Below, piece after piece: positions 1 to 64,000 of a stretch of DNA of 64,000 bases (within the stretch, counting starts at the first letter, position 1; the number at the start of each line of letters is the position of its first letter). A program made the translations under genes and the position numbers. The stretch lies in the NCBI RefSeq assembly GCF_900103485.1, contig NZ_FNHW01000001.1:3369057-3433056 (forward strand), read 5' to 3'. The notes beneath the pieces are model-generated. The model was not told where the DNA came from, did not search any database, and saw nothing but the letters and a program-made list of their open reading frames with translations. This stretch comes from Fictibacillus solisalsi. Its GTDB lineage: Bacteria; Bacillota; Bacilli; Bacillales; Fictibacillaceae.

Positions 1-116
1 TACAGAGAAAAAAAGAGTGGCAGGCAAACCGGCCACGAACAAAAAACAGGGCTTGCTCGCCGTTCTGTAGGGGAACAGAAGCCGCTGCAACAGCATTACT
101 CCTGGTTTTTCAACCA
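1..116 (-). CDS. Start of an unknown protein, cut by the window edge
   Basis: Only the first 38 codons of a leftward gene are visible. The ATG is preceded at 5 nt by GAGGTG, a strong ribosome binding site, which is the main reason for the call. The product begins MVEKPGVMLLQRLLF and turns hydrophobic at about residues 26-38, so it may be a membrane protein. It diverges from the cytochrome oxidase operon. I do not recognise the family and no function can be given. Confidence 0.4.
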
Positions 117-279
117 TGGATTCACCTCACTCTTCCCTCTTTGGTTGCTTATACGTATCTTTTATTTTCTTCCCTGATTTACCTTAAACATAAACCTCAC
201 GGCAGGAATTTTCTATTTTTTTTCATAAACTCAGGAAGATGATTACGTTTTAATCTAAAAAAAAAGGGGATTACATCTA

Positions 280-293
280 AAAGAACGTTTACA
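280..293. promoter_or_regulatory. Possible CcpA cre site upstream of ctaC
   Basis: AAAGAACGTTTACA matches the cre consensus TGWNANCGNTNWCA everywhere except the first two bases. It lies about 95 bp before the ctaC start. Catabolite control of cta genes by CcpA is known in Bacillus. The match is imperfect, so this is tentative. I see nothing else convincing in the 270 bp before ctaC. Confidence 0.3.
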
Positions 294-387
294 TACCTGC
301 AGCTGAATTTATGTTCTGCTGCCTTTTGCCATCCATTTCAAACAAGTTTTTTTGGATTTTCAAAAAAAACAGCTAAAAGGAGAGACT

Positions 388-1392
388 ATGAAAAAGATTG
401 TGGGGATCTGGGGCAGCTGCCTTCTTTTATTGTCCGGTTGTTCAGCCATCCAAAATATGGACGTCCTGAACCCTGCCGGCAGCCAGGCAGCGGAACAATA
501 TTCGTTAATCAAGCTCAGCATGTATATTATGTTAATCGTCATGGTTACAGTGGTTGTTCTTTTTGTCCGCTTTGTTCATAAATACAGGGCAAGGCCCGGC
601 TTTACACCCGAAAAGCATCAGGAAAACCGTAATAAAAAACTGGAGCTCACCTGGACCATCCTTCCCTTTGTCCTTCTGCTGATCCTGGCTGTTCCGATGG
701 TAAAAAGCGTATTTGGAGAGGAAAAACAGGACAACACGGGAGCAATGAAAGTGAAAGTCACCGCAAGTGAATACTGGTGGAAATTCGAATACCCGGAAGA
801 GGGCATTGTCACCTCCCAGGAGCTTCATCTGCCCAAAGGAAAGCGAGTGGTCATTGAACTTCACTCCAAGGATGTGATTCATTCGTTCTGGGTACCTCAA
901 TTGGGAGGAAAACAGGATTTAATTCCGGGAAGAACGAACAAAATGGCCTTAACTCCCGAGAAGGTTGGCACCTATCAGGGGAAATGCGGCGAATTTTGCG
1001 GAGCGGGCCATTCCTTTATGCGGTTTCTGGTGAAGGTAGACAGTCAGCAGGACTACCAGCAATGGGTAAATCAAATGAAAAAAGAAAACACTTCATCGAA
1101 ACTCAGCGCCCAGGAATCCGAAGGGCAAAACGTCTTTAAAAACAACTGTTTGAGCTGTCACGCGACAAGCGGCGTTGCAAGCGCGAACCAGGGAAAAGAG
1201 GGTCCTAACCTGGCTGGTTTTGGCGATCGTGAACGTGTGGCCGGCTTCATGCCCAACACAGAAAAAAATGTGTTGAAGTGGCTGAAGGATCCAAAAAAAG
1301 TAAAGCCTGGCACTGAGATGCCAAAAGCTAAGGGGCTCAGTAAGGATGATTACGCTGCTCTTTCCGCTTACTTGAAGGCGCTGGAAAAGTGA
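388..1392 (+). CDS. ctaC: Cytochrome caa3 oxidase subunit II with fused cytochrome c domain
   Basis: Subunit II of the caa3 terminal oxidase, which takes electrons from cytochrome c and passes them to subunit I on the outer face of the membrane. The ATG follows AAAAGGAGAGACT. A lipobox (LLSGC, Cys18) marks a lipoprotein. Two membrane helices (about 40-60 and 88-105) anchor a cupredoxin domain with the CuA ligands His165, Cys200, Glu202, Cys204, His208 and Met211. A C-terminal cytochrome c domain has Cys254-Leu-Ser-Cys257-His258 and probable heme ligand Met311. At 334 residues it has the size usual for the caa3 type. First gene of ctaC-ctaD-ctaE. Confidence 0.96.
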   Translation: MKKIVGIWGSCLLLLSGCSAIQNMDVLNPAGSQAAEQYSLIKLSMYIMLIVMVTVVVLFVRFVHKYRARPGFTPEKHQENRNKKLELTWTILPFVLLLILAVPMVKSVFGEEKQDNTGAMKVKVTASEYWWKFEYPEEGIVTSQELHLPKGKRVVIELHSKDVIHSFWVPQLGGKQDLIPGRTNKMALTPEKVGTYQGKCGEFCGAGHSFMRFLVKVDSQQDYQQWVNQMKKENTSSKLSAQESEGQNVFKNNCLSCHATSGVASANQGKEGPNLAGFGDRERVAGFMPNTEKNVLKWLKDPKKVKPGTEMPKAKGLSKDDYAALSAYLKALEK

Positions 1393-1423
1393 ATAAGCTA
1401 CAACCAAAGCTGGGGGGATAGAT

Positions 1424-3370
1424 ATGTCATTTTTTAATACACAAATCAAATTCGCTTCTGACATTGTCGCCGCTAATATTTCCATTATTGTCATTCTGGT
1501 CGCTGCGGTAATTTATATCTCTTTGGCTAAAAAATGGAAGGTGATATGGTCGCTGATTCGTACGATGGATCACCGCAAAATCGGCATCCTTTACATTGCC
1601 TGGGGATTCATTTTTTTCCTTCGCGCCGGTCTCGACGCCATGCTGATGAGAACACAGCTGGCCTTTCCAAATTTCCACTTCTGGGTTTTTCAGGGGGATA
1701 AGTATGATCAGGTCATGACGACGCATGGGACTCTCATGATCTTTTTTGTTGCAATGCCTTTTTTGATCGGTCTAATGAACATCGCCGTTCCTCTGCAGAT
1801 CGGAGCGAGAGACATCGCCTTTCCTTTTTTCAATTCATTGAGCATGTGGCTCTTTGTAATCGGCGGCTTGTTGATCAACATGAGTTTTGTGATGGGCGGT
1901 GCGCCTTCCACAGGATGGACTTCTTATGTTCCGCTCGCGGTGGGAAAGGATATTGTGGGGAACGGGACAGCCTTTTATGACATGGGTGTCCAGGTTTCCG
2001 GAATCGGTACCATTATGACCTCGATCAACATGATCACCACCATCTTAAAGCACCGCGCACCCGGCATGGGATTCATGAAGATTCCACTGTTTACCTGGTC
2101 GGCCTTGATCACCTCGATCCTTATTCTTTTTGCCTTCCCGGTGCTCAGTGCAGCTTTACTGATCCTGCTGTTTGATAACCAGTTTGGCACGCAAATTTTC
2201 AGTGGCGAACACGGTAACCCTGTCCTTTGGCAGCACTTGTTTTGGGCCTTTGGCCATCCGGAGGTGTACATTGTCATTCTTCCGGCTTTCGGGGTCTTTT
2301 CCCAGGTCATTTCCACATTCGCTTCCAAACGGATCTTTGGCTATTCCTCCATGGTTCTTTCCATGCTTGCCATCGGGTTCTTAAGCTTCATGGTTTGGAT
2401 TCATCACATGTTTACCGTCGGCCTTGGTGCTTTTGCCAATGTGGTATTTGCCATTACATCCATGCTGATTGCCGTTCCTACCGGGATAAAGATCTTTAAC
2501 TGGCTGTTTACCATCCGGGGCGGCTCTGTCCGTTTTACCACAGCGATGCTCTATTCGCTTGCCTTTATTCCTTCATTTGTTATCGGGGGTGTAACCGGCG
2601 TCATGCAGGCCGTCGTGCCGGCCGATTACCAATACCATGACTCTTACTTTGTTGTGGCTCATCTGCATTATGTTATGGTTGGCGGTACGGTGTTTGGCGC
2701 CTTTTCCGGTTTTTATTACTGGTGGCCCAAAATGTTCGGATATCTTCTCAATGACAAGATCGGTAAATGGCAGGCCTGGACGTTCATTATCGGTTTTCAT
2801 ATGACATTTTTGCCGATGCACCTTTCCGGTCTGCAGGGGATGCCCCGAAGAACTTTTACCTACCTGCCAGAGGACGGATTGTTCGAATTTAACTTCATCA
2901 GTACAATGGGCGCCTATCTGATGGCCTTCAGTGTCCTTCTTTTCATCTGGAATGTGTTTTACAGCTACCAAAAAAAAGAACGGTGGGGTGTGGCCGATCC
3001 GTGGGATGGACGCACCATGGATTGGGCGGTTCCTTCCCCTTCCTCTCATATACGCTGGCCGTATTTGCCTGTCGTCAGGGATTTGGAAAACCTTTGGTAT
3101 GCGAAGGAACATGGAGATGGCACCCTGCCGTTTTCCCAAAAAGAAGAGAAGCGGATTGTCGTCGAGAAGCCAACCATCATTCCTCTGTTACTGAGCGGCG
3201 GATTTTTCACCATTTCCTTTGGACTGATCTTCGCGGTGCCGCTCATCACGGTTGCCGGATTTATGGGGACACTGCTTCTGATGGCCTGGCGCTCCATTAC
3301 GTATGAGCGGAGCATTGATCTTTATACGAGTGCCCAGCTTGAAGAAGCCATTCGAAGGGAGGAAGAGTAA
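1424..3370 (+). CDS. ctaD: Cytochrome caa3 oxidase subunit I
   Basis: Heme-copper catalytic subunit that reduces O2 to water and pumps protons. Visible ligands: His101 (low-spin heme), His278 and Tyr282 in GHPEVY (CuB and cross-linked Tyr), His327-His328 (CuB), and His413 and His415 (hemes) in VVAHLHYV. At 648 residues it is longer than B. subtilis CtaD as I recall it (about 620). The extra length is an N-terminal segment with one more predicted helix (about residues 18-36), an arrangement seen in quinol oxidase subunit QoxB. The core reads as CtaD, and the linked cytochrome c fusion in ctaC supports the caa3 type. The start follows TGGGGGGATAGAT. Confidence 0.95.
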   Translation: MSFFNTQIKFASDIVAANISIIVILVAAVIYISLAKKWKVIWSLIRTMDHRKIGILYIAWGFIFFLRAGLDAMLMRTQLAFPNFHFWVFQGDKYDQVMTTHGTLMIFFVAMPFLIGLMNIAVPLQIGARDIAFPFFNSLSMWLFVIGGLLINMSFVMGGAPSTGWTSYVPLAVGKDIVGNGTAFYDMGVQVSGIGTIMTSINMITTILKHRAPGMGFMKIPLFTWSALITSILILFAFPVLSAALLILLFDNQFGTQIFSGEHGNPVLWQHLFWAFGHPEVYIVILPAFGVFSQVISTFASKRIFGYSSMVLSMLAIGFLSFMVWIHHMFTVGLGAFANVVFAITSMLIAVPTGIKIFNWLFTIRGGSVRFTTAMLYSLAFIPSFVIGGVTGVMQAVVPADYQYHDSYFVVAHLHYVMVGGTVFGAFSGFYYWWPKMFGYLLNDKIGKWQAWTFIIGFHMTFLPMHLSGLQGMPRRTFTYLPEDGLFEFNFISTMGAYLMAFSVLLFIWNVFYSYQKKERWGVADPWDGRTMDWAVPSPSSHIRWPYLPVVRDLENLWYAKEHGDGTLPFSQKEEKRIVVEKPTIIPLLLSGGFFTISFGLIFAVPLITVAGFMGTLLLMAWRSITYERSIDLYTSAQLEEAIRREEE

Positions 3371-3976
3371 ATGGGAGTGGAAAGCAACGTAGAAAATTCA
3401 ACCGAAACCCTTCTCGAATATTCATCGCCAAGGAAGACAGCCATGTTCCTGTTTATCTGTGCGGAGGCTGTCATTTTCGGATCCTTGTTTGCCACCTATT
3501 TTGTTATGCTCCACCATTTGGGAGACGGTCCCGGACCGAAGGAATTTTTTAAGTTCAAGGAAATGATTCTACCAACCATTTTGCTTCTTTCCAGCAGCCT
3601 GACCTGGTACCTTGCGGAAAAAACCTTGCATGTACGGGAGAAAGGGAAAACCTTGTTTTTCATCGGACTGACCGCCCTTCTGGCCCTTGGCTTTCTTTCC
3701 CTGGAAATGATAGAGTTCCTAAAAAATATAGGAGATGGATATACACTGGGCAGAAGCCCCTTTATTTCCTCCTACTACCTGCTTGTCGGACTGCACGGAT
3801 GCCATGTGCTGTTCGGCATCCTGTGGATGGCCCTATTACTTGTGCATGTCAAGACAAAGGGCTCTACTGTCGCTAACCACGGCCGGTTTGTTTCATTTAG
3901 CATCTACTGGCACTTTGTCGATTCCGTCTGGGTTTTTATCTTTTTATTGCTCTATGCTTTAGGTCAGTTTTTATAG
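3371..3976 (+). CDS. ctaE: Cytochrome caa3 oxidase subunit III
   Basis: Subunit III (COX3 family), 201 residues with five predicted membrane helices, which stabilises subunit I. It contains the family motif YYLLVGLHGCHV (about 137-148) and a C-terminal WHFVDSVWVFIFLLLY. The ATG touches the ctaD stop codon, so the two are translationally coupled. A strong terminator follows directly. No ctaF (subunit IV) or ctaG follows, unlike the usual Bacillus operon. Confidence 0.95.
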   Translation: MGVESNVENSTETLLEYSSPRKTAMFLFICAEAVIFGSLFATYFVMLHHLGDGPGPKEFFKFKEMILPTILLLSSSLTWYLAEKTLHVREKGKTLFFIGLTALLALGFLSLEMIEFLKNIGDGYTLGRSPFISSYYLLVGLHGCHVLFGILWMALLLVHVKTKGSTVANHGRFVSFSIYWHFVDSVWVFIFLLLYALGQFL

Positions 3977-3984
3977 CTTTAGCT

Positions 3985-4016
3985 GCCCTCTTTCTTCAAG
4001 AAAGAGGGCTTATTTT
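3985..4016 (+). terminator. Rho-independent terminator of ctaCDE
   Basis: A 12-bp hairpin (GCCCTCTTTCTT paired with AAGAAAGAGGGC) is followed by a U-rich tail a few bases after the ctaE stop. Confidence 0.85.
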
Positions 4017-4094
4017 AGTAGAGTAGAATTACATGTTACAATATAGGCAGCAACCAGATTGATAGATAGAAAATAATAAAAGCGGGGGTAGAAA

Positions 4095-5033
4095 TTGGCT
4101 CGAGTACAAAGACGCAGAAAGAAGAAGTTCCGCTGGGGACGTTTTATTTTGATGATGATCCTTCTCTTGATCTTGGCCGGGGGAGCATACAGCTACTACC
4201 AATACAAACAAGGTTTGTCCCAGGCAAGCGATGGAAAATTTGAAGACGATAAGAAAAATGAAGAACAGTTTAAAGGCGATTTGCCCGAGAACGGTAAAAT
4301 AAATGTCCTTTTGCTCGGAAGTGACTCCAGAGGGGAAGACCATTCCCGTACGGATTCCATTTTAATTGCACAGTATGACCAGAAGAGCCATCAGCCCAAA
4401 GTGGTATCCATTATGCGCGATACGTATGTTACTATTCCGGGCCATGGCATGCAAAAGATTAATGCGGCCTATGCCTTCGGCGGTCCCGAGCTGCTGCGGC
4501 AAACCATTGAACAAAATTTCGGGGTGGATATCAACTATTATGCGGTCGTTGACTTTCAAGGGTTTTCCAAAATTGCCGATACAGTCGCTCCTAATGGGGT
4601 TAAAGTTAATGTGCCCCAGGATCTTATTGACGATATGAAGCTGGATCTGAAGCCCGGATACCAGACTCTACACGGAAAAGAGCTGCTCAGCTATGTCCGT
4701 TTTCGCCATGATGCTCAAAGTGACTTTGGCCGGGTCGCCCGGCAGCAAGAAGTGCTGTCCAAATTAAAGGAAGAAGCCACCAGTATCAAAAATGTATTTA
4801 AACTGCCGAAAATCGTTGGCTTGCTGGATCCTTACATTGAGACCAATGTCGACTCCAAATCCAAGCTGATTGTCGGCAAAGATTTTATTACCGGCCAGGC
4901 TCACAACGTCAAAACGCTCCGTATTCCATTGGATAATTCCTTCCAAAATGAACGCCACAATGTCGGAGATGTGCTCAGCATCGACCTTGAGAAAAATAAG
5001 GAGGCGCTGCAGGAGTTTTTATCCGCGAAATAA
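4095..5033 (+). CDS. LytR-CpsA-Psr (LCP) family cell-wall ligase
   Basis: LCP proteins attach teichoic acids or other anionic polymers from an undecaprenyl-linked precursor to peptidoglycan, outside the membrane. The 312-residue protein has a basic cytoplasmic N-terminus, one helix (about 16-35) and an extracellular LCP domain (about 68-240). Conserved polar residues are visible: Asp77-Ser-Arg80 and Arg85-Asp87 in GSDSRGEDHSRTD, Arg108-Asp109, and Arg201, Arg203, Asp205, Arg212 and Arg215 in the RFRHD to GRVARQQ segment. The start is TTG after GGGGGTAGAAA. It is monocistronic with its own terminator, and resembles the TagTUV group of Bacillus. Confidence 0.9.
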   Translation: MARVQRRRKKKFRWGRFILMMILLLILAGGAYSYYQYKQGLSQASDGKFEDDKKNEEQFKGDLPENGKINVLLLGSDSRGEDHSRTDSILIAQYDQKSHQPKVVSIMRDTYVTIPGHGMQKINAAYAFGGPELLRQTIEQNFGVDINYYAVVDFQGFSKIADTVAPNGVKVNVPQDLIDDMKLDLKPGYQTLHGKELLSYVRFRHDAQSDFGRVARQQEVLSKLKEEATSIKNVFKLPKIVGLLDPYIETNVDSKSKLIVGKDFITGQAHNVKTLRIPLDNSFQNERHNVGDVLSIDLEKNKEALQEFLSAK

Positions 5034-5049
5034 TGTCTTTTAGCATATA

Positions 5050-5093
5050 AAAAGGCCGAAATCACAGAAAGTCATGTGATCTGGCCTTTTTTT
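5050..5093 (+). terminator. Terminator of the LCP gene
   Basis: AAAAGGCC, an inner ATCACA/TGTGAT stem and GGCCTTTTTTT form a long hairpin with a U-tract just after the stop codon. Confidence 0.85.
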
Positions 5094-5117
5094 GTTGAAC
5101 TAGAGTAATTGGCCGGA

Positions 5118-5167
5118 GCGTTAGTTGCGGTTCGACAAGCAATACTTGCATATCATATCATTTTCAT
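5118..5167. repeat. Dispersed repeat, copy A
   Basis: Shares the core GTTGCGGTTCGACAA, then TTGCATATC and ATCATTTTCAT, with two other intergenic sites (about 33.4 and 50.0 kb). Read on the minus strand, it lies right after the terminator of the lactonase gene, as the other copies follow the terminators of their own genes. Function unknown. Confidence 0.65.
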
Positions 5168-5173
5168 TTTTCG

Positions 5174-5210
5174 ACAATAAAAAGCACTGCTCCCTCAATC
5201 AGCAGTGCTT
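5174..5210 (-). terminator. Terminator of the lactonase operon
   Basis: AAGCACTGCT pairs with AGCAGTGCTT around a 9-nt loop, with a T-run on the minus strand, 20 nt beyond the stop codon. Confidence 0.85.
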
Positions 5211-5228
5211 TATTGTACGTATTTTGTC

Positions 5229-6119
5229 TTATTCCCCGGCATACCGGAACGATGGCCGGCCCGCCACACCCGGGCGATAGCGGAAGAGACCGCCGGCATG
5301 CGGCTGTTCCTTCAAGTCACTCTCGCTGAGCTGCTGCCTGGCGGTTGTGATGTACAGCTCATCCAGATTCTCTCCTCCAAAAGCACAGCACGTCACATTG
5401 GAAGCAGGCACGTCAATTTTTTGCAGCACCTTTCCGTCCGCCGGATCGATTTGGACAACACCCCAGCCGCCATACAATGCCACCCAAAGCATTCCTTCTT
5501 CATCAATGGTCATGCCGTCCGGTGCTCCCAGTTCATCGGTGAAGTCTTTTACGACTCTGCCTTCCCCCACTTCTCCAATATCAAGGTTATAGGAGTAGGC
5601 CTTTACCTGCATGGTTGGCGTATCAATAAAATAAAAAACCGTGCCGTCGTCACTCCAGGCCATGCCGTTGGAGATCGTCAAATCGCTCATCAGTACATCC
5701 ACTGTGCCATCCAGATTCAGCCGGTACAAGGATCCTGCCCCTTTATCCTCCTTTAAGGAAAGCGTTCCAGCCAAAAAGCGTCCCCGCGGGTCACATTTGC
5801 CATCATTAAAACGATTTCCCGGGAGATGCTCCTCAGGATCTGCAATTTTCTCCAAAGTGCTGGTGCCATCTTCATTTAACCCCAAGTCGTAAAAACCGTG
5901 CTGGGCGGCTAAAACAAAATTGCTATCATCCTTCAGTGCCAATGTCCCCGGATACTGATCAAGCCCATAGACCTTTGTGTTTCCTGAACGTGGATCAAAT
6001 GACTGGATCTTTTTTCCAAGGATGTTCACCCAATAGAGCTTCCCACTTCGCTCGTCCCAGATCGGGCCTTCTCCGAGTATCGCCTTTGCATCATGAACCA
6101 ATTCAACTTTATCTGTCAT
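5229..6119 (-). CDS. SMP-30/gluconolactonase family sugar lactonase
   Basis: Six-bladed beta-propeller, metal-dependent lactonase that opens a sugar lactone to the acid. Expected metal and substrate residues are present: Glu17 in LGEGP, Asn102/Asn105 in GNRFNDGKCD, Asn151 in SNGMAW and Asp201 in GAPDGM. I take ATG at 6119 as the start, 5 nt after the stop of the upstream dehydrogenase gene, giving 296 residues. The GTG nine bases earlier overlaps that stop and is too close to its ribosome binding site. Pairing with an NAD(P)-dependent sugar dehydrogenase suggests successive oxidation and lactone hydrolysis of one sugar. The substrate cannot be read from the sequence. Confidence 0.85.
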   Translation of the reverse strand: MTDKVELVHDAKAILGEGPIWDERSGKLYWVNILGKKIQSFDPRSGNTKVYGLDQYPGTLALKDDSNFVLAAQHGFYDLGLNEDGTSTLEKIADPEEHLPGNRFNDGKCDPRGRFLAGTLSLKEDKGAGSLYRLNLDGTVDVLMSDLTISNGMAWSDDGTVFYFIDTPTMQVKAYSYNLDIGEVGEGRVVKDFTDELGAPDGMTIDEEGMLWVALYGGWGVVQIDPADGKVLQKIDVPASNVTCCAFGGENLDELYITTARQQLSESDLKEQPHAGGLFRYRPGVAGRPSFRYAGE

Positions 6120-6124
6120 TTTCT

Positions 6125-7141
6125 TCACCGTCCTCTTTGTATTTCAGAAAGCTCGATCCGCCGGCCTTCACGGTGAGAAAGCGCTGCCGCTTCATTAACC
6201 AGTGTCAGGTTACGAACATCCGCTTTATGAATAGAAGGTATGCTGTGATTCAAAATAGCATCCACCCACTGTTCCATGGCAGAAGGCAGCGCTTTTGGAA
6301 GCTGATCTGACATAATAAGCGCATCATCTTCCACCCTGCTTGAGATAAGCTCTTTAGGCTGGCGGCTTTCAAAAAGAAGTGTGCCTTCCGTGCCGTAGAG
6401 TTCAAGCTGATCGGGACAGCCGTACGACAAAAAGCCGGTCTCGATGATTCCGAGAGCTCCTGATTCAAATTCAACAATCATCGCCGCATTGTCATCCACC
6501 TCATGGCCTTTCGTCTGTTGCAGCCGTGCGGTGACCGCTTTTACTTTTCCTCCCAACCGGTTGGACAAGTAGATGGGATGGGCACCAAGATCGATAAGGG
6601 CCCCGCCTCCCGTTTCTTCCCGTTTAAAAAATTGGGAAGGCAGCCAGCCATGCTCGCTTTCTTCTGTCGGAACGGCACCATTATGGGCCACACGGCAACG
6701 GATGGATGTCAGCTCGCCCAACAGGCCCTCATCCAGTACTTTTTGGGCATACAGGTAAAACCGCTCAGTCAGGCGGGGCAGTGAAACCATCAGCTGCACA
6801 TCTGCTTCCTCCATGGCTGCCAGGATTTCATCACATTCCTTCAGGGTGGCTGCCAGCACTTTTTCTGTAAAAACATGCTTCTTGTGCCGTGCACAAGCAA
6901 CAATTACTTCCTTATGTATTGAGGTGGGAGTTGTGACAATCACCCCGTGAATGTCCTTGTCAGAAAGAACGTTTTCAAGGTCAGCCTCAAAGGGCACGCT
7001 CAACTCCTTTGCCCATTTCCTTCCGCGCTCCTGGTCTTCATCCCAGACTTTCATAATGTTGATTTGTTTATTTTCACTGGCTTCCTTCGCATAATCCTTT
7101 GCGTGGACATGCCATTTGCTCAACAGTGCAACATTCAACAT
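6125..7141 (-). CDS. Gfo/Idh/MocA family oxidoreductase
   Basis: NAD(P)-dependent sugar or polyol dehydrogenase. It has an N-terminal Rossmann domain (about 1-118), the conserved Glu93-Lys94 pair (FTEK, Lys catalytic in the family), and a C-terminal alpha/beta domain with Asp184 and His188 in GGGALIDLGAHPI. The usual glycine-rich first loop is unusual (VALLSKWHVHAKDY). It has 338 residues, and ATG follows AGAGGAGCGG. The lactonase gene follows after 5 nt, so the two probably act in sequence. Substrate unknown. Confidence 0.88.
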   Translation of the reverse strand: MLNVALLSKWHVHAKDYAKEASENKQINIMKVWDEDQERGRKWAKELSVPFEADLENVLSDKDIHGVIVTTPTSIHKEVIVACARHKKHVFTEKVLAATLKECDEILAAMEEADVQLMVSLPRLTERFYLYAQKVLDEGLLGELTSIRCRVAHNGAVPTEESEHGWLPSQFFKREETGGGALIDLGAHPIYLSNRLGGKVKAVTARLQQTKGHEVDDNAAMIVEFESGALGIIETGFLSYGCPDQLELYGTEGTLLFESRQPKELISSRVEDDALIMSDQLPKALPSAMEQWVDAILNHSIPSIHKADVRNLTLVNEAAALSHREGRRIELSEIQRGR

Positions 7142-7167
7142 ACACTCCGCTCCTCTGTTTGATTAAT

Positions 7168-7866
7168 CTATACTGTCCGGCTCATTGCCACTGCTTCTTC
7201 TTCAGCTGTCAGGCAATGCTCGAACTTCTTGACAAAAAAGCCATCCGGTTTGGACCATTCCGCATAATAGATATCCTCAATGCGGTGCACGCCTTCTTGT
7301 TTCAGCCCTTCTTCAAGCCAATTCCTATCTTTCCCGATGAGCCGGAGGTTTCCTTTATGGACTCTTCCCTCATTCACGAGCAAAATGGAAGGTTCTTCAA
7401 CAGGGGGCATATCAGGATACTTCAATACCGAAATCTCACCACTTGTCTCGAGAAAAATGTAACGAACTTCTCTTAACGAAAAAACATCTTTTTGCCGCAG
7501 CATGCCCCTAAGCTGTTCAAGCTCCAGGTTTGCTTTTTCCAGCTCCCTGATACTGACACTTCCATCCCGGATGAGAATCTGGCTTGTTCCTCTCAGCGGA
7601 GCTCTCAACCGGTCAAATTTCTGAACGATTTTTTCAACCGCAAACATCAGCCCCGACCATATAGCGATGGAAAAAAGCATTTGTGGAATCGTATGATCCT
7701 GATGGTAAATGGTTTCTTCAACCGTCCCGCCCAGAATAAGCGCATAGACAAAATCCAGCGGTGTTACTTGTGACATTCGGCTTTTACCAAGCAGTCGAGT
7801 CACAAAAACTAGCGCCGCCAACCCGATAACAAGCTTTAATATGATGGAAAAGTACAGCATGGGCAT
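7168..7866 (-). CDS. DUF421 family membrane protein (YetF/YcaP type)
   Basis: A 232-residue protein with three N-terminal helices (about 5-25, 38-54, 58-78), then a soluble part with the DUF421 core RDGSVSIRELEKANLELEQL and a YetF-like C-terminal region. In Bacillus, YetF-group proteins are sporulation or membrane proteins of unclear function. The start has an ideal GAGGAGG at 5 nt. It lies downstream of the broken SdpI gene and just upstream of the sugar dehydrogenase gene, with no clear functional link to either. Confidence 0.85.
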   Translation of the reverse strand: MPMLYFSIILKLVIGLAALVFVTRLLGKSRMSQVTPLDFVYALILGGTVEETIYHQDHTIPQMLFSIAIWSGLMFAVEKIVQKFDRLRAPLRGTSQILIRDGSVSIRELEKANLELEQLRGMLRQKDVFSLREVRYIFLETSGEISVLKYPDMPPVEEPSILLVNEGRVHKGNLRLIGKDRNWLEEGLKQEGVHRIEDIYYAEWSKPDGFFVKKFEHCLTAEEEAVAMSRTV

Positions 7867-7923
7867 TCCGGCCTCCTCATAGGTTCTATGCCGGAATATT
7901 CCCCCTATCGTTTGATCAAAAAC

Positions 7924-8259
7924 TTATTTATCAAGCTCTTTCAAATGCTTTTCCACTTGAGCAACAAGCAGAATAATGACAAGGGTCATTAGACCCATCA
8001 CACTGAACACAGCCCCCAATTCCTGTTTGACAATGATACTGCAGAGGATTTCGATGAGAGCCATTGCGATGCCATAGCGAATGAGAAGAACAGCGGAATA
8101 CGCGTTGGCTTCCCTCCAAAACACTTCAATCTTCATTGACCCAAAATGTCCGGTAGCTGTTCAGCACATTGATTTTGACTGGAGGCTTGTATTTCAGGAA
8201 CAAACCGGCAGCAATAAAGAACAGACCGGTCGCTAAACTAAGTATAAGCTTCCCATCAT
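7924..8259 (-). pseudogene. SdpI-family membrane protein broken by two single-base indels
   Basis: Reading through two frame changes restores an SdpI-like protein. ATG at 8259 (7 nt after AAGGGGAGG) is followed by a missing base near 8254, then KLILSLATGLFFIAAGLFLK, KINVLNSYRTFW, an extra base in the GGG near 8140-8142, and then SMKIEVFWREANAYS and two or three more helices. The family signature R-T-x-x-S-M-K-x-x-x-x-W-x-x-A-N-x-Y-S appears only across the second frameshift. SdpI of B. subtilis gives immunity to the toxin SdpC. No toxin gene is nearby. The 70-residue frame visible alone (from 8136) has no ribosome binding site. Both lesions are single bases, so sequencing error is possible. 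Confidence 0.7.
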
Positions 8260-8313
8260 ACGCATCCCTCCCCTTCCTAATTCTAAATAAACTTCAACTC
8301 TCCTTTTATTTCA

Positions 8314-8348
8314 TCATAAAAAAGGATGACACCTATGCGCCATCCTTT
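8314..8348 (-). terminator. Terminator after the small ORF and ger operon
   Basis: AAAGGATG and CATCCTTT pair around a 12-nt loop. On the minus strand the stem ends in a TTTTTT run. It lies 10 nt beyond the stop of the 30-codon gene and is the first good terminator after gerB. Confidence 0.75.
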
Positions 8349-8357
8349 CTTTTATTT

Positions 8358-8450
8358 TTACTTTTGCCACCATTTTTCTTTCACGTGGCGTTCAGAGAGA
8401 CGAACGATCGCTTTGGTAGCATCTTGTAAAGAAATCGTTTTCTTCAGCAT
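8358..8450 (-). CDS. Small basic 30-residue protein, possibly last gene of the ger operon
   Basis: A short open frame starts with ATG 4-6 nt after GGGAGAT and encodes MLKKTISLQDATKAIVRLSE, a positively charged middle and an end in KWWQK. It sits 43 nt after gerB, with no terminator between, and is followed at once by a terminator. It could therefore be co-transcribed with the germinant receptor genes. The helix-prone sequence has no membrane segment. I do not recognise the family. Support is the ribosome binding site and placement. Confidence 0.5.
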   Translation of the reverse strand: MLKKTISLQDATKAIVRLSERHVKEKWWQK

Positions 8451-8493
8451 GTGATCTCCCAGGACGACAGGTCGTTCGTGCTATCCATATTAG

Positions 8494-9603
8494 TTAGCCG
8501 GTACCTTGTTTTTTATGTTTTCTGTTCTTCAAGTAGGCCATTCCGAGAAGCAAGACAGGGAAAATGATCTGGAATGGCAGATGAAGGAGGAAAGGTACGA
8601 TGCTTATCCCTTCTTTTAGATGCTCCGGGAAATTGCTGGCCATCGTCATGGACAATAATAGAACAACAAGCCCTATAGGATAACACAGCCGAGAAGGAGG
8701 TGTAACGGTAAAGATGTTCGCTGTTCCTATGACAGCGGCATATATAAATAAAGCGACTTTAAAAAATCCGCCAACTATCAAAGCAATCATAAAGTAAACA
8801 TCAAGACGCTCAAGAAAATCAGCCACCTGTATCGTTTGAATGGTGGTGAGTAATGGGAACTGTGACCGTTCAGTAAGTTTCACCCCGAGGATGCTGATGT
8901 TGAACACCATCACAAGCATAAGAGAGATTCCGCTTACAATAATACCGATAATGCTTACATTTCTTACCTTTTTAGAATCCCTTAAATACGGAATGATCAT
9001 CGTAAAGACAATCAGTTCCCCGAATGGAAAATAAATCGTTTCTTTAACGGTCGATTTAATAATCGGTTTCCATCCGTTCTCAAGAACAGGCTGAAGGTTA
9101 TGCAAATCAACCACGCCTGAAAACAAGACAAGCAAGACGCCTGAACCCGCCAAAAAATAAATAAATACGAGGAACAATTCTCCGGTACGCGCCAACACTT
9201 CGATTCCTTTGGAGACAGAATAGACAATGACGAGAATCATCAGGGTGTTGGCTATAAAAAGCGGAGTTTCTATGTAAGCAAATGTCAGAAGCATGGCCCC
9301 AAAGTCTCTGAGAACTCTGGCCGCCAAATACACAAAGTACAGCATGTATAAAAAAGAAGCAGACTTCCCGAGACCTTTCCCCATAATTTTTTGTAGATAT
9401 TCCGTAGGTAAACAATCCGGATAAAAGCAATAAAGGCGATAACAGACAAAGAATATCAGCAATCCTCCAATCATTCCCAAAAGAATAACAATCCAGGCGT
9501 CCTGCTTGGCTTCAATTCCTAACGCCACAAGAAGGGCGCTCCCCAGCTCGAATAAAAGAACTAAGGCAAACAACTGGTATGCCGTTATTTTCGCTTTTTC
9601 CAT
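8494..9603 (-). CDS. Spore germination receptor B subunit (GerAB/GerKB family)
   Basis: B subunit of a nutrient germinant receptor in the spore inner membrane. The 369-residue protein is of the amino acid-polyamine-organocation transporter fold, with ten predicted helices from about residue 8 to 360, and is thought to bind the germinant. It starts 20 nt after the C subunit gene. The order A-C-B is that of the gerK operon of B. subtilis rather than gerA (A-B-C). Such operons are normally read by SigG in the forespore. I could not find a convincing SigG promoter upstream of the A gene. Confidence 0.92.
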   Translation of the reverse strand: MEKAKITAYQLFALVLLFELGSALLVALGIEAKQDAWIVILLGMIGGLLIFFVCYRLYCFYPDCLPTEYLQKIMGKGLGKSASFLYMLYFVYLAARVLRDFGAMLLTFAYIETPLFIANTLMILVIVYSVSKGIEVLARTGELFLVFIYFLAGSGVLLVLFSGVVDLHNLQPVLENGWKPIIKSTVKETIYFPFGELIVFTMIIPYLRDSKKVRNVSIIGIIVSGISLMLVMVFNISILGVKLTERSQFPLLTTIQTIQVADFLERLDVYFMIALIVGGFFKVALFIYAAVIGTANIFTVTPPSRLCYPIGLVVLLLSMTMASNFPEHLKEGISIVPFLLHLPFQIIFPVLLLGMAYLKNRKHKKQGTG

Positions 9604-9623
9604 TTGTCTGCCCCTCTCGCTAA

Positions 9624-10838
9624 TTATTTGGCCCCGGATAAAAAGGAATTGTTCCTAAGCCCTGTTCTTCTTACAAATACATCTACTTTTACCTTCACGT
9701 TTGCCTTGGCAAAATAGTCTTCATCCCAATTTTTTGAAATTCTTTTCCACGTTTCTGGTTGTGACCGATGAACGGCATCTCCAAAGCCAAAAATATCCGT
9801 TTTCTTCGCCTGTGCTTCCTTAATCGCTGCTTTAATTTCCGATTTCACCTGTTTTTCAAAACCCTTCTCAAGGTCTGCGATAACGTGCGGATCCTTAAGA
9901 TTCACAGGCACTTTCGTCTCACCAATATTCCCCTCCGTTTCCACTCTTACGTTCAGTTGTGCAGTTCTATTTTTAACCGAAGTTGATATGGAGGTATTTT
10001 GGCGAATCACTTCCAAAGCTATGGCTTCTTTTCGGCCCTTTTTATTAATATTGATTTCTGTTTTTTTGATTTTGTTTAAGGTCCAGACCGCACCCCTCGC
10101 CTTTTTGCCATCGATCCAGCCCACAAGCTTCCCATGTTTAAAAAGGGCCAGGCCGTCAACCACCGGAGCGGCTTGAGGAGTGGACTGCATAATATTTGAA
10201 ACCTTTTCCCCTGTGGAACTGGACCCCTTCAGGTTGAAGCCGCTGATTAAAGGCTGTTTCCCGTCATCCGTAAGGTCTTTAATGACATCGATCATCATGA
10301 TATTTAAAGATGCTCCCCAAACTCGTTCCGAAAACCTTAACAGTTTGATGACTTTGTTCGCCGGTAATTTGTCAATGGCCGTCAGCGTTTTGATCAAGTC
10401 TGCGGCTTTTGCATCGTGAGCAATAACCACTGTGGCCGTATTACGGAACGTGGCATCCCTGTCAAATGCGTCCAAGATGGGAAGAACCCCTTTTTTCTTC
10501 GCCAGTTTGTCACTGATCACGACTAGATTCGCATGGGCATAGTAAAGGTTCCGGGATACTTTGGTCGCCATTCGGCGGCTGATCTCATCGATGTTATCTC
10601 CTGTGGCTGAATAAACGGAAACCGCATTTCCCTGACCTCCTCCTCCTCCTTGAAAACTCCCTGTTACGTTTCCGGGGTTTACAAATTGAAAGGTGCCTAC
10701 ATACTTGCCTTGCTTATTCAGATCAAGACCGACTGCTGATACAAGGGCAAGATCATTCAGTTCTTTTTTACTCCAGCAGCCAGTTAACAGCAGCAACTGA
10801 AGACAAACCATCAGAAATATCCCTATTCGTCGTTTCAT
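9624..10838 (-). CDS. Spore germination receptor C lipoprotein (Ger(x)C family)
   Basis: C subunit of the germinant receptor, a lipoprotein on the outer face of the spore inner membrane. The signal peptide ends in the lipobox LLTGC (Cys21). The 404-residue protein has the Ger(x)C domains: an N-terminal part with LNDLALVSAVGLDL and a C-terminal part with FGDAVHRSQPETWKRISKNW. A Gly/Gln-rich loop (GGGGGQGNAVSV) lies at about 63-75. Its ATG overlaps the stop of the A subunit gene (ATGA), indicating coupling. Confidence 0.92.
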   Translation of the reverse strand: MKRRIGIFLMVCLQLLLLTGCWSKKELNDLALVSAVGLDLNKQGKYVGTFQFVNPGNVTGSFQGGGGGQGNAVSVYSATGDNIDEISRRMATKVSRNLYYAHANLVVISDKLAKKKGVLPILDAFDRDATFRNTATVVIAHDAKAADLIKTLTAIDKLPANKVIKLLRFSERVWGASLNIMMIDVIKDLTDDGKQPLISGFNLKGSSSTGEKVSNIMQSTPQAAPVVDGLALFKHGKLVGWIDGKKARGAVWTLNKIKKTEININKKGRKEAIALEVIRQNTSISTSVKNRTAQLNVRVETEGNIGETKVPVNLKDPHVIADLEKGFEKQVKSEIKAAIKEAQAKKTDIFGFGDAVHRSQPETWKRISKNWDEDYFAKANVKVKVDVFVRRTGLRNNSFLSGAK

Positions 10839-12442
10839 TGCTGGTCACCTTCCTGATCCGTGACCATTTCACTGCTTTGCTCCGGCTGCGGACGGCCAGT
10901 ACTTTCACTCTGCCGCACGTTGTTTGAGCCACTAATAAATGCCGGCCGTTTCCTGTCTGCCCACAAAGGACCGCGCACAAAGGTATCATTCAAATCAGCC
11001 GGGATAAACGGAGCAAGCGGGGACATGTAAGGAACTCCGAACGAGCGCAAACTGCACAAATGAACGACCAAAATAATAAACCCTAAAATCATGCCAAAAA
11101 AACCAAATGTGGCTGCGCTAATCATAAATAAAAAACGGAGAAGGCGGGCAGATATTGCAATGGAAAATGATGGAGTCGCAAAGCTGGAAATGGCCGTAAT
11201 CGCAACAATAATAACCATCGCCGGTGATACAACCCCTGCCTGAACCGCTGCCTGTCCGATAACCAAGGCTCCCACAATGGAAATGGCCGACCCGATGGCT
11301 TCTGGCATCCTGATGCCCGCTTCCCGCAGAATTTCGAAAGTCACTTCCATAATCAGCGCTTCAACAAAACTGGGAAACGGGACCGATTCCCGCTGTGCGG
11401 CAATAGCGATCAGGAGCTGGGTGGGAATCATTTCCTGATGAAAAGTGGTGGCAGCAATATAGGTCGCCGGTCCGATGAGAGATATAAAAAAGACCAGCAC
11501 TCTCAAAAAGCGCAGAGCAGTAGAGATATAGAAACGTTCAGTATAATCTTCAATGGATTGAAAGAACTGAACAAACACCACGGGGCCTAGCAGGACAAAA
11601 GGCGTGCCGTTCACAAAAAGGGCGAACCTTCCTTCCAGCAGATTTCCTGCCACCGCATCAGGGCGCTCCGAGTGGTAAAGTGTCGGGAATGCTGAAATGG
11701 ATTGGTCTTCAATGTACTGCTCGAGAAAACCAGACTCGAGCACTCCGTCAATATCTATCTTTTCAAGCCGTTTCCGGAGCTCTTCAATGATGTCGTCTCT
11801 CGCAATTCCCTTCAAGTACATGATCGTCACTTTGGTTTTGGTGACTCTTCCTATGGTCATGGTTTCCGTCCAAAGAGAAGGATTTTGGATAATCCTGCGG
11901 ACCAGCGATATATTTGTCTCTATGGATTCCGTGAACCCTTCTTTGGACCCGCGAATGGCCCGCTGGGTTCTTGGCTCCTCAACAGCCCTTTTTTCTCCGC
12001 CTTCTGTTGCTGAACTTATGGCAACTGAGTAGCCATCTACGAAGATAATCGTATGGCCTGACATCAAAGCTGGGAACAGGGCGTTCCAATCCTTTATTTG
12101 TTCCATATTGCCCAATGGAAGATAACCTTCAATCATATCTTCCATGCTGATGGGATCTGATTCCGCCGGGTTCGATTTCATCAAGGGTTCAATCAGCAGC
12201 TCCTGCACCGTCTGAGAATCAGTCAGCCCTTTTAAATAAACGATGGCAGACTTCGTGTTAAAGCGTGGAGAATGCTTAAAACTGCGAATAACAATATCTG
12301 TGCTGTTGCCTGTCTGAGTTTTAATATATTCAATGTTTTCCTCTAAAACAGCAGAAAGAGGAGAAGAAGAGTACTCTTTCTTTTTCTCTTGACCTGTCTT
12401 TTTATTATATGAAGATGATTTTTTTTTAAAAAAAGAAGGCAT
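10835..12442 (-). CDS. Spore germination receptor A subunit (GerAA/GerKA family)
   Basis: A subunit of the nutrient germinant receptor, 535 residues. A large cytoplasmic N-terminal domain (about 35-290, with the conserved YIEDQSISAFPTLYHSERPD segment) is followed by about five membrane helices (300-470). The first 30 residues are rich in Ser and Lys. First gene of the A-C-B operon. A run of A residues surrounds the start codon. The germinant cannot be predicted from sequence. Confidence 0.93.
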   Translation of the reverse strand: MPSFFKKKSSSYNKKTGQEKKKEYSSSPLSAVLEENIEYIKTQTGNSTDIVIRSFKHSPRFNTKSAIVYLKGLTDSQTVQELLIEPLMKSNPAESDPISMEDMIEGYLPLGNMEQIKDWNALFPALMSGHTIIFVDGYSVAISSATEGGEKRAVEEPRTQRAIRGSKEGFTESIETNISLVRRIIQNPSLWTETMTIGRVTKTKVTIMYLKGIARDDIIEELRKRLEKIDIDGVLESGFLEQYIEDQSISAFPTLYHSERPDAVAGNLLEGRFALFVNGTPFVLLGPVVFVQFFQSIEDYTERFYISTALRFLRVLVFFISLIGPATYIAATTFHQEMIPTQLLIAIAAQRESVPFPSFVEALIMEVTFEILREAGIRMPEAIGSAISIVGALVIGQAAVQAGVVSPAMVIIVAITAISSFATPSFSIAISARLLRFLFMISAATFGFFGMILGFIILVVHLCSLRSFGVPYMSPLAPFIPADLNDTFVRGPLWADRKRPAFISGSNNVRQSESTGRPQPEQSSEMVTDQEGDQQ

Positions 12443-12563
12443 GAGGACACAAAACCTTTCACATTGCTTTTTTTTTAGCGTTTCCGGCAGCTGCCTTCAT
12501 TATTCCTTCGTATCATGATGAATATATTTCATTTGGGGATACTATTTATCGGAGCGTGATGAT

Positions 12564-12788
12564 ATGAAAATACTCCTGATTACCCTTTCCATGTTTGTTT
12601 TGTTAACCATTTTTTCGTTAACTTTGGATCTGGCACAAGGTTTTGAGCCGCGAACGGTCTACCTTAATGTTATGTCTCCATTTAAAGTCATGGAGCTGAT
12701 TGAGAGTTTTGTTTTTGTCATCCTTATTGCTCTCTTTTTTCTCCAATCAGTCTTTCAACTTTTCACAAAAAAAAGAAGCCCGAAATAG
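12564..12788 (+). CDS. Two-helix small membrane protein, candidate germinant receptor D subunit
   Basis: A 74-residue protein with two predicted helices (about 3-22 and 46-66) joined by GFEPRTVYLNVMSPFKVMEL and a basic tail. The ATG lies 9 nt after GGAG. It is divergent from the ger operon with 120 bp between. Size, topology and location fit the D subunits found beside many Bacillus germinant receptor operons (GerKD in B. subtilis lies in opposite orientation next to gerK). That assignment is an inference from size and place, not from a recognised domain. Confidence 0.6.
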   Translation: MKILLITLSMFVLLTIFSLTLDLAQGFEPRTVYLNVMSPFKVMELIESFVFVILIALFFLQSVFQLFTKKRSPK

Positions 12789-12798
12789 TTGGGCTTCT
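12774..12798. terminator. Bidirectional terminator
   Basis: AGAAGCCC and GGGCTTCT form a short strong hairpin with a T-run rightward and an A-run to the left. It serves both the small membrane protein gene and the converging phosphoesterase gene. Confidence 0.8.
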
Positions 12799-12813
12799 CT
12801 TTCCTTGAATCTT

Positions 12814-15800
12814 TTATTTGCCTTCATACTCATTATTTTTCACCGTAAACTCATCGATTTTCTCGCCACCTGACGTGATGGCCGAAATTGTCATCACATC
12901 TTTCTCCACTTTGGCCTGAAGGGAAATGGCGATGTTGTCCATGTTTACATATTCAAACTTTTCGTCAGCGACGGCATCATAATGCTTGTTTCCTGTCGTG
13001 CCTGCCACCACATAGACCGTTCCGTTGCTGTCTTCCTTTCCGGCTTTCAGCTTTTTTGTCCTTCCGTAGGAATGGTCATGACCGGAAAATACCATATCGA
13101 TACCGAGTTCATCTGCGACTGGAGGAATTTTCTTTTTTATCACCTCGTTCCCGCCAAAGGGATTCGTGTAATATGGCGGCTGATGTGTGACGAGAATTTT
13201 CCAGGGTTTATCGGTACTTCTCATATCTTGTTTCAGCCACTGGAGCTGTTGTTCCAATATTTCCTTTTCCGAGGTAAAACCAAGAACGGCGATGTGCATG
13301 TTGTTATAGTCTGCTGAGTATGTTCCGCCCTGATCTGCTTGGGGCCCGCTTTGCGGAAGTCCTAATATGGATTTGGCCAGGTCCGCCTTGTTGTCTCCCA
13401 TATATTCATGATTTCCGAGCACAGAAATCATATCGGTACTCTGAATGTTTTTATATTTGTTTACCACACCCAACGTATCATCCCATTGTTTGAACTTGGA
13501 TGCTTCATCGATCAAATCACCGACATGGATGATAAACGGCATCTTTTTCTCATTGAGATCTGCGAGGATCTTGTCAAAATGACTCAAATCCGAAGGCGAC
13601 TGTGTATCTCCAAGGACCGCAAACTCAAACATTTTCTTCGGGCGCTGGGTCTCAAATTCCTGAAGCTTCGACCAGGCTGTCCCATTGCCTGTACGGTACA
13701 CGTACTCTGTGCCCGGCTTTAATCCTTTGAGATTTACGGTATTAACGCGGATGATCCCGTTTTTCTTTAGATCAAGCTCTCCATTGAACACGTTGTCTTT
13801 ATACGATCCGGCACGCTTCCTGAAGGCTGCCTCCCCTTGTCTTTCATAATCCGTCTTCGTCGCATACTGTACATATGGAGCCTTTTCCTTTCCAAGCGGG
13901 CTCGACATCCAGGTCAATGTTTTCACCGTTAACGGGTTGGCTGATGGAGCAGCATGGATATTTTTGAACTCCTCTTCCTTGACCAGCGGTTGATACGACT
14001 GTGTCGTCAACGGAAAAGAATATCTTCCATCCTTTACGGTATACAGTGAGATCGCATTGACTTCATTTGTAATGGAATCAACCGTCAATTTGCCGTTTGC
14101 GTCTGTTTGTCCAAGAAGGGTCGGTTCCTTACTTTCGCCAATTATGGCATAAATGTCTGCTCCGCTTACTGCTGAATCCTTGTTGTCTTTTACAGATAGT
14201 GTTGCTGGTTTTCCGATGAGAATCGGCTCAGCATTTAACTGGTAAGCTGCTTTTACCGGCACTTTTGCGGGTTTGGCAGAAAAGGTAGGATTGAACGTTC
14301 CTTCCACTGGCTTCTGATAGCTGATGGTTCCTTCCAGCAGTTCAACCATCATCTCGCTTCCTTCTTTTAGATCCGAAGGAACGGCTGTATGAATGGCTGC
14401 CGCATTCAGGGTTCCAGCCCCGGTGCTGTTTTTCAGGTTGAGGGTAAGTATCCCTGTATTTTCGTCATAGCTTGATGAACTATCCGAAAAACCATCCGCA
14501 AACTCTACATCTTTTACAGGAAGATTCTTATCCATCTGAAGTTTTACTGCAGATCCGGTGATCTCCTCCGCTTTTGTTACGTTAAGATCAATAGTATACG
14601 TTTCTCCTAAATAGGCTTCTTTTTGGTCTGTTGTCAGTTCTATTTTCGAGCCATTCGTATTGACTGTGAAATAGCTCGTATGAATCGACTGATTTCCGAA
14701 TTTATCCGGAACCATAAACATGACTTTGTGGGTTCCGTCTGCCCACTGGTAACCAGTTAATGACACCGAACCATCCATATCATACGAATAGTGGCCTTCT
14801 GCCTTTGAATAATCCTTTCCGTCAACAATGACACGGATTTTTTCCCAATCGATGCCCGTTTTAAAAGGATCCTCCTCGTATTCATGAACCTTCGCCGTGA
14901 GATTTACCTCTTTCGTGGTATAGCTTTTGTCCTCCGTGCTGACAGATTCAATGACCGGGGGATTCAGATCGTCCACTTTTTCTCCGTACACCGCCCGTAT
15001 GTTGTCCACGTACAGCGTTCCTTTTGTCATGGGTCCGGTAATGCCTGATTTGGTAGACATCATGCGGATGGCCTGTGAGCCGGACAGCTTAAACGGACCG
15101 GTAAAGGAGGAGGGAACTTCTGCTTCGATATATTTCCAGCCCGTCCAGTTGATTCCCGGGCTTTCTTCTGTGAGATTGATTGTCTGGTTCTTGCCATTTC
15201 CGTCTACAAGATACATTCTCAGCCAATACCCTTGCGCTTCAGGCGTGCCATATACCCACATGCCGATGCCAGTTGGATTTCCATCAATCTCAGTTGGTGT
15301 CCCTGGTCCGGCATATACGCCAAGGGTTGTCCCGCTTTGGGCATTCGTCAGGTCAAAATCAAGCCTTAGAGCTTTATCTCCAAAACGTACAGGTCCGGGA
15401 TAGTGGGATTCCGACAGGGTTCCTTTTTCTCCACGGTTGGCGGTGGAAACTTTCCAGTCGTCCGCTCCCTGTTCAAAATCATGAAGAATGACCGGAAGCT
15501 GTCCCACCGAAATATGAATTTTTGCTTCTAAGTTGGTGTTTTTGAACCTTGCCGTAATCGTCCCTTTTACGTTTTGACTGCCTGTATGCAGAACTCCATC
15601 CTCATCAATGGTTCCCATTCCCTCAGGGAGATCAAATTCCACATCATTTCGGTTCCAATGCAGTTTTCTTTTATGAAACTCAGCCACCAGATCCAATTTC
15701 GTTTTACTGTTTCGCCCGACCGTTAATTCAGTCGATGAGAAATACAGCTGGTCCGGCGATTCAATTTCAATCGGGCTGCGTCCCACCTCTTTCCCATTAT

Positions 15801-16920
15801 GCTTGGCAATAATGGAAAGTTGTCCGGTCTTGCCGTTCGAGGTAAAAATCCCTTTTTCGTCAATATCACCAAAAGAAGGATCGGAGAGCTCCCACGTCAT
15901 ACCGCTTGTGGGAAGCGTTGCGGAGGCCAATGATTTATCCCTTCCTTTTGCCTCAAAATCAACCACGCTTCCAGGGGTAAAAGACGCGTCATAAGGCTTG
16001 ATAGAGGCGGAATGGAAAATATGATCCGAAGGTTCTGTGGTCGCCACAAGCCAGGTGTTGGCGACACTTCTCTCGTTTCTGTCAGACGGCAGATTATCCA
16101 CTTCCAGTGTATCTCCGCCAAGCTCCCGGGTGGCAAATGTCGACGAGCCTCCCCCATCAAGGTTAAGTGCCTGAACCGCCCCGAGGTCCATCATGAGCTG
16201 GGCCAAATCTTTCATCGTAATTCCCGCAGAGTAGGGCTCTTGACGGCCGTCAATCACCGCAAAGAAAACATCTCCGTCTTCTTTAATCCCTACAGCGGTC
16301 CTGGGCTCCAGGTTCTGCCCGGTTTGGGGCGTCTGATAGATTTGTTTATTTTTCACCAGGATGGCATTGCCTCCAAGAGCTTCCTTTAGTTCACTCTTCA
16401 ATCCTTCGTATTCGGAAGCACTCCCAATAATGGCTTCACCATTTTTCCTGATGCCAAAAAAGTTCCATCCGTTCATATTCCTTTCTTTAACAGCTCGTCC
16501 ATCTTTGTAGATCACACCATGCGGTTCACCGGTAGCCATGTTGTAAAAGTCGGCATTAACGGCGGCAACAACTTTATGATTCTCTGAATCGGCAGCCTTG
16601 GCCTGTGCCCTGACCGGCTGCAGGCCATAAGCATCTTTGTCATTTGGCGTTCCGGCTTCCACCGATACACCGGGATGTTGAAGGTCGACATCGACAACAA
16701 AGCTTTCAATCTTCTTTCCTTCTTGATTTTCATAACTGTAATGTTTTTCTTGTACACCAGGGGCCAAATCTGCGGTGTACTCGTTGATCGGTGTTTTAAT
16801 CAGAGGTGAGGTCAGATGAAATTCTCCAAGGGCAGTAACAGTATCAGGAATGATGGCAGGGGAGATGAGTGCCAGAGCTAAAGCGGAAGGGGCCATTTTC
16901 CTTTTCCAACGTATCTTCAT
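12814..16920 (-). CDS. Giant secreted phosphoesterase (phosphodiester glycosidase plus metallophosphoesterase, YvnB-like)
   Basis: A 1368-residue exported protein. Signal peptide at 1-31. A phosphodiester alpha-GlcNAcase-like domain (DUF2233/NAGPA) covers about 50-295, with NADFYNMATGEPHG and NLDGGGSSTF. Ig-like and carbohydrate-binding-like beta domains follow (about 300-670), then a cohesin-like domain (about 765-880) and a purple acid phosphatase-type fibronectin domain (about 990-1095). A calcineurin-like metallophosphoesterase domain (from 1098) has GDTQ, HVGD, GNHE, THQPPYY and GHDHSYG, a full metal set. It is close in plan to B. subtilis YvnB. A likely role is release of phosphate from extracellular glycosyl phosphodiesters such as teichoic acid. 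A Pho box upstream supports phosphate-starvation control. AGGAGGAAGCG precedes the start. Confidence 0.85.
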   Translation of the reverse strand: MKIRWKRKMAPSALALALISPAIIPDTVTALGEFHLTSPLIKTPINEYTADLAPGVQEKHYSYENQEGKKIESFVVDVDLQHPGVSVEAGTPNDKDAYGLQPVRAQAKAADSENHKVVAAVNADFYNMATGEPHGVIYKDGRAVKERNMNGWNFFGIRKNGEAIIGSASEYEGLKSELKEALGGNAILVKNKQIYQTPQTGQNLEPRTAVGIKEDGDVFFAVIDGRQEPYSAGITMKDLAQLMMDLGAVQALNLDGGGSSTFATRELGGDTLEVDNLPSDRNERSVANTWLVATTEPSDHIFHSASIKPYDASFTPGSVVDFEAKGRDKSLASATLPTSGMTWELSDPSFGDIDEKGIFTSNGKTGQLSIIAKHNGKEVGRSPIEIESPDQLYFSSTELTVGRNSKTKLDLVAEFHKRKLHWNRNDVEFDLPEGMGTIDEDGVLHTGSQNVKGTITARFKNTNLEAKIHISVGQLPVILHDFEQGADDWKVSTANRGEKGTLSESHYPGPVRFGDKALRLDFDLTNAQSGTTLGVYAGPGTPTEIDGNPTGIGMWVYGTPEAQGYWLRMYLVDGNGKNQTINLTEESPGINWTGWKYIEAEVPSSFTGPFKLSGSQAIRMMSTKSGITGPMTKGTLYVDNIRAVYGEKVDDLNPPVIESVSTEDKSYTTKEVNLTAKVHEYEEDPFKTGIDWEKIRVIVDGKDYSKAEGHYSYDMDGSVSLTGYQWADGTHKVMFMVPDKFGNQSIHTSYFTVNTNGSKIELTTDQKEAYLGETYTIDLNVTKAEEITGSAVKLQMDKNLPVKDVEFADGFSDSSSSYDENTGILTLNLKNSTGAGTLNAAAIHTAVPSDLKEGSEMMVELLEGTISYQKPVEGTFNPTFSAKPAKVPVKAAYQLNAEPILIGKPATLSVKDNKDSAVSGADIYAIIGESKEPTLLGQTDANGKLTVDSITNEVNAISLYTVKDGRYSFPLTTQSYQPLVKEEEFKNIHAAPSANPLTVKTLTWMSSPLGKEKAPYVQYATKTDYERQGEAAFRKRAGSYKDNVFNGELDLKKNGIIRVNTVNLKGLKPGTEYVYRTGNGTAWSKLQEFETQRPKKMFEFAVLGDTQSPSDLSHFDKILADLNEKKMPFIIHVGDLIDEASKFKQWDDTLGVVNKYKNIQSTDMISVLGNHEYMGDNKADLAKSILGLPQSGPQADQGGTYSADYNNMHIAVLGFTSEKEILEQQLQWLKQDMRSTDKPWKILVTHQPPYYTNPFGGNEVIKKKIPPVADELGIDMVFSGHDHSYGRTKKLKAGKEDSNGTVYVVAGTTGNKHYDAVADEKFEYVNMDNIAISLQAKVEKDVMTISAITSGGEKIDEFTVKNNEYEGK

Positions 16921-16978
16921 TAAGATCGCTTCCTCCTGTGAATATATTTAGGCATACAGGAATACAGTAATGGAAAAT

Positions 16979-17006
16979 TATTAAACGAATGTTAAAAATA
17001 TGTAAT
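16979..17006 (-). promoter_or_regulatory. Putative PhoP box of the secreted phosphoesterase gene
   Basis: On the minus strand, three hexamers ATTACA, TTAACA and TTAATA repeat with exact 5-nt spacing (11-bp period), matching the PhoP binding pattern TTWACA-N5-TTWACA. They lie 59-86 bp before the start codon. A phosphate-scavenging product downstream makes PhoPR control plausible. Confidence 0.55.
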
Positions 17007-17049
17007 ATTGTTATATAGTTATACTAAATAACTAGAGTACGAGAAACAA

Positions 17050-17080
17050 TAGGCCGAAAGTTGTTCCACTTGTAGGCCTT
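17050..17080 (-). terminator. Weak terminator-like hairpin after the AlkD gene
   Basis: AGGCC and GGCCT with an inner AAGT/ACTT pairing form a hairpin. The minus-strand tail ATTGTTTCTC is only moderately U-rich, so termination may be partial. Confidence 0.4.
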
Positions 17081-17111
17081 CCATCCTGTATGCCTTATCG
17101 TTCAAGGAGAA

Positions 17112-17786
17112 TCAGGTTAACTGCAGGTTCTTAAGCGCTTCTTTTCGGCTTAACGGCTGCAGTTCCGTGCGATCTACAAACCGGACAACAAAGTCCCGAT
17201 TGGTTTTTGCGTATTCCCGCAGTGCCCAGCCAATGGCTTTCCGGATAAAAAACTCCTTGTTCTCTTTTTCCTGCTGGATCACATAGGCAAGAATTTCAGT
17301 ATCCGTCTCCTGTTTATAGCCAAGCTGGTAAAGAATTGCTGTCCGCTTCAGCCACATGTTCGGAGAATGAATCCATTTCTCTGCTAATTCCTTTTCTCTG
17401 TGCTTATAGGTCTGGATGTAGTGCCCCATATGATGCTTCGCGATATGATCCACCGTATCCCACCATGACTTGTTCGTTATGGTTTGCTCCAGTGCTTCCA
17501 GATCTTCCTCCCGGATCGTTTTCTTCATCTTGTCCACGAGAAACATGCCCGCATACTGCATTTCCCTTTCTTTGTAGTCCCAGCTTGCTTTTGTAATCTC
17601 GGGGATGCTCATTTCCGGCAAGCCGTACGTTTTCACATGATTTTTCATTACGTCTTTTAGAATGGGAGACTTTAAGCCGGCGAAAGGAAATTTGTTTTTC
17701 ATGTATGCGGCCATTTTTAGAGCGTCTGCCGGGTTTTTGCGGCTTCGAATTTCTTCATGCAGCGTTTCAAGGTATGTCATTGCCAT
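17112..17786 (-). CDS. AlkD-type DNA alkylation repair glycosylase
   Basis: A HEAT-repeat DNA glycosylase that removes N3- and N7-alkylated purines without base flipping. At 224 residues, the positions known from B. cereus AlkD coincide exactly: Trp109 and Asp113 (NKSWWDTVD), Arg148 (WLKRT) and Trp187 (IGWALR). The whole chain is helical, as expected. Start at ATG 6 nt after AGGAGG. Single-gene unit between the phosphoesterase and DUF4405 genes, all on the minus strand. Confidence 0.93.
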   Translation of the reverse strand: MAMTYLETLHEEIRSRKNPADALKMAAYMKNKFPFAGLKSPILKDVMKNHVKTYGLPEMSIPEITKASWDYKEREMQYAGMFLVDKMKKTIREEDLEALEQTITNKSWWDTVDHIAKHHMGHYIQTYKHREKELAEKWIHSPNMWLKRTAILYQLGYKQETDTEILAYVIQQEKENKEFFIRKAIGWALREYAKTNRDFVVRFVDRTELQPLSRKEALKNLQLT

Positions 17787-17831
17787 GAGTCATCCTCCTA
17801 AGAAAAGCATTTTTTCTAAATTATAACAAAT

Positions 17832-17870
17832 AAAAAAATGCCAGACACCTTCTGTTGGTGTGCCTGGCAT
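17832..17870 (-). terminator. Terminator of the DUF4405 gene
   Basis: ATGCCAG and CTGGCAT with an inner CACC/GGTG stem, followed on the minus strand by TTTTTTT. It lies 12 nt beyond the stop. Confidence 0.85.
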
Positions 17871-17881
17871 AGTGGCGAACT

Positions 17882-18790
17882 TTATTCCGTTTTTCTTTTT
17901 CTTCTGGACATCCATTGGGTGAAATAGTATGCAGCGATCACGAATACGGCCATGATTCCGGTGTACGTAGCAATCACGGACAACGGACTTACGTTTCCGC
18001 CAAATTCATGCCCGGGCTCGCCAAAGCCTTCCCCTCCTCTTTGTCCCTCGCCGCCAAAAGCTGGCCGTTCATGCTGGAAGGAGCCTTGTTCAGGTGGTCC
18101 TTGGCCCTCACTTTTCTCACTTGTGCCGTTGTTCTGATCATTTTGAACCGGTCTGGTAAACGGTTTGCCACCCTCTCCATCCCTATCCATTCCTTTGCCA
18201 GCAGCAAAAGTATTTCCTCCTACCAAGCCGAAGGGGCTGGCTGCCCGTGCCATGAATCCTGTTTCATAGATCTGAAAGAGGCCAAACACCAGGACCACCG
18301 CCATCACTCCTTTGGCAGCCCAGTTCATCCAGGACCTCGGTTCCTTAATGGACAACATTTTGTTCCAGACGTTGATGACCCATTTCCAATGCATTCCCAC
18401 ATGGATTCCAACCATGATTAAGGTCAGAAAAGACAAGGAGATGTGAAGCATTTTGAACGAGCCTTCATTTCCTATGTTCACGTTTGGAAATAGTACTCTT
18501 GATACAAAAATTCCGCTGGCCATGATCGTTGCCATACAGATGAGCAGCAGTAAATTCAAGCCGAAGCTGAAACGCGTTTTACCCGGAAGCTTTTTATCAA
18601 ATAGTTTACGTGTTACGTTTTTGATCCACTTCCAATTCAATGCCAGGTGGGTTAAAAAGGCAACCCCGATGGCTGTACCCGCCACTTCATGAAACGTCAT
18701 GCCGCCAAACACCCTTTTGTTAAACAAAAGCACGAACGCAACTGCCATGATTACATCAATTGCAAACTTTACGTAGTTGATTTTCTTCAT
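17882..18790 (-). CDS. DUF4405 membrane protein with Gly/Glu-rich linker
   Basis: A 302-residue membrane protein with four helices of the cytochrome b561-like DUF4405 fold (about 8-24, 36-52, 76-98, 117-137), one more at 158-178, and a last at 270-291. His34, His48, His116, His130 and His134 could bind heme b, but heme binding is inferred only. Residues 190-266 form an unusual low-complexity linker rich in Gly, Glu, Pro and Gln, probably outside. I chose ATG at 18790, preceded by GGGGTGTAGAG. The ATG 18 bases earlier has no ribosome binding site. It is divergent from the T-box/argS unit. Function unknown, possibly respiratory electron transfer. Confidence 0.75.
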   Translation of the reverse strand: MKKINYVKFAIDVIMAVAFVLLFNKRVFGGMTFHEVAGTAIGVAFLTHLALNWKWIKNVTRKLFDKKLPGKTRFSFGLNLLLLICMATIMASGIFVSRVLFPNVNIGNEGSFKMLHISLSFLTLIMVGIHVGMHWKWVINVWNKMLSIKEPRSWMNWAAKGVMAVVLVFGLFQIYETGFMARAASPFGLVGGNTFAAGKGMDRDGEGGKPFTRPVQNDQNNGTSEKSEGQGPPEQGSFQHERPAFGGEGQRGGEGFGEPGHEFGGNVSPLSVIATYTGIMAVFVIAAYYFTQWMSRRKRKTE

Positions 18791-18866
18791 CTCTACACCC
18801 CTGTACATAGTTTCTGATTTTAATGTAATGGGGTTTCCTTAAGAAAATCTTAATTTTAAAAATCAG

Positions 18867-18895
18867 TTACTTTCTCATGGCGGCTTCTATATAAT
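18867..18895 (+). promoter_or_regulatory. SigA promoter of the argS T-box leader
   Basis: TTACTT and a perfect TATAAT are separated by 17 bp, just before the first conserved T-box elements. Confidence 0.7.
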
Positions 18896-18901
18896 CACAA
18901 A

Positions 18902-19133
18902 AACAATATCTTTTCGATGAGGAAGAGAGTACTCTTTTCTGCAGATAATAGAGAGCCAGGGATGGTGGAAGCCTGGCAGAAGCACAAAGAGGAAGCGCAC
19001 TTCTGAGAAGCATCCTGAACAATAAGTAGGGCATGCCGGAGAAAATCTCCGTTATCCAGCCAAGTGGTTCAATTTGAACAATAAGAGTGGTACCGCGGAC
19101 TACCCCGCCTCTAATTAGAGGCGGGGTTTTTTT
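18902..19133 (+). ncRNA. T-box riboswitch leader of argS
   Basis: A leader of about 230 nt with T-box architecture. Stem I has the GATGAGGAAGAGAGTA opening, then a specifier loop in which GGAAG-CGC-ACTTC places the Arg codon CGC at 18996-18998. The conserved T-box sequence AGAGTGGTACCGCGG lies at 19084-19098 in the antiterminator. The terminator is a perfect CCCCGCCTCT/AGAGGCGGGG hairpin plus a T-run (19103-19133). Uncharged tRNA-Arg should pair with CGC and with the antiterminator bulge, allowing argS transcription when arginine or charging is low. Confidence 0.93.
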
Positions 19134-19156
19134 ATATTTAAAAAGGGGTTGAAAGT

Positions 19157-20845
19157 ATGGTAAAGCTAAAAAAACAATTTGCAGCACTACTTGCACAGCC
19201 TTTGAATGGGGAACTTTCCATCCAGGAGATTGAAACACTTGTGGAAATACCGAGGCACCCTTCACAGGGCGACATTGCATTTCCCTGTTTTGCACTGTCC
19301 AAAATAAGAAAGCAGGCACCGCAAACAATTGCGGCAAAACTCGCTTCTGACCTTCGTTCTTCTCTTTTTGAAAAAATCGAAGCTCAGGGTCCATATGTAA
19401 ATGGTTTTTTCAACAGGGAAGAACTAAGCAAACAGGCTCTTGTGAACATTTTAAATGAGGGAAATTCTTATGGATCGGCAACTGTTGGCAATGGGGAAAG
19501 CATCACCATCGACCTTTCATCACCCAACATTGCCAAACCCTTTTCCATGGGCCACCTCCGTTCAACGGTTATCGGGAACGCAATCGGCAACATCGCAGAG
19601 AAATGTGGATACCAACCAATACGCATCAACCATATCGGGGACTGGGGGACACAATTCGGTAAACTGATCGCCGCTTATAAACACTGGGGTGATGAGCAAA
19701 CCGTAATCTCCAACCCGATTAAAGAGCTGTTAAGCCTTTATGTAAGATTTCATAAAGAAGCAGAAACACAGCCAGAACTGGAGAATGAAGCGAGACGCTG
19801 GTTTAAAAAACTGGAAGAAAAGGACGAAGAAGCCACTGCCCTGTGGAAATGGTTTCGAGAGGAATCACTGAAAGAATTCTCCAAAATTTATTCACTGTTG
19901 GATATTGAGTTTGATACGTTCCATGGTGAAGCCTTCTATAACGATAAGATGGAAAAAACGGTGGAGCTTTTAGTAGAAAGAGGGCTGCTCACTGAATCAG
20001 ATGGAGCAGAGGTTGTAAGATTGGATGAGCATGATCTTCCTCCATGCCTCATTAAAAAATCCGATGGCGCCACTCTTTATGCCACCCGGGACTTGACGGC
20101 CGCTCTCTATCGCCAGAACATGTACCACTTTACCAAAAGCCTGTACATTGTCGGACATGAACAAAGCCTCCATTTTCAACAGATTTTTCTTGTTCTTCAG
20201 AAGCTGGGCTGCCCATGGGCAAAGGAAATGGTTCATGTTCCGTTCGGCTTTATATTAAAAGACGGAAAGAAAATGTCGACGAGAAAAGGCAAGATTGTTC
20301 TCCTCGAAGAAGTTATCCAGGAAGCCATCACGCTTGCAAAACAAAACATCGAAGCAAGGAACCCGGAACTTTCCGATAAGGAAGAAGTCGCAAAACAGAT
20401 TGGGGTAGGAGCCGTTATCTTCCATGACTTAAAAAACGAAAGATTGAACAATATCGAGTTTTCTCTCGAAGACATGCTGAAGTTTGAAGGCGAAACGGGG
20501 CTGTATGTACAGTATACTCACGCTCGCGCATGTTCTATCCTGAGAAAAGCCAAAAACGTAAACGGATTGGAAAAAGGACTGAACGACGACTATAGCTGGC
20601 AGCTGATCAAAACATTGATGAGCTTCCCGGAAGTGATTCAAAAAAGTTTTAACCGATACGAGCCTTCCCAGATCGCCAAATACTTAATGGATGTAGCCCA
20701 GGAATTTAATATGTTTTACAGCCATGTGAAAGTGCTTCAGGATGATAATCGCCTGGAAAGCCGTGTATCGCTTATAAAGGCGGTTACCATTGTATTAAAA
20801 GAAGGATTACGCCTTCTCGGAATTAAAGCACCACAACAAATGTAA
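19157..20845 (+). CDS. argS: Arginyl-tRNA synthetase (T-box regulated type)
   Basis: Charges tRNA-Arg with arginine. The 562-residue class I enzyme has an N-terminal tRNA-binding domain (about 1-110). The nucleotide-binding HIGH motif is changed to Ser-Met-Gly-His (130-133) within NIAKPFSMGHLRST, and the KMSKS-like motif is KMSTR (about 372-376). The C-terminal anticodon-binding domain begins near YVQYTHARACSIL. As I recall it, the housekeeping B. subtilis ArgS has HLGHARG instead. This copy resembles the type found in lactobacilli and streptococci, and may be a second, inducible argS. Preceded by AAAGGGG. Confidence 0.93.
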   Translation: MVKLKKQFAALLAQPLNGELSIQEIETLVEIPRHPSQGDIAFPCFALSKIRKQAPQTIAAKLASDLRSSLFEKIEAQGPYVNGFFNREELSKQALVNILNEGNSYGSATVGNGESITIDLSSPNIAKPFSMGHLRSTVIGNAIGNIAEKCGYQPIRINHIGDWGTQFGKLIAAYKHWGDEQTVISNPIKELLSLYVRFHKEAETQPELENEARRWFKKLEEKDEEATALWKWFREESLKEFSKIYSLLDIEFDTFHGEAFYNDKMEKTVELLVERGLLTESDGAEVVRLDEHDLPPCLIKKSDGATLYATRDLTAALYRQNMYHFTKSLYIVGHEQSLHFQQIFLVLQKLGCPWAKEMVHVPFGFILKDGKKMSTRKGKIVLLEEVIQEAITLAKQNIEARNPELSDKEEVAKQIGVGAVIFHDLKNERLNNIEFSLEDMLKFEGETGLYVQYTHARACSILRKAKNVNGLEKGLNDDYSWQLIKTLMSFPEVIQKSFNRYEPSQIAKYLMDVAQEFNMFYSHVKVLQDDNRLESRVSLIKAVTIVLKEGLRLLGIKAPQQM

Positions 20846-20851
20846 TTGGGT

Positions 20852-20883
20852 CCCTCTTACTGCCGATGTAAGAGGGCTTTTTA
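20852..20883 (+). terminator. Terminator of argS
   Basis: CCCTCTTAC and GTAAGAGGG form a 9-bp hairpin followed by CTTTTTA. Confidence 0.85.
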
Positions 20884-21017
20884 TGTGAAAAACTGATTCA
20901 ACCGTTTAAGAATTAAATAGAAAAGGCTTTCAAAAGAGAAAAGTTTAAATTTACTAAATTCTTTTTGAATTTTCCCCTTGATTTCTTCTGTGAGCATGTT
21001 ATCATCGTATATTGTAT

Positions 21018-21054
21018 TCGACAGTTTGGTCGACAAAAATCGACATGGTATAAT
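21018..21054 (+). promoter_or_regulatory. brnQ promoter with three TCGAC repeats
   Basis: TTGGTC and TATAAT are separated by exactly 17 bp (21026-21054). TCGAC occurs at 21018, 21030 and 21040. The second and third copies lie within the -35/-10 spacer region, a place suited to a repressor. The regulator is unknown and this is not a CodY box. Confidence 0.6.
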
Positions 21055-21091
21055 ATAAATATTCACAATATTCTTATTCGGAGGGTTGTTT

Positions 21092-22456
21092 GTGTTTAAC
21101 AACAAGACTCAGTCTTCACATACATTGGTTATTGGCCTTATGTTATTCGCTCTTTTCTTTGGGGCGGGTAATCTTATCTTCCCGGCAATGCTCGGACAAA
21201 GCGCCGGAAGCAACGTTTGGATTGCCAACGCTGGCTTCCTCATTACTGGTGTTGGCGTTCCGTTGCTTGGAGTATTTGCTTTCGGAATTTCCGGAAGCAA
21301 CGACTTACGCGATATGGGAAACCGCGTTCATCCGTGGTTTAGTGCTCTTTATACTTTTGTTCTGTACCTGGCCATTGGTCCCCTGTTTGCTTTGCCGCGT
21401 GCAGGCAGTGTTTCATTTGAAATTGGGGTAAAACCGTTTTTGCCGCACAACAGCGGGCATTTGCCACTGCTGATTTTTACCATCGTATTTTTCAGCATCA
21501 CCTGTTTGCTTTCGCTTAACCCTACAAAGATCGTTGATATTGTAGGTAAGATTTTAACGCCGCTGAAATTGACGTTTATCGGTATTTTGGTCATTGCCGC
21601 ATTTGTTCATCCAATTGGGCCAATCCAGGCGCCGACCAAGGACTTTGCAACCAATTCCTTCTTCAAAGGGTTTCAAGAAGGCTACTTGACGATGGACACA
21701 CTCGCTGCCTTTGTTTTTGGCATCATCATCATCAACGCCATTAAAGAAAAAAGAGGCAGTGACAAGAAGATTATCGCTGTAACCTGTGCGAAAGCAGCAC
21801 TCATTGCAGCTTCCGTTCTCGCAATTGTCTATACCTCCCTTTCCTACATGGGAGCTTCAAGCGTTTCAAAACTTGGCCATTTGAGCAATGGCGGTGAAGT
21901 TCTTTCCGCTGTAGCCAACTATTATTTCGGCTCGCTCGGAAATGTATTTTTAGGCTTAATGATTACGGTGGCTTGCCTGACCACAAGTGTGGGTCTGGTG
22001 ACAGCCTGTTCATCCTATTTCCATAGCATTTTTCCAAAACTATCGTACAAAGCACTCGCGATTTCACTTTCTGTTTTCAGTGCATTGACCGCTAACCTGG
22101 GGTTAAATGAGCTAATCGCCATTTCGGTTCCGGTACTGACTGCCATTTATCCGCTGGCGATCATGCTTATCGTTCTAAGCTTCGCACACAACCTGTTCAA
22201 AGGACGCAGGCAGGTTTACCAAATCAGCTTGCTGTTTACATTTATTGTTTCTGTATTTGATGGTTTAAATGCAGCCAAGCTTTCCATTCCGGCTGTGAAT
22301 TCTTTTTTTTCACACGTGCTGCCGCTCTATGATGCAGGACTCGGCTGGGTTGTCCCTGCCATCGCCGGAGCACTCATTGGGTACCTCCTGGGATTGATTT
22401 TGGGAGATCAATCGCTACTGAGTGCCGTCCAGCATCGTGACAGGAAGGTTTCTTAA
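21092..22456 (+). CDS. brnQ: Branched-chain amino acid:cation symporter (LIVCS family)
   Basis: Imports leucine, isoleucine and valine with Na+ or H+. The 454-residue protein has about twelve helices and the family start SHTLVIGLMLFALFFGAGNLIFP. The GTG at 21092 follows GGAGGG at 6 nt. An in-frame TTG six bases earlier touches the ribosome binding site and is unlikely. Monocistronic, with its own promoter and terminator. Confidence 0.93.
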   Translation: MFNNKTQSSHTLVIGLMLFALFFGAGNLIFPAMLGQSAGSNVWIANAGFLITGVGVPLLGVFAFGISGSNDLRDMGNRVHPWFSALYTFVLYLAIGPLFALPRAGSVSFEIGVKPFLPHNSGHLPLLIFTIVFFSITCLLSLNPTKIVDIVGKILTPLKLTFIGILVIAAFVHPIGPIQAPTKDFATNSFFKGFQEGYLTMDTLAAFVFGIIIINAIKEKRGSDKKIIAVTCAKAALIAASVLAIVYTSLSYMGASSVSKLGHLSNGGEVLSAVANYYFGSLGNVFLGLMITVACLTTSVGLVTACSSYFHSIFPKLSYKALAISLSVFSALTANLGLNELIAISVPVLTAIYPLAIMLIVLSFAHNLFKGRRQVYQISLLFTFIVSVFDGLNAAKLSIPAVNSFFSHVLPLYDAGLGWVVPAIAGALIGYLLGLILGDQSLLSAVQHRDRKVS

Positions 22457-22488
22457 CGATTATTAACTTTTTATATCTTTAAACTGAT

Positions 22489-22528
22489 AAAACTCTTTCG
22501 TTGCTCATAAGCATCGGAAGAGTTTTTT
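22489..22528 (+). terminator. Terminator of brnQ
   Basis: AAACTCTTtCG pairs with CGgAAGAGTTT, followed by a T-run. Confidence 0.8.
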
Positions 22529-22566
22529 TACTCCGAAATGAAGTTTAAAAATGAACTGGAATTTAT

Positions 22567-22613
22567 AACAAAGAAAACCCGCCAGCCCACTTTGAGGCGA
22601 GTTTTGCTTTGTT
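22567..22613 (-). terminator. Terminator of the following minus-strand gene
   Basis: An imperfect long stem (AACAAAG and AAAACCCGCC against GGCGAGTTTT and CTTTGTT). The minus strand ends GGCGGGTTTTCTTTGTT. Confidence 0.65.
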
Positions 22614-22654
22614 ATATGCCATATACGCTGACAAAAGGGTTGGCATGCACCTTT

Positions 22655-23104
22655 TTACTGTCTCCGGTTCACCGCACCGTTCAGATAATCCGAGGTGATA
22701 AACGCTCCTACAGGCGGTATCTGGCTTTGGCCTTGTGGTGTTCCGCCTCCCTGGCCCAACGGCGCATTAGTGGAAGCCACCCATGTTCCATACTCACCGG
22801 CCATCATGGACGTTTGCTTCATATGCAGCCGTCCGTTAATCAGAAAATGCCGGGTATTGATGGAAGAATCGTCATAAATGGAAAGGTTGCCTGAAAAAGC
22901 GGCATACGGTGAATCAAACATAAGATGCCTTGTGTTCTCCGTCCAGTAGCCATGAATGGGAATAGGCATACCCCTGAAATTGATGCTTCCTTCAATTTTT
23001 TGATCCATGATCGAATGGATTTCCACCGTTCCCCAGACAAGCGGCCTGCCGCCGACATCTGCACTGATCCCCCATCGGGATGGAACGGGTAATGTGATAT
23101 TCAT
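22655..23104 (-). CDS. Uncharacterised beta-rich protein
   Basis: A 149-residue protein with no signal peptide or membrane helix. It starts with ATG after AAAAGGGGAGCGG, a strong site, and is followed by a terminator, so it is very probably real. Residues 1-105 alternate hydrophobic and polar residues with many Gly and aromatic positions (WGISADVGGRPLVWG, NFRGMPIPIHGYW), suggesting a small beta barrel or sandwich. Residues 112-133 are a Gly/Gln/Pro-rich segment. Spore coat or surface association would fit the composition but is a guess. I do not recognise the family. Confidence 0.7.
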   Translation of the reverse strand: MNITLPVPSRWGISADVGGRPLVWGTVEIHSIMDQKIEGSINFRGMPIPIHGYWTENTRHLMFDSPYAAFSGNLSIYDDSSINTRHFLINGRLHMKQTSMMAGEYGTWVASTNAPLGQGGGTPQGQSQIPPVGAFITSDYLNGAVNRRQ

Positions 23105-23105
23105 T

Positions 23106-23133
23106 GCTGTCCGCTCCCCTTTTAATATAATTT
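23106..23133 (+). promoter_or_regulatory. Possible promoter of a small RNA
   Basis: TTGCTG and a perfect TATAAT at 16-bp spacing face rightward, inside the start region of the opposite gene, into a gap that ends in a rightward terminator. Confidence 0.4.
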
Positions 23134-23139
23134 GAGCCT

Positions 23140-23364
23140 GCTTACCAGTATATGTAGCCTTCTTAAGAAGGGGTCCGGAAAGGCGTATCCTTCTTTTAGA
23201 CGCTATAACCCTACTATCAATCGGTTCTTTTATGCTAAATTAGGCAAAACTTGTTTACAGGAAACCAGGACTATTGTACGGTTACATTATCCTAATTTCT
23301 TTGCTCAAACTCATGAGCAAGAATTCCTTTGACCAAGGGCTACCCTCCTTTGGTCATTTTTTTT
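23140..23364 (+). ncRNA. Candidate small RNA in a 330-bp gap
   Basis: The gap between the two minus-strand unknown genes has no convincing gene. It has a promoter-like pair at its left end and a textbook rightward terminator at its right, so a transcript of about 220 nt is possible. Internal stems include AAGAAGG/CCTTCTT (about 23163-23196). It does not resemble 6S, tmRNA or SRP RNA as far as I can see. A short peptide cannot be excluded. Confidence 0.35.
23331..23364 (+). terminator. Rightward terminator without a rightward gene
   Basis: GACCAAGGG and CCTTTGGTC pair around a short loop, then A and eight T residues. No plus-strand gene precedes it. Confidence 0.65.
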
Positions 23365-23438
23365 ATTATAAAATTTTTAACTTACCTTCTATTTCATACT
23401 CTTCTTCCATTTTACTATACATGGATTTGTATTCTCCT

Positions 23439-23837
23439 TTATACCGATGCATCCGGCTCTGGAACGGGACAAGGTTGCCGATTCCCTTTCAATTTGACCC
23501 GTTCATTTACACGTAAATAAAAAAGCCCCTGCCAAGAAAGGGACTCCGATGTGCTATGAAACCTTATGTACAGTCTGAACTCGCCGAAAAACAGTTCTTT
23601 TTGCGTGCGGAGAGTTTCTATAATGTGGCGACGAACATTGAAGAACTGGGCAATGAACCGGGATTTATATTCTAACACGAGCCGGAAGCTGCCCTGTCCC
23701 CCCTCAGGCAGCTGTCCATAGTTTCCAGGGGTCACGAGCGTCAATGACCATTCGCAATTTACCATTGCCACCCACTCGCCCATTATGATGGCGTATTCTT
23801 CAGCCAAAATCGTGGACCTGACAGAGATGGGATGCAA
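23439..23837 (-). CDS. Doubtful hypothetical protein
   Basis: An open frame of 132 codons (TTG start at 23837). The middle looks protein-like: MGEWVAMVNCEWSLTL, then FRLVLEYKSRFIAQFF and LFFGEFRLYIRFHS, with faint resemblance to staygreen-family proteins. There is no ribosome binding site at either TTG 23837 or the inner ATG, and the last 25 residues look untypical. It may be a decayed or shortened gene. The frame stays open upstream to about 23893 without a good start codon. Confidence 0.3.
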   Translation of the reverse strand: MHPISVRSTILAEEYAIIMGEWVAMVNCEWSLTLVTPGNYGQLPEGGQGSFRLVLEYKSRFIAQFFNVRRHIIETLRTQKELFFGEFRLYIRFHSTSESLSWQGLFYLRVNERVKLKGNRQPCPVPEPDASV

Positions 23838-23932
23838 GGGGTGAACTTGGGGGAACCCTGCATTATCAAATGATGAAGCAACTTTTTGATGATCCTCTCC
23901 GGATGGTGCATCATGTACTTAAGCCCTGAATC

Positions 23933-25441
23933 TTACTTACCTGTGATCCTGTCTAGAACGGCTGTATCCAGCAGCTGGCTGCACTGATTTAGATAGGAAT
24001 GTTCGTCTGCCACTCTTTGGACCAGCTTCTCATGGGTCTTTTTCCGTTCGGAGATCATTCTGCTGACTTCCTTGGGGTTGGTGCCTCCCCGAATCTTTCG
24101 CCGCTGCACAAATTCCAGCGGGTTTGTGATTGCCGTCCACTCTTCGCTTGTTAAAGTCACATCAAAGAATGGTTTGATCCACTCGTTTACCGTTTCTGCT
24201 GAAACTTCGTACAGCTCTTTACCAGCCGCTGCGCAATGTTTAGAAACCTCACTCGCAAGTTTGTGGGCTTTACGGAAAGGAACCTCCTTGTCCCGGGCCA
24301 GCACATCTGAAAGTTCGGTGATTGTAATGAAGGACTGGCCTGCCCGCTCTTTCATTTTTTCCTCATCCACCTCCATCGTTGTGATTACAGCCTTCATGAG
24401 CTTAAGGACGCGGGAGGCTTTTTCATAGCTTCTGTACAAGTGAGGCTGCAGGTCATCCTCTGTATCAACGATATCTCCAAACGGCGTATTATGGATCATA
24501 TGAATGGCGGTCATCGCTTCGGCAGCGGCGGAACTGGCCAACGAGCGGGAGTGCTCGATCGATACCGGATTTCGTTTTTGCGGCATGATGCTTGAAATCT
24601 GAACATAGGCATCAGCTACCCGAATGACGCCAAACTCCCGGGTAGCCTGTTGAAGAAAATCCTGAATCCAGCGGCCGGTATCGGTCATGAGGATCATTAC
24701 AGCAGCCGCCGTCTCCAATAAATAGTCTCCACCTGCAATGGCATCATAGGAGTTTTCAACAATACTCCTGAATCCGAGGAGTTCACGGACCCGGTCCCTG
24801 CTGATGGGAAAGCTTGTTGTAGAGAGTGCAGCGGCGCCCATTGGAGAAGCGTTAACCGTGTGATAAGCGGACCAAAGCCGGGAGATGTCCCTGTCCAGGA
24901 TGTCGTAGATGGCCAGCAAATAATGGCCAAGTGTGGTGGGCTGAGCCGGCTGGGTATGTGTATAGGCGGTCATTACGGTTTCAGTATGTTCTTTCGCCTG
25001 TTCCAACAATGCCTCACCAAGCCCGAGTGCATGGTCAATGAGTGTTAAAATATGACGCCTTAACACGAGCCGGTACATCGCTACACCCATATCATTCCGG
25101 CTTCTGGCGATGTGAACTTTCCCAGCCAGGTCCGGTCCTATTTCATCGGCAAGCCTGCTTTCCATCATAAAAAACAAGTCTTCAAAAAGAGGATCATAAT
25201 TCAACTGGCTGCAGTCAATTCCCCTAACTTTTTCCACACCGGCCAGGATCTCCGCTGCTTCCTCTTGATTAACGATATTCTGTTCGGCAAGCATTACTAC
25301 ATGCGCCCTGTGAATGGCAAACATCTCGGTAAACAGGTAATCTCGCTGATCATTGAACACATGCTTTAGTAAATGTTCCGCATACGTTTTCCCCGGAAAT
25401 GTTCGTCCTTCTTCCTTTATAAATGCTTCCTTAAATTCCAT
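23933..25441 (-). CDS. Argininosuccinate-lyase-like enzyme in an ABC transporter operon
   Basis: Member of the fumarase/aspartase superfamily, closest to the ArgH branch, which eliminates fumarate (or an analogue) from an N-substituted aspartate. The 502-residue protein has Ser-Arg-Asn-Asp (114-117), the Thr161-His162 pair in THTQPAQPTTLGHY, and the signature SSIMPQKRNP (283-292) with the catalytic Ser loop. The THTQPAQPTT segment differs from the THLQRAQP of true ArgH. There is no argG nearby, and the gene is last in an operon with an uptake system. The substrate is more likely an imported aspartate adduct than argininosuccinate. Ethylenediaminedisuccinate lyase is a precedent for such a role. 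Confidence 0.8.
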   Translation of the reverse strand: MEFKEAFIKEEGRTFPGKTYAEHLLKHVFNDQRDYLFTEMFAIHRAHVVMLAEQNIVNQEEAAEILAGVEKVRGIDCSQLNYDPLFEDLFFMMESRLADEIGPDLAGKVHIARSRNDMGVAMYRLVLRRHILTLIDHALGLGEALLEQAKEHTETVMTAYTHTQPAQPTTLGHYLLAIYDILDRDISRLWSAYHTVNASPMGAAALSTTSFPISRDRVRELLGFRSIVENSYDAIAGGDYLLETAAAVMILMTDTGRWIQDFLQQATREFGVIRVADAYVQISSIMPQKRNPVSIEHSRSLASSAAAEAMTAIHMIHNTPFGDIVDTEDDLQPHLYRSYEKASRVLKLMKAVITTMEVDEEKMKERAGQSFITITELSDVLARDKEVPFRKAHKLASEVSKHCAAAGKELYEVSAETVNEWIKPFFDVTLTSEEWTAITNPLEFVQRRKIRGGTNPKEVSRMISERKKTHEKLVQRVADEHSYLNQCSQLLDTAVLDRITGK

Positions 25442-25462
25442 TTTCAGTGTCCTCCTTCTGCA

Positions 25463-27148
25463 TTAGAGGGACCGCTCGGCTTTAATGCCGAAAAACTTGT
25501 TCGAAATGAACAACACCAGGCCGATGAGGCTGATTTGAATCATTCCATAGGCGGCCGCCTGCCCCATATTGAACATACGGAGCTGGTTCATAATTTCAAT
25601 CGAGATCGGACGGTTGCCGAGCGTATACAGCAAAACCGACGTGGGGAATTCGCCGACCGCTTCCACAAAAGCCAGCAGCGTGCCGGCCATCACTCCCGGC
25701 ATCACAAGTGGAAGCACGACTCTCCTAAACAGATAAAACCACTTGGCCCCAAGGTTACGGGCCGCTTCTTCAAGCGAATCATCCAGCTGTTCGAGTGTAG
25801 CGTTAGTGGAGCGGACAACGAGCGGGATATGCCGGATAAAATAGGCAAGCGGCAAAATCCAGAACGTCCCCACCAGGATATGGCCAAACGTAAATACGGA
25901 GGATTCATTAAACGCAAGTACGAGATTCATCCCCACCACCGTGGCAGGCAATGCCCACGGAAGCATCACCATAATATCCAGCATATTCTTGCCAACAAAC
26001 TTTCGTTTCACCAGGACGTATGATGTCAGCACGCCAAACACCAGGTTGCCGAGTGTGGCCAGAAACGCCAGAATCAAACTGTTCCGCACCGGATCCCAGA
26101 TTTTTGGCTCCGTAAATAAAAATAAATAATTTTCCCCATTAAAGACCGAAGGATAGGTTTGATACGTCCACGTGCCATCCGGGACAAGCGACAGGATCAA
26201 GATGGTCATGTGCGGAAGAAGAAGAATGATGACACCCACAACCCCAACCGCAACCATCAATCCTTTTAAAAAGGGATTTTTAATTTCACTGCGGTGAGCT
26301 CCGATCCCTTTGGTGGCCATCCTGTAATCTCGCCGGTTCTGGTACCATCTCATAAACAACAGGAATGAGATGGATACGATGGATAAAATGACAGATTGCG
26401 TGGCAGCCATGGACAGGTTGCCATTTACTTTTGAAAAATAGATTTGCAGACTGAGCACCCTGAAGCCTCCCGCCAACAGAAAAGGGGCACTGAAAGAAGC
26501 CATGGAGGTCATAAACACCAACAGCGATGCTCCCACAATAGCTGGCGTCAAAAGGGGAAGCGTCACCTTTGTGAACACGGTCAGCCGGCCGGCACCAAGA
26601 TTGTATGCCGCTTCCTCAAGGGACGGATCGATGCTGCGAATTGTACTTGAAACAGTCATGTAAAAGTAAACATACATCGTATAAGCATGAACGATAAGGA
26701 TGCCGGACACACCGCCGATTTTAAACGGTATATTTGTCAGTCCGAACAAATCTTTAATCGCATTGGGAACAAGCCCCGACTCCCCGTACAAAAACATGAA
26801 CGCCATCACTCCGACAAGCGATGGAAGCACAATCGGAAGGATAGCAGCGCTTGAGAAGAAGCTCCTGCCCGGAAATTCATATTTGTTAAAAATAAAGGCA
26901 AGCGGAACACCGATCAACGCTGAAAAGAAAACACTCAAGAGAGAAATATAGACCGAATTCCACAGCGCCTGCAGGTTGGACCGACTTTCAGATCCGAAGA
27001 AATCTGCGTAATTTCCGCCGCTCCATCCTTCCTTGTTTTGAAAGCTTTCGATCAGGGTACGCAGCGATGGATAAAGAACGTATGCCACAAGAACAAGAAC
27101 GACGGGAATCAAAAGGAGAAGTGTGAAACGATGGTCGCGGTTCTTCAT
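25463..27148 (-). CDS. ABC transporter permease with two fused membrane domains
   Basis: A 561-residue permease, FbpB/ThiP-like, in which both transmembrane domains are fused (about 12 helices). Each half carries an EAA coupling loop: EEAAYNLGAGRLTVFTKVTL (about 188-208) and EEAARNLGAKWFYLFRRVVL (about 453-473). Such permeases serve ferric iron, thiamine, phosphonate or polyamine-type importers. ATG follows GGAGG at 5 nt and overlaps the ATPase stop by ATGA. It works with the downstream-listed ATPase and binding lipoprotein. Confidence 0.9.
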   Translation of the reverse strand: MKNRDHRFTLLLLIPVVLVLVAYVLYPSLRTLIESFQNKEGWSGGNYADFFGSESRSNLQALWNSVYISLLSVFFSALIGVPLAFIFNKYEFPGRSFFSSAAILPIVLPSLVGVMAFMFLYGESGLVPNAIKDLFGLTNIPFKIGGVSGILIVHAYTMYVYFYMTVSSTIRSIDPSLEEAAYNLGAGRLTVFTKVTLPLLTPAIVGASLLVFMTSMASFSAPFLLAGGFRVLSLQIYFSKVNGNLSMAATQSVILSIVSISFLLFMRWYQNRRDYRMATKGIGAHRSEIKNPFLKGLMVAVGVVGVIILLLPHMTILILSLVPDGTWTYQTYPSVFNGENYLFLFTEPKIWDPVRNSLILAFLATLGNLVFGVLTSYVLVKRKFVGKNMLDIMVMLPWALPATVVGMNLVLAFNESSVFTFGHILVGTFWILPLAYFIRHIPLVVRSTNATLEQLDDSLEEAARNLGAKWFYLFRRVVLPLVMPGVMAGTLLAFVEAVGEFPTSVLLYTLGNRPISIEIMNQLRMFNMGQAAAYGMIQISLIGLVLFISNKFFGIKAERSL

Positions 27149-28257
27149 GAAATCCTCCGTCCTTCCTTTGGCTCCATCACACGCGGAACTACGCGCACAC
27201 GGAATTCAGGAAGCCTTACCCACACCCGGTCGCCAGGCTCGGGCTCCGGGTGTGCCATGGTGTTTAGCACCATCGCCTGCACCACTTTTCCACCGAGTGA
27301 GATAAAGAGGTTAAGAGAGGCTCCCGTAAACTGGGCCAGCTCGATGGTTCCCTCATACACGTTTTGCAGATTTACAGGAGGTTCTTCAAACACCTCCACC
27401 GCCTCGGGACGGATCGAAACAGACAAGAGCTCTTCTTCAGAAAAAGCAGCCGGCCGCTCTGCCATAAGCTTCTTGCTGTTGTCCTCCACCCAGGAAAACT
27501 GCAGTGTACCTCCTTCCCTTCCCTCCAACTGGACCGGAATCAGGTTCGTCTCACCAATAAAAGAGGCCACAAAGTCATTGGCCGGTTCATTGTAAATTTC
27601 TTTGGGTGTTCCGATTTGCTGGCATTCCCCCGCATTAAACACAGCGATCCGGTCACTCATCGAGAGTGCCTCGATCTGATCATGTGTAACATAGATGGTG
27701 GTGATGCCATAATCGCGCTGCAAACGCAAAATTTCTGTTCTCATCTCATCTCTGAGCCGGGCATCAAGGTTGCTCAGCGGCTCATCGAGCAAAAGGATTT
27801 CCGGTTGAATAACCAGAGAGCGGGCGAGGGCCACCCGCTGCTGCTGGCCCCCGCTCAGCTGGCTTACCTGCCGCTTGGTAAAAGCATCCAGTCGGACCTT
27901 AGCCAGCGCTTCCTCTACTCTCTTTTTCACCTCGGCCGAAGCCAGCTTCCGGACCTTCAAACCGAATGCCACGTTTTCAAAAACGGTCATATGCGGAAAC
28001 AGGGCATAATTTTGAAAAACCATACCCGTATTGCGCTTTTCCGGTGCGACTTTCGTCATCTCCCGGTCCCCGAAGAATATGGAACCCGTCGTAGGATAAT
28101 AAAACCCCGCAATCATCCGGAGTGTCGTCGTTTTTCCGCAGCCGCTTGGACCAAGAAAGGTAAAGAATTCCCCTTTTTGAATGTCCAGACTGAGTTCTTT
28201 TACTGCCTGAACGGTTTTAAATGACTTTGTGATGCTTTTCAGCGTTACGGATGACAT
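27145..28257 (-). CDS. ABC transporter ATP-binding protein (FbpC/PotA-like)
   Basis: Energises the importer. The 370-residue protein has Walker A GPSGCGKTT (about 36-44), signature LSGGQQQR (about 134-141), Walker B ILLLDEP and the H-loop THDQ. A C-terminal TOBE domain (about 270-365) is typical for CUT1/FbpC importers. Start ATG after GAGGGGGAG. Spacing of 25 nt from the binding-protein gene. Confidence 0.93.
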   Translation of the reverse strand: MSSVTLKSITKSFKTVQAVKELSLDIQKGEFFTFLGPSGCGKTTTLRMIAGFYYPTTGSIFFGDREMTKVAPEKRNTGMVFQNYALFPHMTVFENVAFGLKVRKLASAEVKKRVEEALAKVRLDAFTKRQVSQLSGGQQQRVALARSLVIQPEILLLDEPLSNLDARLRDEMRTEILRLQRDYGITTIYVTHDQIEALSMSDRIAVFNAGECQQIGTPKEIYNEPANDFVASFIGETNLIPVQLEGREGGTLQFSWVEDNSKKLMAERPAAFSEEELLSVSIRPEAVEVFEEPPVNLQNVYEGTIELAQFTGASLNLFISLGGKVVQAMVLNTMAHPEPEPGDRVWVRLPEFRVRVVPRVMEPKEGRRIS

Positions 28258-28282
28258 GTCCAGCTCCCCCTCTCCTCAAAAA

Positions 28283-29371
28283 CTACTCTTTTTGTTCTTT
28301 TTCTTTACTTTTTATGTTGTTATCCCAATATTCCATCCACCCGTTGGACTTGCTTTCAAAGACTTTCCAGTCGATGTCCATCGGCTTGATTTTTGTGTCT
28401 TCGATCCATTTAGGCAGGTTATCAATGTCGGTACGGGTCGGAATGCGGTAGTGCTTCTCGGCCAGAATTTTGTTGGCTTCTTTGGAGTTTACAAACTCAT
28501 AGAACGCCTTTGCCGCTTTTGGATGTTTGGCATTTTTCACAAGAGCGATTCCTTCGGTCAGTACAGGCGTGCCGCTTTCGGGAATGACAAAGTCAAACGG
28601 ATAATTTTTTTCTTCCTTCAGCATGACAACGTCCGGCATATCCCAAACCGATACGGCACCCTCCCCTTTGGCCACTTTGCTGTACATGATTTCAGGGTTG
28701 GCGGAATACTCTTTTGTGTTGGCATCAAGCTTCTGCAGCCACTCATAGCCTTTTTGGGGATCCTTTGAATCTTTGTAATCACGGTAAATCATCGCAGAAA
28801 AAATGGTATTCATCGTTCCGGATGCGAGAGGATAGCGAATAATGATTTTATCCTTCCATTGCGGATCCAAGAGGTCATCCCAGTCCTTTGGCGCCTCGTC
28901 CTTGGACAGCTTCTTGCTGTTGTACATGATTACCTCGGGCGTTTGGCTCGTTCCGCTCCATGCCCAGTCCTTGTCATGAAACTCCTCGTTCAATGCCTTT
29001 GCATAAGTTGGCTTATACGGCTCGAGCAGTCCCTCCCCCTTCGCCTGGTTAAACATGACAGAAGGAGCGCCCCACCAAACATCGGCCTGTGGGTTTTTCT
29101 TTTCCGAACGAACACGGTCGAGCACTTCCTGAGATCCGATATCGAGCCATTCCACATCGACATCCGGATTTTTCTCTTCAAACTTTTTTTCAAATTCCTG
29201 CAGAATATCCTTGCCGTGCGGTGAATAGATGACAACCTTTTCTTCCAGGTTGCTCTTGCTTTTATCCCCGCTCGCTTTATCTGTCTGGCTGCCTGCCATG
29301 CATCCGCTTAAGAGCAGCGATAAACTGAGAACAGCACCTGCTGTACAGGATAGTGCTTTTTTTCCGGCCAT
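28283..29371 (-). CDS. ABC transporter substrate-binding lipoprotein (family 1, FbpA-like)
   Basis: Extracellular binding protein, 362 residues, anchored by a lipobox LLSGC (Cys24). It has a type II binding-protein fold with VVIYSPHGKDILQEFEKKF at the mature N-terminus and VWWGAPSVMFNQAKGEGLL, as in iron(III), phosphonate or polyamine binders. Ligand unknown; the family is not specific enough to tell. AAGGAG lies 10 nt before ATG. A hairpin with a T-tail separates it from the deacetylase gene upstream and may set expression ratios. Confidence 0.88.
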   Translation of the reverse strand: MAGKKALSCTAGAVLSLSLLLSGCMAGSQTDKASGDKSKSNLEEKVVIYSPHGKDILQEFEKKFEEKNPDVDVEWLDIGSQEVLDRVRSEKKNPQADVWWGAPSVMFNQAKGEGLLEPYKPTYAKALNEEFHDKDWAWSGTSQTPEVIMYNSKKLSKDEAPKDWDDLLDPQWKDKIIIRYPLASGTMNTIFSAMIYRDYKDSKDPQKGYEWLQKLDANTKEYSANPEIMYSKVAKGEGAVSVWDMPDVVMLKEEKNYPFDFVIPESGTPVLTEGIALVKNAKHPKAAKAFYEFVNSKEANKILAEKHYRIPTRTDIDNLPKWIEDTKIKPMDIDWKVFESKSNGWMEYWDNNIKSKEKEQKE

Positions 29372-29401
29372 TACGGTTCACTCCTTCAAAAATAATTAGG
29401 G

Positions 29402-29432
29402 AAAACAGGAGAGGCACCGCTCTCCTGCTTTT
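29402..29432 (-). terminator. Intra-operon hairpin between deacetylase and binding-protein genes
   Basis: CAGGAGAG and CTCTCCTG form an 8-bp stem with a 6-nt loop. On the minus strand it is followed by TTTTCCC. It could be a leaky terminator or a stabilising processing hairpin. Confidence 0.55.
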
Positions 29433-29438
29433 AGTTCC

Positions 29439-31946
29439 TTACTGCTCTTTGGAATAGTCAATTAAATTCGTAAAGATCCGGTATCCGCCCGGTACATTGT
29501 TTTGAATTTGGCGATACCATACAAGATTGGTATACAGATAGCTTCCTTTTCCATAGTCCGCCATCAAAATGCCGCCGGTAAACGGCTTCTCGCCGGGGTC
29601 CGCCATGCTGACAAACGTCTCAAAATGGTCGTCCCAATCACTTGTGTAATAGAGGCCCCGCTCTTGCACCCAATGATCCCAGTCGCTGTCGGTGATCTTG
29701 TTTGGCGTATTAAATAAAGGATGTTCCGGCTTTGTCACCGTTACCTTTGCATTCTCATCCGTCACCCTCCAGCGGATGGACGGGCTGCCGATCACGAGCT
29801 TGTACGGAGCTGATTTTTCAGCCTCCCACTTGTCTTCCGGCTTGTGGTATTGAACCACCAGATGACCGCCGTTTTTCACAAAATCAAGCAGCTTGCTGTT
29901 ATTTTGAAGTAAATCCTCTCTCGATAGGTATGCCCTTATGCCGACCACAATCGTGTCAAATTGGGAAAGGTCCGCAGATTCCAGCTTGCCTTTTTCAAGG
30001 GAGACGACGTTCATTCCTACCGCACGCAGCTTATCGGACACGCTGTCAAATCCGCTTTCCACATAGCCGATTTTTTTGCCAGCATCAAAGTGCAACGGAA
30101 AAGCGGTTGCTTTCGTTCCCGCATCGTATAAATAATAGAAGGTTCCAATATGAGGATACGAGATATCCTGAACCGATGTGCTCAACTGTTTCCCGTTGAC
30201 CCTGACTTCCGGCTTGAGGGTGTAATCATCCTCTTTTACCGAATGAGGAAGGTCTACAGTAAACGTGGCATTTTGGACTTCGCCTTTCTTCTGGAAGGTG
30301 ATCTCCTGATCATTGTTGGTCACGTTCCAGCCTTCCGGGGCATTAAGATGCAGCACCGCTGTTTCTTTTCCGGCGGTGTTATTTTTCGCTTCCACCTTCA
30401 CCTGGATGGAATCTTTAAGATCTGCGGTATTGACCACCAGGCTCTCCGGATCATTTTTGACTGATACATCCGGCAAGACTGCTGCTGTCTGTTCAGGTTC
30501 ATACGTTTTTTGAGCGGTTGTGCCATGAACCTTATAGCTAATACTCGCCGAGATGACAGAAGGATCATACGGCTGATAATAAGATGCATTCTTCGCAACC
30601 TTGATGCCATACGTGAATTTTTGCGATTGGCCGCGCTTCAGTTTCGTTTTTGGTACATGCCCCACCTGTTTCCAGCCAGTTGGCAAGTGAAGGGCTGGCA
30701 TCACATGTTTGAGCGTTTGTTTTCCGTTATTTTGTACAGTGACGGTGACTCTCGCAGAGCCGCCCTGAACAAGTACAGGCTGGTTGAGATCCACACGCAC
30801 ATCAATCTTGGAAGCTTCTGCAGCTAAATCCATAAGCTGTTTTTCTTTCCTATCGAGACGGAAAAGCAAATCACTCTTTGTCTCTGTTGGCAGCGAGCTG
30901 TTTTTTACAAGCTTCTCCAGCTTTTCGGTCTGTTTGATGGCTGGATATACATCCTCGGCAATCGCCGCTCTGTTCGGATATTCCTCAATCATTCCCTCGA
31001 ACTCTTCCTGCAGCTTTACCAGATTCTTCTTCACACGCTTATCATTGACCGTGCCGGCATACTCTTTAAAATCATAAGGAATCTGATCAAACAGGGTTTG
31101 TTCTTTTCCCGGTGTCCCCACTCTGGATTTCTCGAGCTTTAAATTGATGGTTCTTGGTGCAGCTGGAATGTCCTGGCCCATCCCCTGGCTTTTGTGAAGA
31201 AAACGGGATTCTTCCCCAATTTGCGGATAGGTTTTGCCATATACGTCATCCATCATGCCGATTTCAAAGGAAGTGGTCGCATTTTTCTGGTCGGAAGGCA
31301 AATAAAGCTTCTTGATGGCCCATGGCTTGAGCCCTTCTTTCAGCTGCTCCGGAAACACACTGGGATCTGCAGCATCCTGATAAGCCTTGACCGTCAGATA
31401 ATTCATTGTTCTGTGGTGGCCGTGCTCCGTATCCACATCCAAAAACGAAGGCATGACAATATCCGGACGGTATGTACGAATCATGCGGATGACCCGTTCA
31501 TAGGCGGTTTGTTCTCCCCATTTCGCCAGCGTTTCTTCTTTTGATTTGGAGAATCCAAAGTCGTAAATCTCATCGCTCGGTTTGCGGCTGAGGTGGTAAA
31601 CCGTTACCCCTGTCACTTTTGAGGCTTCAATCAGTTCTCTTGAACGAATGATGCCGAGCGCATTTCCGAGCTCGTTACCGATTTCATTCTGTCCCCCTTC
31701 TCCCCGGTTCGCGATCAGGCTCGCAGTCCTTACCCCTTTTCCACGGGATAAGTAGGCAAGCAGGTCGCTTCGCTCATCGTCCGGGTGGGCACCTGTATTG
31801 AGGAAACTGATGATGGTATCAAGAGGTTTTAACGCACTCCATAGATCTTTGGGCTTTTCACTTGCTTTTTGTTCCTGTGCACTTGCAGGTACCATCAGGG
31901 CAGAGGTCAGCAGGACAGACATTATAACTGCCATGAAACGTTTCAT
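29439..31946 (-). CDS. Secreted PIG-L (LmbE) family deacetylase with NEW3-like and ThuA/GATase-like domains
   Basis: An 835-residue exported enzyme. Signal peptide at 1-23 (VPASAQ cleavage site). The PIG-L zinc domain (about 43-300) has Ala-His-Pro-Asp-Asp-Glu at 53-58 and His-Gly-His-His at 175-178, the expected metal ligands and base, so it should remove an N-acyl group, classically from a GlcNAc derivative. Residues about 385-600 hold two beta domains of the NPCBM-associated NEW3 type. Residues about 610-835 form an alpha/beta domain like ThuA or class I amidotransferases, with GGHLVVQYH. It is first after the ROK repressor in the operon, so it may trim the substrate outside the cell before uptake. 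Confidence 0.85.
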   Translation of the reverse strand: MKRFMAVIMSVLLTSALMVPASAQEQKASEKPKDLWSALKPLDTIISFLNTGAHPDDERSDLLAYLSRGKGVRTASLIANRGEGGQNEIGNELGNALGIIRSRELIEASKVTGVTVYHLSRKPSDEIYDFGFSKSKEETLAKWGEQTAYERVIRMIRTYRPDIVMPSFLDVDTEHGHHRTMNYLTVKAYQDAADPSVFPEQLKEGLKPWAIKKLYLPSDQKNATTSFEIGMMDDVYGKTYPQIGEESRFLHKSQGMGQDIPAAPRTINLKLEKSRVGTPGKEQTLFDQIPYDFKEYAGTVNDKRVKKNLVKLQEEFEGMIEEYPNRAAIAEDVYPAIKQTEKLEKLVKNSSLPTETKSDLLFRLDRKEKQLMDLAAEASKIDVRVDLNQPVLVQGGSARVTVTVQNNGKQTLKHVMPALHLPTGWKQVGHVPKTKLKRGQSQKFTYGIKVAKNASYYQPYDPSVISASISYKVHGTTAQKTYEPEQTAAVLPDVSVKNDPESLVVNTADLKDSIQVKVEAKNNTAGKETAVLHLNAPEGWNVTNNDQEITFQKKGEVQNATFTVDLPHSVKEDDYTLKPEVRVNGKQLSTSVQDISYPHIGTFYYLYDAGTKATAFPLHFDAGKKIGYVESGFDSVSDKLRAVGMNVVSLEKGKLESADLSQFDTIVVGIRAYLSREDLLQNNSKLLDFVKNGGHLVVQYHKPEDKWEAEKSAPYKLVIGSPSIRWRVTDENAKVTVTKPEHPLFNTPNKITDSDWDHWVQERGLYYTSDWDDHFETFVSMADPGEKPFTGGILMADYGKGSYLYTNLVWYRQIQNNVPGGYRIFTNLIDYSKEQ

Positions 31947-31961
31947 GAATCCATCTCCTTT

Positions 31962-33164
31962 TTACAGCTCTTTAAGTACACTTTCCGTTTCCCTAAGCAC
32001 AAGCGATACAGCACCGACAACCCCGAGGTTTTCTCCCAAAGCTGTGGGAAGCACCGGGGCCGATACCGAAGCAAAATCTTGGATCGTCTTCTGGATCCTG
32101 GGCAAAAACCAATCTGCACTTCTTGAAATGCCACCTCCTAAAAGAACAACTTCAGGATTTATAATTGAAATCATGTTGGCAACAGCAAATCCAATATGAT
32201 CAATTACCTCGTCAATGACCCTTACCGCCGCCTGGTCTCCATCCTTTGCCTTTTGAAAAACATCTTTTGCGGAAAAGTTATTTGGAAAGAGCGGCTCTGG
32301 CTGGCCTTTCATTTCCTGCTTCATGCTCTGAACGATTCCGGCTCCCCCCACATATTGTTCTAAAAAGCCGTATCCCTCATGTGGTGGCGGAAGGTCTGCA
32401 CTTCTCGCTTTAGCCATATCCGTAACCATATAGCCGATTTCGCCTGCAGCCCATGTAGCTCCTCGGTATAGCTGGCCATTGATCAGCATGCCGCACCCCA
32501 CTCCAGTACCAATGGAAATGAGCACTACATGTTTCATCCCTTTGGCGGCACCCAGCCATTGTTCGCCAAGGACAGCCACATTCACATCGTTATCCACCAT
32601 GACCGGCCAGGGAAATAAAGCCTCTGCCTCTTTTTTTAACGGGTACTGGCTCCAGCTCAAACTAGGAGCATCAATTACTACTCCTCTATCTGCATCCGTC
32701 ATCCCGGGCGCGCCAATGCCCATTCCCAGGATGTCATCAGGCTTGAGGGCAGCGTTTTTCAAAAGCTTGTCTACATTTTGTTTCAATGCTTTCAAAAGTG
32801 TTTTCTTTTGGGTTTGCGTAGGAAATTCATCGACGGCAAGCGGTTGACCAATGAGATCACAGATGCCTGTCCTTACCTTCGTGCCCCCCATATCGATTCC
32901 GATGACGTGAGCTGCCCTGGAATTGAACACAAGCTGGATGGGCTTCCGCCCGCCGGCCAGGCCTGCACTTCCCGGTCCGACTTCTTTCAGCCAGTTTTCC
33001 TGAAGAAGTTCCTCCACAAGGGCAGAAACAGTCGGTTTGGACAGATGAAGCTGATCTGCGACCTCAGAGCGGGAGATCGGCCCATTTTCTTTTACACAGC
33101 GGAGAACATTTCGTTTGTTCTTTTCCTTCATTATGGCGATCCCGCCCTTGTGATTGGATTTCAT
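31962..33164 (-). CDS. ROK family transcriptional repressor (XylR/NagC type)
   Basis: Sugar-responsive repressor, 400 residues, with an N-terminal winged helix (NGPISRSEVADQLHLSKPTVSALVEELL, about 30-57) and a C-terminal ROK kinase-like domain. The latter has DMGGTK, the ROK signature around VDNDVNVAVLGEQWLGAAKG and GTGVGCG. The usual zinc Cys cluster is absent, so it is not a kinase. ATG at 33164 follows AAGGAG. It heads the deacetylase/transporter/lyase operon and probably controls it together with itself, through an operator at the promoter. This points to a carbohydrate-derived inducer. Confidence 0.9.
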   Translation of the reverse strand: MKSNHKGGIAIMKEKNKRNVLRCVKENGPISRSEVADQLHLSKPTVSALVEELLQENWLKEVGPGSAGLAGGRKPIQLVFNSRAAHVIGIDMGGTKVRTGICDLIGQPLAVDEFPTQTQKKTLLKALKQNVDKLLKNAALKPDDILGMGIGAPGMTDADRGVVIDAPSLSWSQYPLKKEAEALFPWPVMVDNDVNVAVLGEQWLGAAKGMKHVVLISIGTGVGCGMLINGQLYRGATWAAGEIGYMVTDMAKARSADLPPPHEGYGFLEQYVGGAGIVQSMKQEMKGQPEPLFPNNFSAKDVFQKAKDGDQAAVRVIDEVIDHIGFAVANMISIINPEVVLLGGGISRSADWFLPRIQKTIQDFASVSAPVLPTALGENLGVVGAVSLVLRETESVLKEL

Positions 33165-33247
33165 CACTTCTCTCCTTTTATTTGGTTTTCTTTTTATAAA
33201 TGGGATGATGCCTCTTGATGTGGAAGTAAAAGGGGATAAAAAAAATG

Positions 33248-33276
33248 GTTAGTTAGTAAAGATGCCTAACTTAGCG
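33248..33276 (-). promoter_or_regulatory. Candidate ROK repressor operator
   Basis: The plus strand reads GTTAGTTAGT, nine bases, then CTAACTTAGC, an imperfect inverted repeat. Its TTAGTT-n-GT...AACT-n-A layout resembles the XylR operator of B. subtilis. It lies just downstream of the -10 box of the operon promoter, a repressing position. Confidence 0.5.
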
Positions 33277-33279
33277 TTT

Positions 33280-33308
33280 ATTGTAAGAGACGTATTCTGA
33301 AAATTCAA
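33280..33308 (-). promoter_or_regulatory. SigA promoter of the ROK/deacetylase/ABC/lyase operon
   Basis: On the minus strand TTGAAT, 17 bp, TACAAT, about 115 bp before the ROK start. From here leftward the whole 9-kb operon can be read. The region between 33309 and 33423 holds nothing I can identify. Confidence 0.6.
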
Positions 33309-33423
33309 TCATACGGACCCCGTTTTACCAAAATGAGGAAATGGTCGTGGGTGTTCAGAAGGGGGATATAGATATGAAGCGGGGTGGCATAGGAAGTTGG
33401 AACCAAGGTGGGTGATGGGCGGA

Positions 33424-33478
33424 ACTTGCAGATTTAGCTGCGGTTCGAAAAAAATAGTTGCCTATCACATCATTTTCC
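33424..33478. repeat. Dispersed repeat, copy B
   Basis: Carries ACTTGC, TAGCTGCGGTTCGA, AGTTGCCTATCACATC and ATTTTCCTA, aligning with copies at 5.1 and 50.0 kb with one single-base length difference between the conserved blocks. It again lies directly beyond the terminator of a minus-strand gene (PdxA-like). Confidence 0.65.
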
Positions 33479-33489
33479 TAAAGACCAAC

Positions 33490-33521
33490 AAAAAAAAGAG
33501 AAGACATCCCCTGCCTTCTCT
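33490..33521 (-). terminator. Terminator of the acid-sugar operon
   Basis: AGAGAAG and CTTCTCT pair around an 11-nt loop, with eight T residues following on the minus strand. Confidence 0.8.
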
Positions 33522-33538
33522 CTTCTCTTTCAATATGA

Positions 33539-34549
33539 TTAAACTCTTTTCGGAGCCAGTTCAACTGCCTGGCGAAGCGCCTCGGTCATGCTTTTTTCAT
33601 CCGCAATACCTTTTCCGGCGATATCAAAGGCCGTTCCATGATCCACGCTCGTACGGATGATTGGAAGCCCAACAGTGATGTTGACGCCCGCATCGAGTCC
33701 AAGCACTTTTACCGGTCCGTGTCCCTGATCATGGTACATGGCCACGACGATATCGAAGTCACCTCGAACGGTGCGGAAAAACAAGGTGTCAGCAGGAAGC
33801 GGGCCGACGGCTTTAATGCCTTCTTCCTGTGCTTTTCGTACTCCGGGGATTACTTTTTCCTCTTCTTCTCCATAGCCAAACAGTCCATTTTCCCCCGCAT
33901 GCGGGTTAATGCCGCAAACCGCGATTCTTGGTGTTTCAATTCCCGACTTTTTCAATGTATCATGAGCCAGTTTGATGACACGATACACTCGTTCAGGATT
34001 GATCATCTTCACCGCATCCAGGATACCAACGTGAGTGGTCACATGGATGACTTTTAAGTTCGGTGCAGAAAGCATCATGGAGAATTCGTCAGTGTTGGTC
34101 AATTCGGCAAGGATTTCGGTGTGGCCAGGATACTTGTGGCCGCCTTTATGCAATGCCTCTTTATTAAGAGGTGCGGTACAGATGGCATCGATTCTCTTTT
34201 GGTTGGCAAGATCGATGGCTTTGCTTAAATATTCGAACGCCGCATGTCCTGCGATGGAGGAAACTTCTCCTACCGGCAAATCTCCAGGGATAAGATTGAG
34301 ATCAAGGCAGTAGACAGTCCCAAACTGAAAATCAGGGTTATCCAGTTCTTCCTCTGTGATCGTTTGGACGGCAAGCTCGCTGTTCACATAGCCTTTTGCA
34401 CGTTCCAGTATTTTTGCATCACCGATAACAAACGGTGCACAAAGATCATAAATTTCCTCGTGAGCGAGACTTTTTAAGATAATTTCCGGTCCAACCCCCG
34501 CTGCGTCTCCCATCGTGATTCCGACAATACTTTTATGATTTTGACTCAT
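33539..34549 (-). CDS. pdxA2: PdxA2-type 4-phosphoerythronate/threonate dehydrogenase
   Basis: PdxA-family NAD-dependent dehydrogenase, 336 residues. Metal-binding His residues lie in HKYPGHTEIL and in AMYHDQGHGPVK, with GVNPHAGENGLFG-type sequence (GINPHAGENG). Its start lies inside the DUF1537 kinase gene (17-bp overlap). This pairing is established for D-threonate and D-erythronate catabolism. The kinase makes the 4-phosphate, and the PdxA2 enzyme oxidises and decarboxylates it to dihydroxyacetone phosphate. It is therefore unlikely to be the pyridoxine-pathway PdxA. Which acid is used cannot be decided here. Confidence 0.87.
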   Translation of the reverse strand: MSQNHKSIVGITMGDAAGVGPEIILKSLAHEEIYDLCAPFVIGDAKILERAKGYVNSELAVQTITEEELDNPDFQFGTVYCLDLNLIPGDLPVGEVSSIAGHAAFEYLSKAIDLANQKRIDAICTAPLNKEALHKGGHKYPGHTEILAELTNTDEFSMMLSAPNLKVIHVTTHVGILDAVKMINPERVYRVIKLAHDTLKKSGIETPRIAVCGINPHAGENGLFGYGEEEEKVIPGVRKAQEEGIKAVGPLPADTLFFRTVRGDFDIVVAMYHDQGHGPVKVLGLDAGVNITVGLPIIRTSVDHGTAFDIAGKGIADEKSMTEALRQAVELAPKRV

Positions 34550-35834
34550 ATTCCAGCACCTCTCCTGTCATGTATTTCAATGCGTGCACCAAAGACTGTT
34601 CATTTCCAAATCCGCCAGCCTTGGTGACCGCCCAATATTCACTGTTTTCGTTGCTTAATTTGCCGATCGGCAATCCTGCCTCTATTTCGGAGCGGAGCTC
34701 CATCCTGTCCATGCCGAGCTCTGAGCATACCGCCTTGGCTGTATCTCCTCCAGTTAGGACCAGTCCCTGTATAGCAGGGAACTCATTTAAAAGGCTTCGG
34801 GCAATCCGGCCAAGCTCTCTTGAAATGGCTTCACCAATCTGATTCTTGTCCATGTTCAGCTGAACACTGAGTTCTTCTGCCGCTTTTCTATTCTCCTCGC
34901 AGCTGTCCACATAAAGGAGTAAATGCTTTTGTTGCTTCTTTTGCTTGACCTCATCCACAATCGTCTGCACATCATATGTTTTTTGGATAAGGTCGGCAGG
35001 ATCCATTTCGATCCTTCCAATGTCATTCATTTCTTTTACCCTGGAAAGCTGGGTTTTTGTTGTCCCCGACAGGCTGGCAGAAACGGTCAGGGTTTGCGCG
35101 ATTTCCCTTGCTTCTTCATTCGCTTCTTTTGGAGGTTTCAGGCCAAGCGCATCCGGGAGGTATTCAATCAATCCTGCTGATCCCGCCCATAGCGTCTTTT
35201 TTTGGAAGGAAGCAAAGACAGCTGCTGTTTTCTTTAGATGCTCTTCGGTTTTTGCATCACAGACAAACCATGTTTTCTCTTCATCCAGCGCTTGAGCGAC
35301 AGCTGCTTTGACCTCAGCAAACGGTCGGGATAACAACTGTGTATCGACCGTTTGAACCTGACCAGTGGCATGCCCCTGAAGGAGCGTGGGAATATGGCTC
35401 TCGGTCACTGGCGTTTTTGGGTCTCTCCCAAACTCCGTTTTTTCCACCGGCTGTCCGCCAACAAACAGAGTGCCGTTGATCGTCTGCCTTTTGAGCTTCG
35501 GGAAGGCCGGGGAAATCACCACTATTTCCGGCCTGTAGCCGTCACTTACGGCTTTCAGCTCGGATCCAATATTCCCCCTGAGGGTAGAATCCATTTTTTT
35601 ATATACATGAACATCCTCCCTGTTTTCAAGAAAGGAAACTGCCTGCCGTGCGCGGTCATATGCTGTTTTTTCCTGTATCGCCCGGCTGTCCGTATCATAA
35701 ATCACCACATCAGCCGGATCTTCTTCTCCCCGGGAGGCATCAAACCAAACGTTGGACCGAAAGCCCTGTTTTGACAATTGCACACCAGAATCATTTGCGC
35801 CCGTGAGATCATCCGCCAGTATAAATAATTGCAT
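34533..35834 (-). CDS. Four-carbon acid sugar kinase (DUF1537 family)
   Basis: ATP-dependent kinase for D-threonate or D-erythronate, 433 residues. The N-terminal substrate domain starts LFILADDLTGANDSGVQ with the conserved Asp-Asp-Leu-Thr-Gly-Ala-Asn-Asp. The C-terminal nucleotide-binding domain has GLVLTGGDTAKAV and ends with an extended GGFGNEQSLVHAL. It lies between the permease gene (34 nt) and the dehydrogenase gene (overlapping), so transport, phosphorylation and oxidation are encoded together. AAGGGG precedes the ATG. Confidence 0.9.
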   Translation of the reverse strand: MQLFILADDLTGANDSGVQLSKQGFRSNVWFDASRGEEDPADVVIYDTDSRAIQEKTAYDRARQAVSFLENREDVHVYKKMDSTLRGNIGSELKAVSDGYRPEIVVISPAFPKLKRQTINGTLFVGGQPVEKTEFGRDPKTPVTESHIPTLLQGHATGQVQTVDTQLLSRPFAEVKAAVAQALDEEKTWFVCDAKTEEHLKKTAAVFASFQKKTLWAGSAGLIEYLPDALGLKPPKEANEEAREIAQTLTVSASLSGTTKTQLSRVKEMNDIGRIEMDPADLIQKTYDVQTIVDEVKQKKQQKHLLLYVDSCEENRKAAEELSVQLNMDKNQIGEAISRELGRIARSLLNEFPAIQGLVLTGGDTAKAVCSELGMDRMELRSEIEAGLPIGKLSNENSEYWAVTKAGGFGNEQSLVHALKYMTGEVLEYESKS

Positions 35835-35868
35835 GTAAGAAAACCCCTTTTTAAAAACTTTTTAATCG

Positions 35869-36849
35869 TTAATGTGAGACGTTGACTTCTCGCCGGGTGT
35901 TTTTCTTTTGTGTGCGTTTAGCCAGCCATGCGGTCAGGATTGGCGTAAGAATAGCGGTTACAACAACCGCTGCAGTCACCTGCAGTGTCGCAACAGCCGC
36001 AACCTCTTTATATCCTGTAAATACGGCAGCCACTGCCAATGGCACCGCAGAAGCGTTGCCGGCTGTAGATGCAGCTGCTACCCCTGCTACCCCATCGCCG
36101 CCGGTAATACGGTCTGCTAAGAAAAGAACAATGCCTGTGATAAGAACAACACCCAATCCAAGGATAATTCCGGATGCTCCGGCCTGGACCACCTTGGTTA
36201 AATCAATACCCGCACCAAGTGCAAGGGAAAACAGTGGAATAATTACATCTGAAGCCTTGCTTAAGAATGTACGCATGTCTTCGTCCAGATTTCCAAGGAT
36301 CATACCGAGAATCAACGGAAGGATGGCAAAGACAAATGCCAATAACGGGAAGCTGGCGAGACCCGCCACCCCAAGAATCAACATCGTAAAAAATGGTCCT
36401 GACTCCAATGACATAATGGAATAGGCTGCGACGTCTTCATTTTTCTTGCCGAGCTGGCCCATTAATGCCATGTACAATCCACCATTTGTATCCGAGAAAG
36501 CGGCTACAATCGCAAGCGCGGAAAGTCCTAGAAATAAATGATTCTGATCAGGAGCGAGAGCTTTGATCAGCAACGCCACTATAAGAGCGGTTCCAATTTT
36601 ACCAACCCATAGGGATACTCCCTTTTTCAATATATAGCCAGTTGCCTCAAATCGAATGGTTGAACCGAGACACACATAAAACGCTGCCAATAACGCCGAA
36701 GTTCCTGTTAATAATCCACCCGTAAAGGAGCTTTTGAATTCCGGCAAATCAAACAGTTCCGGGAAAAATGTTTTTATTAATGCACCAATAAGCAATGGAA
36801 TCAACATCATGCCGCCGGGAATGCGTTCAATCGTTTGTTTAATCTTCAT
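35869..36849 (-). CDS. KdgT family acid-sugar permease
   Basis: A 326-residue secondary transporter of the 2-keto-3-deoxygluconate permease family with about ten helices and many Gly/Ala, beginning [21 protein letters not shown]. In this operon the cargo is probably a four-carbon acid sugar (threonate or erythronate) rather than KDG, since no KDG kinase or aldolase is present. GGCGGGG precedes ATG. First gene of the catabolic operon, behind the cre/palindrome promoter. Confidence 0.88.
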
Positions 36850-36872
36850 GTTGTAACCCCGCCTTTTCTATA

Positions 36873-36887
36873 GTTTAAATTTTAAAC
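36873..36887. promoter_or_regulatory. 15-bp palindrome, proximal to kdgT
   Basis: GTTTAAATTTTAAAC, an inverted repeat of GTTTAA arms around three bases, in the 5' leader 24 bp before the permease start. A near-identical partner lies 105 bp away. Probable operator of the adjacent PrpR-like regulator. Confidence 0.6.
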
Positions 36888-36900
36888 AATTAATTTTTAT

Positions 36901-36914
36901 AGAAAACGTTTTCA
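36901..36914 (-). promoter_or_regulatory. CcpA cre site
   Basis: TGAAAACGTTTTCT on the minus strand matches the cre consensus at every position and is palindromic. It starts 7 bp after the -10 box, a position suited to repression by CcpA when preferred sugars are present. Confidence 0.8.
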
Positions 36915-36920
36915 CCTATG

Positions 36921-36950
36921 ATAATAAACCTTATGCATAAAAAAATGCAA
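36921..36950 (-). promoter_or_regulatory. SigA-type promoter of the acid-sugar operon
   Basis: TTGCAT and TATTAT at 18-bp spacing, between the two 15-bp palindromes and just upstream of the cre site. No -24/-12 SigL (sigma 54) motif (TGGCAC-N5-TTGCW) is visible. Confidence 0.5.
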
Positions 36951-36977
36951 GAGCAATGTTTAAATTCAATAAAAATA

Positions 36978-36992
36978 GTTTAATTTTTAAAC
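36978..36992. promoter_or_regulatory. 15-bp palindrome, distal to kdgT
   Basis: GTTTAATTTTTAAAC, differing by one base from the proximal palindrome. It sits about 28 bp upstream of the -35 box. A half site GTTTAAATTC lies between, near 36958. The centre-to-centre distance of 105 bp is ten helical turns. Confidence 0.6.
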
Positions 36993-36993
36993 A

Positions 36994-37024
36994 AAAAAAG
37001 AAGCTGAATTATTTTTTCAGCTTC
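36994..37024 (-). terminator. Terminator overlapping the end of the regulator gene
   Basis: GAAGCTGAA and TTCAGCTTC pair and include the stop codon. On the minus strand TTTTTTT follows. It separates the regulator transcript from the operon promoter. Confidence 0.75.
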
Positions 37025-38709
37025 CTCCATAAGGTGGCACGGGTAATTCCCAGACGCTTGGCGGCCCGTGTTTGATTATATTCTTCTTCTTTTAAGACGA
37101 GATGAATGATTTTCTCTTCAATTTCATTCATGGTTCCCTGCAGCAGATGAGAGACATCCTTCTCATCACTTGCCTCATTCTGCCTCAATAATCCGAGAAC
37201 TGCTTTTTTTTCCAGACTGTAGCCTTTTTCTTTGACTACCGCATCCTTAATCAGGGCCTTAAGCTGTGACACATTTCCTCGCCAGTCGTACTGCACAAGC
37301 TGTGAAAGGGCATCTTCTTTGATCCGGATGGCTGTCGTACCCATTCTCTGGTGAAAACGGGCCATAAAATAAGAGACAAGTTCGGGTATATCCTCTCTAC
37401 GTTCCCTGAGGGCCGGTACCCTTATTCTGTTAAGGCTGTCATGATACAGCAGGCTGCTCCATCTTTCTTCGTTCGAGGTCAGGGAAGCAATAACCAAAAC
37501 CCCGGATTTGCTGATCTCCATTACCTTTTGAATGAACGCTTCAGCCTGGATTTCATTCAGCCTGTGAATCGAATGGATATAAACGGTCGCGATAGCGTGA
37601 TCGAGTGATAATTCCTGCAATGTCAAAACATCACTGGCGGAAATGGATGAGAACAATCCTTGAGATCCAAATTGCAGATAATGAACATACTGTGCCAGCA
37701 GCCTTTTGCCTGTCCCTCTTTCTCCAAGCAGCAGCAGGGGGTGAGAAGATTTATACGACGAGGCTTGCTCCACACATTCCATCATCGCCTGACTTTGATG
37801 AATCAGGAATGGCCGGTGAGCAACGGTTTGAACCTCCAACTGGTTTTTGCCACTCGAGGATGTTGTCCGTTTCACCAAAAACAAGAGAAATTCTTCCTCT
37901 CCGATTGAGATGAAATGAACCGAAAGATGCAGCTGTTCTTCCTCCTGCTGAAGAATATGGTGATAGGTTTTACCAGGGGTATATTCCGGCGCCTGCAAGC
38001 TTTCAAGCAGTTGATCGCTAAGTGGACGAGCAGAAAATGTATCCCAGTTTTCATATAAAATGGCGCCTTCTTTTGATAGAACCATCCAATCTGGCGCAGC
38101 GAGCGTGAGGACCGCCCGCTGCAGCTCTGTTTCCTGAATTTTTTTCTGCAGCACCTGATGCATGGTGCTGGCCCTCCCGAAAGCATCCATAATGGCTTCC
38201 TTGCCAGACTGGATTAAAATCCCGGTTATTCCATTGTGTGCAGCCGCATTGACAGTTACCACATCCCCCATGATCAGCTCATACCCTTCCCGCTTCAGCC
38301 GCTGTACAAGGGGAATGGTCTCCTTTTCTGTTTCAATGGTGAACACTTCAATCGAAATATCCAGCACGTCTGTGATTGCCCTGGCACCGAGTGTAATGTT
38401 TGAGAAGCCGACAATGGCTTTTTTTCCGTTAAAATCATTGGCCAATGTTAATACGCGAAGCATGTCGTAACCGGAAACGTGAACATCGATAACAGGAATC
38501 CCCACTTCGTCCTGTATCAGTTTAGCCGTGCCTCCACGGCTAATGATCACCTCATAGCCTTCCTTTTCAGCCTTCCTGGCGATTTCCACACCTTCATGCA
38601 AATTTCCGATTTCAATATGTACATCCAGCTCATCCTGCTCGCTGGCGCTGTTTTCTATTAAATTTTTCATGGTGGCATACGGAGCCACGAACAGTGTTTT
38701 AATTTTCAT
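37009..38709 (-). CDS. PrpR-like regulator with degenerate AAA+ domain, no GAFTGA
   Basis: A 566-residue regulator. The N-terminal PrpR/XylR-type sensor domain (about 1-185) has SRGGTAKLI and VIDVHVSGYD. A PAS-like region (about 195-285) is followed by an AAA+ domain (about 305-490) with Walker A GERGTGKRLL (near 325) and RIRVPALRERREDIPEL. A Fis-type helix-turn-helix ends the protein (RAAKRLGITRATLWRKL). The segment between Walker A and B is short and lacks GAFTGA, the SigL-contact loop, and the B region is degenerate. It is therefore probably a SigA-type regulator. It sits just upstream of the acid-sugar operon, whose substrate or phosphorylated intermediate is the likely signal. Confidence 0.85.
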   Translation of the reverse strand: MKIKTLFVAPYATMKNLIENSASEQDELDVHIEIGNLHEGVEIARKAEKEGYEVIISRGGTAKLIQDEVGIPVIDVHVSGYDMLRVLTLANDFNGKKAIVGFSNITLGARAITDVLDISIEVFTIETEKETIPLVQRLKREGYELIMGDVVTVNAAAHNGITGILIQSGKEAIMDAFGRASTMHQVLQKKIQETELQRAVLTLAAPDWMVLSKEGAILYENWDTFSARPLSDQLLESLQAPEYTPGKTYHHILQQEEEQLHLSVHFISIGEEEFLLFLVKRTTSSSGKNQLEVQTVAHRPFLIHQSQAMMECVEQASSYKSSHPLLLLGERGTGKRLLAQYVHYLQFGSQGLFSSISASDVLTLQELSLDHAIATVYIHSIHRLNEIQAEAFIQKVMEISKSGVLVIASLTSNEERWSSLLYHDSLNRIRVPALRERREDIPELVSYFMARFHQRMGTTAIRIKEDALSQLVQYDWRGNVSQLKALIKDAVVKEKGYSLEKKAVLGLLRQNEASDEKDVSHLLQGTMNEIEEKIIHLVLKEEEYNQTRAAKRLGITRATLWRKLKK

Positions 38710-38810
38710 TAGGCGACACCCGCTGTTTGTATGATCATATTCCTAGTATAGCGTAAATCGGACGAAGGTTATAACCAGATCACTGGTCGTCAGGGCAGAG
38801 ACCATGCAGG

Positions 38811-39713
38811 CTAAACCATAAAATACAGAAAAAACGGCAGGGTAACAAGACTTAAAAGCGTGCTTACAAGTGTGGCACTCGAGACAAATTCAGGTTCTGT
38901 ACCATATTGAAGCGCATAGATGGTCGTGTTGGCAGCTGTTGGCATGGCAGCCATTAGAATCATGATGGATTTCAAGAGATTGTCAACGGGGAGAGCAAGC
39001 GTGATCAAAAACGCAATAAAAGGCGACAATCCAAGCTTGATGGCAATGGAAAGCGAGATTTTTTCCATCTGAAGCTTTTTGATGGAGATGTTGGCCAATG
39101 TCATGCCAAGGACAATCATGATCATAGGAATCGTTGCATTTGCAACAAGATCGATAGCTTCTGACATGGTCTTACTCAATGAAAAAGGCAGCAACTGAAG
39201 GATTAAACCGGCCACAGCTCCATACACAATGGGTAAACGGACGACGGCTCGCAGCGCAGAGCGGAACCCGTCGCTGTCAGGACTTCCTTTGGCAGCAAAG
39301 TAAACCCCTACGGTACACATGACAAGCTGCTGGGCAACCATAAGAACAATGGCATAATCCAACCCTGCAGCGCCAAAGGCAAACAGCGCAACCGGTGTAC
39401 CGTAGTTTCCATTGTTCATAAAAGCGGATGCCAAGATCATTCCACAGGCCTGACATTGGTTGTATCCCCGGATAAAACTAACAAGATAGGCCGCTCCGAT
39501 TAAGACAAAACATAAAGCAAAGGTAAAGATAAACATGTACACATGGGTGTGGGTAAAATGTGTTTCATAAAATGTACGAAACACCAGAAAGGGCGACAAT
39601 AAATACACCGACACTCTGGACAGTGATTTAGGATCCAACCCAAGCGTTTTTTGCCCGACAAACCCAATGCCGAAAATAAAAAAAACCGGCAGCAATATCC
39701 CCAGTAATTCCAT
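38811..39713 (-). CDS. AEC family transporter (auxin efflux carrier superfamily)
   Basis: Ten-helix secondary transporter of the AEC/BART superfamily, 300 residues, with the family features GILLPVFFIFGIGF at the N-terminus and NNGNYGTPVALFAFG in helix 4. Relatives move malate, malonate or other carboxylates. I chose the ATG at 39713, nine bases after AAGGG. The ATG nine bases earlier abuts the ribosome binding site. Monocistronic. It lies 100 bp upstream of the acid-sugar regulator, but a shared role is not shown. Confidence 0.85.
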   Translation of the reverse strand: MELLGILLPVFFIFGIGFVGQKTLGLDPKSLSRVSVYLLSPFLVFRTFYETHFTHTHVYMFIFTFALCFVLIGAAYLVSFIRGYNQCQACGMILASAFMNNGNYGTPVALFAFGAAGLDYAIVLMVAQQLVMCTVGVYFAAKGSPDSDGFRSALRAVVRLPIVYGAVAGLILQLLPFSLSKTMSEAIDLVANATIPMIMIVLGMTLANISIKKLQMEKISLSIAIKLGLSPFIAFLITLALPVDNLLKSIMILMAAMPTAANTTIYALQYGTEPEFVSSATLVSTLLSLVTLPFFLYFMV

Positions 39714-39889
39714 CGTCTTCATCCCTTATCATGTTTTGAATTCATTATAACACCTCCATCTGAGAGACTGGACCAATAATTTCCCAAAGTATGGATTTAA
39801 ACAAAATGACGATCCATGGCTTCAGCTTTTCGTTGCTGTTTTTCCAGGTACTTTTATAGGCCCCTTTTCCAATCCGGCAAAAAGGTTAA

Positions 39890-39938
39890 AAAAACGGCGG
39901 ACTTTTTTAGGCTTATCAAACCATGAAAGTCTGCCGTC
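39890..39938 (-). terminator. Terminator of the HxlR gene
   Basis: ACGGCAGACTTT and AAAGTCCGCCGT (minus strand) pair with one mismatch, followed by TTTTTTT. Confidence 0.75.
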
Positions 39939-39942
39939 TGTA

Positions 39943-40287
39943 TTATCCCTCCACTAAAACAAGGGATTTATCTTCATAATTTCGCTCAATGTGTTTTTCT
40001 CCCCATGCACAGAGGGAATCAAGAATTTCCTTGAGCGACCATCCGTATTCAGTAAGTGAGTATTCCACTTTTGGAGGAATCTGCTGATAAATCTTACGTT
40101 CGATCACGCCGTCCGCCTCAAGCTCACGAAGCTGCTGGGTCAGCATTTTTTGAGTAATCGTGGGCATGGAACGCTTTAGCTCACTTGTTCGTTTTGTTCC
40201 TTTGATGAGATGGCATAAAATCACGACCTTCCACTTTCCCCCGATGACTTCCAAGGCAGCCTCTACAGGAATGTTATACTTCTTCAC
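39943..40287 (-). CDS. HxlR family transcriptional regulator
   Basis: A 114-residue winged-helix protein of the HxlR/MarR-like group, with the typical ALEVIGGKWKVVILCHL, MPTITQKMLTQQLRELEADGVI and a wing ending VEYSLTEYG. HxlR proteins are dimeric and often respond to electrophiles or drugs, usually through a Cys near the N-terminus. Here the only N-terminal Cys is Cys25 in ILCHL. It is divergent from an MFS efflux gene, with repeated operators between, so it probably controls that pump. Confidence 0.9.
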   Translation of the reverse strand: MKKYNIPVEAALEVIGGKWKVVILCHLIKGTKRTSELKRSMPTITQKMLTQQLRELEADGVIERKIYQQIPPKVEYSLTEYGWSLKEILDSLCAWGEKHIERNYEDKSLVLVEG

Positions 40288-40415
40288 TTTATTTCCTCCT
40301 TATGGTTACTTTTTTGTTCCTATATATCATTTTTAACTCTATATATTTTAATCAACCGTATAAACCTTTCACATCATACCATAAGATTTAAGGTGTTTCA
40401 ATATCGCAGGTACAG

Positions 40416-40486
40416 GCACTTTAAAGTACCTATTGCACTTATTGGTTCCTATAGAACCCGGGAGTGTCTGCCGCACTTTAAAGTAC
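40416..40486. promoter_or_regulatory. Repeated operators between hxlR and the MFS gene
   Basis: The 14-mer GCACTTTAAAGTAC occurs twice unchanged (40416-40429 and 40473-40486, 57 bp apart), each centred on the palindrome ACTTTAAAGT. Between them GGTTCCTATAGAACC (40444-40458) is a perfect 5+5 inverted repeat. These are good candidates for HxlR binding sites. The rest of the 319-bp gap shows nothing I can name. Confidence 0.55.
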
Positions 40487-40606
40487 GTACTTCTCAATGC
40501 GTCAGTTCTCCCCCATAATAACCCTAGTCAGCGGCACAGATATCCGGGCCCATGTGCAGAACAAGCTGATTTATTACGGTTTAAAACTTTGAAAGGAGAA
40601 ATTCTT

Positions 40607-41818
40607 ATGTCTTCACATACAGTTACACAACAAACACAAACAGCAGAGAAGAAAGGAGCGTTTGCTCTGTTGGCACTGGCGATCAGTGCTTTCGGCATCG
40701 GCACAACAGAGTTTGTGCCGGTTGGACTCCTCTCCTCTTTGGCCGATGACTTATCGGTTTCCATTACCCTTGCCGGCCTTCTTATTTCAGGATACGCGCT
40801 GGGTGTTGCTTTTGGCGCACCCGTCCTTACAGCGCTCACCAGCCGGTTGAACCGAAAAACGCTATTATTGCTTTTAATGATTGTTTTTATCGTAGGAAAC
40901 ACGGTCGCCTCGCTTAGCCACAGCTTTGCTTTGCTGCTTATCGCACGCGTAATCACGGCATTTTCGCATGGTGTCTTCTTTTCTATCGGATCAACAATCG
41001 CTGCGGATCTCGTTCCGGAAAACAAAAGAGCCAGTGCGATTGCCATTATGTTTACTGGCCTCACTGTGGCAACCGTCACCGGAGTGCCGCTTGGAACATT
41101 TGTCGGTCAAACCTTCGGCTGGAGAGCGACATTTGCCGCAGTAGCCTTATTAGGTGTAATTGCCTTTTTCGCCAGCTTGTTTCTCATACCAAACCATTTA
41201 AAAATGGGAACAAAATCTTCCATCCGTGACCAGGTGAAACTGGTGACAAACGGCAGACTGCTTCTTGCCTTCGCCATTACTGCACTTGGCTATGGCGGAA
41301 CCTTTGTCGCCTTTACCTTCCTGGCACCGATCTTAGAGAACATTACCGGTTACCAGCCAAAGACCGTCAGTATCATTCTGCTGGTGTACGGAGCAGCCAT
41401 CGCGATTGGCAATACGATTGGGGGAAAAGCTGCCAATACAAACCCGATCAAGGCGTTGTTCTGGATGTTTGTGGTTCAGGCAATCGTCCTCTTTATCCTG
41501 TCCTTTACAGCACCCATGAAAGCAGTAGGAACCATCACGATTGTGATTATGGGACTCTTTGCCTTTATGAACGTACCGGGACTGCAGGTGTATGTGGTTC
41601 AGCTTGCTGAAAAATACGTCCCATCTGCGGTCGATGTTGCTTCAGCGATCAATATTGCCGCATTTAACGTGGGGATTGCGATTGGAGCCTATGTTGGGGG
41701 CATTGTCGTTGACTCCATCGGGTTAATCCACACTCCATGGGTAGGCGGACTCATGGTCGTCGGCGCCGTTCTTCTTACGGCATGGAGCCGGGTACTGGAA
41801 CGAAAAACAGCTAAATAA
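40607..41818 (+). CDS. MFS transporter, DHA1 family efflux pump
   Basis: A 403-residue, 12-helix drug:H+ antiporter-like protein of the AraJ/SotB/PbuE type. It has FGIGTTEFVPVGLLSSL in helix 1, SRLNRKTLLL (the loop 2-3 motif) and FSHGVFFSIGSTIAADL in helix 4-5. ATG is placed 7-8 nt after AAAGGAGA. The open frame extends further upstream, but through the operator region and without a ribosome binding site. Cargo unknown. Probably repressed or induced through the divergent HxlR regulator. Confidence 0.9.
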   Translation: MSSHTVTQQTQTAEKKGAFALLALAISAFGIGTTEFVPVGLLSSLADDLSVSITLAGLLISGYALGVAFGAPVLTALTSRLNRKTLLLLLMIVFIVGNTVASLSHSFALLLIARVITAFSHGVFFSIGSTIAADLVPENKRASAIAIMFTGLTVATVTGVPLGTFVGQTFGWRATFAAVALLGVIAFFASLFLIPNHLKMGTKSSIRDQVKLVTNGRLLLAFAITALGYGGTFVAFTFLAPILENITGYQPKTVSIILLVYGAAIAIGNTIGGKAANTNPIKALFWMFVVQAIVLFILSFTAPMKAVGTITIVIMGLFAFMNVPGLQVYVVQLAEKYVPSAVDVASAINIAAFNVGIAIGAYVGGIVVDSIGLIHTPWVGGLMVVGAVLLTAWSRVLERKTAK

Positions 41819-41832
41819 TGATAATAGAATAA

Positions 41833-41860
41833 AAAAGGGATGCGGACACGCATCCCTTTT
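41833..41860. terminator. Bidirectional terminator between the MFS gene and psuG
   Basis: AAAAGGGATGCG and CGCATCCCTTTT form a 12-bp hairpin with a 4-nt loop and A/T runs on both sides. Confidence 0.88.
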
Positions 41861-41864
41861 TTAT

Positions 41865-42803
41865 TTATACAAACCCCATTTGTGCCCTCGGCTGCTGCTT
41901 CATAAAGGCAACGGCGATCTTAGCCGCCACTTCGGCATTATGCTTGATTAGTGCGATATTGGTTTCCACGCTTTTCCCGGCAGTGAGCTGTTTGATGCTG
42001 TTCAGCAAAAACGGCGTGATGTTTTTGCCCGCTATGTGCTGTTCATCCGCCTGATGAAGTGCTTTCAGAATCACTTCTTCCATTTTGTCATGATTCATCG
42101 CATATGCTAAAGGCACCGGATTGGCAATCACAGCACCACCTTGCAGGTTAAGCTTCCACTTGATTTGCAGCATACGTGCAATCTCTTCAGGAGTATCGGT
42201 CCTGAAATCTACGCTAAATCCACTTTCTCTTGAATAAAAGGACGGAAATTCATCGGTTTGGTAGCCCACGACCGGTACACCCTGTGTTTCAAGGTATTCC
42301 AGTGTTCTCCCGATATCCAGTATGGACTTTACCCCTGCACAGACAACGGCAACGTTGGTTTGAGCAAGCTCTTTCAGGTCCGCCGAGATATCCATCGAAT
42401 CTTCCGCCCCTCGGTGCACGCCGCCAATGCCTCCTGTTGCAAATACAGAAATACCGGCCAAATCGGCGGCGATCATCGTGGCTGCGACGGTTGTGGCCCC
42501 TGTTTTCCCAGAGGAAAGGATATAAGAAAAGTCCCTGCGGCTTACTTTTTCCACCTCCCCTCTCTCTGCAAACTCCTGCAGCTCTCCGTCATTTAAGCCG
42601 ATCTTTATTTTTCCATTCATGATACCGATTGTTGCCGGCACTGCTCCATTGTCTCTAATGATCTGCTCGACATCCCGGGCCATCTGCACATTTTGCGGAT
42701 AAGGCATGCCGTGTGAAATAATGGTGGTCTCCAGGGCTACAACAGGGCTTTTGGCAGCAAGAGCCTGTTTCACTTCTTCTGTATACGTTAAATAGAAACG
42801 CAT
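41865..42803 (-). CDS. psuG: Pseudouridine-5'-phosphate glycosidase
   Basis: Cleaves the C-glycosidic bond of pseudouridine 5'-phosphate, giving uracil and ribose 5-phosphate. The 312-residue protein has [18 protein letters not shown] with the conserved Glu25, [14 protein letters not shown] (catalytic Lys region), [14 protein letters not shown] and [15 protein letters not shown]. Its start overlaps the psuK gene by 16 bp, with GGAGG inside the psuK end. Makes a two-gene pathway with psuK. Confidence 0.95.
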
Positions 42804-43891
42804 TCGTTTTCCTCCATTAGCTTCGTCATCCTCCCAGCGGTAAGATGCGGGTAAACGGATAATCCGGTCTGCAGGGTTAAGGAGGCCAGTGCGAGCCCAT
42901 ATTGGCAGGACTGAACAAAGTCCTTTTTCTCCGATAAGCCAAACAGATAGCCCGCTGCAAAGGCATCTCCGGCACCAGTTACATCAACCGTTTTTACCTG
43001 AAAAGCAGGCAGGTGAACGGCTTCCTGTCCGGATGAGGCAAACACCCCCTGGCTTCCGAGTGTGATGATGACATTTTTCACGCCAAATCCGTGAATTTTC
43101 CGTGCAGCTTCTTTGCAGTCCTCCAATCCATGAATCTCCATGCCGGCGATGGTCTCTGCTTCCTCCTTATTCGGCAGTATAGTGTGAATGCCGGTTAGAG
43201 ATTTCATCAATTTCTTCGATTTGATTGTGGAAACCGGGTCAACAATCACCGGTATGTTTTCCAGCTTGCAGCGTTCCGTAAGATAAAACAACGTCTGTTC
43301 AGGAAGGTTCGTGTCCAGTACAACCAGGCTGGATTGGGCGATGTGGGGCCATTTTTGCATAATGAACGGCACGGTCAACTGTTCATAGATGTTCATGTCG
43401 GCAACGGCAACGGCCATATTACCGTTTTTGTCCAAGAGTGCAGTGTAAGTACCTGTTGTCTGTTTCTTATCTTTGTGAATCTGGCTCGTATCCACGCCGT
43501 ATTTGCCAGTATTCTTAATGACCCATTCTCCTTCTTTATCATCGCCCACAGTACTGATCAGGCTTACGAATACCCCGAGCCGGCCGAGATTTTCACTTAT
43601 GTTTCGAACGACACCGCCGCAGGTTTCCGTCATGGTCACCGGGTTGGAGGTTTCATATTGGATCGTTTCTCTGCATATGGCTTTTCTGTCCATATGGGCC
43701 CCGCCAATACAAGTAACTCCTTTTGGCTCCGGCAAAATATAGGCACGCCCTTTGATCCTGCCGCTTTTTATCAAGCTGGTAATATAACCGGACACTGCGG
43801 AGCGATCCAAATCTAATTCATCTGCGATTTCTCGTTGGCTGATGAAGGGGTTCCGTTGGATCATACCAAGGATTTGAGACTCCTTATCCAT
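42788..43891 (-). CDS. psuK: Pseudouridine kinase with N-terminal helix-turn-helix
   Basis: PfkB-family kinase that makes pseudouridine 5'-phosphate for PsuG. The 367-residue protein has a winged helix at about 5-48 ([21 protein letters not shown]). The PfkB domain follows, with [15 protein letters not shown] and the C-terminal signature [13 protein letters not shown] (catalytic Asp). HTH-PfkB fusions of this kind are known in pseudouridine kinases, so the protein may also regulate its own operon. A palindrome 28 bp before the start could be its binding site. Confidence 0.92.
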
Positions 43892-43919
43892 AAACTACAT
43901 CCTTTCCCAACCATTTTTT

Positions 43920-43936
43920 ACTAAATTAGTTTTAGT
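43920..43936. promoter_or_regulatory. Palindrome upstream of psuK
   Basis: ACTAAATTAGTTTTAGT has 6-bp arms (ACTAAA and TTTAGT) around five bases. It lies 28 bp before the psuK ATG. Possible operator for the HTH domain of PsuK. Confidence 0.4.
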
Positions 43937-43976
43937 TTAAACGTCAGTTAAGAGGTCGTCCACTGATTTCTGAAAA

Positions 43977-44472
43977 TTAAAAAACATTATCCCCCTGCAA
44001 CCTGCGTAGTTTGGCGAGTGCCTGTTTTCTCCAGGATTTAACGGCGCTGATGCTTACCCCCTCCTCATCCGCAATCTCAGTCTCTTTCATTTGATGAAAC
44101 AGCTTTTTACACGACCCATGTCCTCTGTCTGGGAGTAAGGTGGGACAAATACATCTCCAATACCTCTTGTTCAAGAGGTAGGACACCGCCTTCATAAGGG
44201 ATCGTTTCTGTCAGTTCCAAAGAGAATCCCACATGGACGGCCTTAAATTTCGTTTCTTTTTTCAATAGTTCCAGCATTTTTCCCCGTACCGTTCTGTAGA
44301 CATAGGGCCCAAATTCCCCCTTGCTTTCCTCAAACCTCAGGCTTGCTTCCCACAGGCCAATCAGCCCGGCCTGATAGTACTCATCAAAGCGGTTGGCCAC
44401 CCCAAGTGTACGGATCTGTGATTTGATCAAAGGCTCGAACTGTTGAGCCAATTCTTCAAACGTCATGTGCAT
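43977..44472 (-). pseudogene. Small SigA-like sigma factor gene interrupted by a +1 frameshift
   Basis: The first frame encodes a region-2-like domain (FDEYYQAGLIGLWEASLRFEE, then FGPYVYRTVRGKMLELL) and LTPRQRTWVV, and then hits TAA at 44107-44109. Dropping one T continues in frame as KKLFHQMKETEIADEEGVSISAVKSWRKQALAKLRRL, a clear region-4 helix-turn-helix. The intact protein would have about 165 residues, the size of the YvrI/SigO-like or ECF-like sigma factors found beside YvrJ genes. I start at ATG 44472, with AAAGGA 9 nt upstream. It may be dead, a sequencing error, or (less likely) a programmed shift at GTG-TAA-AAA. Confidence 0.75.
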
Positions 44473-44729
44473 CTTCCATAATCCTTTATCAGACACGTGC
44501 CTTCATTTATTCCGCCGGTACCTTAAAACTACTGTCTGATACAGCGCCTGTCATATCACCAAAACCAGTAAATAGTGGGGTGAAAGCCCTCGGAAAACCG
44601 ATTTTCGCTTTATGAAACATGAATTATGAAGGTTTTTGAATGATAAAAAACAATAAAGGAATCTTTTTTCGTGAAGATGCCTCCTTTTTCACCAAACGGT
44701 CTACTTATAGGTGAAAGGAGGTGAACGAA

Positions 44730-44945
44730 ATGGCCACAACAGCAATCCTGAGCACACAGTTTCGAATGATTTTTGACGGAGGAATGGATGGCGACAGGCA
44801 AATTTACAAGAATAAAAATTTCTCCAACGTAAAAACGAGTGCAACCCCGGATCAGCTTTATGCGGTAGCCAATGCCCTTGCTCCTTTGCAGCAGCTGCCA
44901 TTGCTCTCGGTGGAACGCAATGATTCTCACAGCATCTATGCATAA
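44730..44945 (+). CDS. DUF1659 family small protein
   Basis: A 71-residue protein matching the DUF1659 pattern (STQFRMIFDGGMDGDRQIYKNKNF, then SNVKTSATPDQLYAVANALAPLQ). ATG at 44730 follows AAAGGAGGTGA. An in-frame GTG nine bases earlier lies inside that site. Such genes are usually followed by DUF2922 and YvrJ genes in Bacillaceae, as here. Molecular function unknown. Confidence 0.85.
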   Translation: MATTAILSTQFRMIFDGGMDGDRQIYKNKNFSNVKTSATPDQLYAVANALAPLQQLPLLSVERNDSHSIYA

Positions 44946-44991
44946 GAAGATGCACGCTTAAACCATGTAAAAAGAAAGGAGGCTTTTATCC

Positions 44992-45210
44992 ATGGCAAAA
45001 ACATTGGAACTTCAATTTATCAATGAACAGGACAAAACCGTCACCATCTCCCTTGACTCACCGGCAGAACCGGTTGATCCGGCAGCGGTTAAAGCTGCGA
45101 TGGACGCTGTTATCGCTCAAAACATCTTTGTTTCCACTGGCGGCGATTTTGTAAAAAAGAAAGGCGCGCGCATCACGGACCGCTCTGCCAGTGACATTGT
45201 CCTTCCCTAA
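44992..45210 (+). CDS. DUF2922 family small protein
   Basis: A 72-residue protein of DUF2922 (LELQFINEQDKTVTISLDSP, VKAAMDAVIAQNIF, GARITDRSASDIVL). It starts 46 nt after the DUF1659 gene behind AAGGAGG. Conserved partner of DUF1659 and YvrJ. Function unknown. Confidence 0.88.
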   Translation: MAKTLELQFINEQDKTVTISLDSPAEPVDPAAVKAAMDAVIAQNIFVSTGGDFVKKKGARITDRSASDIVLP

Positions 45211-45228
45211 TCGAACATAACATGAAAT

Positions 45229-45268
45229 AAGGGCTGTTGACCTCTTGTGTCAGCAGCCCTGTTTATTA
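45229..45268 (+). terminator. Terminator after the DUF2922 gene
   Basis: AGGGCTGTTGAC pairs imperfectly with GTGTCAGCAGCCCT. The tail (GTTTATTAAA) is weak, so read-through into yvrJ is likely. Confidence 0.6.
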
Positions 45269-45305
45269 AAAAGCAGGTGATCTTGTGCAAAGGAGGAAGC
45301 GAAAA

Positions 45306-45443
45306 ATGGAACCATGGCTCTCTTTCGTTAGCGATGTTGGCTTTCCAGTCGTAGTGACGTTGTATTTACTGCACCGAATAGAAGGCAAACTCGATACATT
45401 GAACCACTCGATCCTATCGCTGGCAGAACAGATCCAACGATAG
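45306..45443 (+). CDS. YvrJ family protein
   Basis: A 45-residue protein with the YvrJ pattern: an N-terminal helix MEPWLSFVSDVGFPVVVTLYLLHRIE that spans the membrane, and a short coiled C-terminus (LDTLNHSILSLAEQIQ). ATG follows AAAGGAGGAAGC. In B. subtilis yvrJ lies beside the SigO/RsoA sigma system, and here the sigma gene is 830 bp away and divergent. Function unknown. Confidence 0.85.
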   Translation: MEPWLSFVSDVGFPVVVTLYLLHRIEGKLDTLNHSILSLAEQIQR

Positions 45444-45450
45444 CAAAAGA

Positions 45451-45492
45451 AAAGGCCAGGCACTCTGCTTCATAGAGTGTCTGGCCTTTTTT
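45451..45492. terminator. Terminator between yvrJ and the catalase gene
   Basis: A long hairpin (AAAGGCCAGGCACTCT against AGAGTGTCTGGCCTTT) with T-runs in both directions. Confidence 0.88.
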
Positions 45493-45510
45493 GATGCCTT
45501 TTATCGTTGA

Positions 45511-47118
45511 TCAATAAGGATCTTCGGAATGTCCTTTTTCTTCTGCTTCCTTGACCGCGCCGGCTGCTCCCTCCGCCCCAATCGGTTCCTGGGTGGAGTT
45601 GTTGCCGTCAGATGCCATGCGAAGTCCTTCTTCCAACCTTTTTCCGTAATCTTCATCGCATTGGTGACACATTTCTATCATTTTGCTTTTGATGCGTTCA
45701 TCACAAGGAGCAAGTGTATTCACCAGGTTGGTAATGAGTTCCTCGCGCTCCCATTCTTCTAAATGACGGTATGTATCACCCGCCTGTCCAAAGTTATTCG
45801 GCCGGTCAATGCTTTCCCGCACAACATGGCCAGAGGCAAACGGTGTATGCTCTTTGCCGCTTTGCTTCGCCTCTTTTAGTCCATCCGTTGTGGAAGGTTC
45901 ATAGTTCACATGCGGATTTTGATTTTCGCCAAGGTCAACCTTATATTGCATTTGGCCACCCCGCTGATTGGTCGCCACCCGCTTTTTCGGAGCATTGATC
46001 GGCAGCTGGAGGTAATTGGCCCCAACCCGGTAGCGCTGTGTATCGGAATAGGAGAAGGTGCGTCCAAGCAGCATTTTGTCATCTGAAAAATCCATGCCGT
46101 CCACAAGCACCCCGGTTCCGAACGCCGCCTGTTCCACCTCAGTAAAATAATCCTCCGGGTTGCGGTCCAGAACCATTTTTCCTACAGTCAACCACGGAAA
46201 TTGGTCTTCCGGCCACAGCTTGGTATCGTCAAGCGGATCGAAATCCAATTCGGGATGCTCGTCATCACTCATAATTTGAACAAGCAACTCCCATTCCGGG
46301 TACTCTCCTTTTTCGATATGCTCATATAAATCCTGTGTCGCATGGTTGAAATTCTTCCCTTGAAGCTCTTCTGCATCTTTCTGCGTCAGATTTTTGATGC
46401 CTTGCTTCGGCTCCCAGTGATACTTCACCAGCACAGCCTCGCCCTCTGCATTGACCCAGCGGTATGTATTAACCCCTGACCCCTGCATCTGCCGATAGTT
46501 GGCCGGAATGCCCCACGGAGAAAACAAGAACGTAATCATGTGCATCGCTTCAGGGGTGCTTGAGATAAAATCAAAAATCCGCTGTCCGTCCTGAACGTTC
46601 GTCACCGGATCCGGTTTAAAGGCATGAATCAAATCCGGAAACTTAATGGCATCACGAATAAAAAAGATTTTCAGGTTGTTTCCGACAAGGTCCCAGTTGC
46701 CATCTTCGGTATAGAATTTGACCGCAAATCCACGCGGGTCACGCAAGGTTTCCGGAGAATGAGTTCCGTGGGTAACGGTGGAAAAGCGGACAAACAACGG
46801 CGTACGCTTTCCTTTTTCCTGAAACAATTTAGCTCTTGTATATTTGGAAGGATGTTCATCCCCTACTTTTCCATACGCTTCAAAGTAACCATGGGCTCCT
46901 GCCCCTCTGGCATGTACCACTCGTTCCGGCACACGTTCACGGTCAAAATGACTGATCTTTTCCAGAAAATCGTAGTTCTCCAGCGTGGCTGGCCCACGAT
47001 TGCCTACGGTCCGCATATTCTGGTTGTTGGTTACAGGATGTCCCTGACGGTTCGTCAGCGTTTGGTCATTTTCGTCTTTAGACTTTTTTACATTCGGGTT
47101 GGACTGATCTCTATTCAC
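45511..47118 (-). CDS. Heme catalase
   Basis: Monofunctional catalase that breaks down H2O2, 535 residues. The distal His is in [12 protein letters not shown] (His69), the Asn in [18 protein letters not shown], and the proximal heme Tyr in [14 protein letters not shown]. The GTG at 47118 follows GGGAGG at 7 nt. The frame extends 22 codons upstream without a ribosome binding site. A short acidic, Lys/Gln-rich tail is present at both ends. A possible SigB promoter precedes it, which would fit a stress catalase like KatE. Confidence 0.93.
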
Positions 47119-47158
47119 GTTCGTACCTCCCTGGGAATATGTAGTCACGATACCTACC

Positions 47159-47182
47159 TTTCCCTTTAACTGGTAAAAAAAC
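47159..47182 (-). promoter_or_regulatory. Possible SigB promoter of the catalase gene
   Basis: GTTTTT, 12 bp, GGGAAA on the minus strand, against the SigB consensus GTTTAA-N12-14-GGGWAW. Position 41 bp before the GTG fits. No PerR box was seen. Confidence 0.35.
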
Positions 47183-47211
47183 ACCTCTTTCCCAAAATTA
47201 GATAAAATAGT

Positions 47212-47239
47212 GAAAAGGCCGCCTAAAAAAAGGCGGACC
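47212..47239 (-). terminator. Terminator of the fructokinase gene
   Basis: CCGCCT and AGGCGG close a T-rich loop on the minus strand, followed by CCTTTTC. Confidence 0.55.
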
Positions 47240-47247
47240 TGCTAAAC

Positions 47248-48123
47248 TTAAGATTTGAGCGTTTTGGCTAGTGCCAATGCACCGCAAAGGCCGGCATTGT
47301 CACCAAGCGCCGGAGGAACAATATAATTTTCGATGTTATCCTCTGTGAGCTGGCTGCGCTGCACATAACCGTTCAGCTGGCTGATCACCTGCTGGCGTAC
47401 CATTGGGAAAAGATGCTCTTGTTTCATTACGCCACCGCCGATCACCATCTTTTTCGGCGACAGGATGAGAATATAGTTTACAAGGGCTTGTGCCAGATAG
47501 TACGCTTGCAATTCCCATACTTCTGGTCTGTCGGCAAGTTCAATTCCTTTCTGTCCCCAGCGCTTTTCAAGCGCAGGACCCGCCGCCATGCCTTCAAGGC
47601 AATCCCTATGGTATGGACAGTTCCCTGCAAAGCTGTCTTCCGGATGACGCCTGACCAGGATATGGCCCATTTCAGGATGCGTTAAGCCATGCAGCAATTT
47701 GCCCTCGGTGATGGCTCCCACGCCGATTCCTGTTCCGACCGTCATATAAATACAGCTGTCCAGTCCTTTGGCGGCTCCCCATTCCATTTCTCCCAGTGCG
47801 GCAGCGTTTACATCTGTATCAAAAGCGACCGGTACTTGAATGTGCTTTTGTATCTCTCCAACCAGGTTGCATTGAGCCCAATGCGGCTTTGGCGTGCTGG
47901 TGATATATCCGTACGTATCACTGTTTTTATCCAAATCTACCGGTCCAAACGAACCGATTCCCATCGCGTTAATTTCTTTGCTCCGAAAAAACTCCAGTAC
48001 CTGTCCGATCGTCTCATCCGGTGTAGTGGTCGGGATGCTGATCCTCTCCATTACCTTGCCGTCCTCATCTCCAATGCCGCAAATAAATTTAGTTCCTCCC
48101 GCTTCAATTGCCCCAAGCTTCAT
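47248..48123 (-). CDS. ROK family fructokinase
   Basis: Phosphorylates fructose (or mannose) with ATP. The 291-residue protein has the ATP site IEAGGTKFICGIGD and the sugar site around FDTDVNAAALGEMEWGAAKG. The zinc-type His/Cys motif HPEMGHILVRRHPEDSFAGN-CPYHRDCLEG is that of Bacillus GmuE/ScrK-like enzymes. No DNA-binding domain. The manA gene just upstream on the same strand makes a mannose/fructose 6-phosphate pair, although a terminator lies between them. Confidence 0.9.
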   Translation of the reverse strand: MKLGAIEAGGTKFICGIGDEDGKVMERISIPTTTPDETIGQVLEFFRSKEINAMGIGSFGPVDLDKNSDTYGYITSTPKPHWAQCNLVGEIQKHIQVPVAFDTDVNAAALGEMEWGAAKGLDSCIYMTVGTGIGVGAITEGKLLHGLTHPEMGHILVRRHPEDSFAGNCPYHRDCLEGMAAGPALEKRWGQKGIELADRPEVWELQAYYLAQALVNYILILSPKKMVIGGGVMKQEHLFPMVRQQVISQLNGYVQRSQLTEDNIENYIVPPALGDNAGLCGALALAKTLKS

Positions 48124-48202
48124 GCTGAATTCCTCCTTACATTCAGTTCTTTTCTTGTTTAATGTACCATATTCACCGACCGCCAGCCGTACTTTTTCAC
48201 GG

Positions 48203-48234
48203 TAAAAAAAATACAGCCTCCCTAAAGAGACTGT
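48203..48234 (-). terminator. Terminator of manA
   Basis: CAGTCTC and GAGGCTG (minus strand) pair with one G-T, followed by TATTTTTTTT. Confidence 0.7.
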
Positions 48235-48239
48235 TGAAT

Positions 48240-49196
48240 TTATTTTGTGCTGTGCGAAGTGATGAAGGAAGCATTTCCTTTTAAAGAAAATTTCTTTACT
48301 GTGGAAGGAATAATAAAATGGTCCCCCTTCTTGAATGGCGAAGATCCGCTTTGCGTTTCAATCTCACCTTCACCGTCAAGCACACTGACAAGAAGATACA
48401 TCGGGTTCTCCAGGTTCTCTGCTTTTCCGTCCAGGTTCCAGTGGTAGACGGTAAAATAGGATTCTTTAATCAGCTTTTTGATCTCCAAACCGTCCTGTTT
48501 GTCTTCAACCGGCTGAAAATCCGCATCCTGGTGGGGAATCATCGCTACCTCAATCGACTGTTTGATATGAAGTTCCCTCGTATTTCCCTGATCATCCTTA
48601 CGATCATAATCGTATACACGGTACGTGACGTCCGAACTCTGCTGCGTTTCAAGGATCATCGTGCCAGCTCCAATGGCATGAATGGTACCGTTTGGAACAT
48701 AAACAAAATCCCCAGGCTGAATTTTAACTTTGCGGAGAAGCTTGTCCCATTCTCCATCGTCGACCATCCGCTGAAACTCACTTTTCGATTTGGCATGATG
48801 GCCGTACACAAGCTCAGCGTCTTCCTCGCAATCTATAACATACCAGCATTCGGTTTTTCCAAATGGCTCGTTCTCTTCTTGTTGCGCATAGTCATCGTCA
48901 GGGTGCACCTGAACTGACAGATTGGTCTTGGCATCCAGAATTTTCACGAGTAATGGAAAATCGTTTCCTTCCTGTCCGGCGAAAAGTCCTCTGTGCTTTT
49001 GCCAAGCCTGATCAAGCGTCATACCTTGAAGCGGACCATTAAGTATCGTGCTTGGACCGTTTGGGTGGGCTGAAATTCCCCAGCACTCCCCGGTTGTATC
49101 AGATGGAATCTCATAACCGAAAACATCCCTGAGTTTCGTTCCTCCCCAAATCCGGTCTTTAAATACAGGCTGCAAAAAAATTGGTTCCGCGTACAT
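48240..49196 (-). CDS. manA: Mannose-6-phosphate isomerase, class I
   Basis: Interconverts mannose 6-phosphate and fructose 6-phosphate. The 318-residue protein has the zinc ligands in SVQVHPDDDYA (Gln, His), TECWYVIDCE (Glu) and VPNGTIHAIG (His), plus the N-terminal WGGTKLRDVFGYEIP. The length matches Bacillus ManA. The 150 bp between manA and the M23 gene hold no further gene. Confidence 0.95.
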   Translation of the reverse strand: MYAEPIFLQPVFKDRIWGGTKLRDVFGYEIPSDTTGECWGISAHPNGPSTILNGPLQGMTLDQAWQKHRGLFAGQEGNDFPLLVKILDAKTNLSVQVHPDDDYAQQEENEPFGKTECWYVIDCEEDAELVYGHHAKSKSEFQRMVDDGEWDKLLRKVKIQPGDFVYVPNGTIHAIGAGTMILETQQSSDVTYRVYDYDRKDDQGNTRELHIKQSIEVAMIPHQDADFQPVEDKQDGLEIKKLIKESYFTVYHWNLDGKAENLENPMYLLVSVLDGEGEIETQSGSSPFKKGDHFIIPSTVKKFSLKGNASFITSHSTK

Positions 49197-49350
49197 ACCA
49201 ACATCCCCTTATTATTTTCATCCACTATAAAAGATACAGCTTCTATTTTACCTTATTACCATAAGATAGTGAAACCGTGGACAACGGAATCTTTTGTGGC
49301 AAAACTTCAAAAATTTTGCTTCCCTTAAAAGATAATGAAGGACTGTGCCT

Positions 49351-49866
49351 TTAGCTTCGGTATGTCATACTTCCCCAGTAAAAGATGCTGTGCCCTTTCC
49401 ATCTGATCTGCTGGGCTTTGCCATTGTATCGCTGTTCATAATGAAGGTGCGCCCCTGTGCTTGCCCCGCTGCTTCCCACAGCGCCTATTTTCTCGCCGCG
49501 CTTCACTTGTTGTCCGAGCTTAACTTGAACACTGCTCAAATGGGCATAGAGCGTCTCCCATCTGCCTCCGTGTGAAATTATAATATACCGGCCATAACTT
49601 CGATTTCCCAGGTTCCTGATTTTTACAACCTTTCCTGGTGCCGATGCGATCACCTCATCCCCCTCGTCATGAAGCCGGTTCAAATCCACAGCATTTTGGG
49701 GATTATGGTTCATCCGTGTCTGGCCAATCCACACTTGTCCCGGGGGAAAGGGAATCTGGAAAACTGGGGATGCCGCCGCTTTTTCAAACGGACGATCCAG
49801 CAGCACCACCAAGCTGATCAAGAACATCCCACCGAGTAAAAACATTTTGTATCGATTCAATGACAT
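49351..49866 (-). CDS. Exported M23 (LytM-like) peptidase
   Basis: A 171-residue protein with an N-terminal signal anchor or signal peptide (about 8-30) and one M23 domain. The conserved pieces are AVDLNRLHDEGDEV (metal-binding Asp), HGGRWETLYAHLS, and GASTGAHLHYEQ (His-x-His). The first metal ligand, normally His in His-x-x-x-Asp, is Gln here (QNAVD), although His53 sits just before, in MNHNPQN. It may be a weak or non-classical peptidoglycan endopeptidase. Single gene. Confidence 0.82.
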   Translation of the reverse strand: MSLNRYKMFLLGGMFLISLVVLLDRPFEKAAASPVFQIPFPPGQVWIGQTRMNHNPQNAVDLNRLHDEGDEVIASAPGKVVKIRNLGNRSYGRYIIISHGGRWETLYAHLSSVQVKLGQQVKRGEKIGAVGSSGASTGAHLHYEQRYNGKAQQIRWKGHSIFYWGSMTYRS

Positions 49867-49951
49867 TACCTCCCTGAAGCAAACATGATATATTTATTAG
49901 CTTGCTGGAAAGTAGTAAAAATACATATGGGAAAAGGTGTAAAAATTGATT

Positions 49952-50010
49952 ACTTGCCACGTTAGTTGAGGTTCGACAAAAAACAGTTGCATACCGCATC
50001 ATTTTCATAA
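49952..50010. repeat. Dispersed repeat, copy C
   Basis: Carries ACTTGCCAC, GTTAGTTGAGGTTCGACAA and GTTGCATACCGCATCATT, then TTCATAA. From GGTTCGA to ATTTTC the spacing equals that in copy A. It lies beyond the panF terminator, in the same orientation as copies A and B. Confidence 0.65.
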
Positions 50011-50017
50011 TTGGAGA

Positions 50018-50050
50018 AGAAAAAACAGTGCCTCCGTATGAGACACTGCC
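50018..50050 (-). terminator. Terminator of panF
   Basis: CAGTGTCTC and GAGGCACTG pair around five bases on the minus strand, followed by TTTTTT. Confidence 0.8.
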
Positions 50051-50058
50051 TGACAAAA

Positions 50059-51513
50059 CTACATAATATTTTGCCTTGAAAGCTCGTTTTCCGTATTTTT
50101 CTGAAACAGCAGGCTAAGCACGATATAGGCGGCGAGTGATATCACAACCGGCAAAACGACCGTATGCATTCCCCACAGGTTCGGGGCAAGCTGGTCCAGA
50201 AGGATATAGGACACTACGCCTCCCACAATCGATCCGGCAGCACCTGCAGCATTTCCTTTTTTCCAATAGAGTCCAAGAACCACCGGCCAGATAAACGCAG
50301 CTTCCAGTCCTCCAAAGGAAAACAGGTTCAGCCAAATCAGAAGATCGGGCGGATGAAGAGCTACAAGGAATACAAGCACCCCAATAATGGTGGTCACCGA
50401 AAAACTGAGTCTCTTTACGGATTTCTCGCTTGCATCCGGTTTAATGTAGTTGATATAAACATCCTTCACGATGGAGGAGCTGACAATCAACAGAATCGAA
50501 TTCACGGTAGACATGACCGCAGCCAGCGGTGCTGCCAGCACGATTCCGGCGAGCCATCCCGGCAGTACTTTCAATGCAAGAAGGGGCATGACTTTGTCTC
50601 CCACTTCAATTCCCGGAATCACCACACGGGCAAAGACACCTGTCAGATGCATGCCAAGCATGATGAATCCAACGACAAACGTGCCGATGATCATCGCCTG
50701 ATGCATCGCTTTGGAATTACGGTAGGACATCGCCCTTACCGTAATTTGCGGCAGCCCGACAACACCAACCCCAACAAGAAGCCAAAAGGAAGACACATAA
50801 AGCGGCGTTAACGATTTGTCTGCGCCAAATGGCGTAATTAAATTCGGGTTCTCTGCCGAGAGTGTCGAAATAATATGGGGAACACCCCCGCCGGCAACTA
50901 TGGTTCCGGCAAGTATGATCAATGTTCCGATGAACATCACAATGCCCATTAACGTATCGGTAATCACGACGGCCCTGAACCCCCCGGCTACCACATACAC
51001 CAGAACTGAAAACGAAAAAATAATTAAGGCTGTTGGATAAGAAACACCGGTAAATGATTCGATCAGCCGGCCGCCGCCTACCCACTGTGCTGCGGTGGAG
51101 GAAAACAAGAAGATGCTGATGCTTGCAGCGGCAAAGATCACTACCCATTTATTTTCATAGCGGGCTTTCAAAAAATCGATAAGGGTCACCGCATCAATTT
51201 TCCGGGCCACAATGGCAAATTTCTTCCCAAGGACCGCCAGGGTAAAGTACCCCGTAACCAGTTGGGCCATCGAAAGCAGCACCCAGCCAAGGCCGAGGTT
51301 ATAGGCGATCCCTGGTCCTCCGATAAAACTGCTGGCACTTCCGTATGTAGCAACCATTGTCAACGCCAGAACAAACCCGCCAAGATGCCGTCCGCCCAAA
51401 AAGTAATCTTTAAGAAACCCCGGCCCTTCTGTCACTTGGCGGGCTGTAAAGATTCCTGCCAAAAACATAAGTATTAAAAAGCCGATCAAAGGGAGGAGTA
51501 CTTCCCAGTTCAT
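50059..51513 (-). CDS. panF: Sodium/pantothenate symporter
   Basis: Na+-driven uptake of pantothenate (vitamin B5, CoA precursor). The 484-residue protein has 13 predicted helices of the solute:sodium symporter family, with GRHLGGFVLALTMVATYGSASSFIGGPG and FGGLEAAFIWPVVLGLYW. The yhdT gene overlaps its start by ATGA, a pair known from other bacteria, which supports the panF name. Confidence 0.9.
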   Translation of the reverse strand: MNWEVLLPLIGFLILMFLAGIFTARQVTEGPGFLKDYFLGGRHLGGFVLALTMVATYGSASSFIGGPGIAYNLGLGWVLLSMAQLVTGYFTLAVLGKKFAIVARKIDAVTLIDFLKARYENKWVVIFAAASISIFLFSSTAAQWVGGGRLIESFTGVSYPTALIIFSFSVLVYVVAGGFRAVVITDTLMGIVMFIGTLIILAGTIVAGGGVPHIISTLSAENPNLITPFGADKSLTPLYVSSFWLLVGVGVVGLPQITVRAMSYRNSKAMHQAMIIGTFVVGFIMLGMHLTGVFARVVIPGIEVGDKVMPLLALKVLPGWLAGIVLAAPLAAVMSTVNSILLIVSSSIVKDVYINYIKPDASEKSVKRLSFSVTTIIGVLVFLVALHPPDLLIWLNLFSFGGLEAAFIWPVVLGLYWKKGNAAGAAGSIVGGVVSYILLDQLAPNLWGMHTVVLPVVISLAAYIVLSLLFQKNTENELSRQNIM

Positions 51514-51788
51514 TTTTCCTCCCCCTTTGTCTCTTGACAGGTATCTTCTTCAAAGGGAACGTCTTTAAAGAAAACCTTAACCATAACGTAAACAAGAATG
51601 GAAAAGACCACGAAACCGGCTACACAGCTGTAGAAAAACCAGGCAGGCAATCCCCATATGTACTGATATTCTTTAACGGGTTTTCCTCCCAGCCCATAGG
51701 CAAACGCGTACCACCAGAGAAAATTCAGAACTGCAAGACCTATTCCCATGAGTGCTTCACGGTTGGATACTTTGAAACGAGGATCCAT
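51510..51788 (-). CDS. yhdT: YhdT family membrane protein
   Basis: A 92-residue protein of the DUF997/YhdT family with two helices (about 14-34 and 47-72) and FLWWYAFAYGLG. The ATG at 51788 follows AAAGGAG at 8 nt; the frame goes further upstream without a signal. It overlaps panF, with which it is normally linked. Probably assists the symporter. Confidence 0.87.
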   Translation of the reverse strand: MDPRFKVSNREALMGIGLAVLNFLWWYAFAYGLGGKPVKEYQYIWGLPAWFFYSCVAGFVVFSILVYVMVKVFFKDVPFEEDTCQETKGEEK

Positions 51789-51874
51789 CGAAACAGCTCC
51801 TTTCACACCGTCACTATAACTCATCATGGTGTCTATTATACATAAGATCACAGACAAAATCTAAAAGTGGAAAA

Positions 51875-51904
51875 ATAAAACAGCCTAGCTGGGTGAAGCT
51901 ACGC
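51875..51904 (-). terminator. Terminator of the CHRD gene
   Basis: GCgTAGCT and AGCTAgGC pair around TCACCC on the minus strand, followed by TGTTTTATTTTT. Confidence 0.6.
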
Positions 51905-51915
51905 CGTTGATATTT

Positions 51916-52329
51916 TTATTTAATTGGATCAATCTGGCCGCGCAGTTCCCCGCCCGTGCAGAATTCGGAATACACATTTACATAAGCGTTTCCCGCGTTT
52001 ATTTCTTCAATAAGTTTGGATAAAGGCATACCTTGAAGTGGCCCAATTAAATCTTTACTTGTGATATTGCCTGTTACAATCCCGGTGTTGATGCTGATCC
52101 CAGGCTTGCTGTAACCAAATAAATTCGCTGCCACTGGACCATTTTTTCCAGCTCGTCCAATATGAATGCGCACTTGGGTCAATTTTCTTACATTGTTGAC
52201 TTGAATACGGTAATGCAGTTTGTTGCCGTTGGAGCTTAGGACAAATTCGGTAGTGCCAGATGCCCGGGTAGGAACAGGCGAAACTTCATTATCGCCTTTT
52301 AACCTGCTCAAAAAATGTTTTAACAACAA
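51916..52329 (-). CDS. CHRD domain protein
   Basis: A 137-residue protein whose main part is a CHRD (chordin-like) beta domain: EVSPVPTRASGTTEFVLSSN, KLHYRIQVNNVRKLTQVRIHIG, then NAYVNVYSEFCTGGELRGQI. Bacterial CHRD proteins have no firm function. The first 12 residues are hydrophobic/basic but do not form a clear export signal. I take TTG at 52329, 8 nt after AGGAG. The GTG at 52338 is part of that site. Confidence 0.75.
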   Translation of the reverse strand: MLLKHFLSRLKGDNEVSPVPTRASGTTEFVLSSNGNKLHYRIQVNNVRKLTQVRIHIGRAGKNGPVAANLFGYSKPGISINTGIVTGNITSKDLIGPLQGMPLSKLIEEINAGNAYVNVYSEFCTGGELRGQIDPIK

Positions 52330-52421
52330 TCCAACCACTCCTTTCCGATAGCTATTGACAGTATATTCGGGAATGGAAAAGAGGCTTGTTTATTTATCTA
52401 GCTTTTAGAAAAATAGTGTAT

Positions 52422-52480
52422 TTCCCAAGGAATTATTTTTCTATAATTCCCAAGGAATTTTCTTTGAAAATTCTAGGAAT
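52422..52480. promoter_or_regulatory. Cluster of palindromes in the CHRD/spo0E intergenic region
   Basis: TTCCCAAGGAATT occurs twice (52422 and 52447, 25 bp apart). The second is a perfect AATTCC-CAA-GGAATT inverted repeat. TTCTAGGAATT follows at 52471. Between them AATTTTC-TTT-GAAAATT (52456-52472) has CodY-like arms, but with 3 rather than 1 central base. They are about 95-150 bp upstream of the CHRD start and could control it. The rest of this 357-bp AT-rich gap holds no gene I can support. Confidence 0.45.
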
Positions 52481-52686
52481 TATCGCAAAATAACCATACA
52501 TTTTTTTACAAAAATGAACAAATCGTGAATTTTTCCATAAAAACTACGAAAATGGCCTAAAAATATACTATATATTGTGAAAATTTAATAGACATCATTC
52601 TATATCTAGTATAAAATGGGAATATATAGTGATACATACTTGGGGTGTGCAGTTATAAAACATTTTTCTGTATAGGGGGAATGGAT

Positions 52687-52848
52687 ATGACTCAGCAGAA
52701 CATGGTTACGTTAAAACTTGAGATCGATGCCATCCGCTTAACAATGTACGTAATGAGCACCACTGTAACCAACCTCGCAGACCCGCTACTTGTACAGTTA
52801 AGCCAGTTGCTTGACCAAAAATTAAATGAACTTCACAATTGCGCTTAA
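52687..52848 (+). CDS. Spo0E family aspartyl-phosphate phosphatase
   Basis: A 53-residue protein with the Spo0E pattern: LKLEIDAIRLTMYVMSTT in helix 1 and DPLLVQLSQLLDQKLNEL in helix 2, carrying the Ser-Gln-x-Leu-Asp motif needed for phosphatase action. Such proteins remove phosphate from Spo0A and delay sporulation. The ATG at 52687 is 7 nt after GGGGGA. The ATG six bases upstream is too close. The AT-rich leader would suit AbrB or sporulation control. Confidence 0.85.
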   Translation: MTQQNMVTLKLEIDAIRLTMYVMSTTVTNLADPLLVQLSQLLDQKLNELHNCA

Positions 52849-52879
52849 AGCTGTCCCCTTGTTTGGGGACAGCTTTTTT
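52849..52879. terminator. Terminator of the spo0E-like gene
   Basis: AGCTGTCCCC and GGGGACAGCT pair around TTGTTT, then a T-run. It reaches the stop codon of the converging DCC gene. Confidence 0.88.
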
Positions 52880-53279
52880 AATCGATGAACCGCTGACGCA
52901 CTTCCGGTGAAGGAATCATGCACTGGTCTTTTTTTCCGAACCATTTATATCGGTTTCTAGCAATCCATTCGTAGAGTGCATCACGGACCCGGCGCGGAAT
53001 GAATTTGGCCGGAACGGCAAATTTCCACATGCCTCCAAGGTCTCTAGCAATCTCCAGGACCGCATCTGACTTTTGGTAGGATTGGCCGTTTTTTATATAA
53101 ACCACACTTTCAAATGTATCAGCAGGAAGACGGAACTGATGCAGAATCTGCTGCCCGGCCTCTGACTGCAGCGAGCCATACGAAATACTTCCCTTTTTGT
53201 CCTGCCTGATTAAAAAGTTTACGATACCGTTGCAGAAGTTGCACACGCCGTCAAACAATAAAACCGGGCCATTGCGCAT
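52878..53279 (-). CDS. DCC family thiol-disulfide oxidoreductase-like protein
   Basis: A 133-residue DUF393 protein with the family motif Asp-Gly-x-Cys-x-x-Cys (LLFDGVCNFCNGIVNFL), related to the YuxK group, and the C-terminal RVRDALYEWIARNRYKWFG. The CxxC pair suggests a redox role, unproven. It follows the VOC gene by 18 nt, so the two form an operon. AAGGAGAGA precedes ATG. Confidence 0.88.
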   Translation of the reverse strand: MRNGPVLLFDGVCNFCNGIVNFLIRQDKKGSISYGSLQSEAGQQILHQFRLPADTFESVVYIKNGQSYQKSDAVLEIARDLGGMWKFAVPAKFIPRRVRDALYEWIARNRYKWFGKKDQCMIPSPEVRQRFID

Positions 53280-53297
53280 AACGCTGTCTCTCCTTCC

Positions 53298-54068
53298 TTA
53301 TATCATCTTCCCGTTTGATAGCACGAGCTTATAGGGCCGCTCTCCTCTCTCCTCCAATAGGCGCTGCGCCTTGCCTTCAGAGGATGGCGAACAAAAATGA
53401 AGCTCGCAGCCTTTTAGTTTCAATACAGAGCAATCGGCTTCGAGAGCAGAATCGTGATACGATTTCCCAGCAGGAAGGTCCAGCCATTCTTGCCACAAGG
53501 AAGAAGACGCTTTACTGTTCTCTACCAAAATTTTCAGATGTTCCATAGTCAATTCCCCGGCTGGATGATTCCCAATCATTCCGCTCTCCTTCAGTTCCCT
53601 TTCCCTGTTCTCCTCAGGCTTCAGCCAATCTATGAAAAAAGGAGGAGCTAATGTACCCTCTGCTGCATCATGCTCCAAGAAAAGGAGTTTCCATTCCAGG
53701 GTGGACCCGTCCTCTCTCTTCCGGCTTCCGGGAAACAGCCTGATCTTCATTCCTTTTTGCTTAAAATGATTTTTCACCTCTTCAATTCTGTCTGTACGAA
53801 TGGCAAACTGTCCGGGGCCCTCTTTATCCGGAAGGTCACGCAGCAACTGGCCAATCAAAGGATTTTCTGTCGCTTTTTGCGCAACCTCCTGTTCTTTTAC
53901 CGCTAAGTATTCAACATAACTGAGGCCAAAATAACACAATGCATTGTGGGTTCCCCAGCTCTCATGGCTCCCTCCGAGTACCGGATAAAGCCTCTGACTC
54001 TTTAATTCTTCCATATGGGCATCCAGTGGGCGGCCGGTGAAATACACCAGGTGATCAAAGGCATACAT
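53298..54068 (-). CDS. VOC (glyoxalase-like) superfamily protein
   Basis: A 256-residue protein of the Glyoxalase_3-like type. It starts AFDHLVYFTGRPLDAHMEEL, has SHESWGTHNALCYFG and YVEYLAVKE (likely metal and active-site strands), and a second half with shorter similarity. No specific reaction can be assigned. It sits first in a two-gene unit with the DCC protein. Confidence 0.78.
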   Translation of the reverse strand: MYAFDHLVYFTGRPLDAHMEELKSQRLYPVLGGSHESWGTHNALCYFGLSYVEYLAVKEQEVAQKATENPLIGQLLRDLPDKEGPGQFAIRTDRIEEVKNHFKQKGMKIRLFPGSRKREDGSTLEWKLLFLEHDAAEGTLAPPFFIDWLKPEENRERELKESGMIGNHPAGELTMEHLKILVENSKASSSLWQEWLDLPAGKSYHDSALEADCSVLKLKGCELHFCSPSSEGKAQRLLEERGERPYKLVLSNGKMI

Positions 54069-54091
54069 CTTCTTTCTCCTTCCTGAATTAG

Positions 54092-54123
54092 TAAAAAGGC
54101 AGCAATGCTATTCCATTGCCGCC
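54092..54123 (-). terminator. Terminator of the M20 amidohydrolase gene
   Basis: GGCGGCAATG and CATTGCTGCC pair around GAATAG on the minus strand, then TTTTT. Confidence 0.85.
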
Positions 54124-54133
54124 CGTGTAGTTT

Positions 54134-55330
54134 TTATACAGTTACTTCATTCCTTTTACCAAGCATTTTTTCCGCTGTCCTGACAAACATGGCCACTCCC
54201 CGCTCAAGGGCATCTTCATCGATCGTAAAACGGGCATGGTGGTGCGGATAGGTAATGCCTTTCTCCTCATTTCTGGCACCCGTAAAGAAAAAGCAGCCGT
54301 CGGTTTGCTGTAAAAACGCTGAGAAGTCTTCTCCCACCATCGTAGGTTTCATCTGTTCCACGTTTTCTCCACCGTAAAGTTCCTCAGCGGTTTCATGAAG
54401 CAGACGTGTAACCTTATCTTCATTAATGACGGCACGGTAGCCTTTCTCATACCTAAACTCATAAGAAGCACCGTGGGCTTCCGTAATTCCTTTGATGACC
54501 CGCTCCATGAGCAGGGGAGCCTGGTCCCGTATAGCAGGATCAAAGCTTCTGACGGTTCCGCACATTTCCACCGATCCCGGGATAACATTATGAGTGGTCC
54601 CCCCTGTAAACTTGGTAACGGAGATTACCAGCTGCCCGAGGGGATCAATGTTGCGGGATACAATGTGCTGCAGGTTGGTGACCACTTGTGAAGCGACCGC
54701 GATGCTGTCAATGGTCTGATGCGGAAGCGCTGCATGTCCGCCTTTTCCTGTAATCGTCAGGAAAAAGGTATCTGGTGCAGCCATCATCGGCCCGTAAACG
54801 ATTCCTATTTTGCCAACTTCAAGTGGTGACCAAAGATGGGTTCCAATGACTGCATCGACGCCATCCATGACACCAGCCTGCACCATTTCCTCAGCCCCGC
54901 CCGGGAATACTTCCTCGGCATGCTGAAAGATAAACCGGATTTCCCCCTTCAGCTCATTCTCTTTTTGTGAAAGGACCTTGGCCGCTCCCAAGAGCAACGC
55001 CGTATGGCCATCATGGCCACAAGCGTGCATTACACCAGAATTTTGAGAGATAAAATCAAAGTCGTTTTCTTCCGTAATGGGCAGGGCATCAATATCTGCC
55101 CGAATGGCAAGAACACGGCCCTTTTCGCTCCCAGTCAACTTTGCCATGACACTGTTCTTTGTGGGGCGGGAGATCGCCAGGTTCCCAAACGACTTAAGGG
55201 TTTCGTATATAAATTGCGAGGTTTGTTCCTCGTAGAATGACAATTCGGGATTTCTATGCAAATGCCGGCGCCATTCAATGACCTGATCCTTCAGTTCTCT
55301 GCTTTCTTTCACCGGGGGTAATTCCTTCAT
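54134..55330 (-). CDS. M20 family amidohydrolase
   Basis: Zinc- or Mn-dependent amidohydrolase of the M20D group (N-acyl amino acid, hippurate, indoleacetyl amino acid or diaminopimelate deacylase). The 398-residue protein has MHACGHDGHTALLLG, FQHAEEVFPGGAEEM (catalytic Glu pair), GTHLWSP and MVGEDFSAFL, all intact, with a dimerisation domain (about 190-300). Exact substrate unknown. Single gene. Confidence 0.9.
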   Translation of the reverse strand: MKELPPVKESRELKDQVIEWRRHLHRNPELSFYEEQTSQFIYETLKSFGNLAISRPTKNSVMAKLTGSEKGRVLAIRADIDALPITEENDFDFISQNSGVMHACGHDGHTALLLGAAKVLSQKENELKGEIRFIFQHAEEVFPGGAEEMVQAGVMDGVDAVIGTHLWSPLEVGKIGIVYGPMMAAPDTFFLTITGKGGHAALPHQTIDSIAVASQVVTNLQHIVSRNIDPLGQLVISVTKFTGGTTHNVIPGSVEMCGTVRSFDPAIRDQAPLLMERVIKGITEAHGASYEFRYEKGYRAVINEDKVTRLLHETAEELYGGENVEQMKPTMVGEDFSAFLQQTDGCFFFTGARNEEKGITYPHHHARFTIDEDALERGVAMFVRTAEKMLGKRNEVTV

Positions 55331-55484
55331 GACTCGTCACTTCCTCTGTGTATATGGTGGTCATTATATAAGAAACGAAATAATTTGAAAAGATTTAAGA
55401 TAATGACACTTATTTAATTTTAAAAAAACACTTTAATAAAAGTGCCTCCCAGGGAAAATGATAAGATAAAAGGAGGCGTGAGCC

Positions 55485-55646
55485 ATGGAGCAAAGGAAAG
55501 AAGGAATCGGGCAACCATCTGAAAGCAATCGTGAGGATGTGTCACCTGATGAAGTATATGAAGAACTGGAGTTCTCTGATCAGGCAGTAATCAGCGGCAT
55601 CGTTCATCATCTTGCTCACCCAGATGAAAAAGAAAAAGAGTGCTGA
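55485..55646 (+). CDS. Small acidic protein of 53 residues
   Basis: ATG follows AGGAGG at 8 nt, and a strong terminator comes 9 nt after the stop, so the short gene is credible. It encodes MEQRKEGIGQPSESNREDVS, then DEVYEELEFSDQAVISGIVH, and ends HPDEKEKEC. Very acidic, no membrane segment, one Cys at the C-terminus. I do not recognise the family. Confidence 0.65.
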   Translation: MEQRKEGIGQPSESNREDVSPDEVYEELEFSDQAVISGIVHHLAHPDEKEKEC

Positions 55647-55654
55647 TCAACAAC

Positions 55655-55698
55655 AAAGAGCCAGTACCCGTGCACACAGCATAAGGTACTGGCTCTTT
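55655..55698. terminator. Bidirectional terminator
   Basis: AAAGAGCCAGTACC and GGTACTGGCTCTTT form a 14-bp stem with a 16-nt loop. It serves the small acidic protein gene and the converging ABC operon. Confidence 0.8.
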
Positions 55699-55702
55699 AC
55701 GT

Positions 55703-56659
55703 TTAGGCTTTGACGTCGCGCTTTTGAAAAACGGCGAAGGTAATGATCAAAAAGAGAGCTGAATAGATCGCAAGCATCCCAAGCGAAAAGGGTAAAGACA
55801 TCCCCTTTACCACTTGAAGCCCTTCATCCAGGTACTGGGTAAGATCCATGTTCGGAAACAGCGTGTATTTCGCCCAAGATTTACTGCTGATAAACAGGAC
55901 GAGCGCATTTCCGGCAAACGTAAGAAACAAGGAAATCCCGATGGCTACAGAACTGCTATAGAAAAGCGTTGAGACCATAAAGGCAAGAAAAACCGTAACC
56001 GCAAACTCGATAAACTCCAATCCCATGTTGGCAAGCACGTATTCTGAGATGAGCTTTTCATGAATTTTACCGTCAACCATCGACAAATACGGCTGATCCA
56101 TACCGCCAAATCCGTAAAAGATACTGCCGAAAAGCCATGTGGCTGCCACCAGAATCACCCATAGAAAAAAGGCAAAGGCCAGGGTAGCGACCAGCTTGGA
56201 AAGAAGAACCTTCCATCTGCTGTATGGTCGGATGAGCAGCATTTTGATCGTCCCTTTAGCAAATTCTCCGGCCACAATGTCACTGGCCACCACGATTACG
56301 AACAAGCCAAGCAGGGAGGAGAGAGGTGCCATGTCTTTCATGAACTTCCAGCTTGTCGTTTCATAAGGAGAAATATCTTTTTTCAATGCGTATTGGTTTT
56401 GTTTATACTCGTTTTCGAGCGACTCAGCAACGAATTTTGGACTGCCGTCCTTTTTGGCTTCAGCAATCTGGTTCTTTAAGTCTTTATTTTGTTGAGTGAC
56501 TTCCTGCTTCCAGTTGGATTTTACAGTGTCGTCTTCATTCACTTTTCCGTAAATGGCCACGCCCAATACGATCAAAATAGGAAGCGCGATAAATACCCAT
56601 GTCCGGGTTCTGCTGAAAATCTTGATCCATTCATTACTGACCAGCGACAGAAACTTCAT
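55703..56659 (-). CDS. ABC-2 type transporter permease
   Basis: A 318-residue membrane partner of the ATPase encoded upstream. One helix lies near the N-terminus (about 20-38). An extracellular Lys/Glu-rich region (about 40-105) follows, then five helices (about 110-312) with IVAGEFAKGTIKMLLIRPYSRWKVL, the usual ABC-2 coupling segment. It overlaps the ATPase gene by 26 bp. GGAGGGG precedes ATG. Similar exporters give bacitracin-type resistance or act in envelope stress. Cargo unknown. Confidence 0.87.
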   Translation of the reverse strand: MKFLSLVSNEWIKIFSRTRTWVFIALPILIVLGVAIYGKVNEDDTVKSNWKQEVTQQNKDLKNQIAEAKKDGSPKFVAESLENEYKQNQYALKKDISPYETTSWKFMKDMAPLSSLLGLFVIVVASDIVAGEFAKGTIKMLLIRPYSRWKVLLSKLVATLAFAFFLWVILVAATWLFGSIFYGFGGMDQPYLSMVDGKIHEKLISEYVLANMGLEFIEFAVTVFLAFMVSTLFYSSSVAIGISLFLTFAGNALVLFISSKSWAKYTLFPNMDLTQYLDEGLQVVKGMSLPFSLGMLAIYSALFLIITFAVFQKRDVKA

Positions 56660-57584
56660 TCAGATCCCCTCCTTTTCCAGTCATTTCAAGGAAGCGTTCT
56701 TCCAACGTTTTCTTTTTCAGCTGAATTCCGTACACCAAAAAACCGGCTTCGACGAGCCTTTTGTTGATATCGCCGATTTCTTGAGTTGTGTTTGCTTCTA
56801 CAATCAGTTCCTTATCGGACACCTCCGCTGTTTTTTCCGGAAAGTGTTCAGCAAGAAGAGATTTGGCATCGTTCAGACTGCCCTGCAACAGGAAGTGCAC
56901 CCTCGCCTGCGCCTGATCGGTTACATTCGTCACATTATCAATGCGGATGAGTTTGCCATTTTGAATAACGGCCACTCTGTCACACATCAATTCCATTTCG
57001 GCCAGAATATGACTGGATACGACGATAGAGGTTCCCTGGTCGGCAAGCAGCCGCAAATAGTTTCTTAGATCGTGCATGCCCTGCGGATCGAGTCCATTGG
57101 TCGGTTCATCCAGAATGAGGAGAGATGGACGATGCAACAGAGCCTGTGCAACACCCAGCCGCTGCCTCATGCCGAGAGAGTAGGTTTTTACCTTTTTATG
57201 AATAGCCTGCTCCAGCTCCACCAGCTTTACCACTTCATCAATCCGCTCCCTGGTGACGCCTGGCATAATGCGCGCATACTGCATAAGGTTCTTGTATCCA
57301 GTTAAATAGTCATACATCTGAGGATTTTCAACAATGGCTCCAATCTGTTCCATTGCTTTTTCATAGTTTTTGCGGATATCCAGCCCGTTTACCAGGATTT
57401 CGCCCCCGCTCATGGAAATCAAGCCCACGATCATGCGGATGGTGGTTGTTTTACCTGCCCCGTTTGGGCCGAGAAGTCCAAAGATCTCCCCCTTCCTTAC
57501 CCCAAAGGACAGGTGGTTCACCACATTCTCCCCTTTCATCTTTTTCGTCACTTCTTTTAACTCCAAGGTATGTACAGTTTCCAT
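56634..57584 (-). CDS. ABC transporter ATP-binding protein (BcrA/YtrB-like)
   Basis: A 316-residue ATPase with Walker A LGPNGAGKTTTIRM (about 36-49), signature YSLGMRQRLGVAQAL, Walker B LLILDEPTNGLDPQG and the H-loop SSHIL. The C-terminal 90 residues form the extra domain typical of drug-export ATPases. Makes an exporter with the overlapping permease. A promoter TTGACC-17-TATGTT lies just upstream. Confidence 0.92.
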   Translation of the reverse strand: METVHTLELKEVTKKMKGENVVNHLSFGVRKGEIFGLLGPNGAGKTTTIRMIVGLISMSGGEILVNGLDIRKNYEKAMEQIGAIVENPQMYDYLTGYKNLMQYARIMPGVTRERIDEVVKLVELEQAIHKKVKTYSLGMRQRLGVAQALLHRPSLLILDEPTNGLDPQGMHDLRNYLRLLADQGTSIVVSSHILAEMELMCDRVAVIQNGKLIRIDNVTNVTDQAQARVHFLLQGSLNDAKSLLAEHFPEKTAEVSDKELIVEANTTQEIGDINKRLVEAGFLVYGIQLKKKTLEERFLEMTGKGGDLNEVSVAGQ

Positions 57585-57631
57585 ACTTCCTCCTTTAACT
57601 TTTTACACTCTATAAAACTTTTCCAAATACT

Positions 57632-57660
57632 AACATATTACACAATATAATACGGGTCAA
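57632..57660 (-). promoter_or_regulatory. SigA promoter of the ABC exporter operon
   Basis: TTGACC, 17 bp, TATGTT on the minus strand. The spacer holds an imperfect palindrome TATTATATTGTGTAATA, a possible regulator site. Confidence 0.6.
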
Positions 57661-57690
57661 TAGCTGGAGAGGTTTCAGCTATTGGCAGGA

Positions 57691-57730
57691 ATAAAAAAAC
57701 TCCTTTATGCGCGACTGGCCATAAAGGAGG
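57691..57730 (-). terminator. Terminator of the gal/beta-galactosidase operon
   Basis: CTCCTTTATG and CATAAAGGAG pair on the minus strand, followed by TTTTTTT. Confidence 0.82.
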
Positions 57731-57752
57731 AGAGGTTTGTATTTGATTCAAT

Positions 57753-59759
57753 CTATTGCATAAGGACATAGGAACCCAGTGAGGGCAATCGTACCACCCC
57801 ATTAAAGATTTCCCCTGTCATAACATCCTTCCAGTGGCCCTTAGGCAGCGTCAGCCTGTGGCTGGCGGTGGTGGAATGATTCAATAAGCATAAAAATTTC
57901 TTACCGCCTGTACCTGTGCGGACGACCATTTCCACATCATCAGGGAGTTCAATCATTCCAACACCGGCCTCTTTAAAAATATCTTTATAAAGACGCATCA
58001 AAAAGTATTCTTCAACCGCAGTGCCAATGTAATAAACAACGCCTTTTCCGTATCTGTTTCTGGTTATGGCCGGTTCGCCTTCATAATAGGCATCACGGTA
58101 TACACCGATTACGTCTGCTGATATGGACTTAATGATGTCACACCATACCGTTGCCGGTGACAATATGTCCTTAATATTACCCGTGGTGCCTCTTATCCTT
58201 GTTTGTTGACCGGGCTGAAGGGCTTCGAACTCTTCAACGTGAATGCCCGCAAGTTCTGCCAGCTCCCCTGGCAAGGTTAGCTCTGTCAATGCATTGCTCG
58301 GTTCTTTCAAGCCCGAACGGTAGGAAAGAACTGCCGTCCCTCCCTCCGCCGCAAATTTCTTCAATTTGTCTGTAAAATCGGGATCTGTCAGGAAATATAC
58401 GGGAACAATGACGACTTTCAGACCATCAAGGGTGCTTTTCGGTGATACGATGCATGTTGCACTGTTGAGATGATAAGCACCATAGTAAAAACGAAGAAGC
58501 TCCTGTTTGTAATCAAATGCCCTGCTTTGCGGCTGAATCCTCCAGGCCCAGGCATTTCCTACCTCGTAATACATCCCTACTTCAGGGATATAATCAGAAG
58601 CAACCCATTCATCTCCGAACGTTTTCAGTGCCGCAATGGTTTCTTTCACCTCTTCAAATTTCCGTTTTGGTTTTCCGTCATGACCAAGGATACCGTGGCT
58701 GAATTGCTCTGTACCAAATCGGGAAGAACGCCACCGGAAATAAAGAATTGCTTCAGCCCCGCGTGCAATGGCCTGATACGTCCATAGCCTGATCTGCCCC
58801 GGCCGTGGAAGGTAGCCGGTATGATTCCAGCCTTGTGCCCCCGTAATCTCTTCCATAACCCAAAAGCCCTTTCCTTCCTTTGTTGAACGGCAGATGTCAT
58901 GCTGCATGGCTATGGATGCTGGTGTGGCTGGTTCGGGGCCGCTTCCCCAAGCCGGATAGTTGCCGGAAGACACAAAATCCAGATTTTCGGCAATATCTCT
59001 CTGGTTGATGGCCTGTTCATTAAACACAAAATTATGAGTTATAAATTGGTGATCGGAAATCGTTTCCCGCAATAGATCAACCTGCAGCTTGCTGTAGGCT
59101 GTATAACCCGCTGCGCAAAAACGGTCAAAATCAAGAAGCAACCCGGGATTATGCTGCTGATACACGTTCAATGGCAATGGTATCTGCTCCCATTCCGTAT
59201 AAGTCTGGCCCCAAAAGGCGGTTCCCCAGGCTTCATTTACAGCCTCAAGGCTGCCATAACGATTTTGAAGCCAAAACCAAAAGGATGTACGGTCCTCATT
59301 TCCATAACTGCGGTCTGACTTCTCATGGCCAAATTCATTATCAATCTGCCATCCGATCACATCCGGATGATGACCATATTTTTCAGCCAGTTTACGCACT
59401 ACTTTTTCCGTAAACCTTTGATAGACTTTACTGTTGACGGTATAGTGGCGGCGTCCCCCAAAAGAAATCGGACGGCCGTTACGATCTGCCGGCAGAATGT
59501 CCGGATACTTCTGAACCATCCAGGCAGGAGGTACGGCTGTCGGTGTGCCCAGTACGATTTTAATTCCATTTTCGGTTAATTCATCAATGATTTCATTCAA
59601 AAGACTAAAATCATAAACGCCTTCCTCCGGCTCAATCAAATGCCAGCCGTATTCCGCCATACGGACAACATTGACACCAAGTTCCTTCATCAATCTGATA
59701 TCTTCTGGCCATCTTGATTTTGGCCATTGTTCAGGGTAATAGTCCACTCCCAAATACAA
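57753..59759 (-). CDS. Beta-galactosidase, glycoside hydrolase family 42
   Basis: Releases galactose from beta-galactosides or galacto-oligosaccharides inside the cell. The 668-residue protein has LGVDYYPEQWPKSRW at the N-terminus, acid/base Glu142 in GWQIDNEFGHE, and the nucleophile Glu in FWVMEEITGAQGWNH. A middle GATase-like trimerisation domain and a C-terminal beta domain follow. I place the start at TTG 59759, 7-8 nt after AAAAGGAGCG. An in-frame ATG 24 codons upstream has no ribosome binding site and lies in a hairpin. Last gene of the gal operon, feeding galactose to GalK. Confidence 0.93.
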   Translation of the reverse strand: MYLGVDYYPEQWPKSRWPEDIRLMKELGVNVVRMAEYGWHLIEPEEGVYDFSLLNEIIDELTENGIKIVLGTPTAVPPAWMVQKYPDILPADRNGRPISFGGRRHYTVNSKVYQRFTEKVVRKLAEKYGHHPDVIGWQIDNEFGHEKSDRSYGNEDRTSFWFWLQNRYGSLEAVNEAWGTAFWGQTYTEWEQIPLPLNVYQQHNPGLLLDFDRFCAAGYTAYSKLQVDLLRETISDHQFITHNFVFNEQAINQRDIAENLDFVSSGNYPAWGSGPEPATPASIAMQHDICRSTKEGKGFWVMEEITGAQGWNHTGYLPRPGQIRLWTYQAIARGAEAILYFRWRSSRFGTEQFSHGILGHDGKPKRKFEEVKETIAALKTFGDEWVASDYIPEVGMYYEVGNAWAWRIQPQSRAFDYKQELLRFYYGAYHLNSATCIVSPKSTLDGLKVVIVPVYFLTDPDFTDKLKKFAAEGGTAVLSYRSGLKEPSNALTELTLPGELAELAGIHVEEFEALQPGQQTRIRGTTGNIKDILSPATVWCDIIKSISADVIGVYRDAYYEGEPAITRNRYGKGVVYYIGTAVEEYFLMRLYKDIFKEAGVGMIELPDDVEMVVRTGTGGKKFLCLLNHSTTASHRLTLPKGHWKDVMTGEIFNGVVRLPSLGSYVLMQ

Positions 59760-59822
59760 GCTGAATCGCTCCTTTTGTCTGCAGGCTAAAGATTTCTCCC
59801 ACGTGCTTGGTGCTTTAACAAC

Positions 59823-59852
59823 AGGGGACATGATTCTTTGTTCATGTCCCCT
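59823..59852 (-). terminator. Hairpin between galE and the beta-galactosidase gene
   Basis: AGGGGACATGA and TCATGTCCCCT pair perfectly over 11 bp with an 8-nt loop. The tail GTTGTTAAAG is poorly U-rich, so it may be a leaky terminator, an RNA processing stem, or an operator. Confidence 0.5.
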
Positions 59853-59905
59853 GGATGTTAATTTTCTTTCAGTTGTAGAATACCCTTTTTACCAGCCGCA
59901 AATGC

Positions 59906-60898
59906 CTATTGAGCGGAATAACCATCCGGATGATTTACATGCCAATTCCATGCATGCTTAACGATTTCCCTCAAATCCGGATATTGAGGAATCCACCCCA
60001 GTTCATCCTTTGCTTTCTGTGACGATGCGATCAGGACAGCCGGATCACCCGCTCTTCTTGGCGAGGAGACCGACTGAATCTCCCGTCCAGTTACTTCCCT
60101 GCATGTTTCAATCACTTCTTTTACAGAAAAACCGGTACCATTACCAAGGTTGTAGACGCCGCTCTCCTCTGTGCGTTTGAGCTTTTCAAGGGCCAGATAA
60201 TGAGCATCCGCCAAGTCCATCACATGGATGTAATCGCGAATGCATGTCCCGTCTTCCGTTTTGTAATCCTCTCCGAAAATCGAAACATACGGCCGTTTGC
60301 CGAGTGCGGCTTCCAGTACGATCGGAATAAGGTGGGATTCCGGTGTATGGTCTTCGCCAATTCTGCCTTCAGAATCCGCCCCTGCAGCATTAAAATAACG
60401 AAGGGCCACCGACTTCAAGCCATAGGCCTGATCCGCCCAAAAAAGAAGTTTCTCTATAGCCAGTTTGGTTTCGCCATACGGGTTTCCTGGAACCGTACGA
60501 TCACTTTCCGAAATAGGAACCGTTTCAGGCTCACCGTATACAGCAGCAGTGGATGAAAAAACAATGTTTTTCACCCCGTTTTTCACCATACGGTCTACTA
60601 GATTCAAAGATCCTGCTACATTATTTTGATAATAAGAGATTGGATGTTCTACACTTTCTCCGACCAGTGAATTTGCTGCAAAATGGATAACTGCTTCAAT
60701 TTTATTTTCTGAAAATACGCGGTCAAGCAGATCACTGTCATGAAGGTCTCCTTTGTAAAAGGAAACACCTTCCATAACCGCTTCCCGGTGGCCTTTTTGC
60801 AGGTTATCGAATACAACTACTTTTTCCCCTTTATTCAGCAGATGCAGCACCGTATGACTTCCAATGTAACCTGCGCCGCCTGTGACTAAAATTGCCAT
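59906..60898 (-). CDS. galE: UDP-glucose 4-epimerase
   Basis: Interconverts UDP-galactose and UDP-glucose in the Leloir pathway. The 330-residue extended SDR protein has GGAGYIGSHT (7-16), the catalytic Ser/Tyr-x-x-x-Lys region (FSSTAAVYGEP; NPYGETKLAIEKLL) and GTCIRDYIHVMDLADAH. Its ATG overlaps the galK stop (TAATG). Confidence 0.96.
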   Translation of the reverse strand: MAILVTGGAGYIGSHTVLHLLNKGEKVVVFDNLQKGHREAVMEGVSFYKGDLHDSDLLDRVFSENKIEAVIHFAANSLVGESVEHPISYYQNNVAGSLNLVDRMVKNGVKNIVFSSTAAVYGEPETVPISESDRTVPGNPYGETKLAIEKLLFWADQAYGLKSVALRYFNAAGADSEGRIGEDHTPESHLIPIVLEAALGKRPYVSIFGEDYKTEDGTCIRDYIHVMDLADAHYLALEKLKRTEESGVYNLGNGTGFSVKEVIETCREVTGREIQSVSSPRRAGDPAVLIASSQKAKDELGWIPQYPDLREIVKHAWNWHVNHPDGYSAQ

Positions 60899-62076
60899 TA
60901 TCGTTTCACCCCGTTAAGTTCTTTCACTCCGTCTCCAATTTCACAAACATAAAAGTCAGGCACTAAACCTGTTTTTTCCGTATATCGGCCCGCTACGTTT
61001 TCTTTGAAATCTTCCACTTGCTCCTCTTTGACAATAGAAATGGTGCAACCGCCGAAACCAGCACCGGTCATTCTTGTGCCAATGCAGCCGGGCTGTTCTT
61101 TTTGAAGATCAAAAAGCGTGTCGAGCTCTGTACCTGTCACTTCATAATCATCTCTTAGTGACAGGTGAGATTCATTCATATATAAACCAAAGGCAGTGAT
61201 ATCTCTGTTTTCAAGCGCTGCGACAGCCTTATGCACGCGGTCATCTTCGGTCACCACGTGTCTTACCCTTCTCTTGATCACTTCATCCTCTATATACTGT
61301 TCTACTTTTTTGAAGTGAAGAGGAGTAAGCTCACCGAGGGCCTCTATATCTTTCAAATGCTGCTGAATGACTTCGAGCCCCTGCTCGCATTGGCTTCTTC
61401 GCTCATTATACTTGGAATCGGCGAGCCCCCTGCGTTTATTGGTGTTGGTAATCACAAGCTTGTAACCTTCTATTTCAAGCGGAATCATCTCATATTCATA
61501 GGTTTGGCAATTGAGAAATACAGCTTCATTCCTTTTGCCGAAGCCGACAGCAAACTGATCCATAATTCCGCTGTTTACCCCAATAAATTCATTTTCCATG
61601 CGTTGGCACAGCTTGGCAAGCTCAAGCATATCGACTTCGCTGTTTTCAATTGCTGAAAAAGCAAAACCACTGACCATTCCGACGGAGGCGGATGAAGAAA
61701 GACCTGCACCATTTGGAATATTGCCATGATAGAACACATCGGCTCCGGAGAGGGAAATTCTGCTTTTTTGCAGCTGTAAAAGAATACCCTTTGGATAATT
61801 GGCCCAGTCATCTGCATCATTAAAAACGATGGGCTGATTAGCATCCACAGTTACGTCCTGTGAGAAATTTTCACTCTTCAAACGGTAAATGCCATCTTGT
61901 CTCTTGCGCACGGCCATATATGTGCCGATTGAGAGTGCAGCAGGAAAAACAAAGCCACCATTGTAATCGGTATGCTCCCCAATCAAATTGACCCGTCCTG
62001 GCGCAAAGAAAAGTCGAACTTCGTCGGTATTTCCCGGAAAATAGTATTGAAATTGCTCTGCGAGCCGTTGCTCCAT
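60898..62076 (-). CDS. galK: Galactokinase
   Basis: Phosphorylates galactose to galactose 1-phosphate. The 392-residue GHMP kinase has the substrate signature GRVNLIGEHTDYNGG (about 28-42), the ATP loop NGAGLSSSASVGMVSG and the third motif GTRMTGAGFGGCTI. It starts 5 nt after galT. Confidence 0.96.
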   Translation of the reverse strand: MEQRLAEQFQYYFPGNTDEVRLFFAPGRVNLIGEHTDYNGGFVFPAALSIGTYMAVRKRQDGIYRLKSENFSQDVTVDANQPIVFNDADDWANYPKGILLQLQKSRISLSGADVFYHGNIPNGAGLSSSASVGMVSGFAFSAIENSEVDMLELAKLCQRMENEFIGVNSGIMDQFAVGFGKRNEAVFLNCQTYEYEMIPLEIEGYKLVITNTNKRRGLADSKYNERRSQCEQGLEVIQQHLKDIEALGELTPLHFKKVEQYIEDEVIKRRVRHVVTEDDRVHKAVAALENRDITAFGLYMNESHLSLRDDYEVTGTELDTLFDLQKEQPGCIGTRMTGAGFGGCTISIVKEEQVEDFKENVAGRYTEKTGLVPDFYVCEIGDGVKELNGVKR

Positions 62077-62081
62077 TCTTA

Positions 62082-63059
62082 TTACCCCCTCTTTTCATGA
62101 TATCGCTTTATACAGTTCCGCAAGTTTTCTGCGTTGTTTTCTACTTTTGTCGGATTGGCTGCCGCCCATCCCCCGGTTTCAGAGGAAGAATTGTATTTTA
62201 TTTTATCACTTGCACGAAGCGGAGGATAAAATTCAATATGGAACCGGTAAAAATCGTTATATTCATCCTTTCCGTCCGAAGGCCGCTGATGCATGACCAT
62301 CATATACGGAAATAATTTATCGTAAATTAAATCCATGCCGCCAACGAGTTCTTGAAGCATATCCCCAAGTTCCATTTTTGCTTCTTCAGAAAACTCCGTG
62401 ATGGCTGTTTTTTCATCTTTGCTGACAATATAGGCGCCATAAGGATAGTCTGTAAAAAACGGAATAAATGCGATAAAATGCTCGGTTTCCAATAACACCC
62501 GCTCACCAAACCTTTTTTCCTCAGCTACGATATCGTCAAACATGTTGCGCTTGTTCTCTTCGAAATAATCTTTGCAGGCATTGAGCTCTGTTTTTACTTT
62601 TAACGGAATGAATGGATAAGCATACACTTGCCCATGAGGGTGAGGCATGGTTACCCCGACTTCTTCTCCCCGGTTTTCGAAAATCATGACATATTCGTGG
62701 TTCGTATCTTGCTCAAGCTGCACGAATGTGTCCGTCCACAGGTCCATCAGCTTCTTCATATGCTCCCGTGAAAGATCCGGGATGGTATCATAATGCCCGG
62801 GTGAATACAGAACCACTTCACATTTTCCGTACGCTTCTCTTGTTTGATACAGGCTTTCACCAACTGCATCCGGCTGTGGCGGATTTGGGGACAGCACCGG
62901 GAAGTCATTGTGATACAAATGAACATCATAGTGTTCAGGAACTTTTCCGGAACCCGGGCAAAACGGGCAAAAGTCCTTCGGCATGTGCGGTCGGTTCTGC
63001 CTGCTTGCCGCTACCATCGTCCAGTCTTTTAGTAAAGGATTATAACGTAACTCAGCCAT
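62082..63059 (-). CDS. galT: Galactose-1-phosphate uridylyltransferase
   Basis: Transfers UMP between UDP-glucose and galactose 1-phosphate. The 325-residue protein is of the HIT-superfamily GalT type I, with zinc Cys31 and Cys34 (DFCPFCPGSG), the active-site His-Pro-His-Gly-Gln in VTMPHPHGQVYAYP, and FFTDYPYGAYIV. Type I (GalT_N/C) enzymes differ from the longer B. subtilis type. First gene of galT-galK-galE-beta-galactosidase. Confidence 0.95.
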   Translation of the reverse strand: MAELRYNPLLKDWTMVAASRQNRPHMPKDFCPFCPGSGKVPEHYDVHLYHNDFPVLSPNPPQPDAVGESLYQTREAYGKCEVVLYSPGHYDTIPDLSREHMKKLMDLWTDTFVQLEQDTNHEYVMIFENRGEEVGVTMPHPHGQVYAYPFIPLKVKTELNACKDYFEENKRNMFDDIVAEEKRFGERVLLETEHFIAFIPFFTDYPYGAYIVSKDEKTAITEFSEEAKMELGDMLQELVGGMDLIYDKLFPYMMVMHQRPSDGKDEYNDFYRFHIEFYPPLRASDKIKYNSSSETGGWAAANPTKVENNAENLRNCIKRYHEKRG

Positions 63060-63123
63060 TGTTGCCTCCTAGAGTGTATTTATGAAGTGTTGTAAAAAAT
63101 CTCACATATCCATCGAACTTTGT

Positions 63124-63160
63124 TAAATTAAATTATTAAGTTGATACCAGATTACCACAA
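63124..63160 (-). promoter_or_regulatory. gal operon promoter with overlapping AT-rich operator
   Basis: TTGTGG (63155-63160), 17 bp, AATAAT (63132-63137) on the minus strand. The -10 region runs into GTTAAATTAAATTATTAA (plus strand), which resembles a sequence at the start of the adjacent ROK regulator gene. That fits repression by this regulator. Confidence 0.45.
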
Positions 63161-63199
63161 GTGAAAAGGTTTGCATACCCGGATATATCATTTTCACAA

Positions 63200-63226
63200 G
63201 AAAAACCGGGAAGCTCTTCCCGGTTT
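63200..63226 (-). terminator. Terminator of the broken glyoxalase gene
   Basis: AAAACCGGGAAG and CTTCCCGGTTTT are nearly contiguous, with T on the minus-strand side, ending right at the stop codon. Confidence 0.75.
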
Positions 63227-63612
63227 TCAGCCTTCGATGTAATTGGAGATTTCAATCAGGTTCTCATCCGGATCCCGAATATACACAGAAGTGATCGGCC
63301 CCTCTGCCCCCGTTCTTTCCACCGGTCCTTCGAGCAGAGGAACTTCATGATTTTCCAGGTGTCTTATCACTTGGTTTAAAGGGATATCCGTGATAAAACA
63401 CAATCCGCAGATCCTGGCAAAGGAATTGCTGCTTTTGGTTCAAACTCCCGGCCCGCTTTATGAAGATTGATTTTTTGGTTCCCAAACGCAAGAGCCTTTC
63501 TTCCCTGTCGATAGGTCTCCACCTTCATTCCCAGAACTCCGGAATAAAAATCACAGGCTCTTGCTATATCCTTAACCGTCAAAACCAGATGATCCAGCCG
63601 CTGAACTTTCAA
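63227..63612 (-). pseudogene. VOC/glyoxalase family gene with a single-base deletion
   Basis: TTG start 7 nt after GGAGG. The first frame gives LDHLVLTVKDIARACDFYSG, LGMKVETYRQGRKALAFGNQ and IPLPGSADC, and then runs to an early stop. Adding one T near 63404-63406 (GATTG to GATTTG) restores GSADLCFITDIPLNQVIRHL, then LLEGPVERTGAEGPITSVYI and RDPDENLIEISNYIEG, a complete small VOC protein of about 128 residues. A glyoxalase, fosfomycin-resistance-like or dioxygenase-like role cannot be told apart. One base only, so sequencing error is a real alternative. Confidence 0.75.
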
Positions 63613-63702
63613 CTTCCGTCCTCCATTCCATTGAAGATCTTTTAATTGAATTTTATCAAACCCATTTCTTTCTATCCATATTGAGAAAAAGAAGGTATAC
63701 TG

Positions 63703-63724
63703 TATATTAATTAATTAAATTAAC
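63703..63724 (+). promoter_or_regulatory. Promoter and operator of the ROK regulator gene
   Basis: TTGAGA (63681-63686), 16 bp, TATATT (63703-63708), directly followed by TTAATTAATTAAATTAAC, a likely operator that resembles the one at the gal promoter. Suggests autoregulation. Confidence 0.45.
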
Positions 63725-63740
63725 TTGAGGTGTCATAACC

Positions 63741-64000
63741 ATGCAACGTGGTACGTTTCAATTCATGAAATCCTTGAATCGAAGTATTATTTTAAATCGA
63801 ATCCGTCTGGAGGGACCGATCTCCCGAGCACAGATTGCCAAGGATACCAAGCTGACGCCTCCAACTGTCAGTTCCATCGTAAAAGAACTGATCGATTCGG
63901 GTCTTATAAAGGAAAGCATTCAGGGAGAATCACAAGGCGGACGAAAGCCGACCATGCTGATTATCAATGAAAAAGGCTTTTATGTCATTGGGCTCGACGC
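63741..64000 (+). CDS. ROK family transcriptional regulator, cut by the window edge
   Basis: The first 86 codons of a XylR/NagC-type repressor. A winged helix lies at about 20-60 (LEGPISRAQIAKDTKLTPPT, then VSSIVKELIDSGLIKE), followed by GGRKPTMLIINEKGFYVIGL, the usual entry to the ROK domain. ATG is about 12 nt after TTGAGGTG. It is divergent from the gal operon, with only the broken glyoxalase gene between, and shares an AT-rich sequence with the gal promoter. It is therefore probably the regulator of galactose genes. Confidence 0.88.
   Translation, partial: MQRGTFQFMKSLNRSIILNRIRLEGPISRAQIAKDTKLTPPTVSSIVKELIDSGLIKESIQGESQGGRKPTMLIINEKGFYVIGLD

Follow-up and report, generated by a model that had tools for sequence, protein, structure and literature searches.

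The stretch of DNA analysed here (the window, 64,000 nucleotides of Fictibacillus solisalsi) carries a regulator gene (37009-38709, minus strand) and, next to it, an acid-sugar operon. The first operon gene (35869-36849, minus strand) encodes a KdgT-family acid-sugar permease (Pfam KdgT, 2.6e-110). It is followed by genes for a DUF1537-type acid-sugar kinase (34533-35834, minus strand), for which the best model was D-threonate kinase with a score below its cut-off, and for a PdxA2-type 4-phospho-acid-sugar dehydrogenase (33539-34549, minus strand), whose match to the D-threonate model also fell below the cut-off. This kdgT/dtnK/pdxA gene content is kept in the families sampled. In Fictibacillus, the fourth gene encodes a NagC/Mlc-like ROK regulator (31962-33167), and the operon continues with a PIG-L deacetylase with NPCBM-associated domains (29439-31946). 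In E. coli, D-threonate is taken up by a KdgT permease (PMC10079672), and the combination of kdgT, DUF1537 kinase, and PdxA2 points to a four-carbon acid sugar as the substrate, with D-threonate as a candidate example.

An intrinsic terminator of the regulator gene (36996-37028, minus strand) separates this gene from the operon promoter. Directly after it lies the upstream operator O_U (36978-36992, no strand assigned), an exact palindrome with the sequence GTTTAATTTTTAAAC (GTTTAAAAATTAAAC on the coding strand of the operon). The kdgT-dtnK-pdxA-ROK operon therefore has its own promoter, predicted to be of the sigma-A type. Its -35 box TTGCAT (36945-36950, minus strand) was inferred from alignment with equally placed TTGC boxes of relatives, and an 18-bp spacer separates it from the -10 box TATTAT (36921-36926, minus strand). 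A predicted CcpA site (cre, TGAAAACGTTTTCT, 36901-36914, no strand assigned) matches the consensus and spans approximately +1 to +14, in agreement with the cre near +1 described in the first-pass annotation. The leader operator O_L (36873-36887, no strand assigned), a second exact palindrome (GTTTAAATTTTAAAC; GTTTAAAATTTAAAC on the coding strand of the operon), lies between the cre and the ribosome-binding site. With their centres at about -71 (O_U) and +34 (O_L) from the predicted start, the two operators flank the promoter, one upstream of the -35 box and the other in the leader, and are 105 bp apart centre to centre; the two 15-bp palindromes, their spacing, and their placement were all as first described.

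O_U and O_L are the only exact copies of GTTTAAWTTTTAAAC in the 4.8-Mb genome, while under a first-order Markov model GTTTAAWWWTTAAAC is expected 0.002 times per 64 kb and 0.11 times per genome. Given the local AT-rich composition, about 1e-4 exact copies would be expected in the intergenic region. Matches with up to three mismatches were not above chance in the window (11 compared to 8.2 expected), and thus only the exact pair is meaningful. A half site between the palindromes had also been noted. The sequence GTTTAAA is present (36958-36964, no strand assigned), but an alignment of five Fictibacillus genomes showed that only its AAAC (coding strand) is common to all of them, so that it is unsupported as a conserved third operator beyond these four bases. 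A better third site overlaps the -35 box, which forms its left half: a degenerate operator CTTGCATTTTTTTAT (36937-36951, minus strand), 41 bp from O_U and 64 bp from O_L. It is weak in the window genome and occupies the position of a stronger site in other genera.

The pair of O_U and O_L was kept in all five Fictibacillus genomes that have both the regulator and this kdgT. In four other Fictibacillus genomes, it precedes kdgT with spacings between the two sites of 104, 105, 104, and 104 bp, and the central bases of the sites differ. The regulator and kdgT of F. terranigra are 1.3 kb apart with a gene between them, and the sites stay with kdgT. Of two Fictibacillus genomes without the regulator, one has no kdgT match and the other only a 44% identical paralogue. 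Sites were absent from the paralogous kdgT genes of the genus, where the best matches reached 8 bits. Among the genomes of about 85,000 species, the pair pattern at a spacing of 90-120 bp was found only in Fictibacillus and at three Bacteroidota loci, the latter being tandem repeats. A search for the pair in relatives had been named in advance as the test on which its interpretation depended; the pair proved to be conserved in the genus and the motif to extend through the Bacillales. In one case (L005/L008, G005:C2:4095519-4097209), the regulator gene is split into overlapping frames (1-336 and 327-565), which is either a frameshift or a sequencing error, and both operators are intact.

According to Pfam and NCBIfam, the regulator consists of a PrpR_N sensor, a degraded AAA+ domain, and a Fis-type HTH_8. 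The presence of PrpR_N, Sigma54_activat remnants, AAA_lid_14, and HTH_8 places it in the NtrC family in the wide sense, whereas its PrpR equivalog score of 122.5 bits is far below the cut-off of 499.2. The GAFTGA loop was found in none of the 80 regulators that make up the orthologue set of the window protein; own-genome paralogues carry GAFTGA (L019, L024) or GAFSGA (L030). A Walker B motif with hydrophobic residues before DE was likewise found in none of the aligned regulators. Walker A is kept in the window regulator and was not found in 20 of the 80, and the HTH ranks with the best-conserved parts of the protein. With GAFTGA and Walker B lost, the regulator is not expected to work as an ordinary sigma54 activator. 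This suggests a sigma54-independent member of the NtrC family, which is part of the explanation favoured below. A 616-amino-acid paralogue (L009, G000:C4:1497274-1497723) with an intact Walker A and LFLDE, lacking the standard GAFTGA, is possibly another sigma54-independent or variant activator.

Orthologues of the regulator across the Bacillales are mostly 28-47% identical, and in 98 of 120 loci kdgT or a DUF1537 kinase gene follows. Where the regulator precedes kdgT-dtnK-pdxA, the intergenic regions contain 15-bp dyads of the form GTTKMA-WWW-TKMAAC. The strict pattern GTTNNAWWWTNNAAC occurred 115 times in 20 kb of intergenic DNA (5.64 per kb), compared to 0.107 per kb outside these regions at the same loci, and the letter-reversed control pattern matched once. 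The sites recur at three positions: upstream, at the -35 box (with GTTGC of the left half as the box itself), and in the leader. The site overlapping the -35 box is a weaker copy that is often present, and it is much stronger in other genera than in Fictibacillus; in its form GTTGCA-WWW-TNNAAC, C15 was kept in 52 and A13 in 64 of 83 sites from other genera. Conservation thus extends to its far half, which polymerase does not require. Most kdgT loci have a strong, conserved leader site, and about a third of kdgT loci have none that is recognisable. Elsewhere in the window genome, three strict and two one-mismatch matches lie mostly in or beside unrelated genes and none at a plausible acid-sugar promoter, and a wider regulon in this genome was rejected.

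Several loci deviate from the common arrangement. Three of the dtnK type (L061, L063, L067) have a double upstream operator, with two strong 15-mers 23 bp apart before the -35 site, and in dtnK-type loci the distance from the -35 site to the leader site is mostly 53-55 bp. For five regulator orthologues of one family (f2; L052, L054-L057), the flanking sequence retrieved contained neither kdgT nor dtnK. At a locus in another genus of the family (L035, G033:C10), a larger perfect inverted repeat (ACTAAACTGTT...AACAGTTTAGT) encloses the upstream site GTTGCAAAATAAAAC. The Fictibacillus KdgT is 81-83% identical to that of two distant families (L043, L044) and about 43% identical to most others (L042, L045-L051), whereas no such jump was seen for the kinase (~49%) or the regulator (~46%). 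The transporter gene thus appears to have been exchanged while the operators stayed the same.

A Fis site consists of a 15-bp AT-rich core bounded by G and C, for example GTTTGAATTTTGAGC (PMC4784862). By motif counts set against that description, GTTKMA-WWW-TKMAAC has the form of such a Fis-type core. Because of this fit and its adjacency, the neighbouring regulator is much the likeliest binder of the palindromes, as the first-pass annotation had predicted.

The distances between sites revealed a further regularity. We took one value per cluster of regulators sharing less than 70% identity, using a site weight matrix that was trained on part of the ladder loci and carries no spacing information. 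The distance from the upstream site to the -35 site took values of 24, 31-32, 40-41, 50-54, 62-65, 72-74, 82, and 136 bp, and that from the upstream to the leader site values of 84, 92-94, 104-105, 112, 115-117, 124-128, 134-137, and 200 bp. In round terms, the ladders run 31/41/51/62/73/83 bp and 84/94/105/116/125/136 bp, respectively. At a period of 10.5 bp, both intervals were phased (R=0.80, n=41, and R=0.73, n=30, respectively; p<1e-6). Leaving out Fictibacillus makes the data independent of the observation that prompted this test. In this reduced set, 37 of 39 upstream to -35 distances and 25 of 27 clusters for the upstream to leader distance (R=0.72) were within 2.5 bp of a rung, compared to about 48% expected by chance in either case; the best period was 10.54 for both intervals and the ladder slope 10.43-10.47 bp per turn. 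Control distances were unphased (upstream site to start codon, R 0.23; leader site to start codon, 0.31; regulator stop to upstream site, 0.24). Outliers are the distances of 112 and 24 bp and 8-bp differences. Independent changes have been few in the interval from the -35 to the leader site, where about 9 bp and not 10.5 separate the 53-55 from the 61-64 class; taken alone, the phasing of this interval was not convincing. The proposal that both palindromes lie on the same DNA face is supported by these spacings, which across the Bacillales are mostly whole helix turns although their lengths differ.

Together, these observations are best explained by repression through a small DNA loop, a reading that as a whole we consider somewhat probable. 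Dimers of the regulator would bind the 15-bp GTTKMA-WWW-TKMAAC sites at about -71 and +34 and, weakly, the one over the -35 box. Since all sites point to the same side of the helix, a single oligomer could hold them together, and the resulting loop, about ten turns long and enclosing the sigma-A promoter, would keep RNA polymerase out, repression thus being the presumed sign of control. Binding of an acid sugar or its phosphate to PrpR_N may then open the complex and permit transcription of kdgT-dtnK-pdxA, after which a dimer remaining on O_U could assist polymerase in the manner of FleQ. Carbon catabolite repression would be added by CcpA bound at the cre (+1); this predicted layer, already part of the original proposal, gained support from a cre-like box at 68 of 70 kdgT-class promoters. 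Two or more in-phase operators flank the promoter, one feature of operator-loop repression systems, and sites at the -35 box and in the leader are repressor positions, which we count in favour of this explanation. Several points count against the loop: an ATP-competent AAA+ ring is not expected from the sequence, a recognisable leader site is lacking in about a third of kdgT loci, and the phasing from the upstream to the -35 site (R=0.80) is at least as sharp as that from the upstream to the leader site, so contact with polymerase could be the constraint.

The latter point leads to the strongest alternative, a class-I-type activator that forms no loop: the regulator bound upstream would touch RNA polymerase, and the leader site would be a separate weak brake or negligible. 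Upstream sites are centred at about -61, -71, -82, -92, and -103 from the predicted start and are in the helical phase of such an activator; the ladder of CRP class I promoters is -61.5, -71.5, -82.5, and -92.5 (PMC11894529). The many loci without a recognisable leader site also fit this alternative. However, it does not account for a regulator site over the -35 box with a conserved distal half, which would block polymerase, or for the strength and conservation of the leader site in most kdgT loci. Moreover, the phase between the upstream and leader sites exceeds the product of the two separate phasings: the observed R of 0.73 compares to about 0.56 predicted from independent phasing of both intervals. 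By permutation, this excess gave p=0.0035, 0.008, and 0.029 at 70, 60, and 80% clustering, respectively, and for kdgT loci alone p=0.02-0.10, which is marginal at 80% clustering (0.097). Deviations of the two intervals are anticorrelated (-0.34 to -0.49), and one locus (L115, 24+60=84) is out of phase at the -35 site and in phase overall. The excess and the anticorrelation moderately favour a direct link between the upstream and leader sites. Of the claim that the adjacent regulator loops the DNA, the phase beyond independent phasing (p=0.003-0.03) supports the part concerning the two outer sites, while the upstream to -35 phasing fits a class-I-type activator as well. On balance, a loop around the promoter is favoured, and activation by polymerase contact appears unlikely, if still a serious competitor.

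It is also conceivable that the operators act independently, by occlusion at the -35 box and a roadblock in the leader, and that whole-turn spacing merely reflects common descent. For repression, the leader and -35 sites might suffice, and some spacing classes are shared by descent (the members of family f47 all have 116-117 bp). Against this, the spacing class has changed at least 14-16 times on the regulator tree, with at least 16 changes in the turn number from the upstream to the -35 site. Path-disjoint pairs of lineages differ by approximately whole turns, both in the distance from the upstream to the -35 site (12 pairs, p=0.0014) and in that from the upstream to the leader site (13 pairs, p=0.003), and a null model with full-period jitter gave p<=0.00005. 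We regard independent operators as improbable.

That a different protein binds the palindromes, e.g., the ROK repressor from the end of the operon in Fictibacillus, is more doubtful still and has very little probability in our view. Its gene is the fourth of the operon, and ROK sites can hold GTTT/AAAC arms. However, the site form fits a Fis-type HTH, and the roughly 10 kb downstream yielded no ROK relative in any of 12 other genomes that have the regulator and operon and keep the motif; the ROK protein was rejected as the binder on these grounds. Finally, functionless AT-rich palindromes arising by chance would agree with the unremarkable number of looser matches in the window, but the rarity expected of exact copies, and the conservation of the motif across genera with controls near zero, already refute this reading and leave it next to no probability.

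Helical phasing is usually shown by half-turn insertions in one promoter. Here, dozens of divergent loci amount to a natural insertion experiment in which nearly all survivors are on whole turns, and this natural ladder makes looping versus polymerase contact directly testable. The analysis also predicts the target motif and the regulon of a large PrpR-like family that is uncharacterised and not expected to work with sigma54. More tentatively, and with somewhat less confidence than in the loop itself, we propose that a Bacillales-wide family of NtrC type shed its sigma54 engine and that the AAA+ remnant may serve as a scaffold bridging up to three Fis-type operators in a sigma-A promoter loop, insertions and deletions surviving mainly as whole turns and thereby producing the ladder. 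In the literature searched, with most subscription journals outside its coverage, we found no description of this regulator family or its operators.

Among known systems, PrpR of Salmonella, which responds to propionate, shares the order of PrpR_N sensor, AAA+, and HTH_8. It is a sigma54 activator, and the window protein is far below the PrpR cut-off. The galETK repression loop of GalR resembles the proposed one in that two operators flank the promoter, about 11 turns apart, and differs in using a LacI-family protein with HU. At sigma70 promoters, TyrR acts through strong boxes paired with weak ones. TyrR and DhaR of E. coli, HupR, VpsR, and YplP are NtrC-family proteins with a defective GAFTGA (PMC3162934). 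They resemble the window regulator in having lost the sigma54 contact, whereas their sensor domains and target genes are different; no whole-turn operator ladder was found described for any of them in the literature searched. AraR of Bacillus subtilis represses a catabolic promoter cooperatively through two in-phase operators and a small loop (PMC4218819), providing a sugar-responsive precedent for an in-phase loop in a related host. However, AraR is a GntR/LacI chimera, and both the protein and its site are unrelated to those of the window. The closest mechanism to the proposed model appears to be that of FleQ at the Pseudomonas pel promoter, for which binding to two boxes flanking a sigma70 promoter, looping, and repression have been proposed, followed by activation from box 1 after ligand binding (PMC10723142). 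The similarities comprise an NtrC-family protein with a Fis-type HTH, a sigma70 promoter, a pair of boxes located upstream and at the start, and the proposed loop, repression, and conversion to an activator. FleQ keeps GAFTGA and its ATPase and works with FleN and c-di-GMP, whereas the window regulator has lost AAA+ motifs, carries a PrpR_N sensor, and is predicted to act through as many as three phased palindromes surrounding a catabolic promoter.
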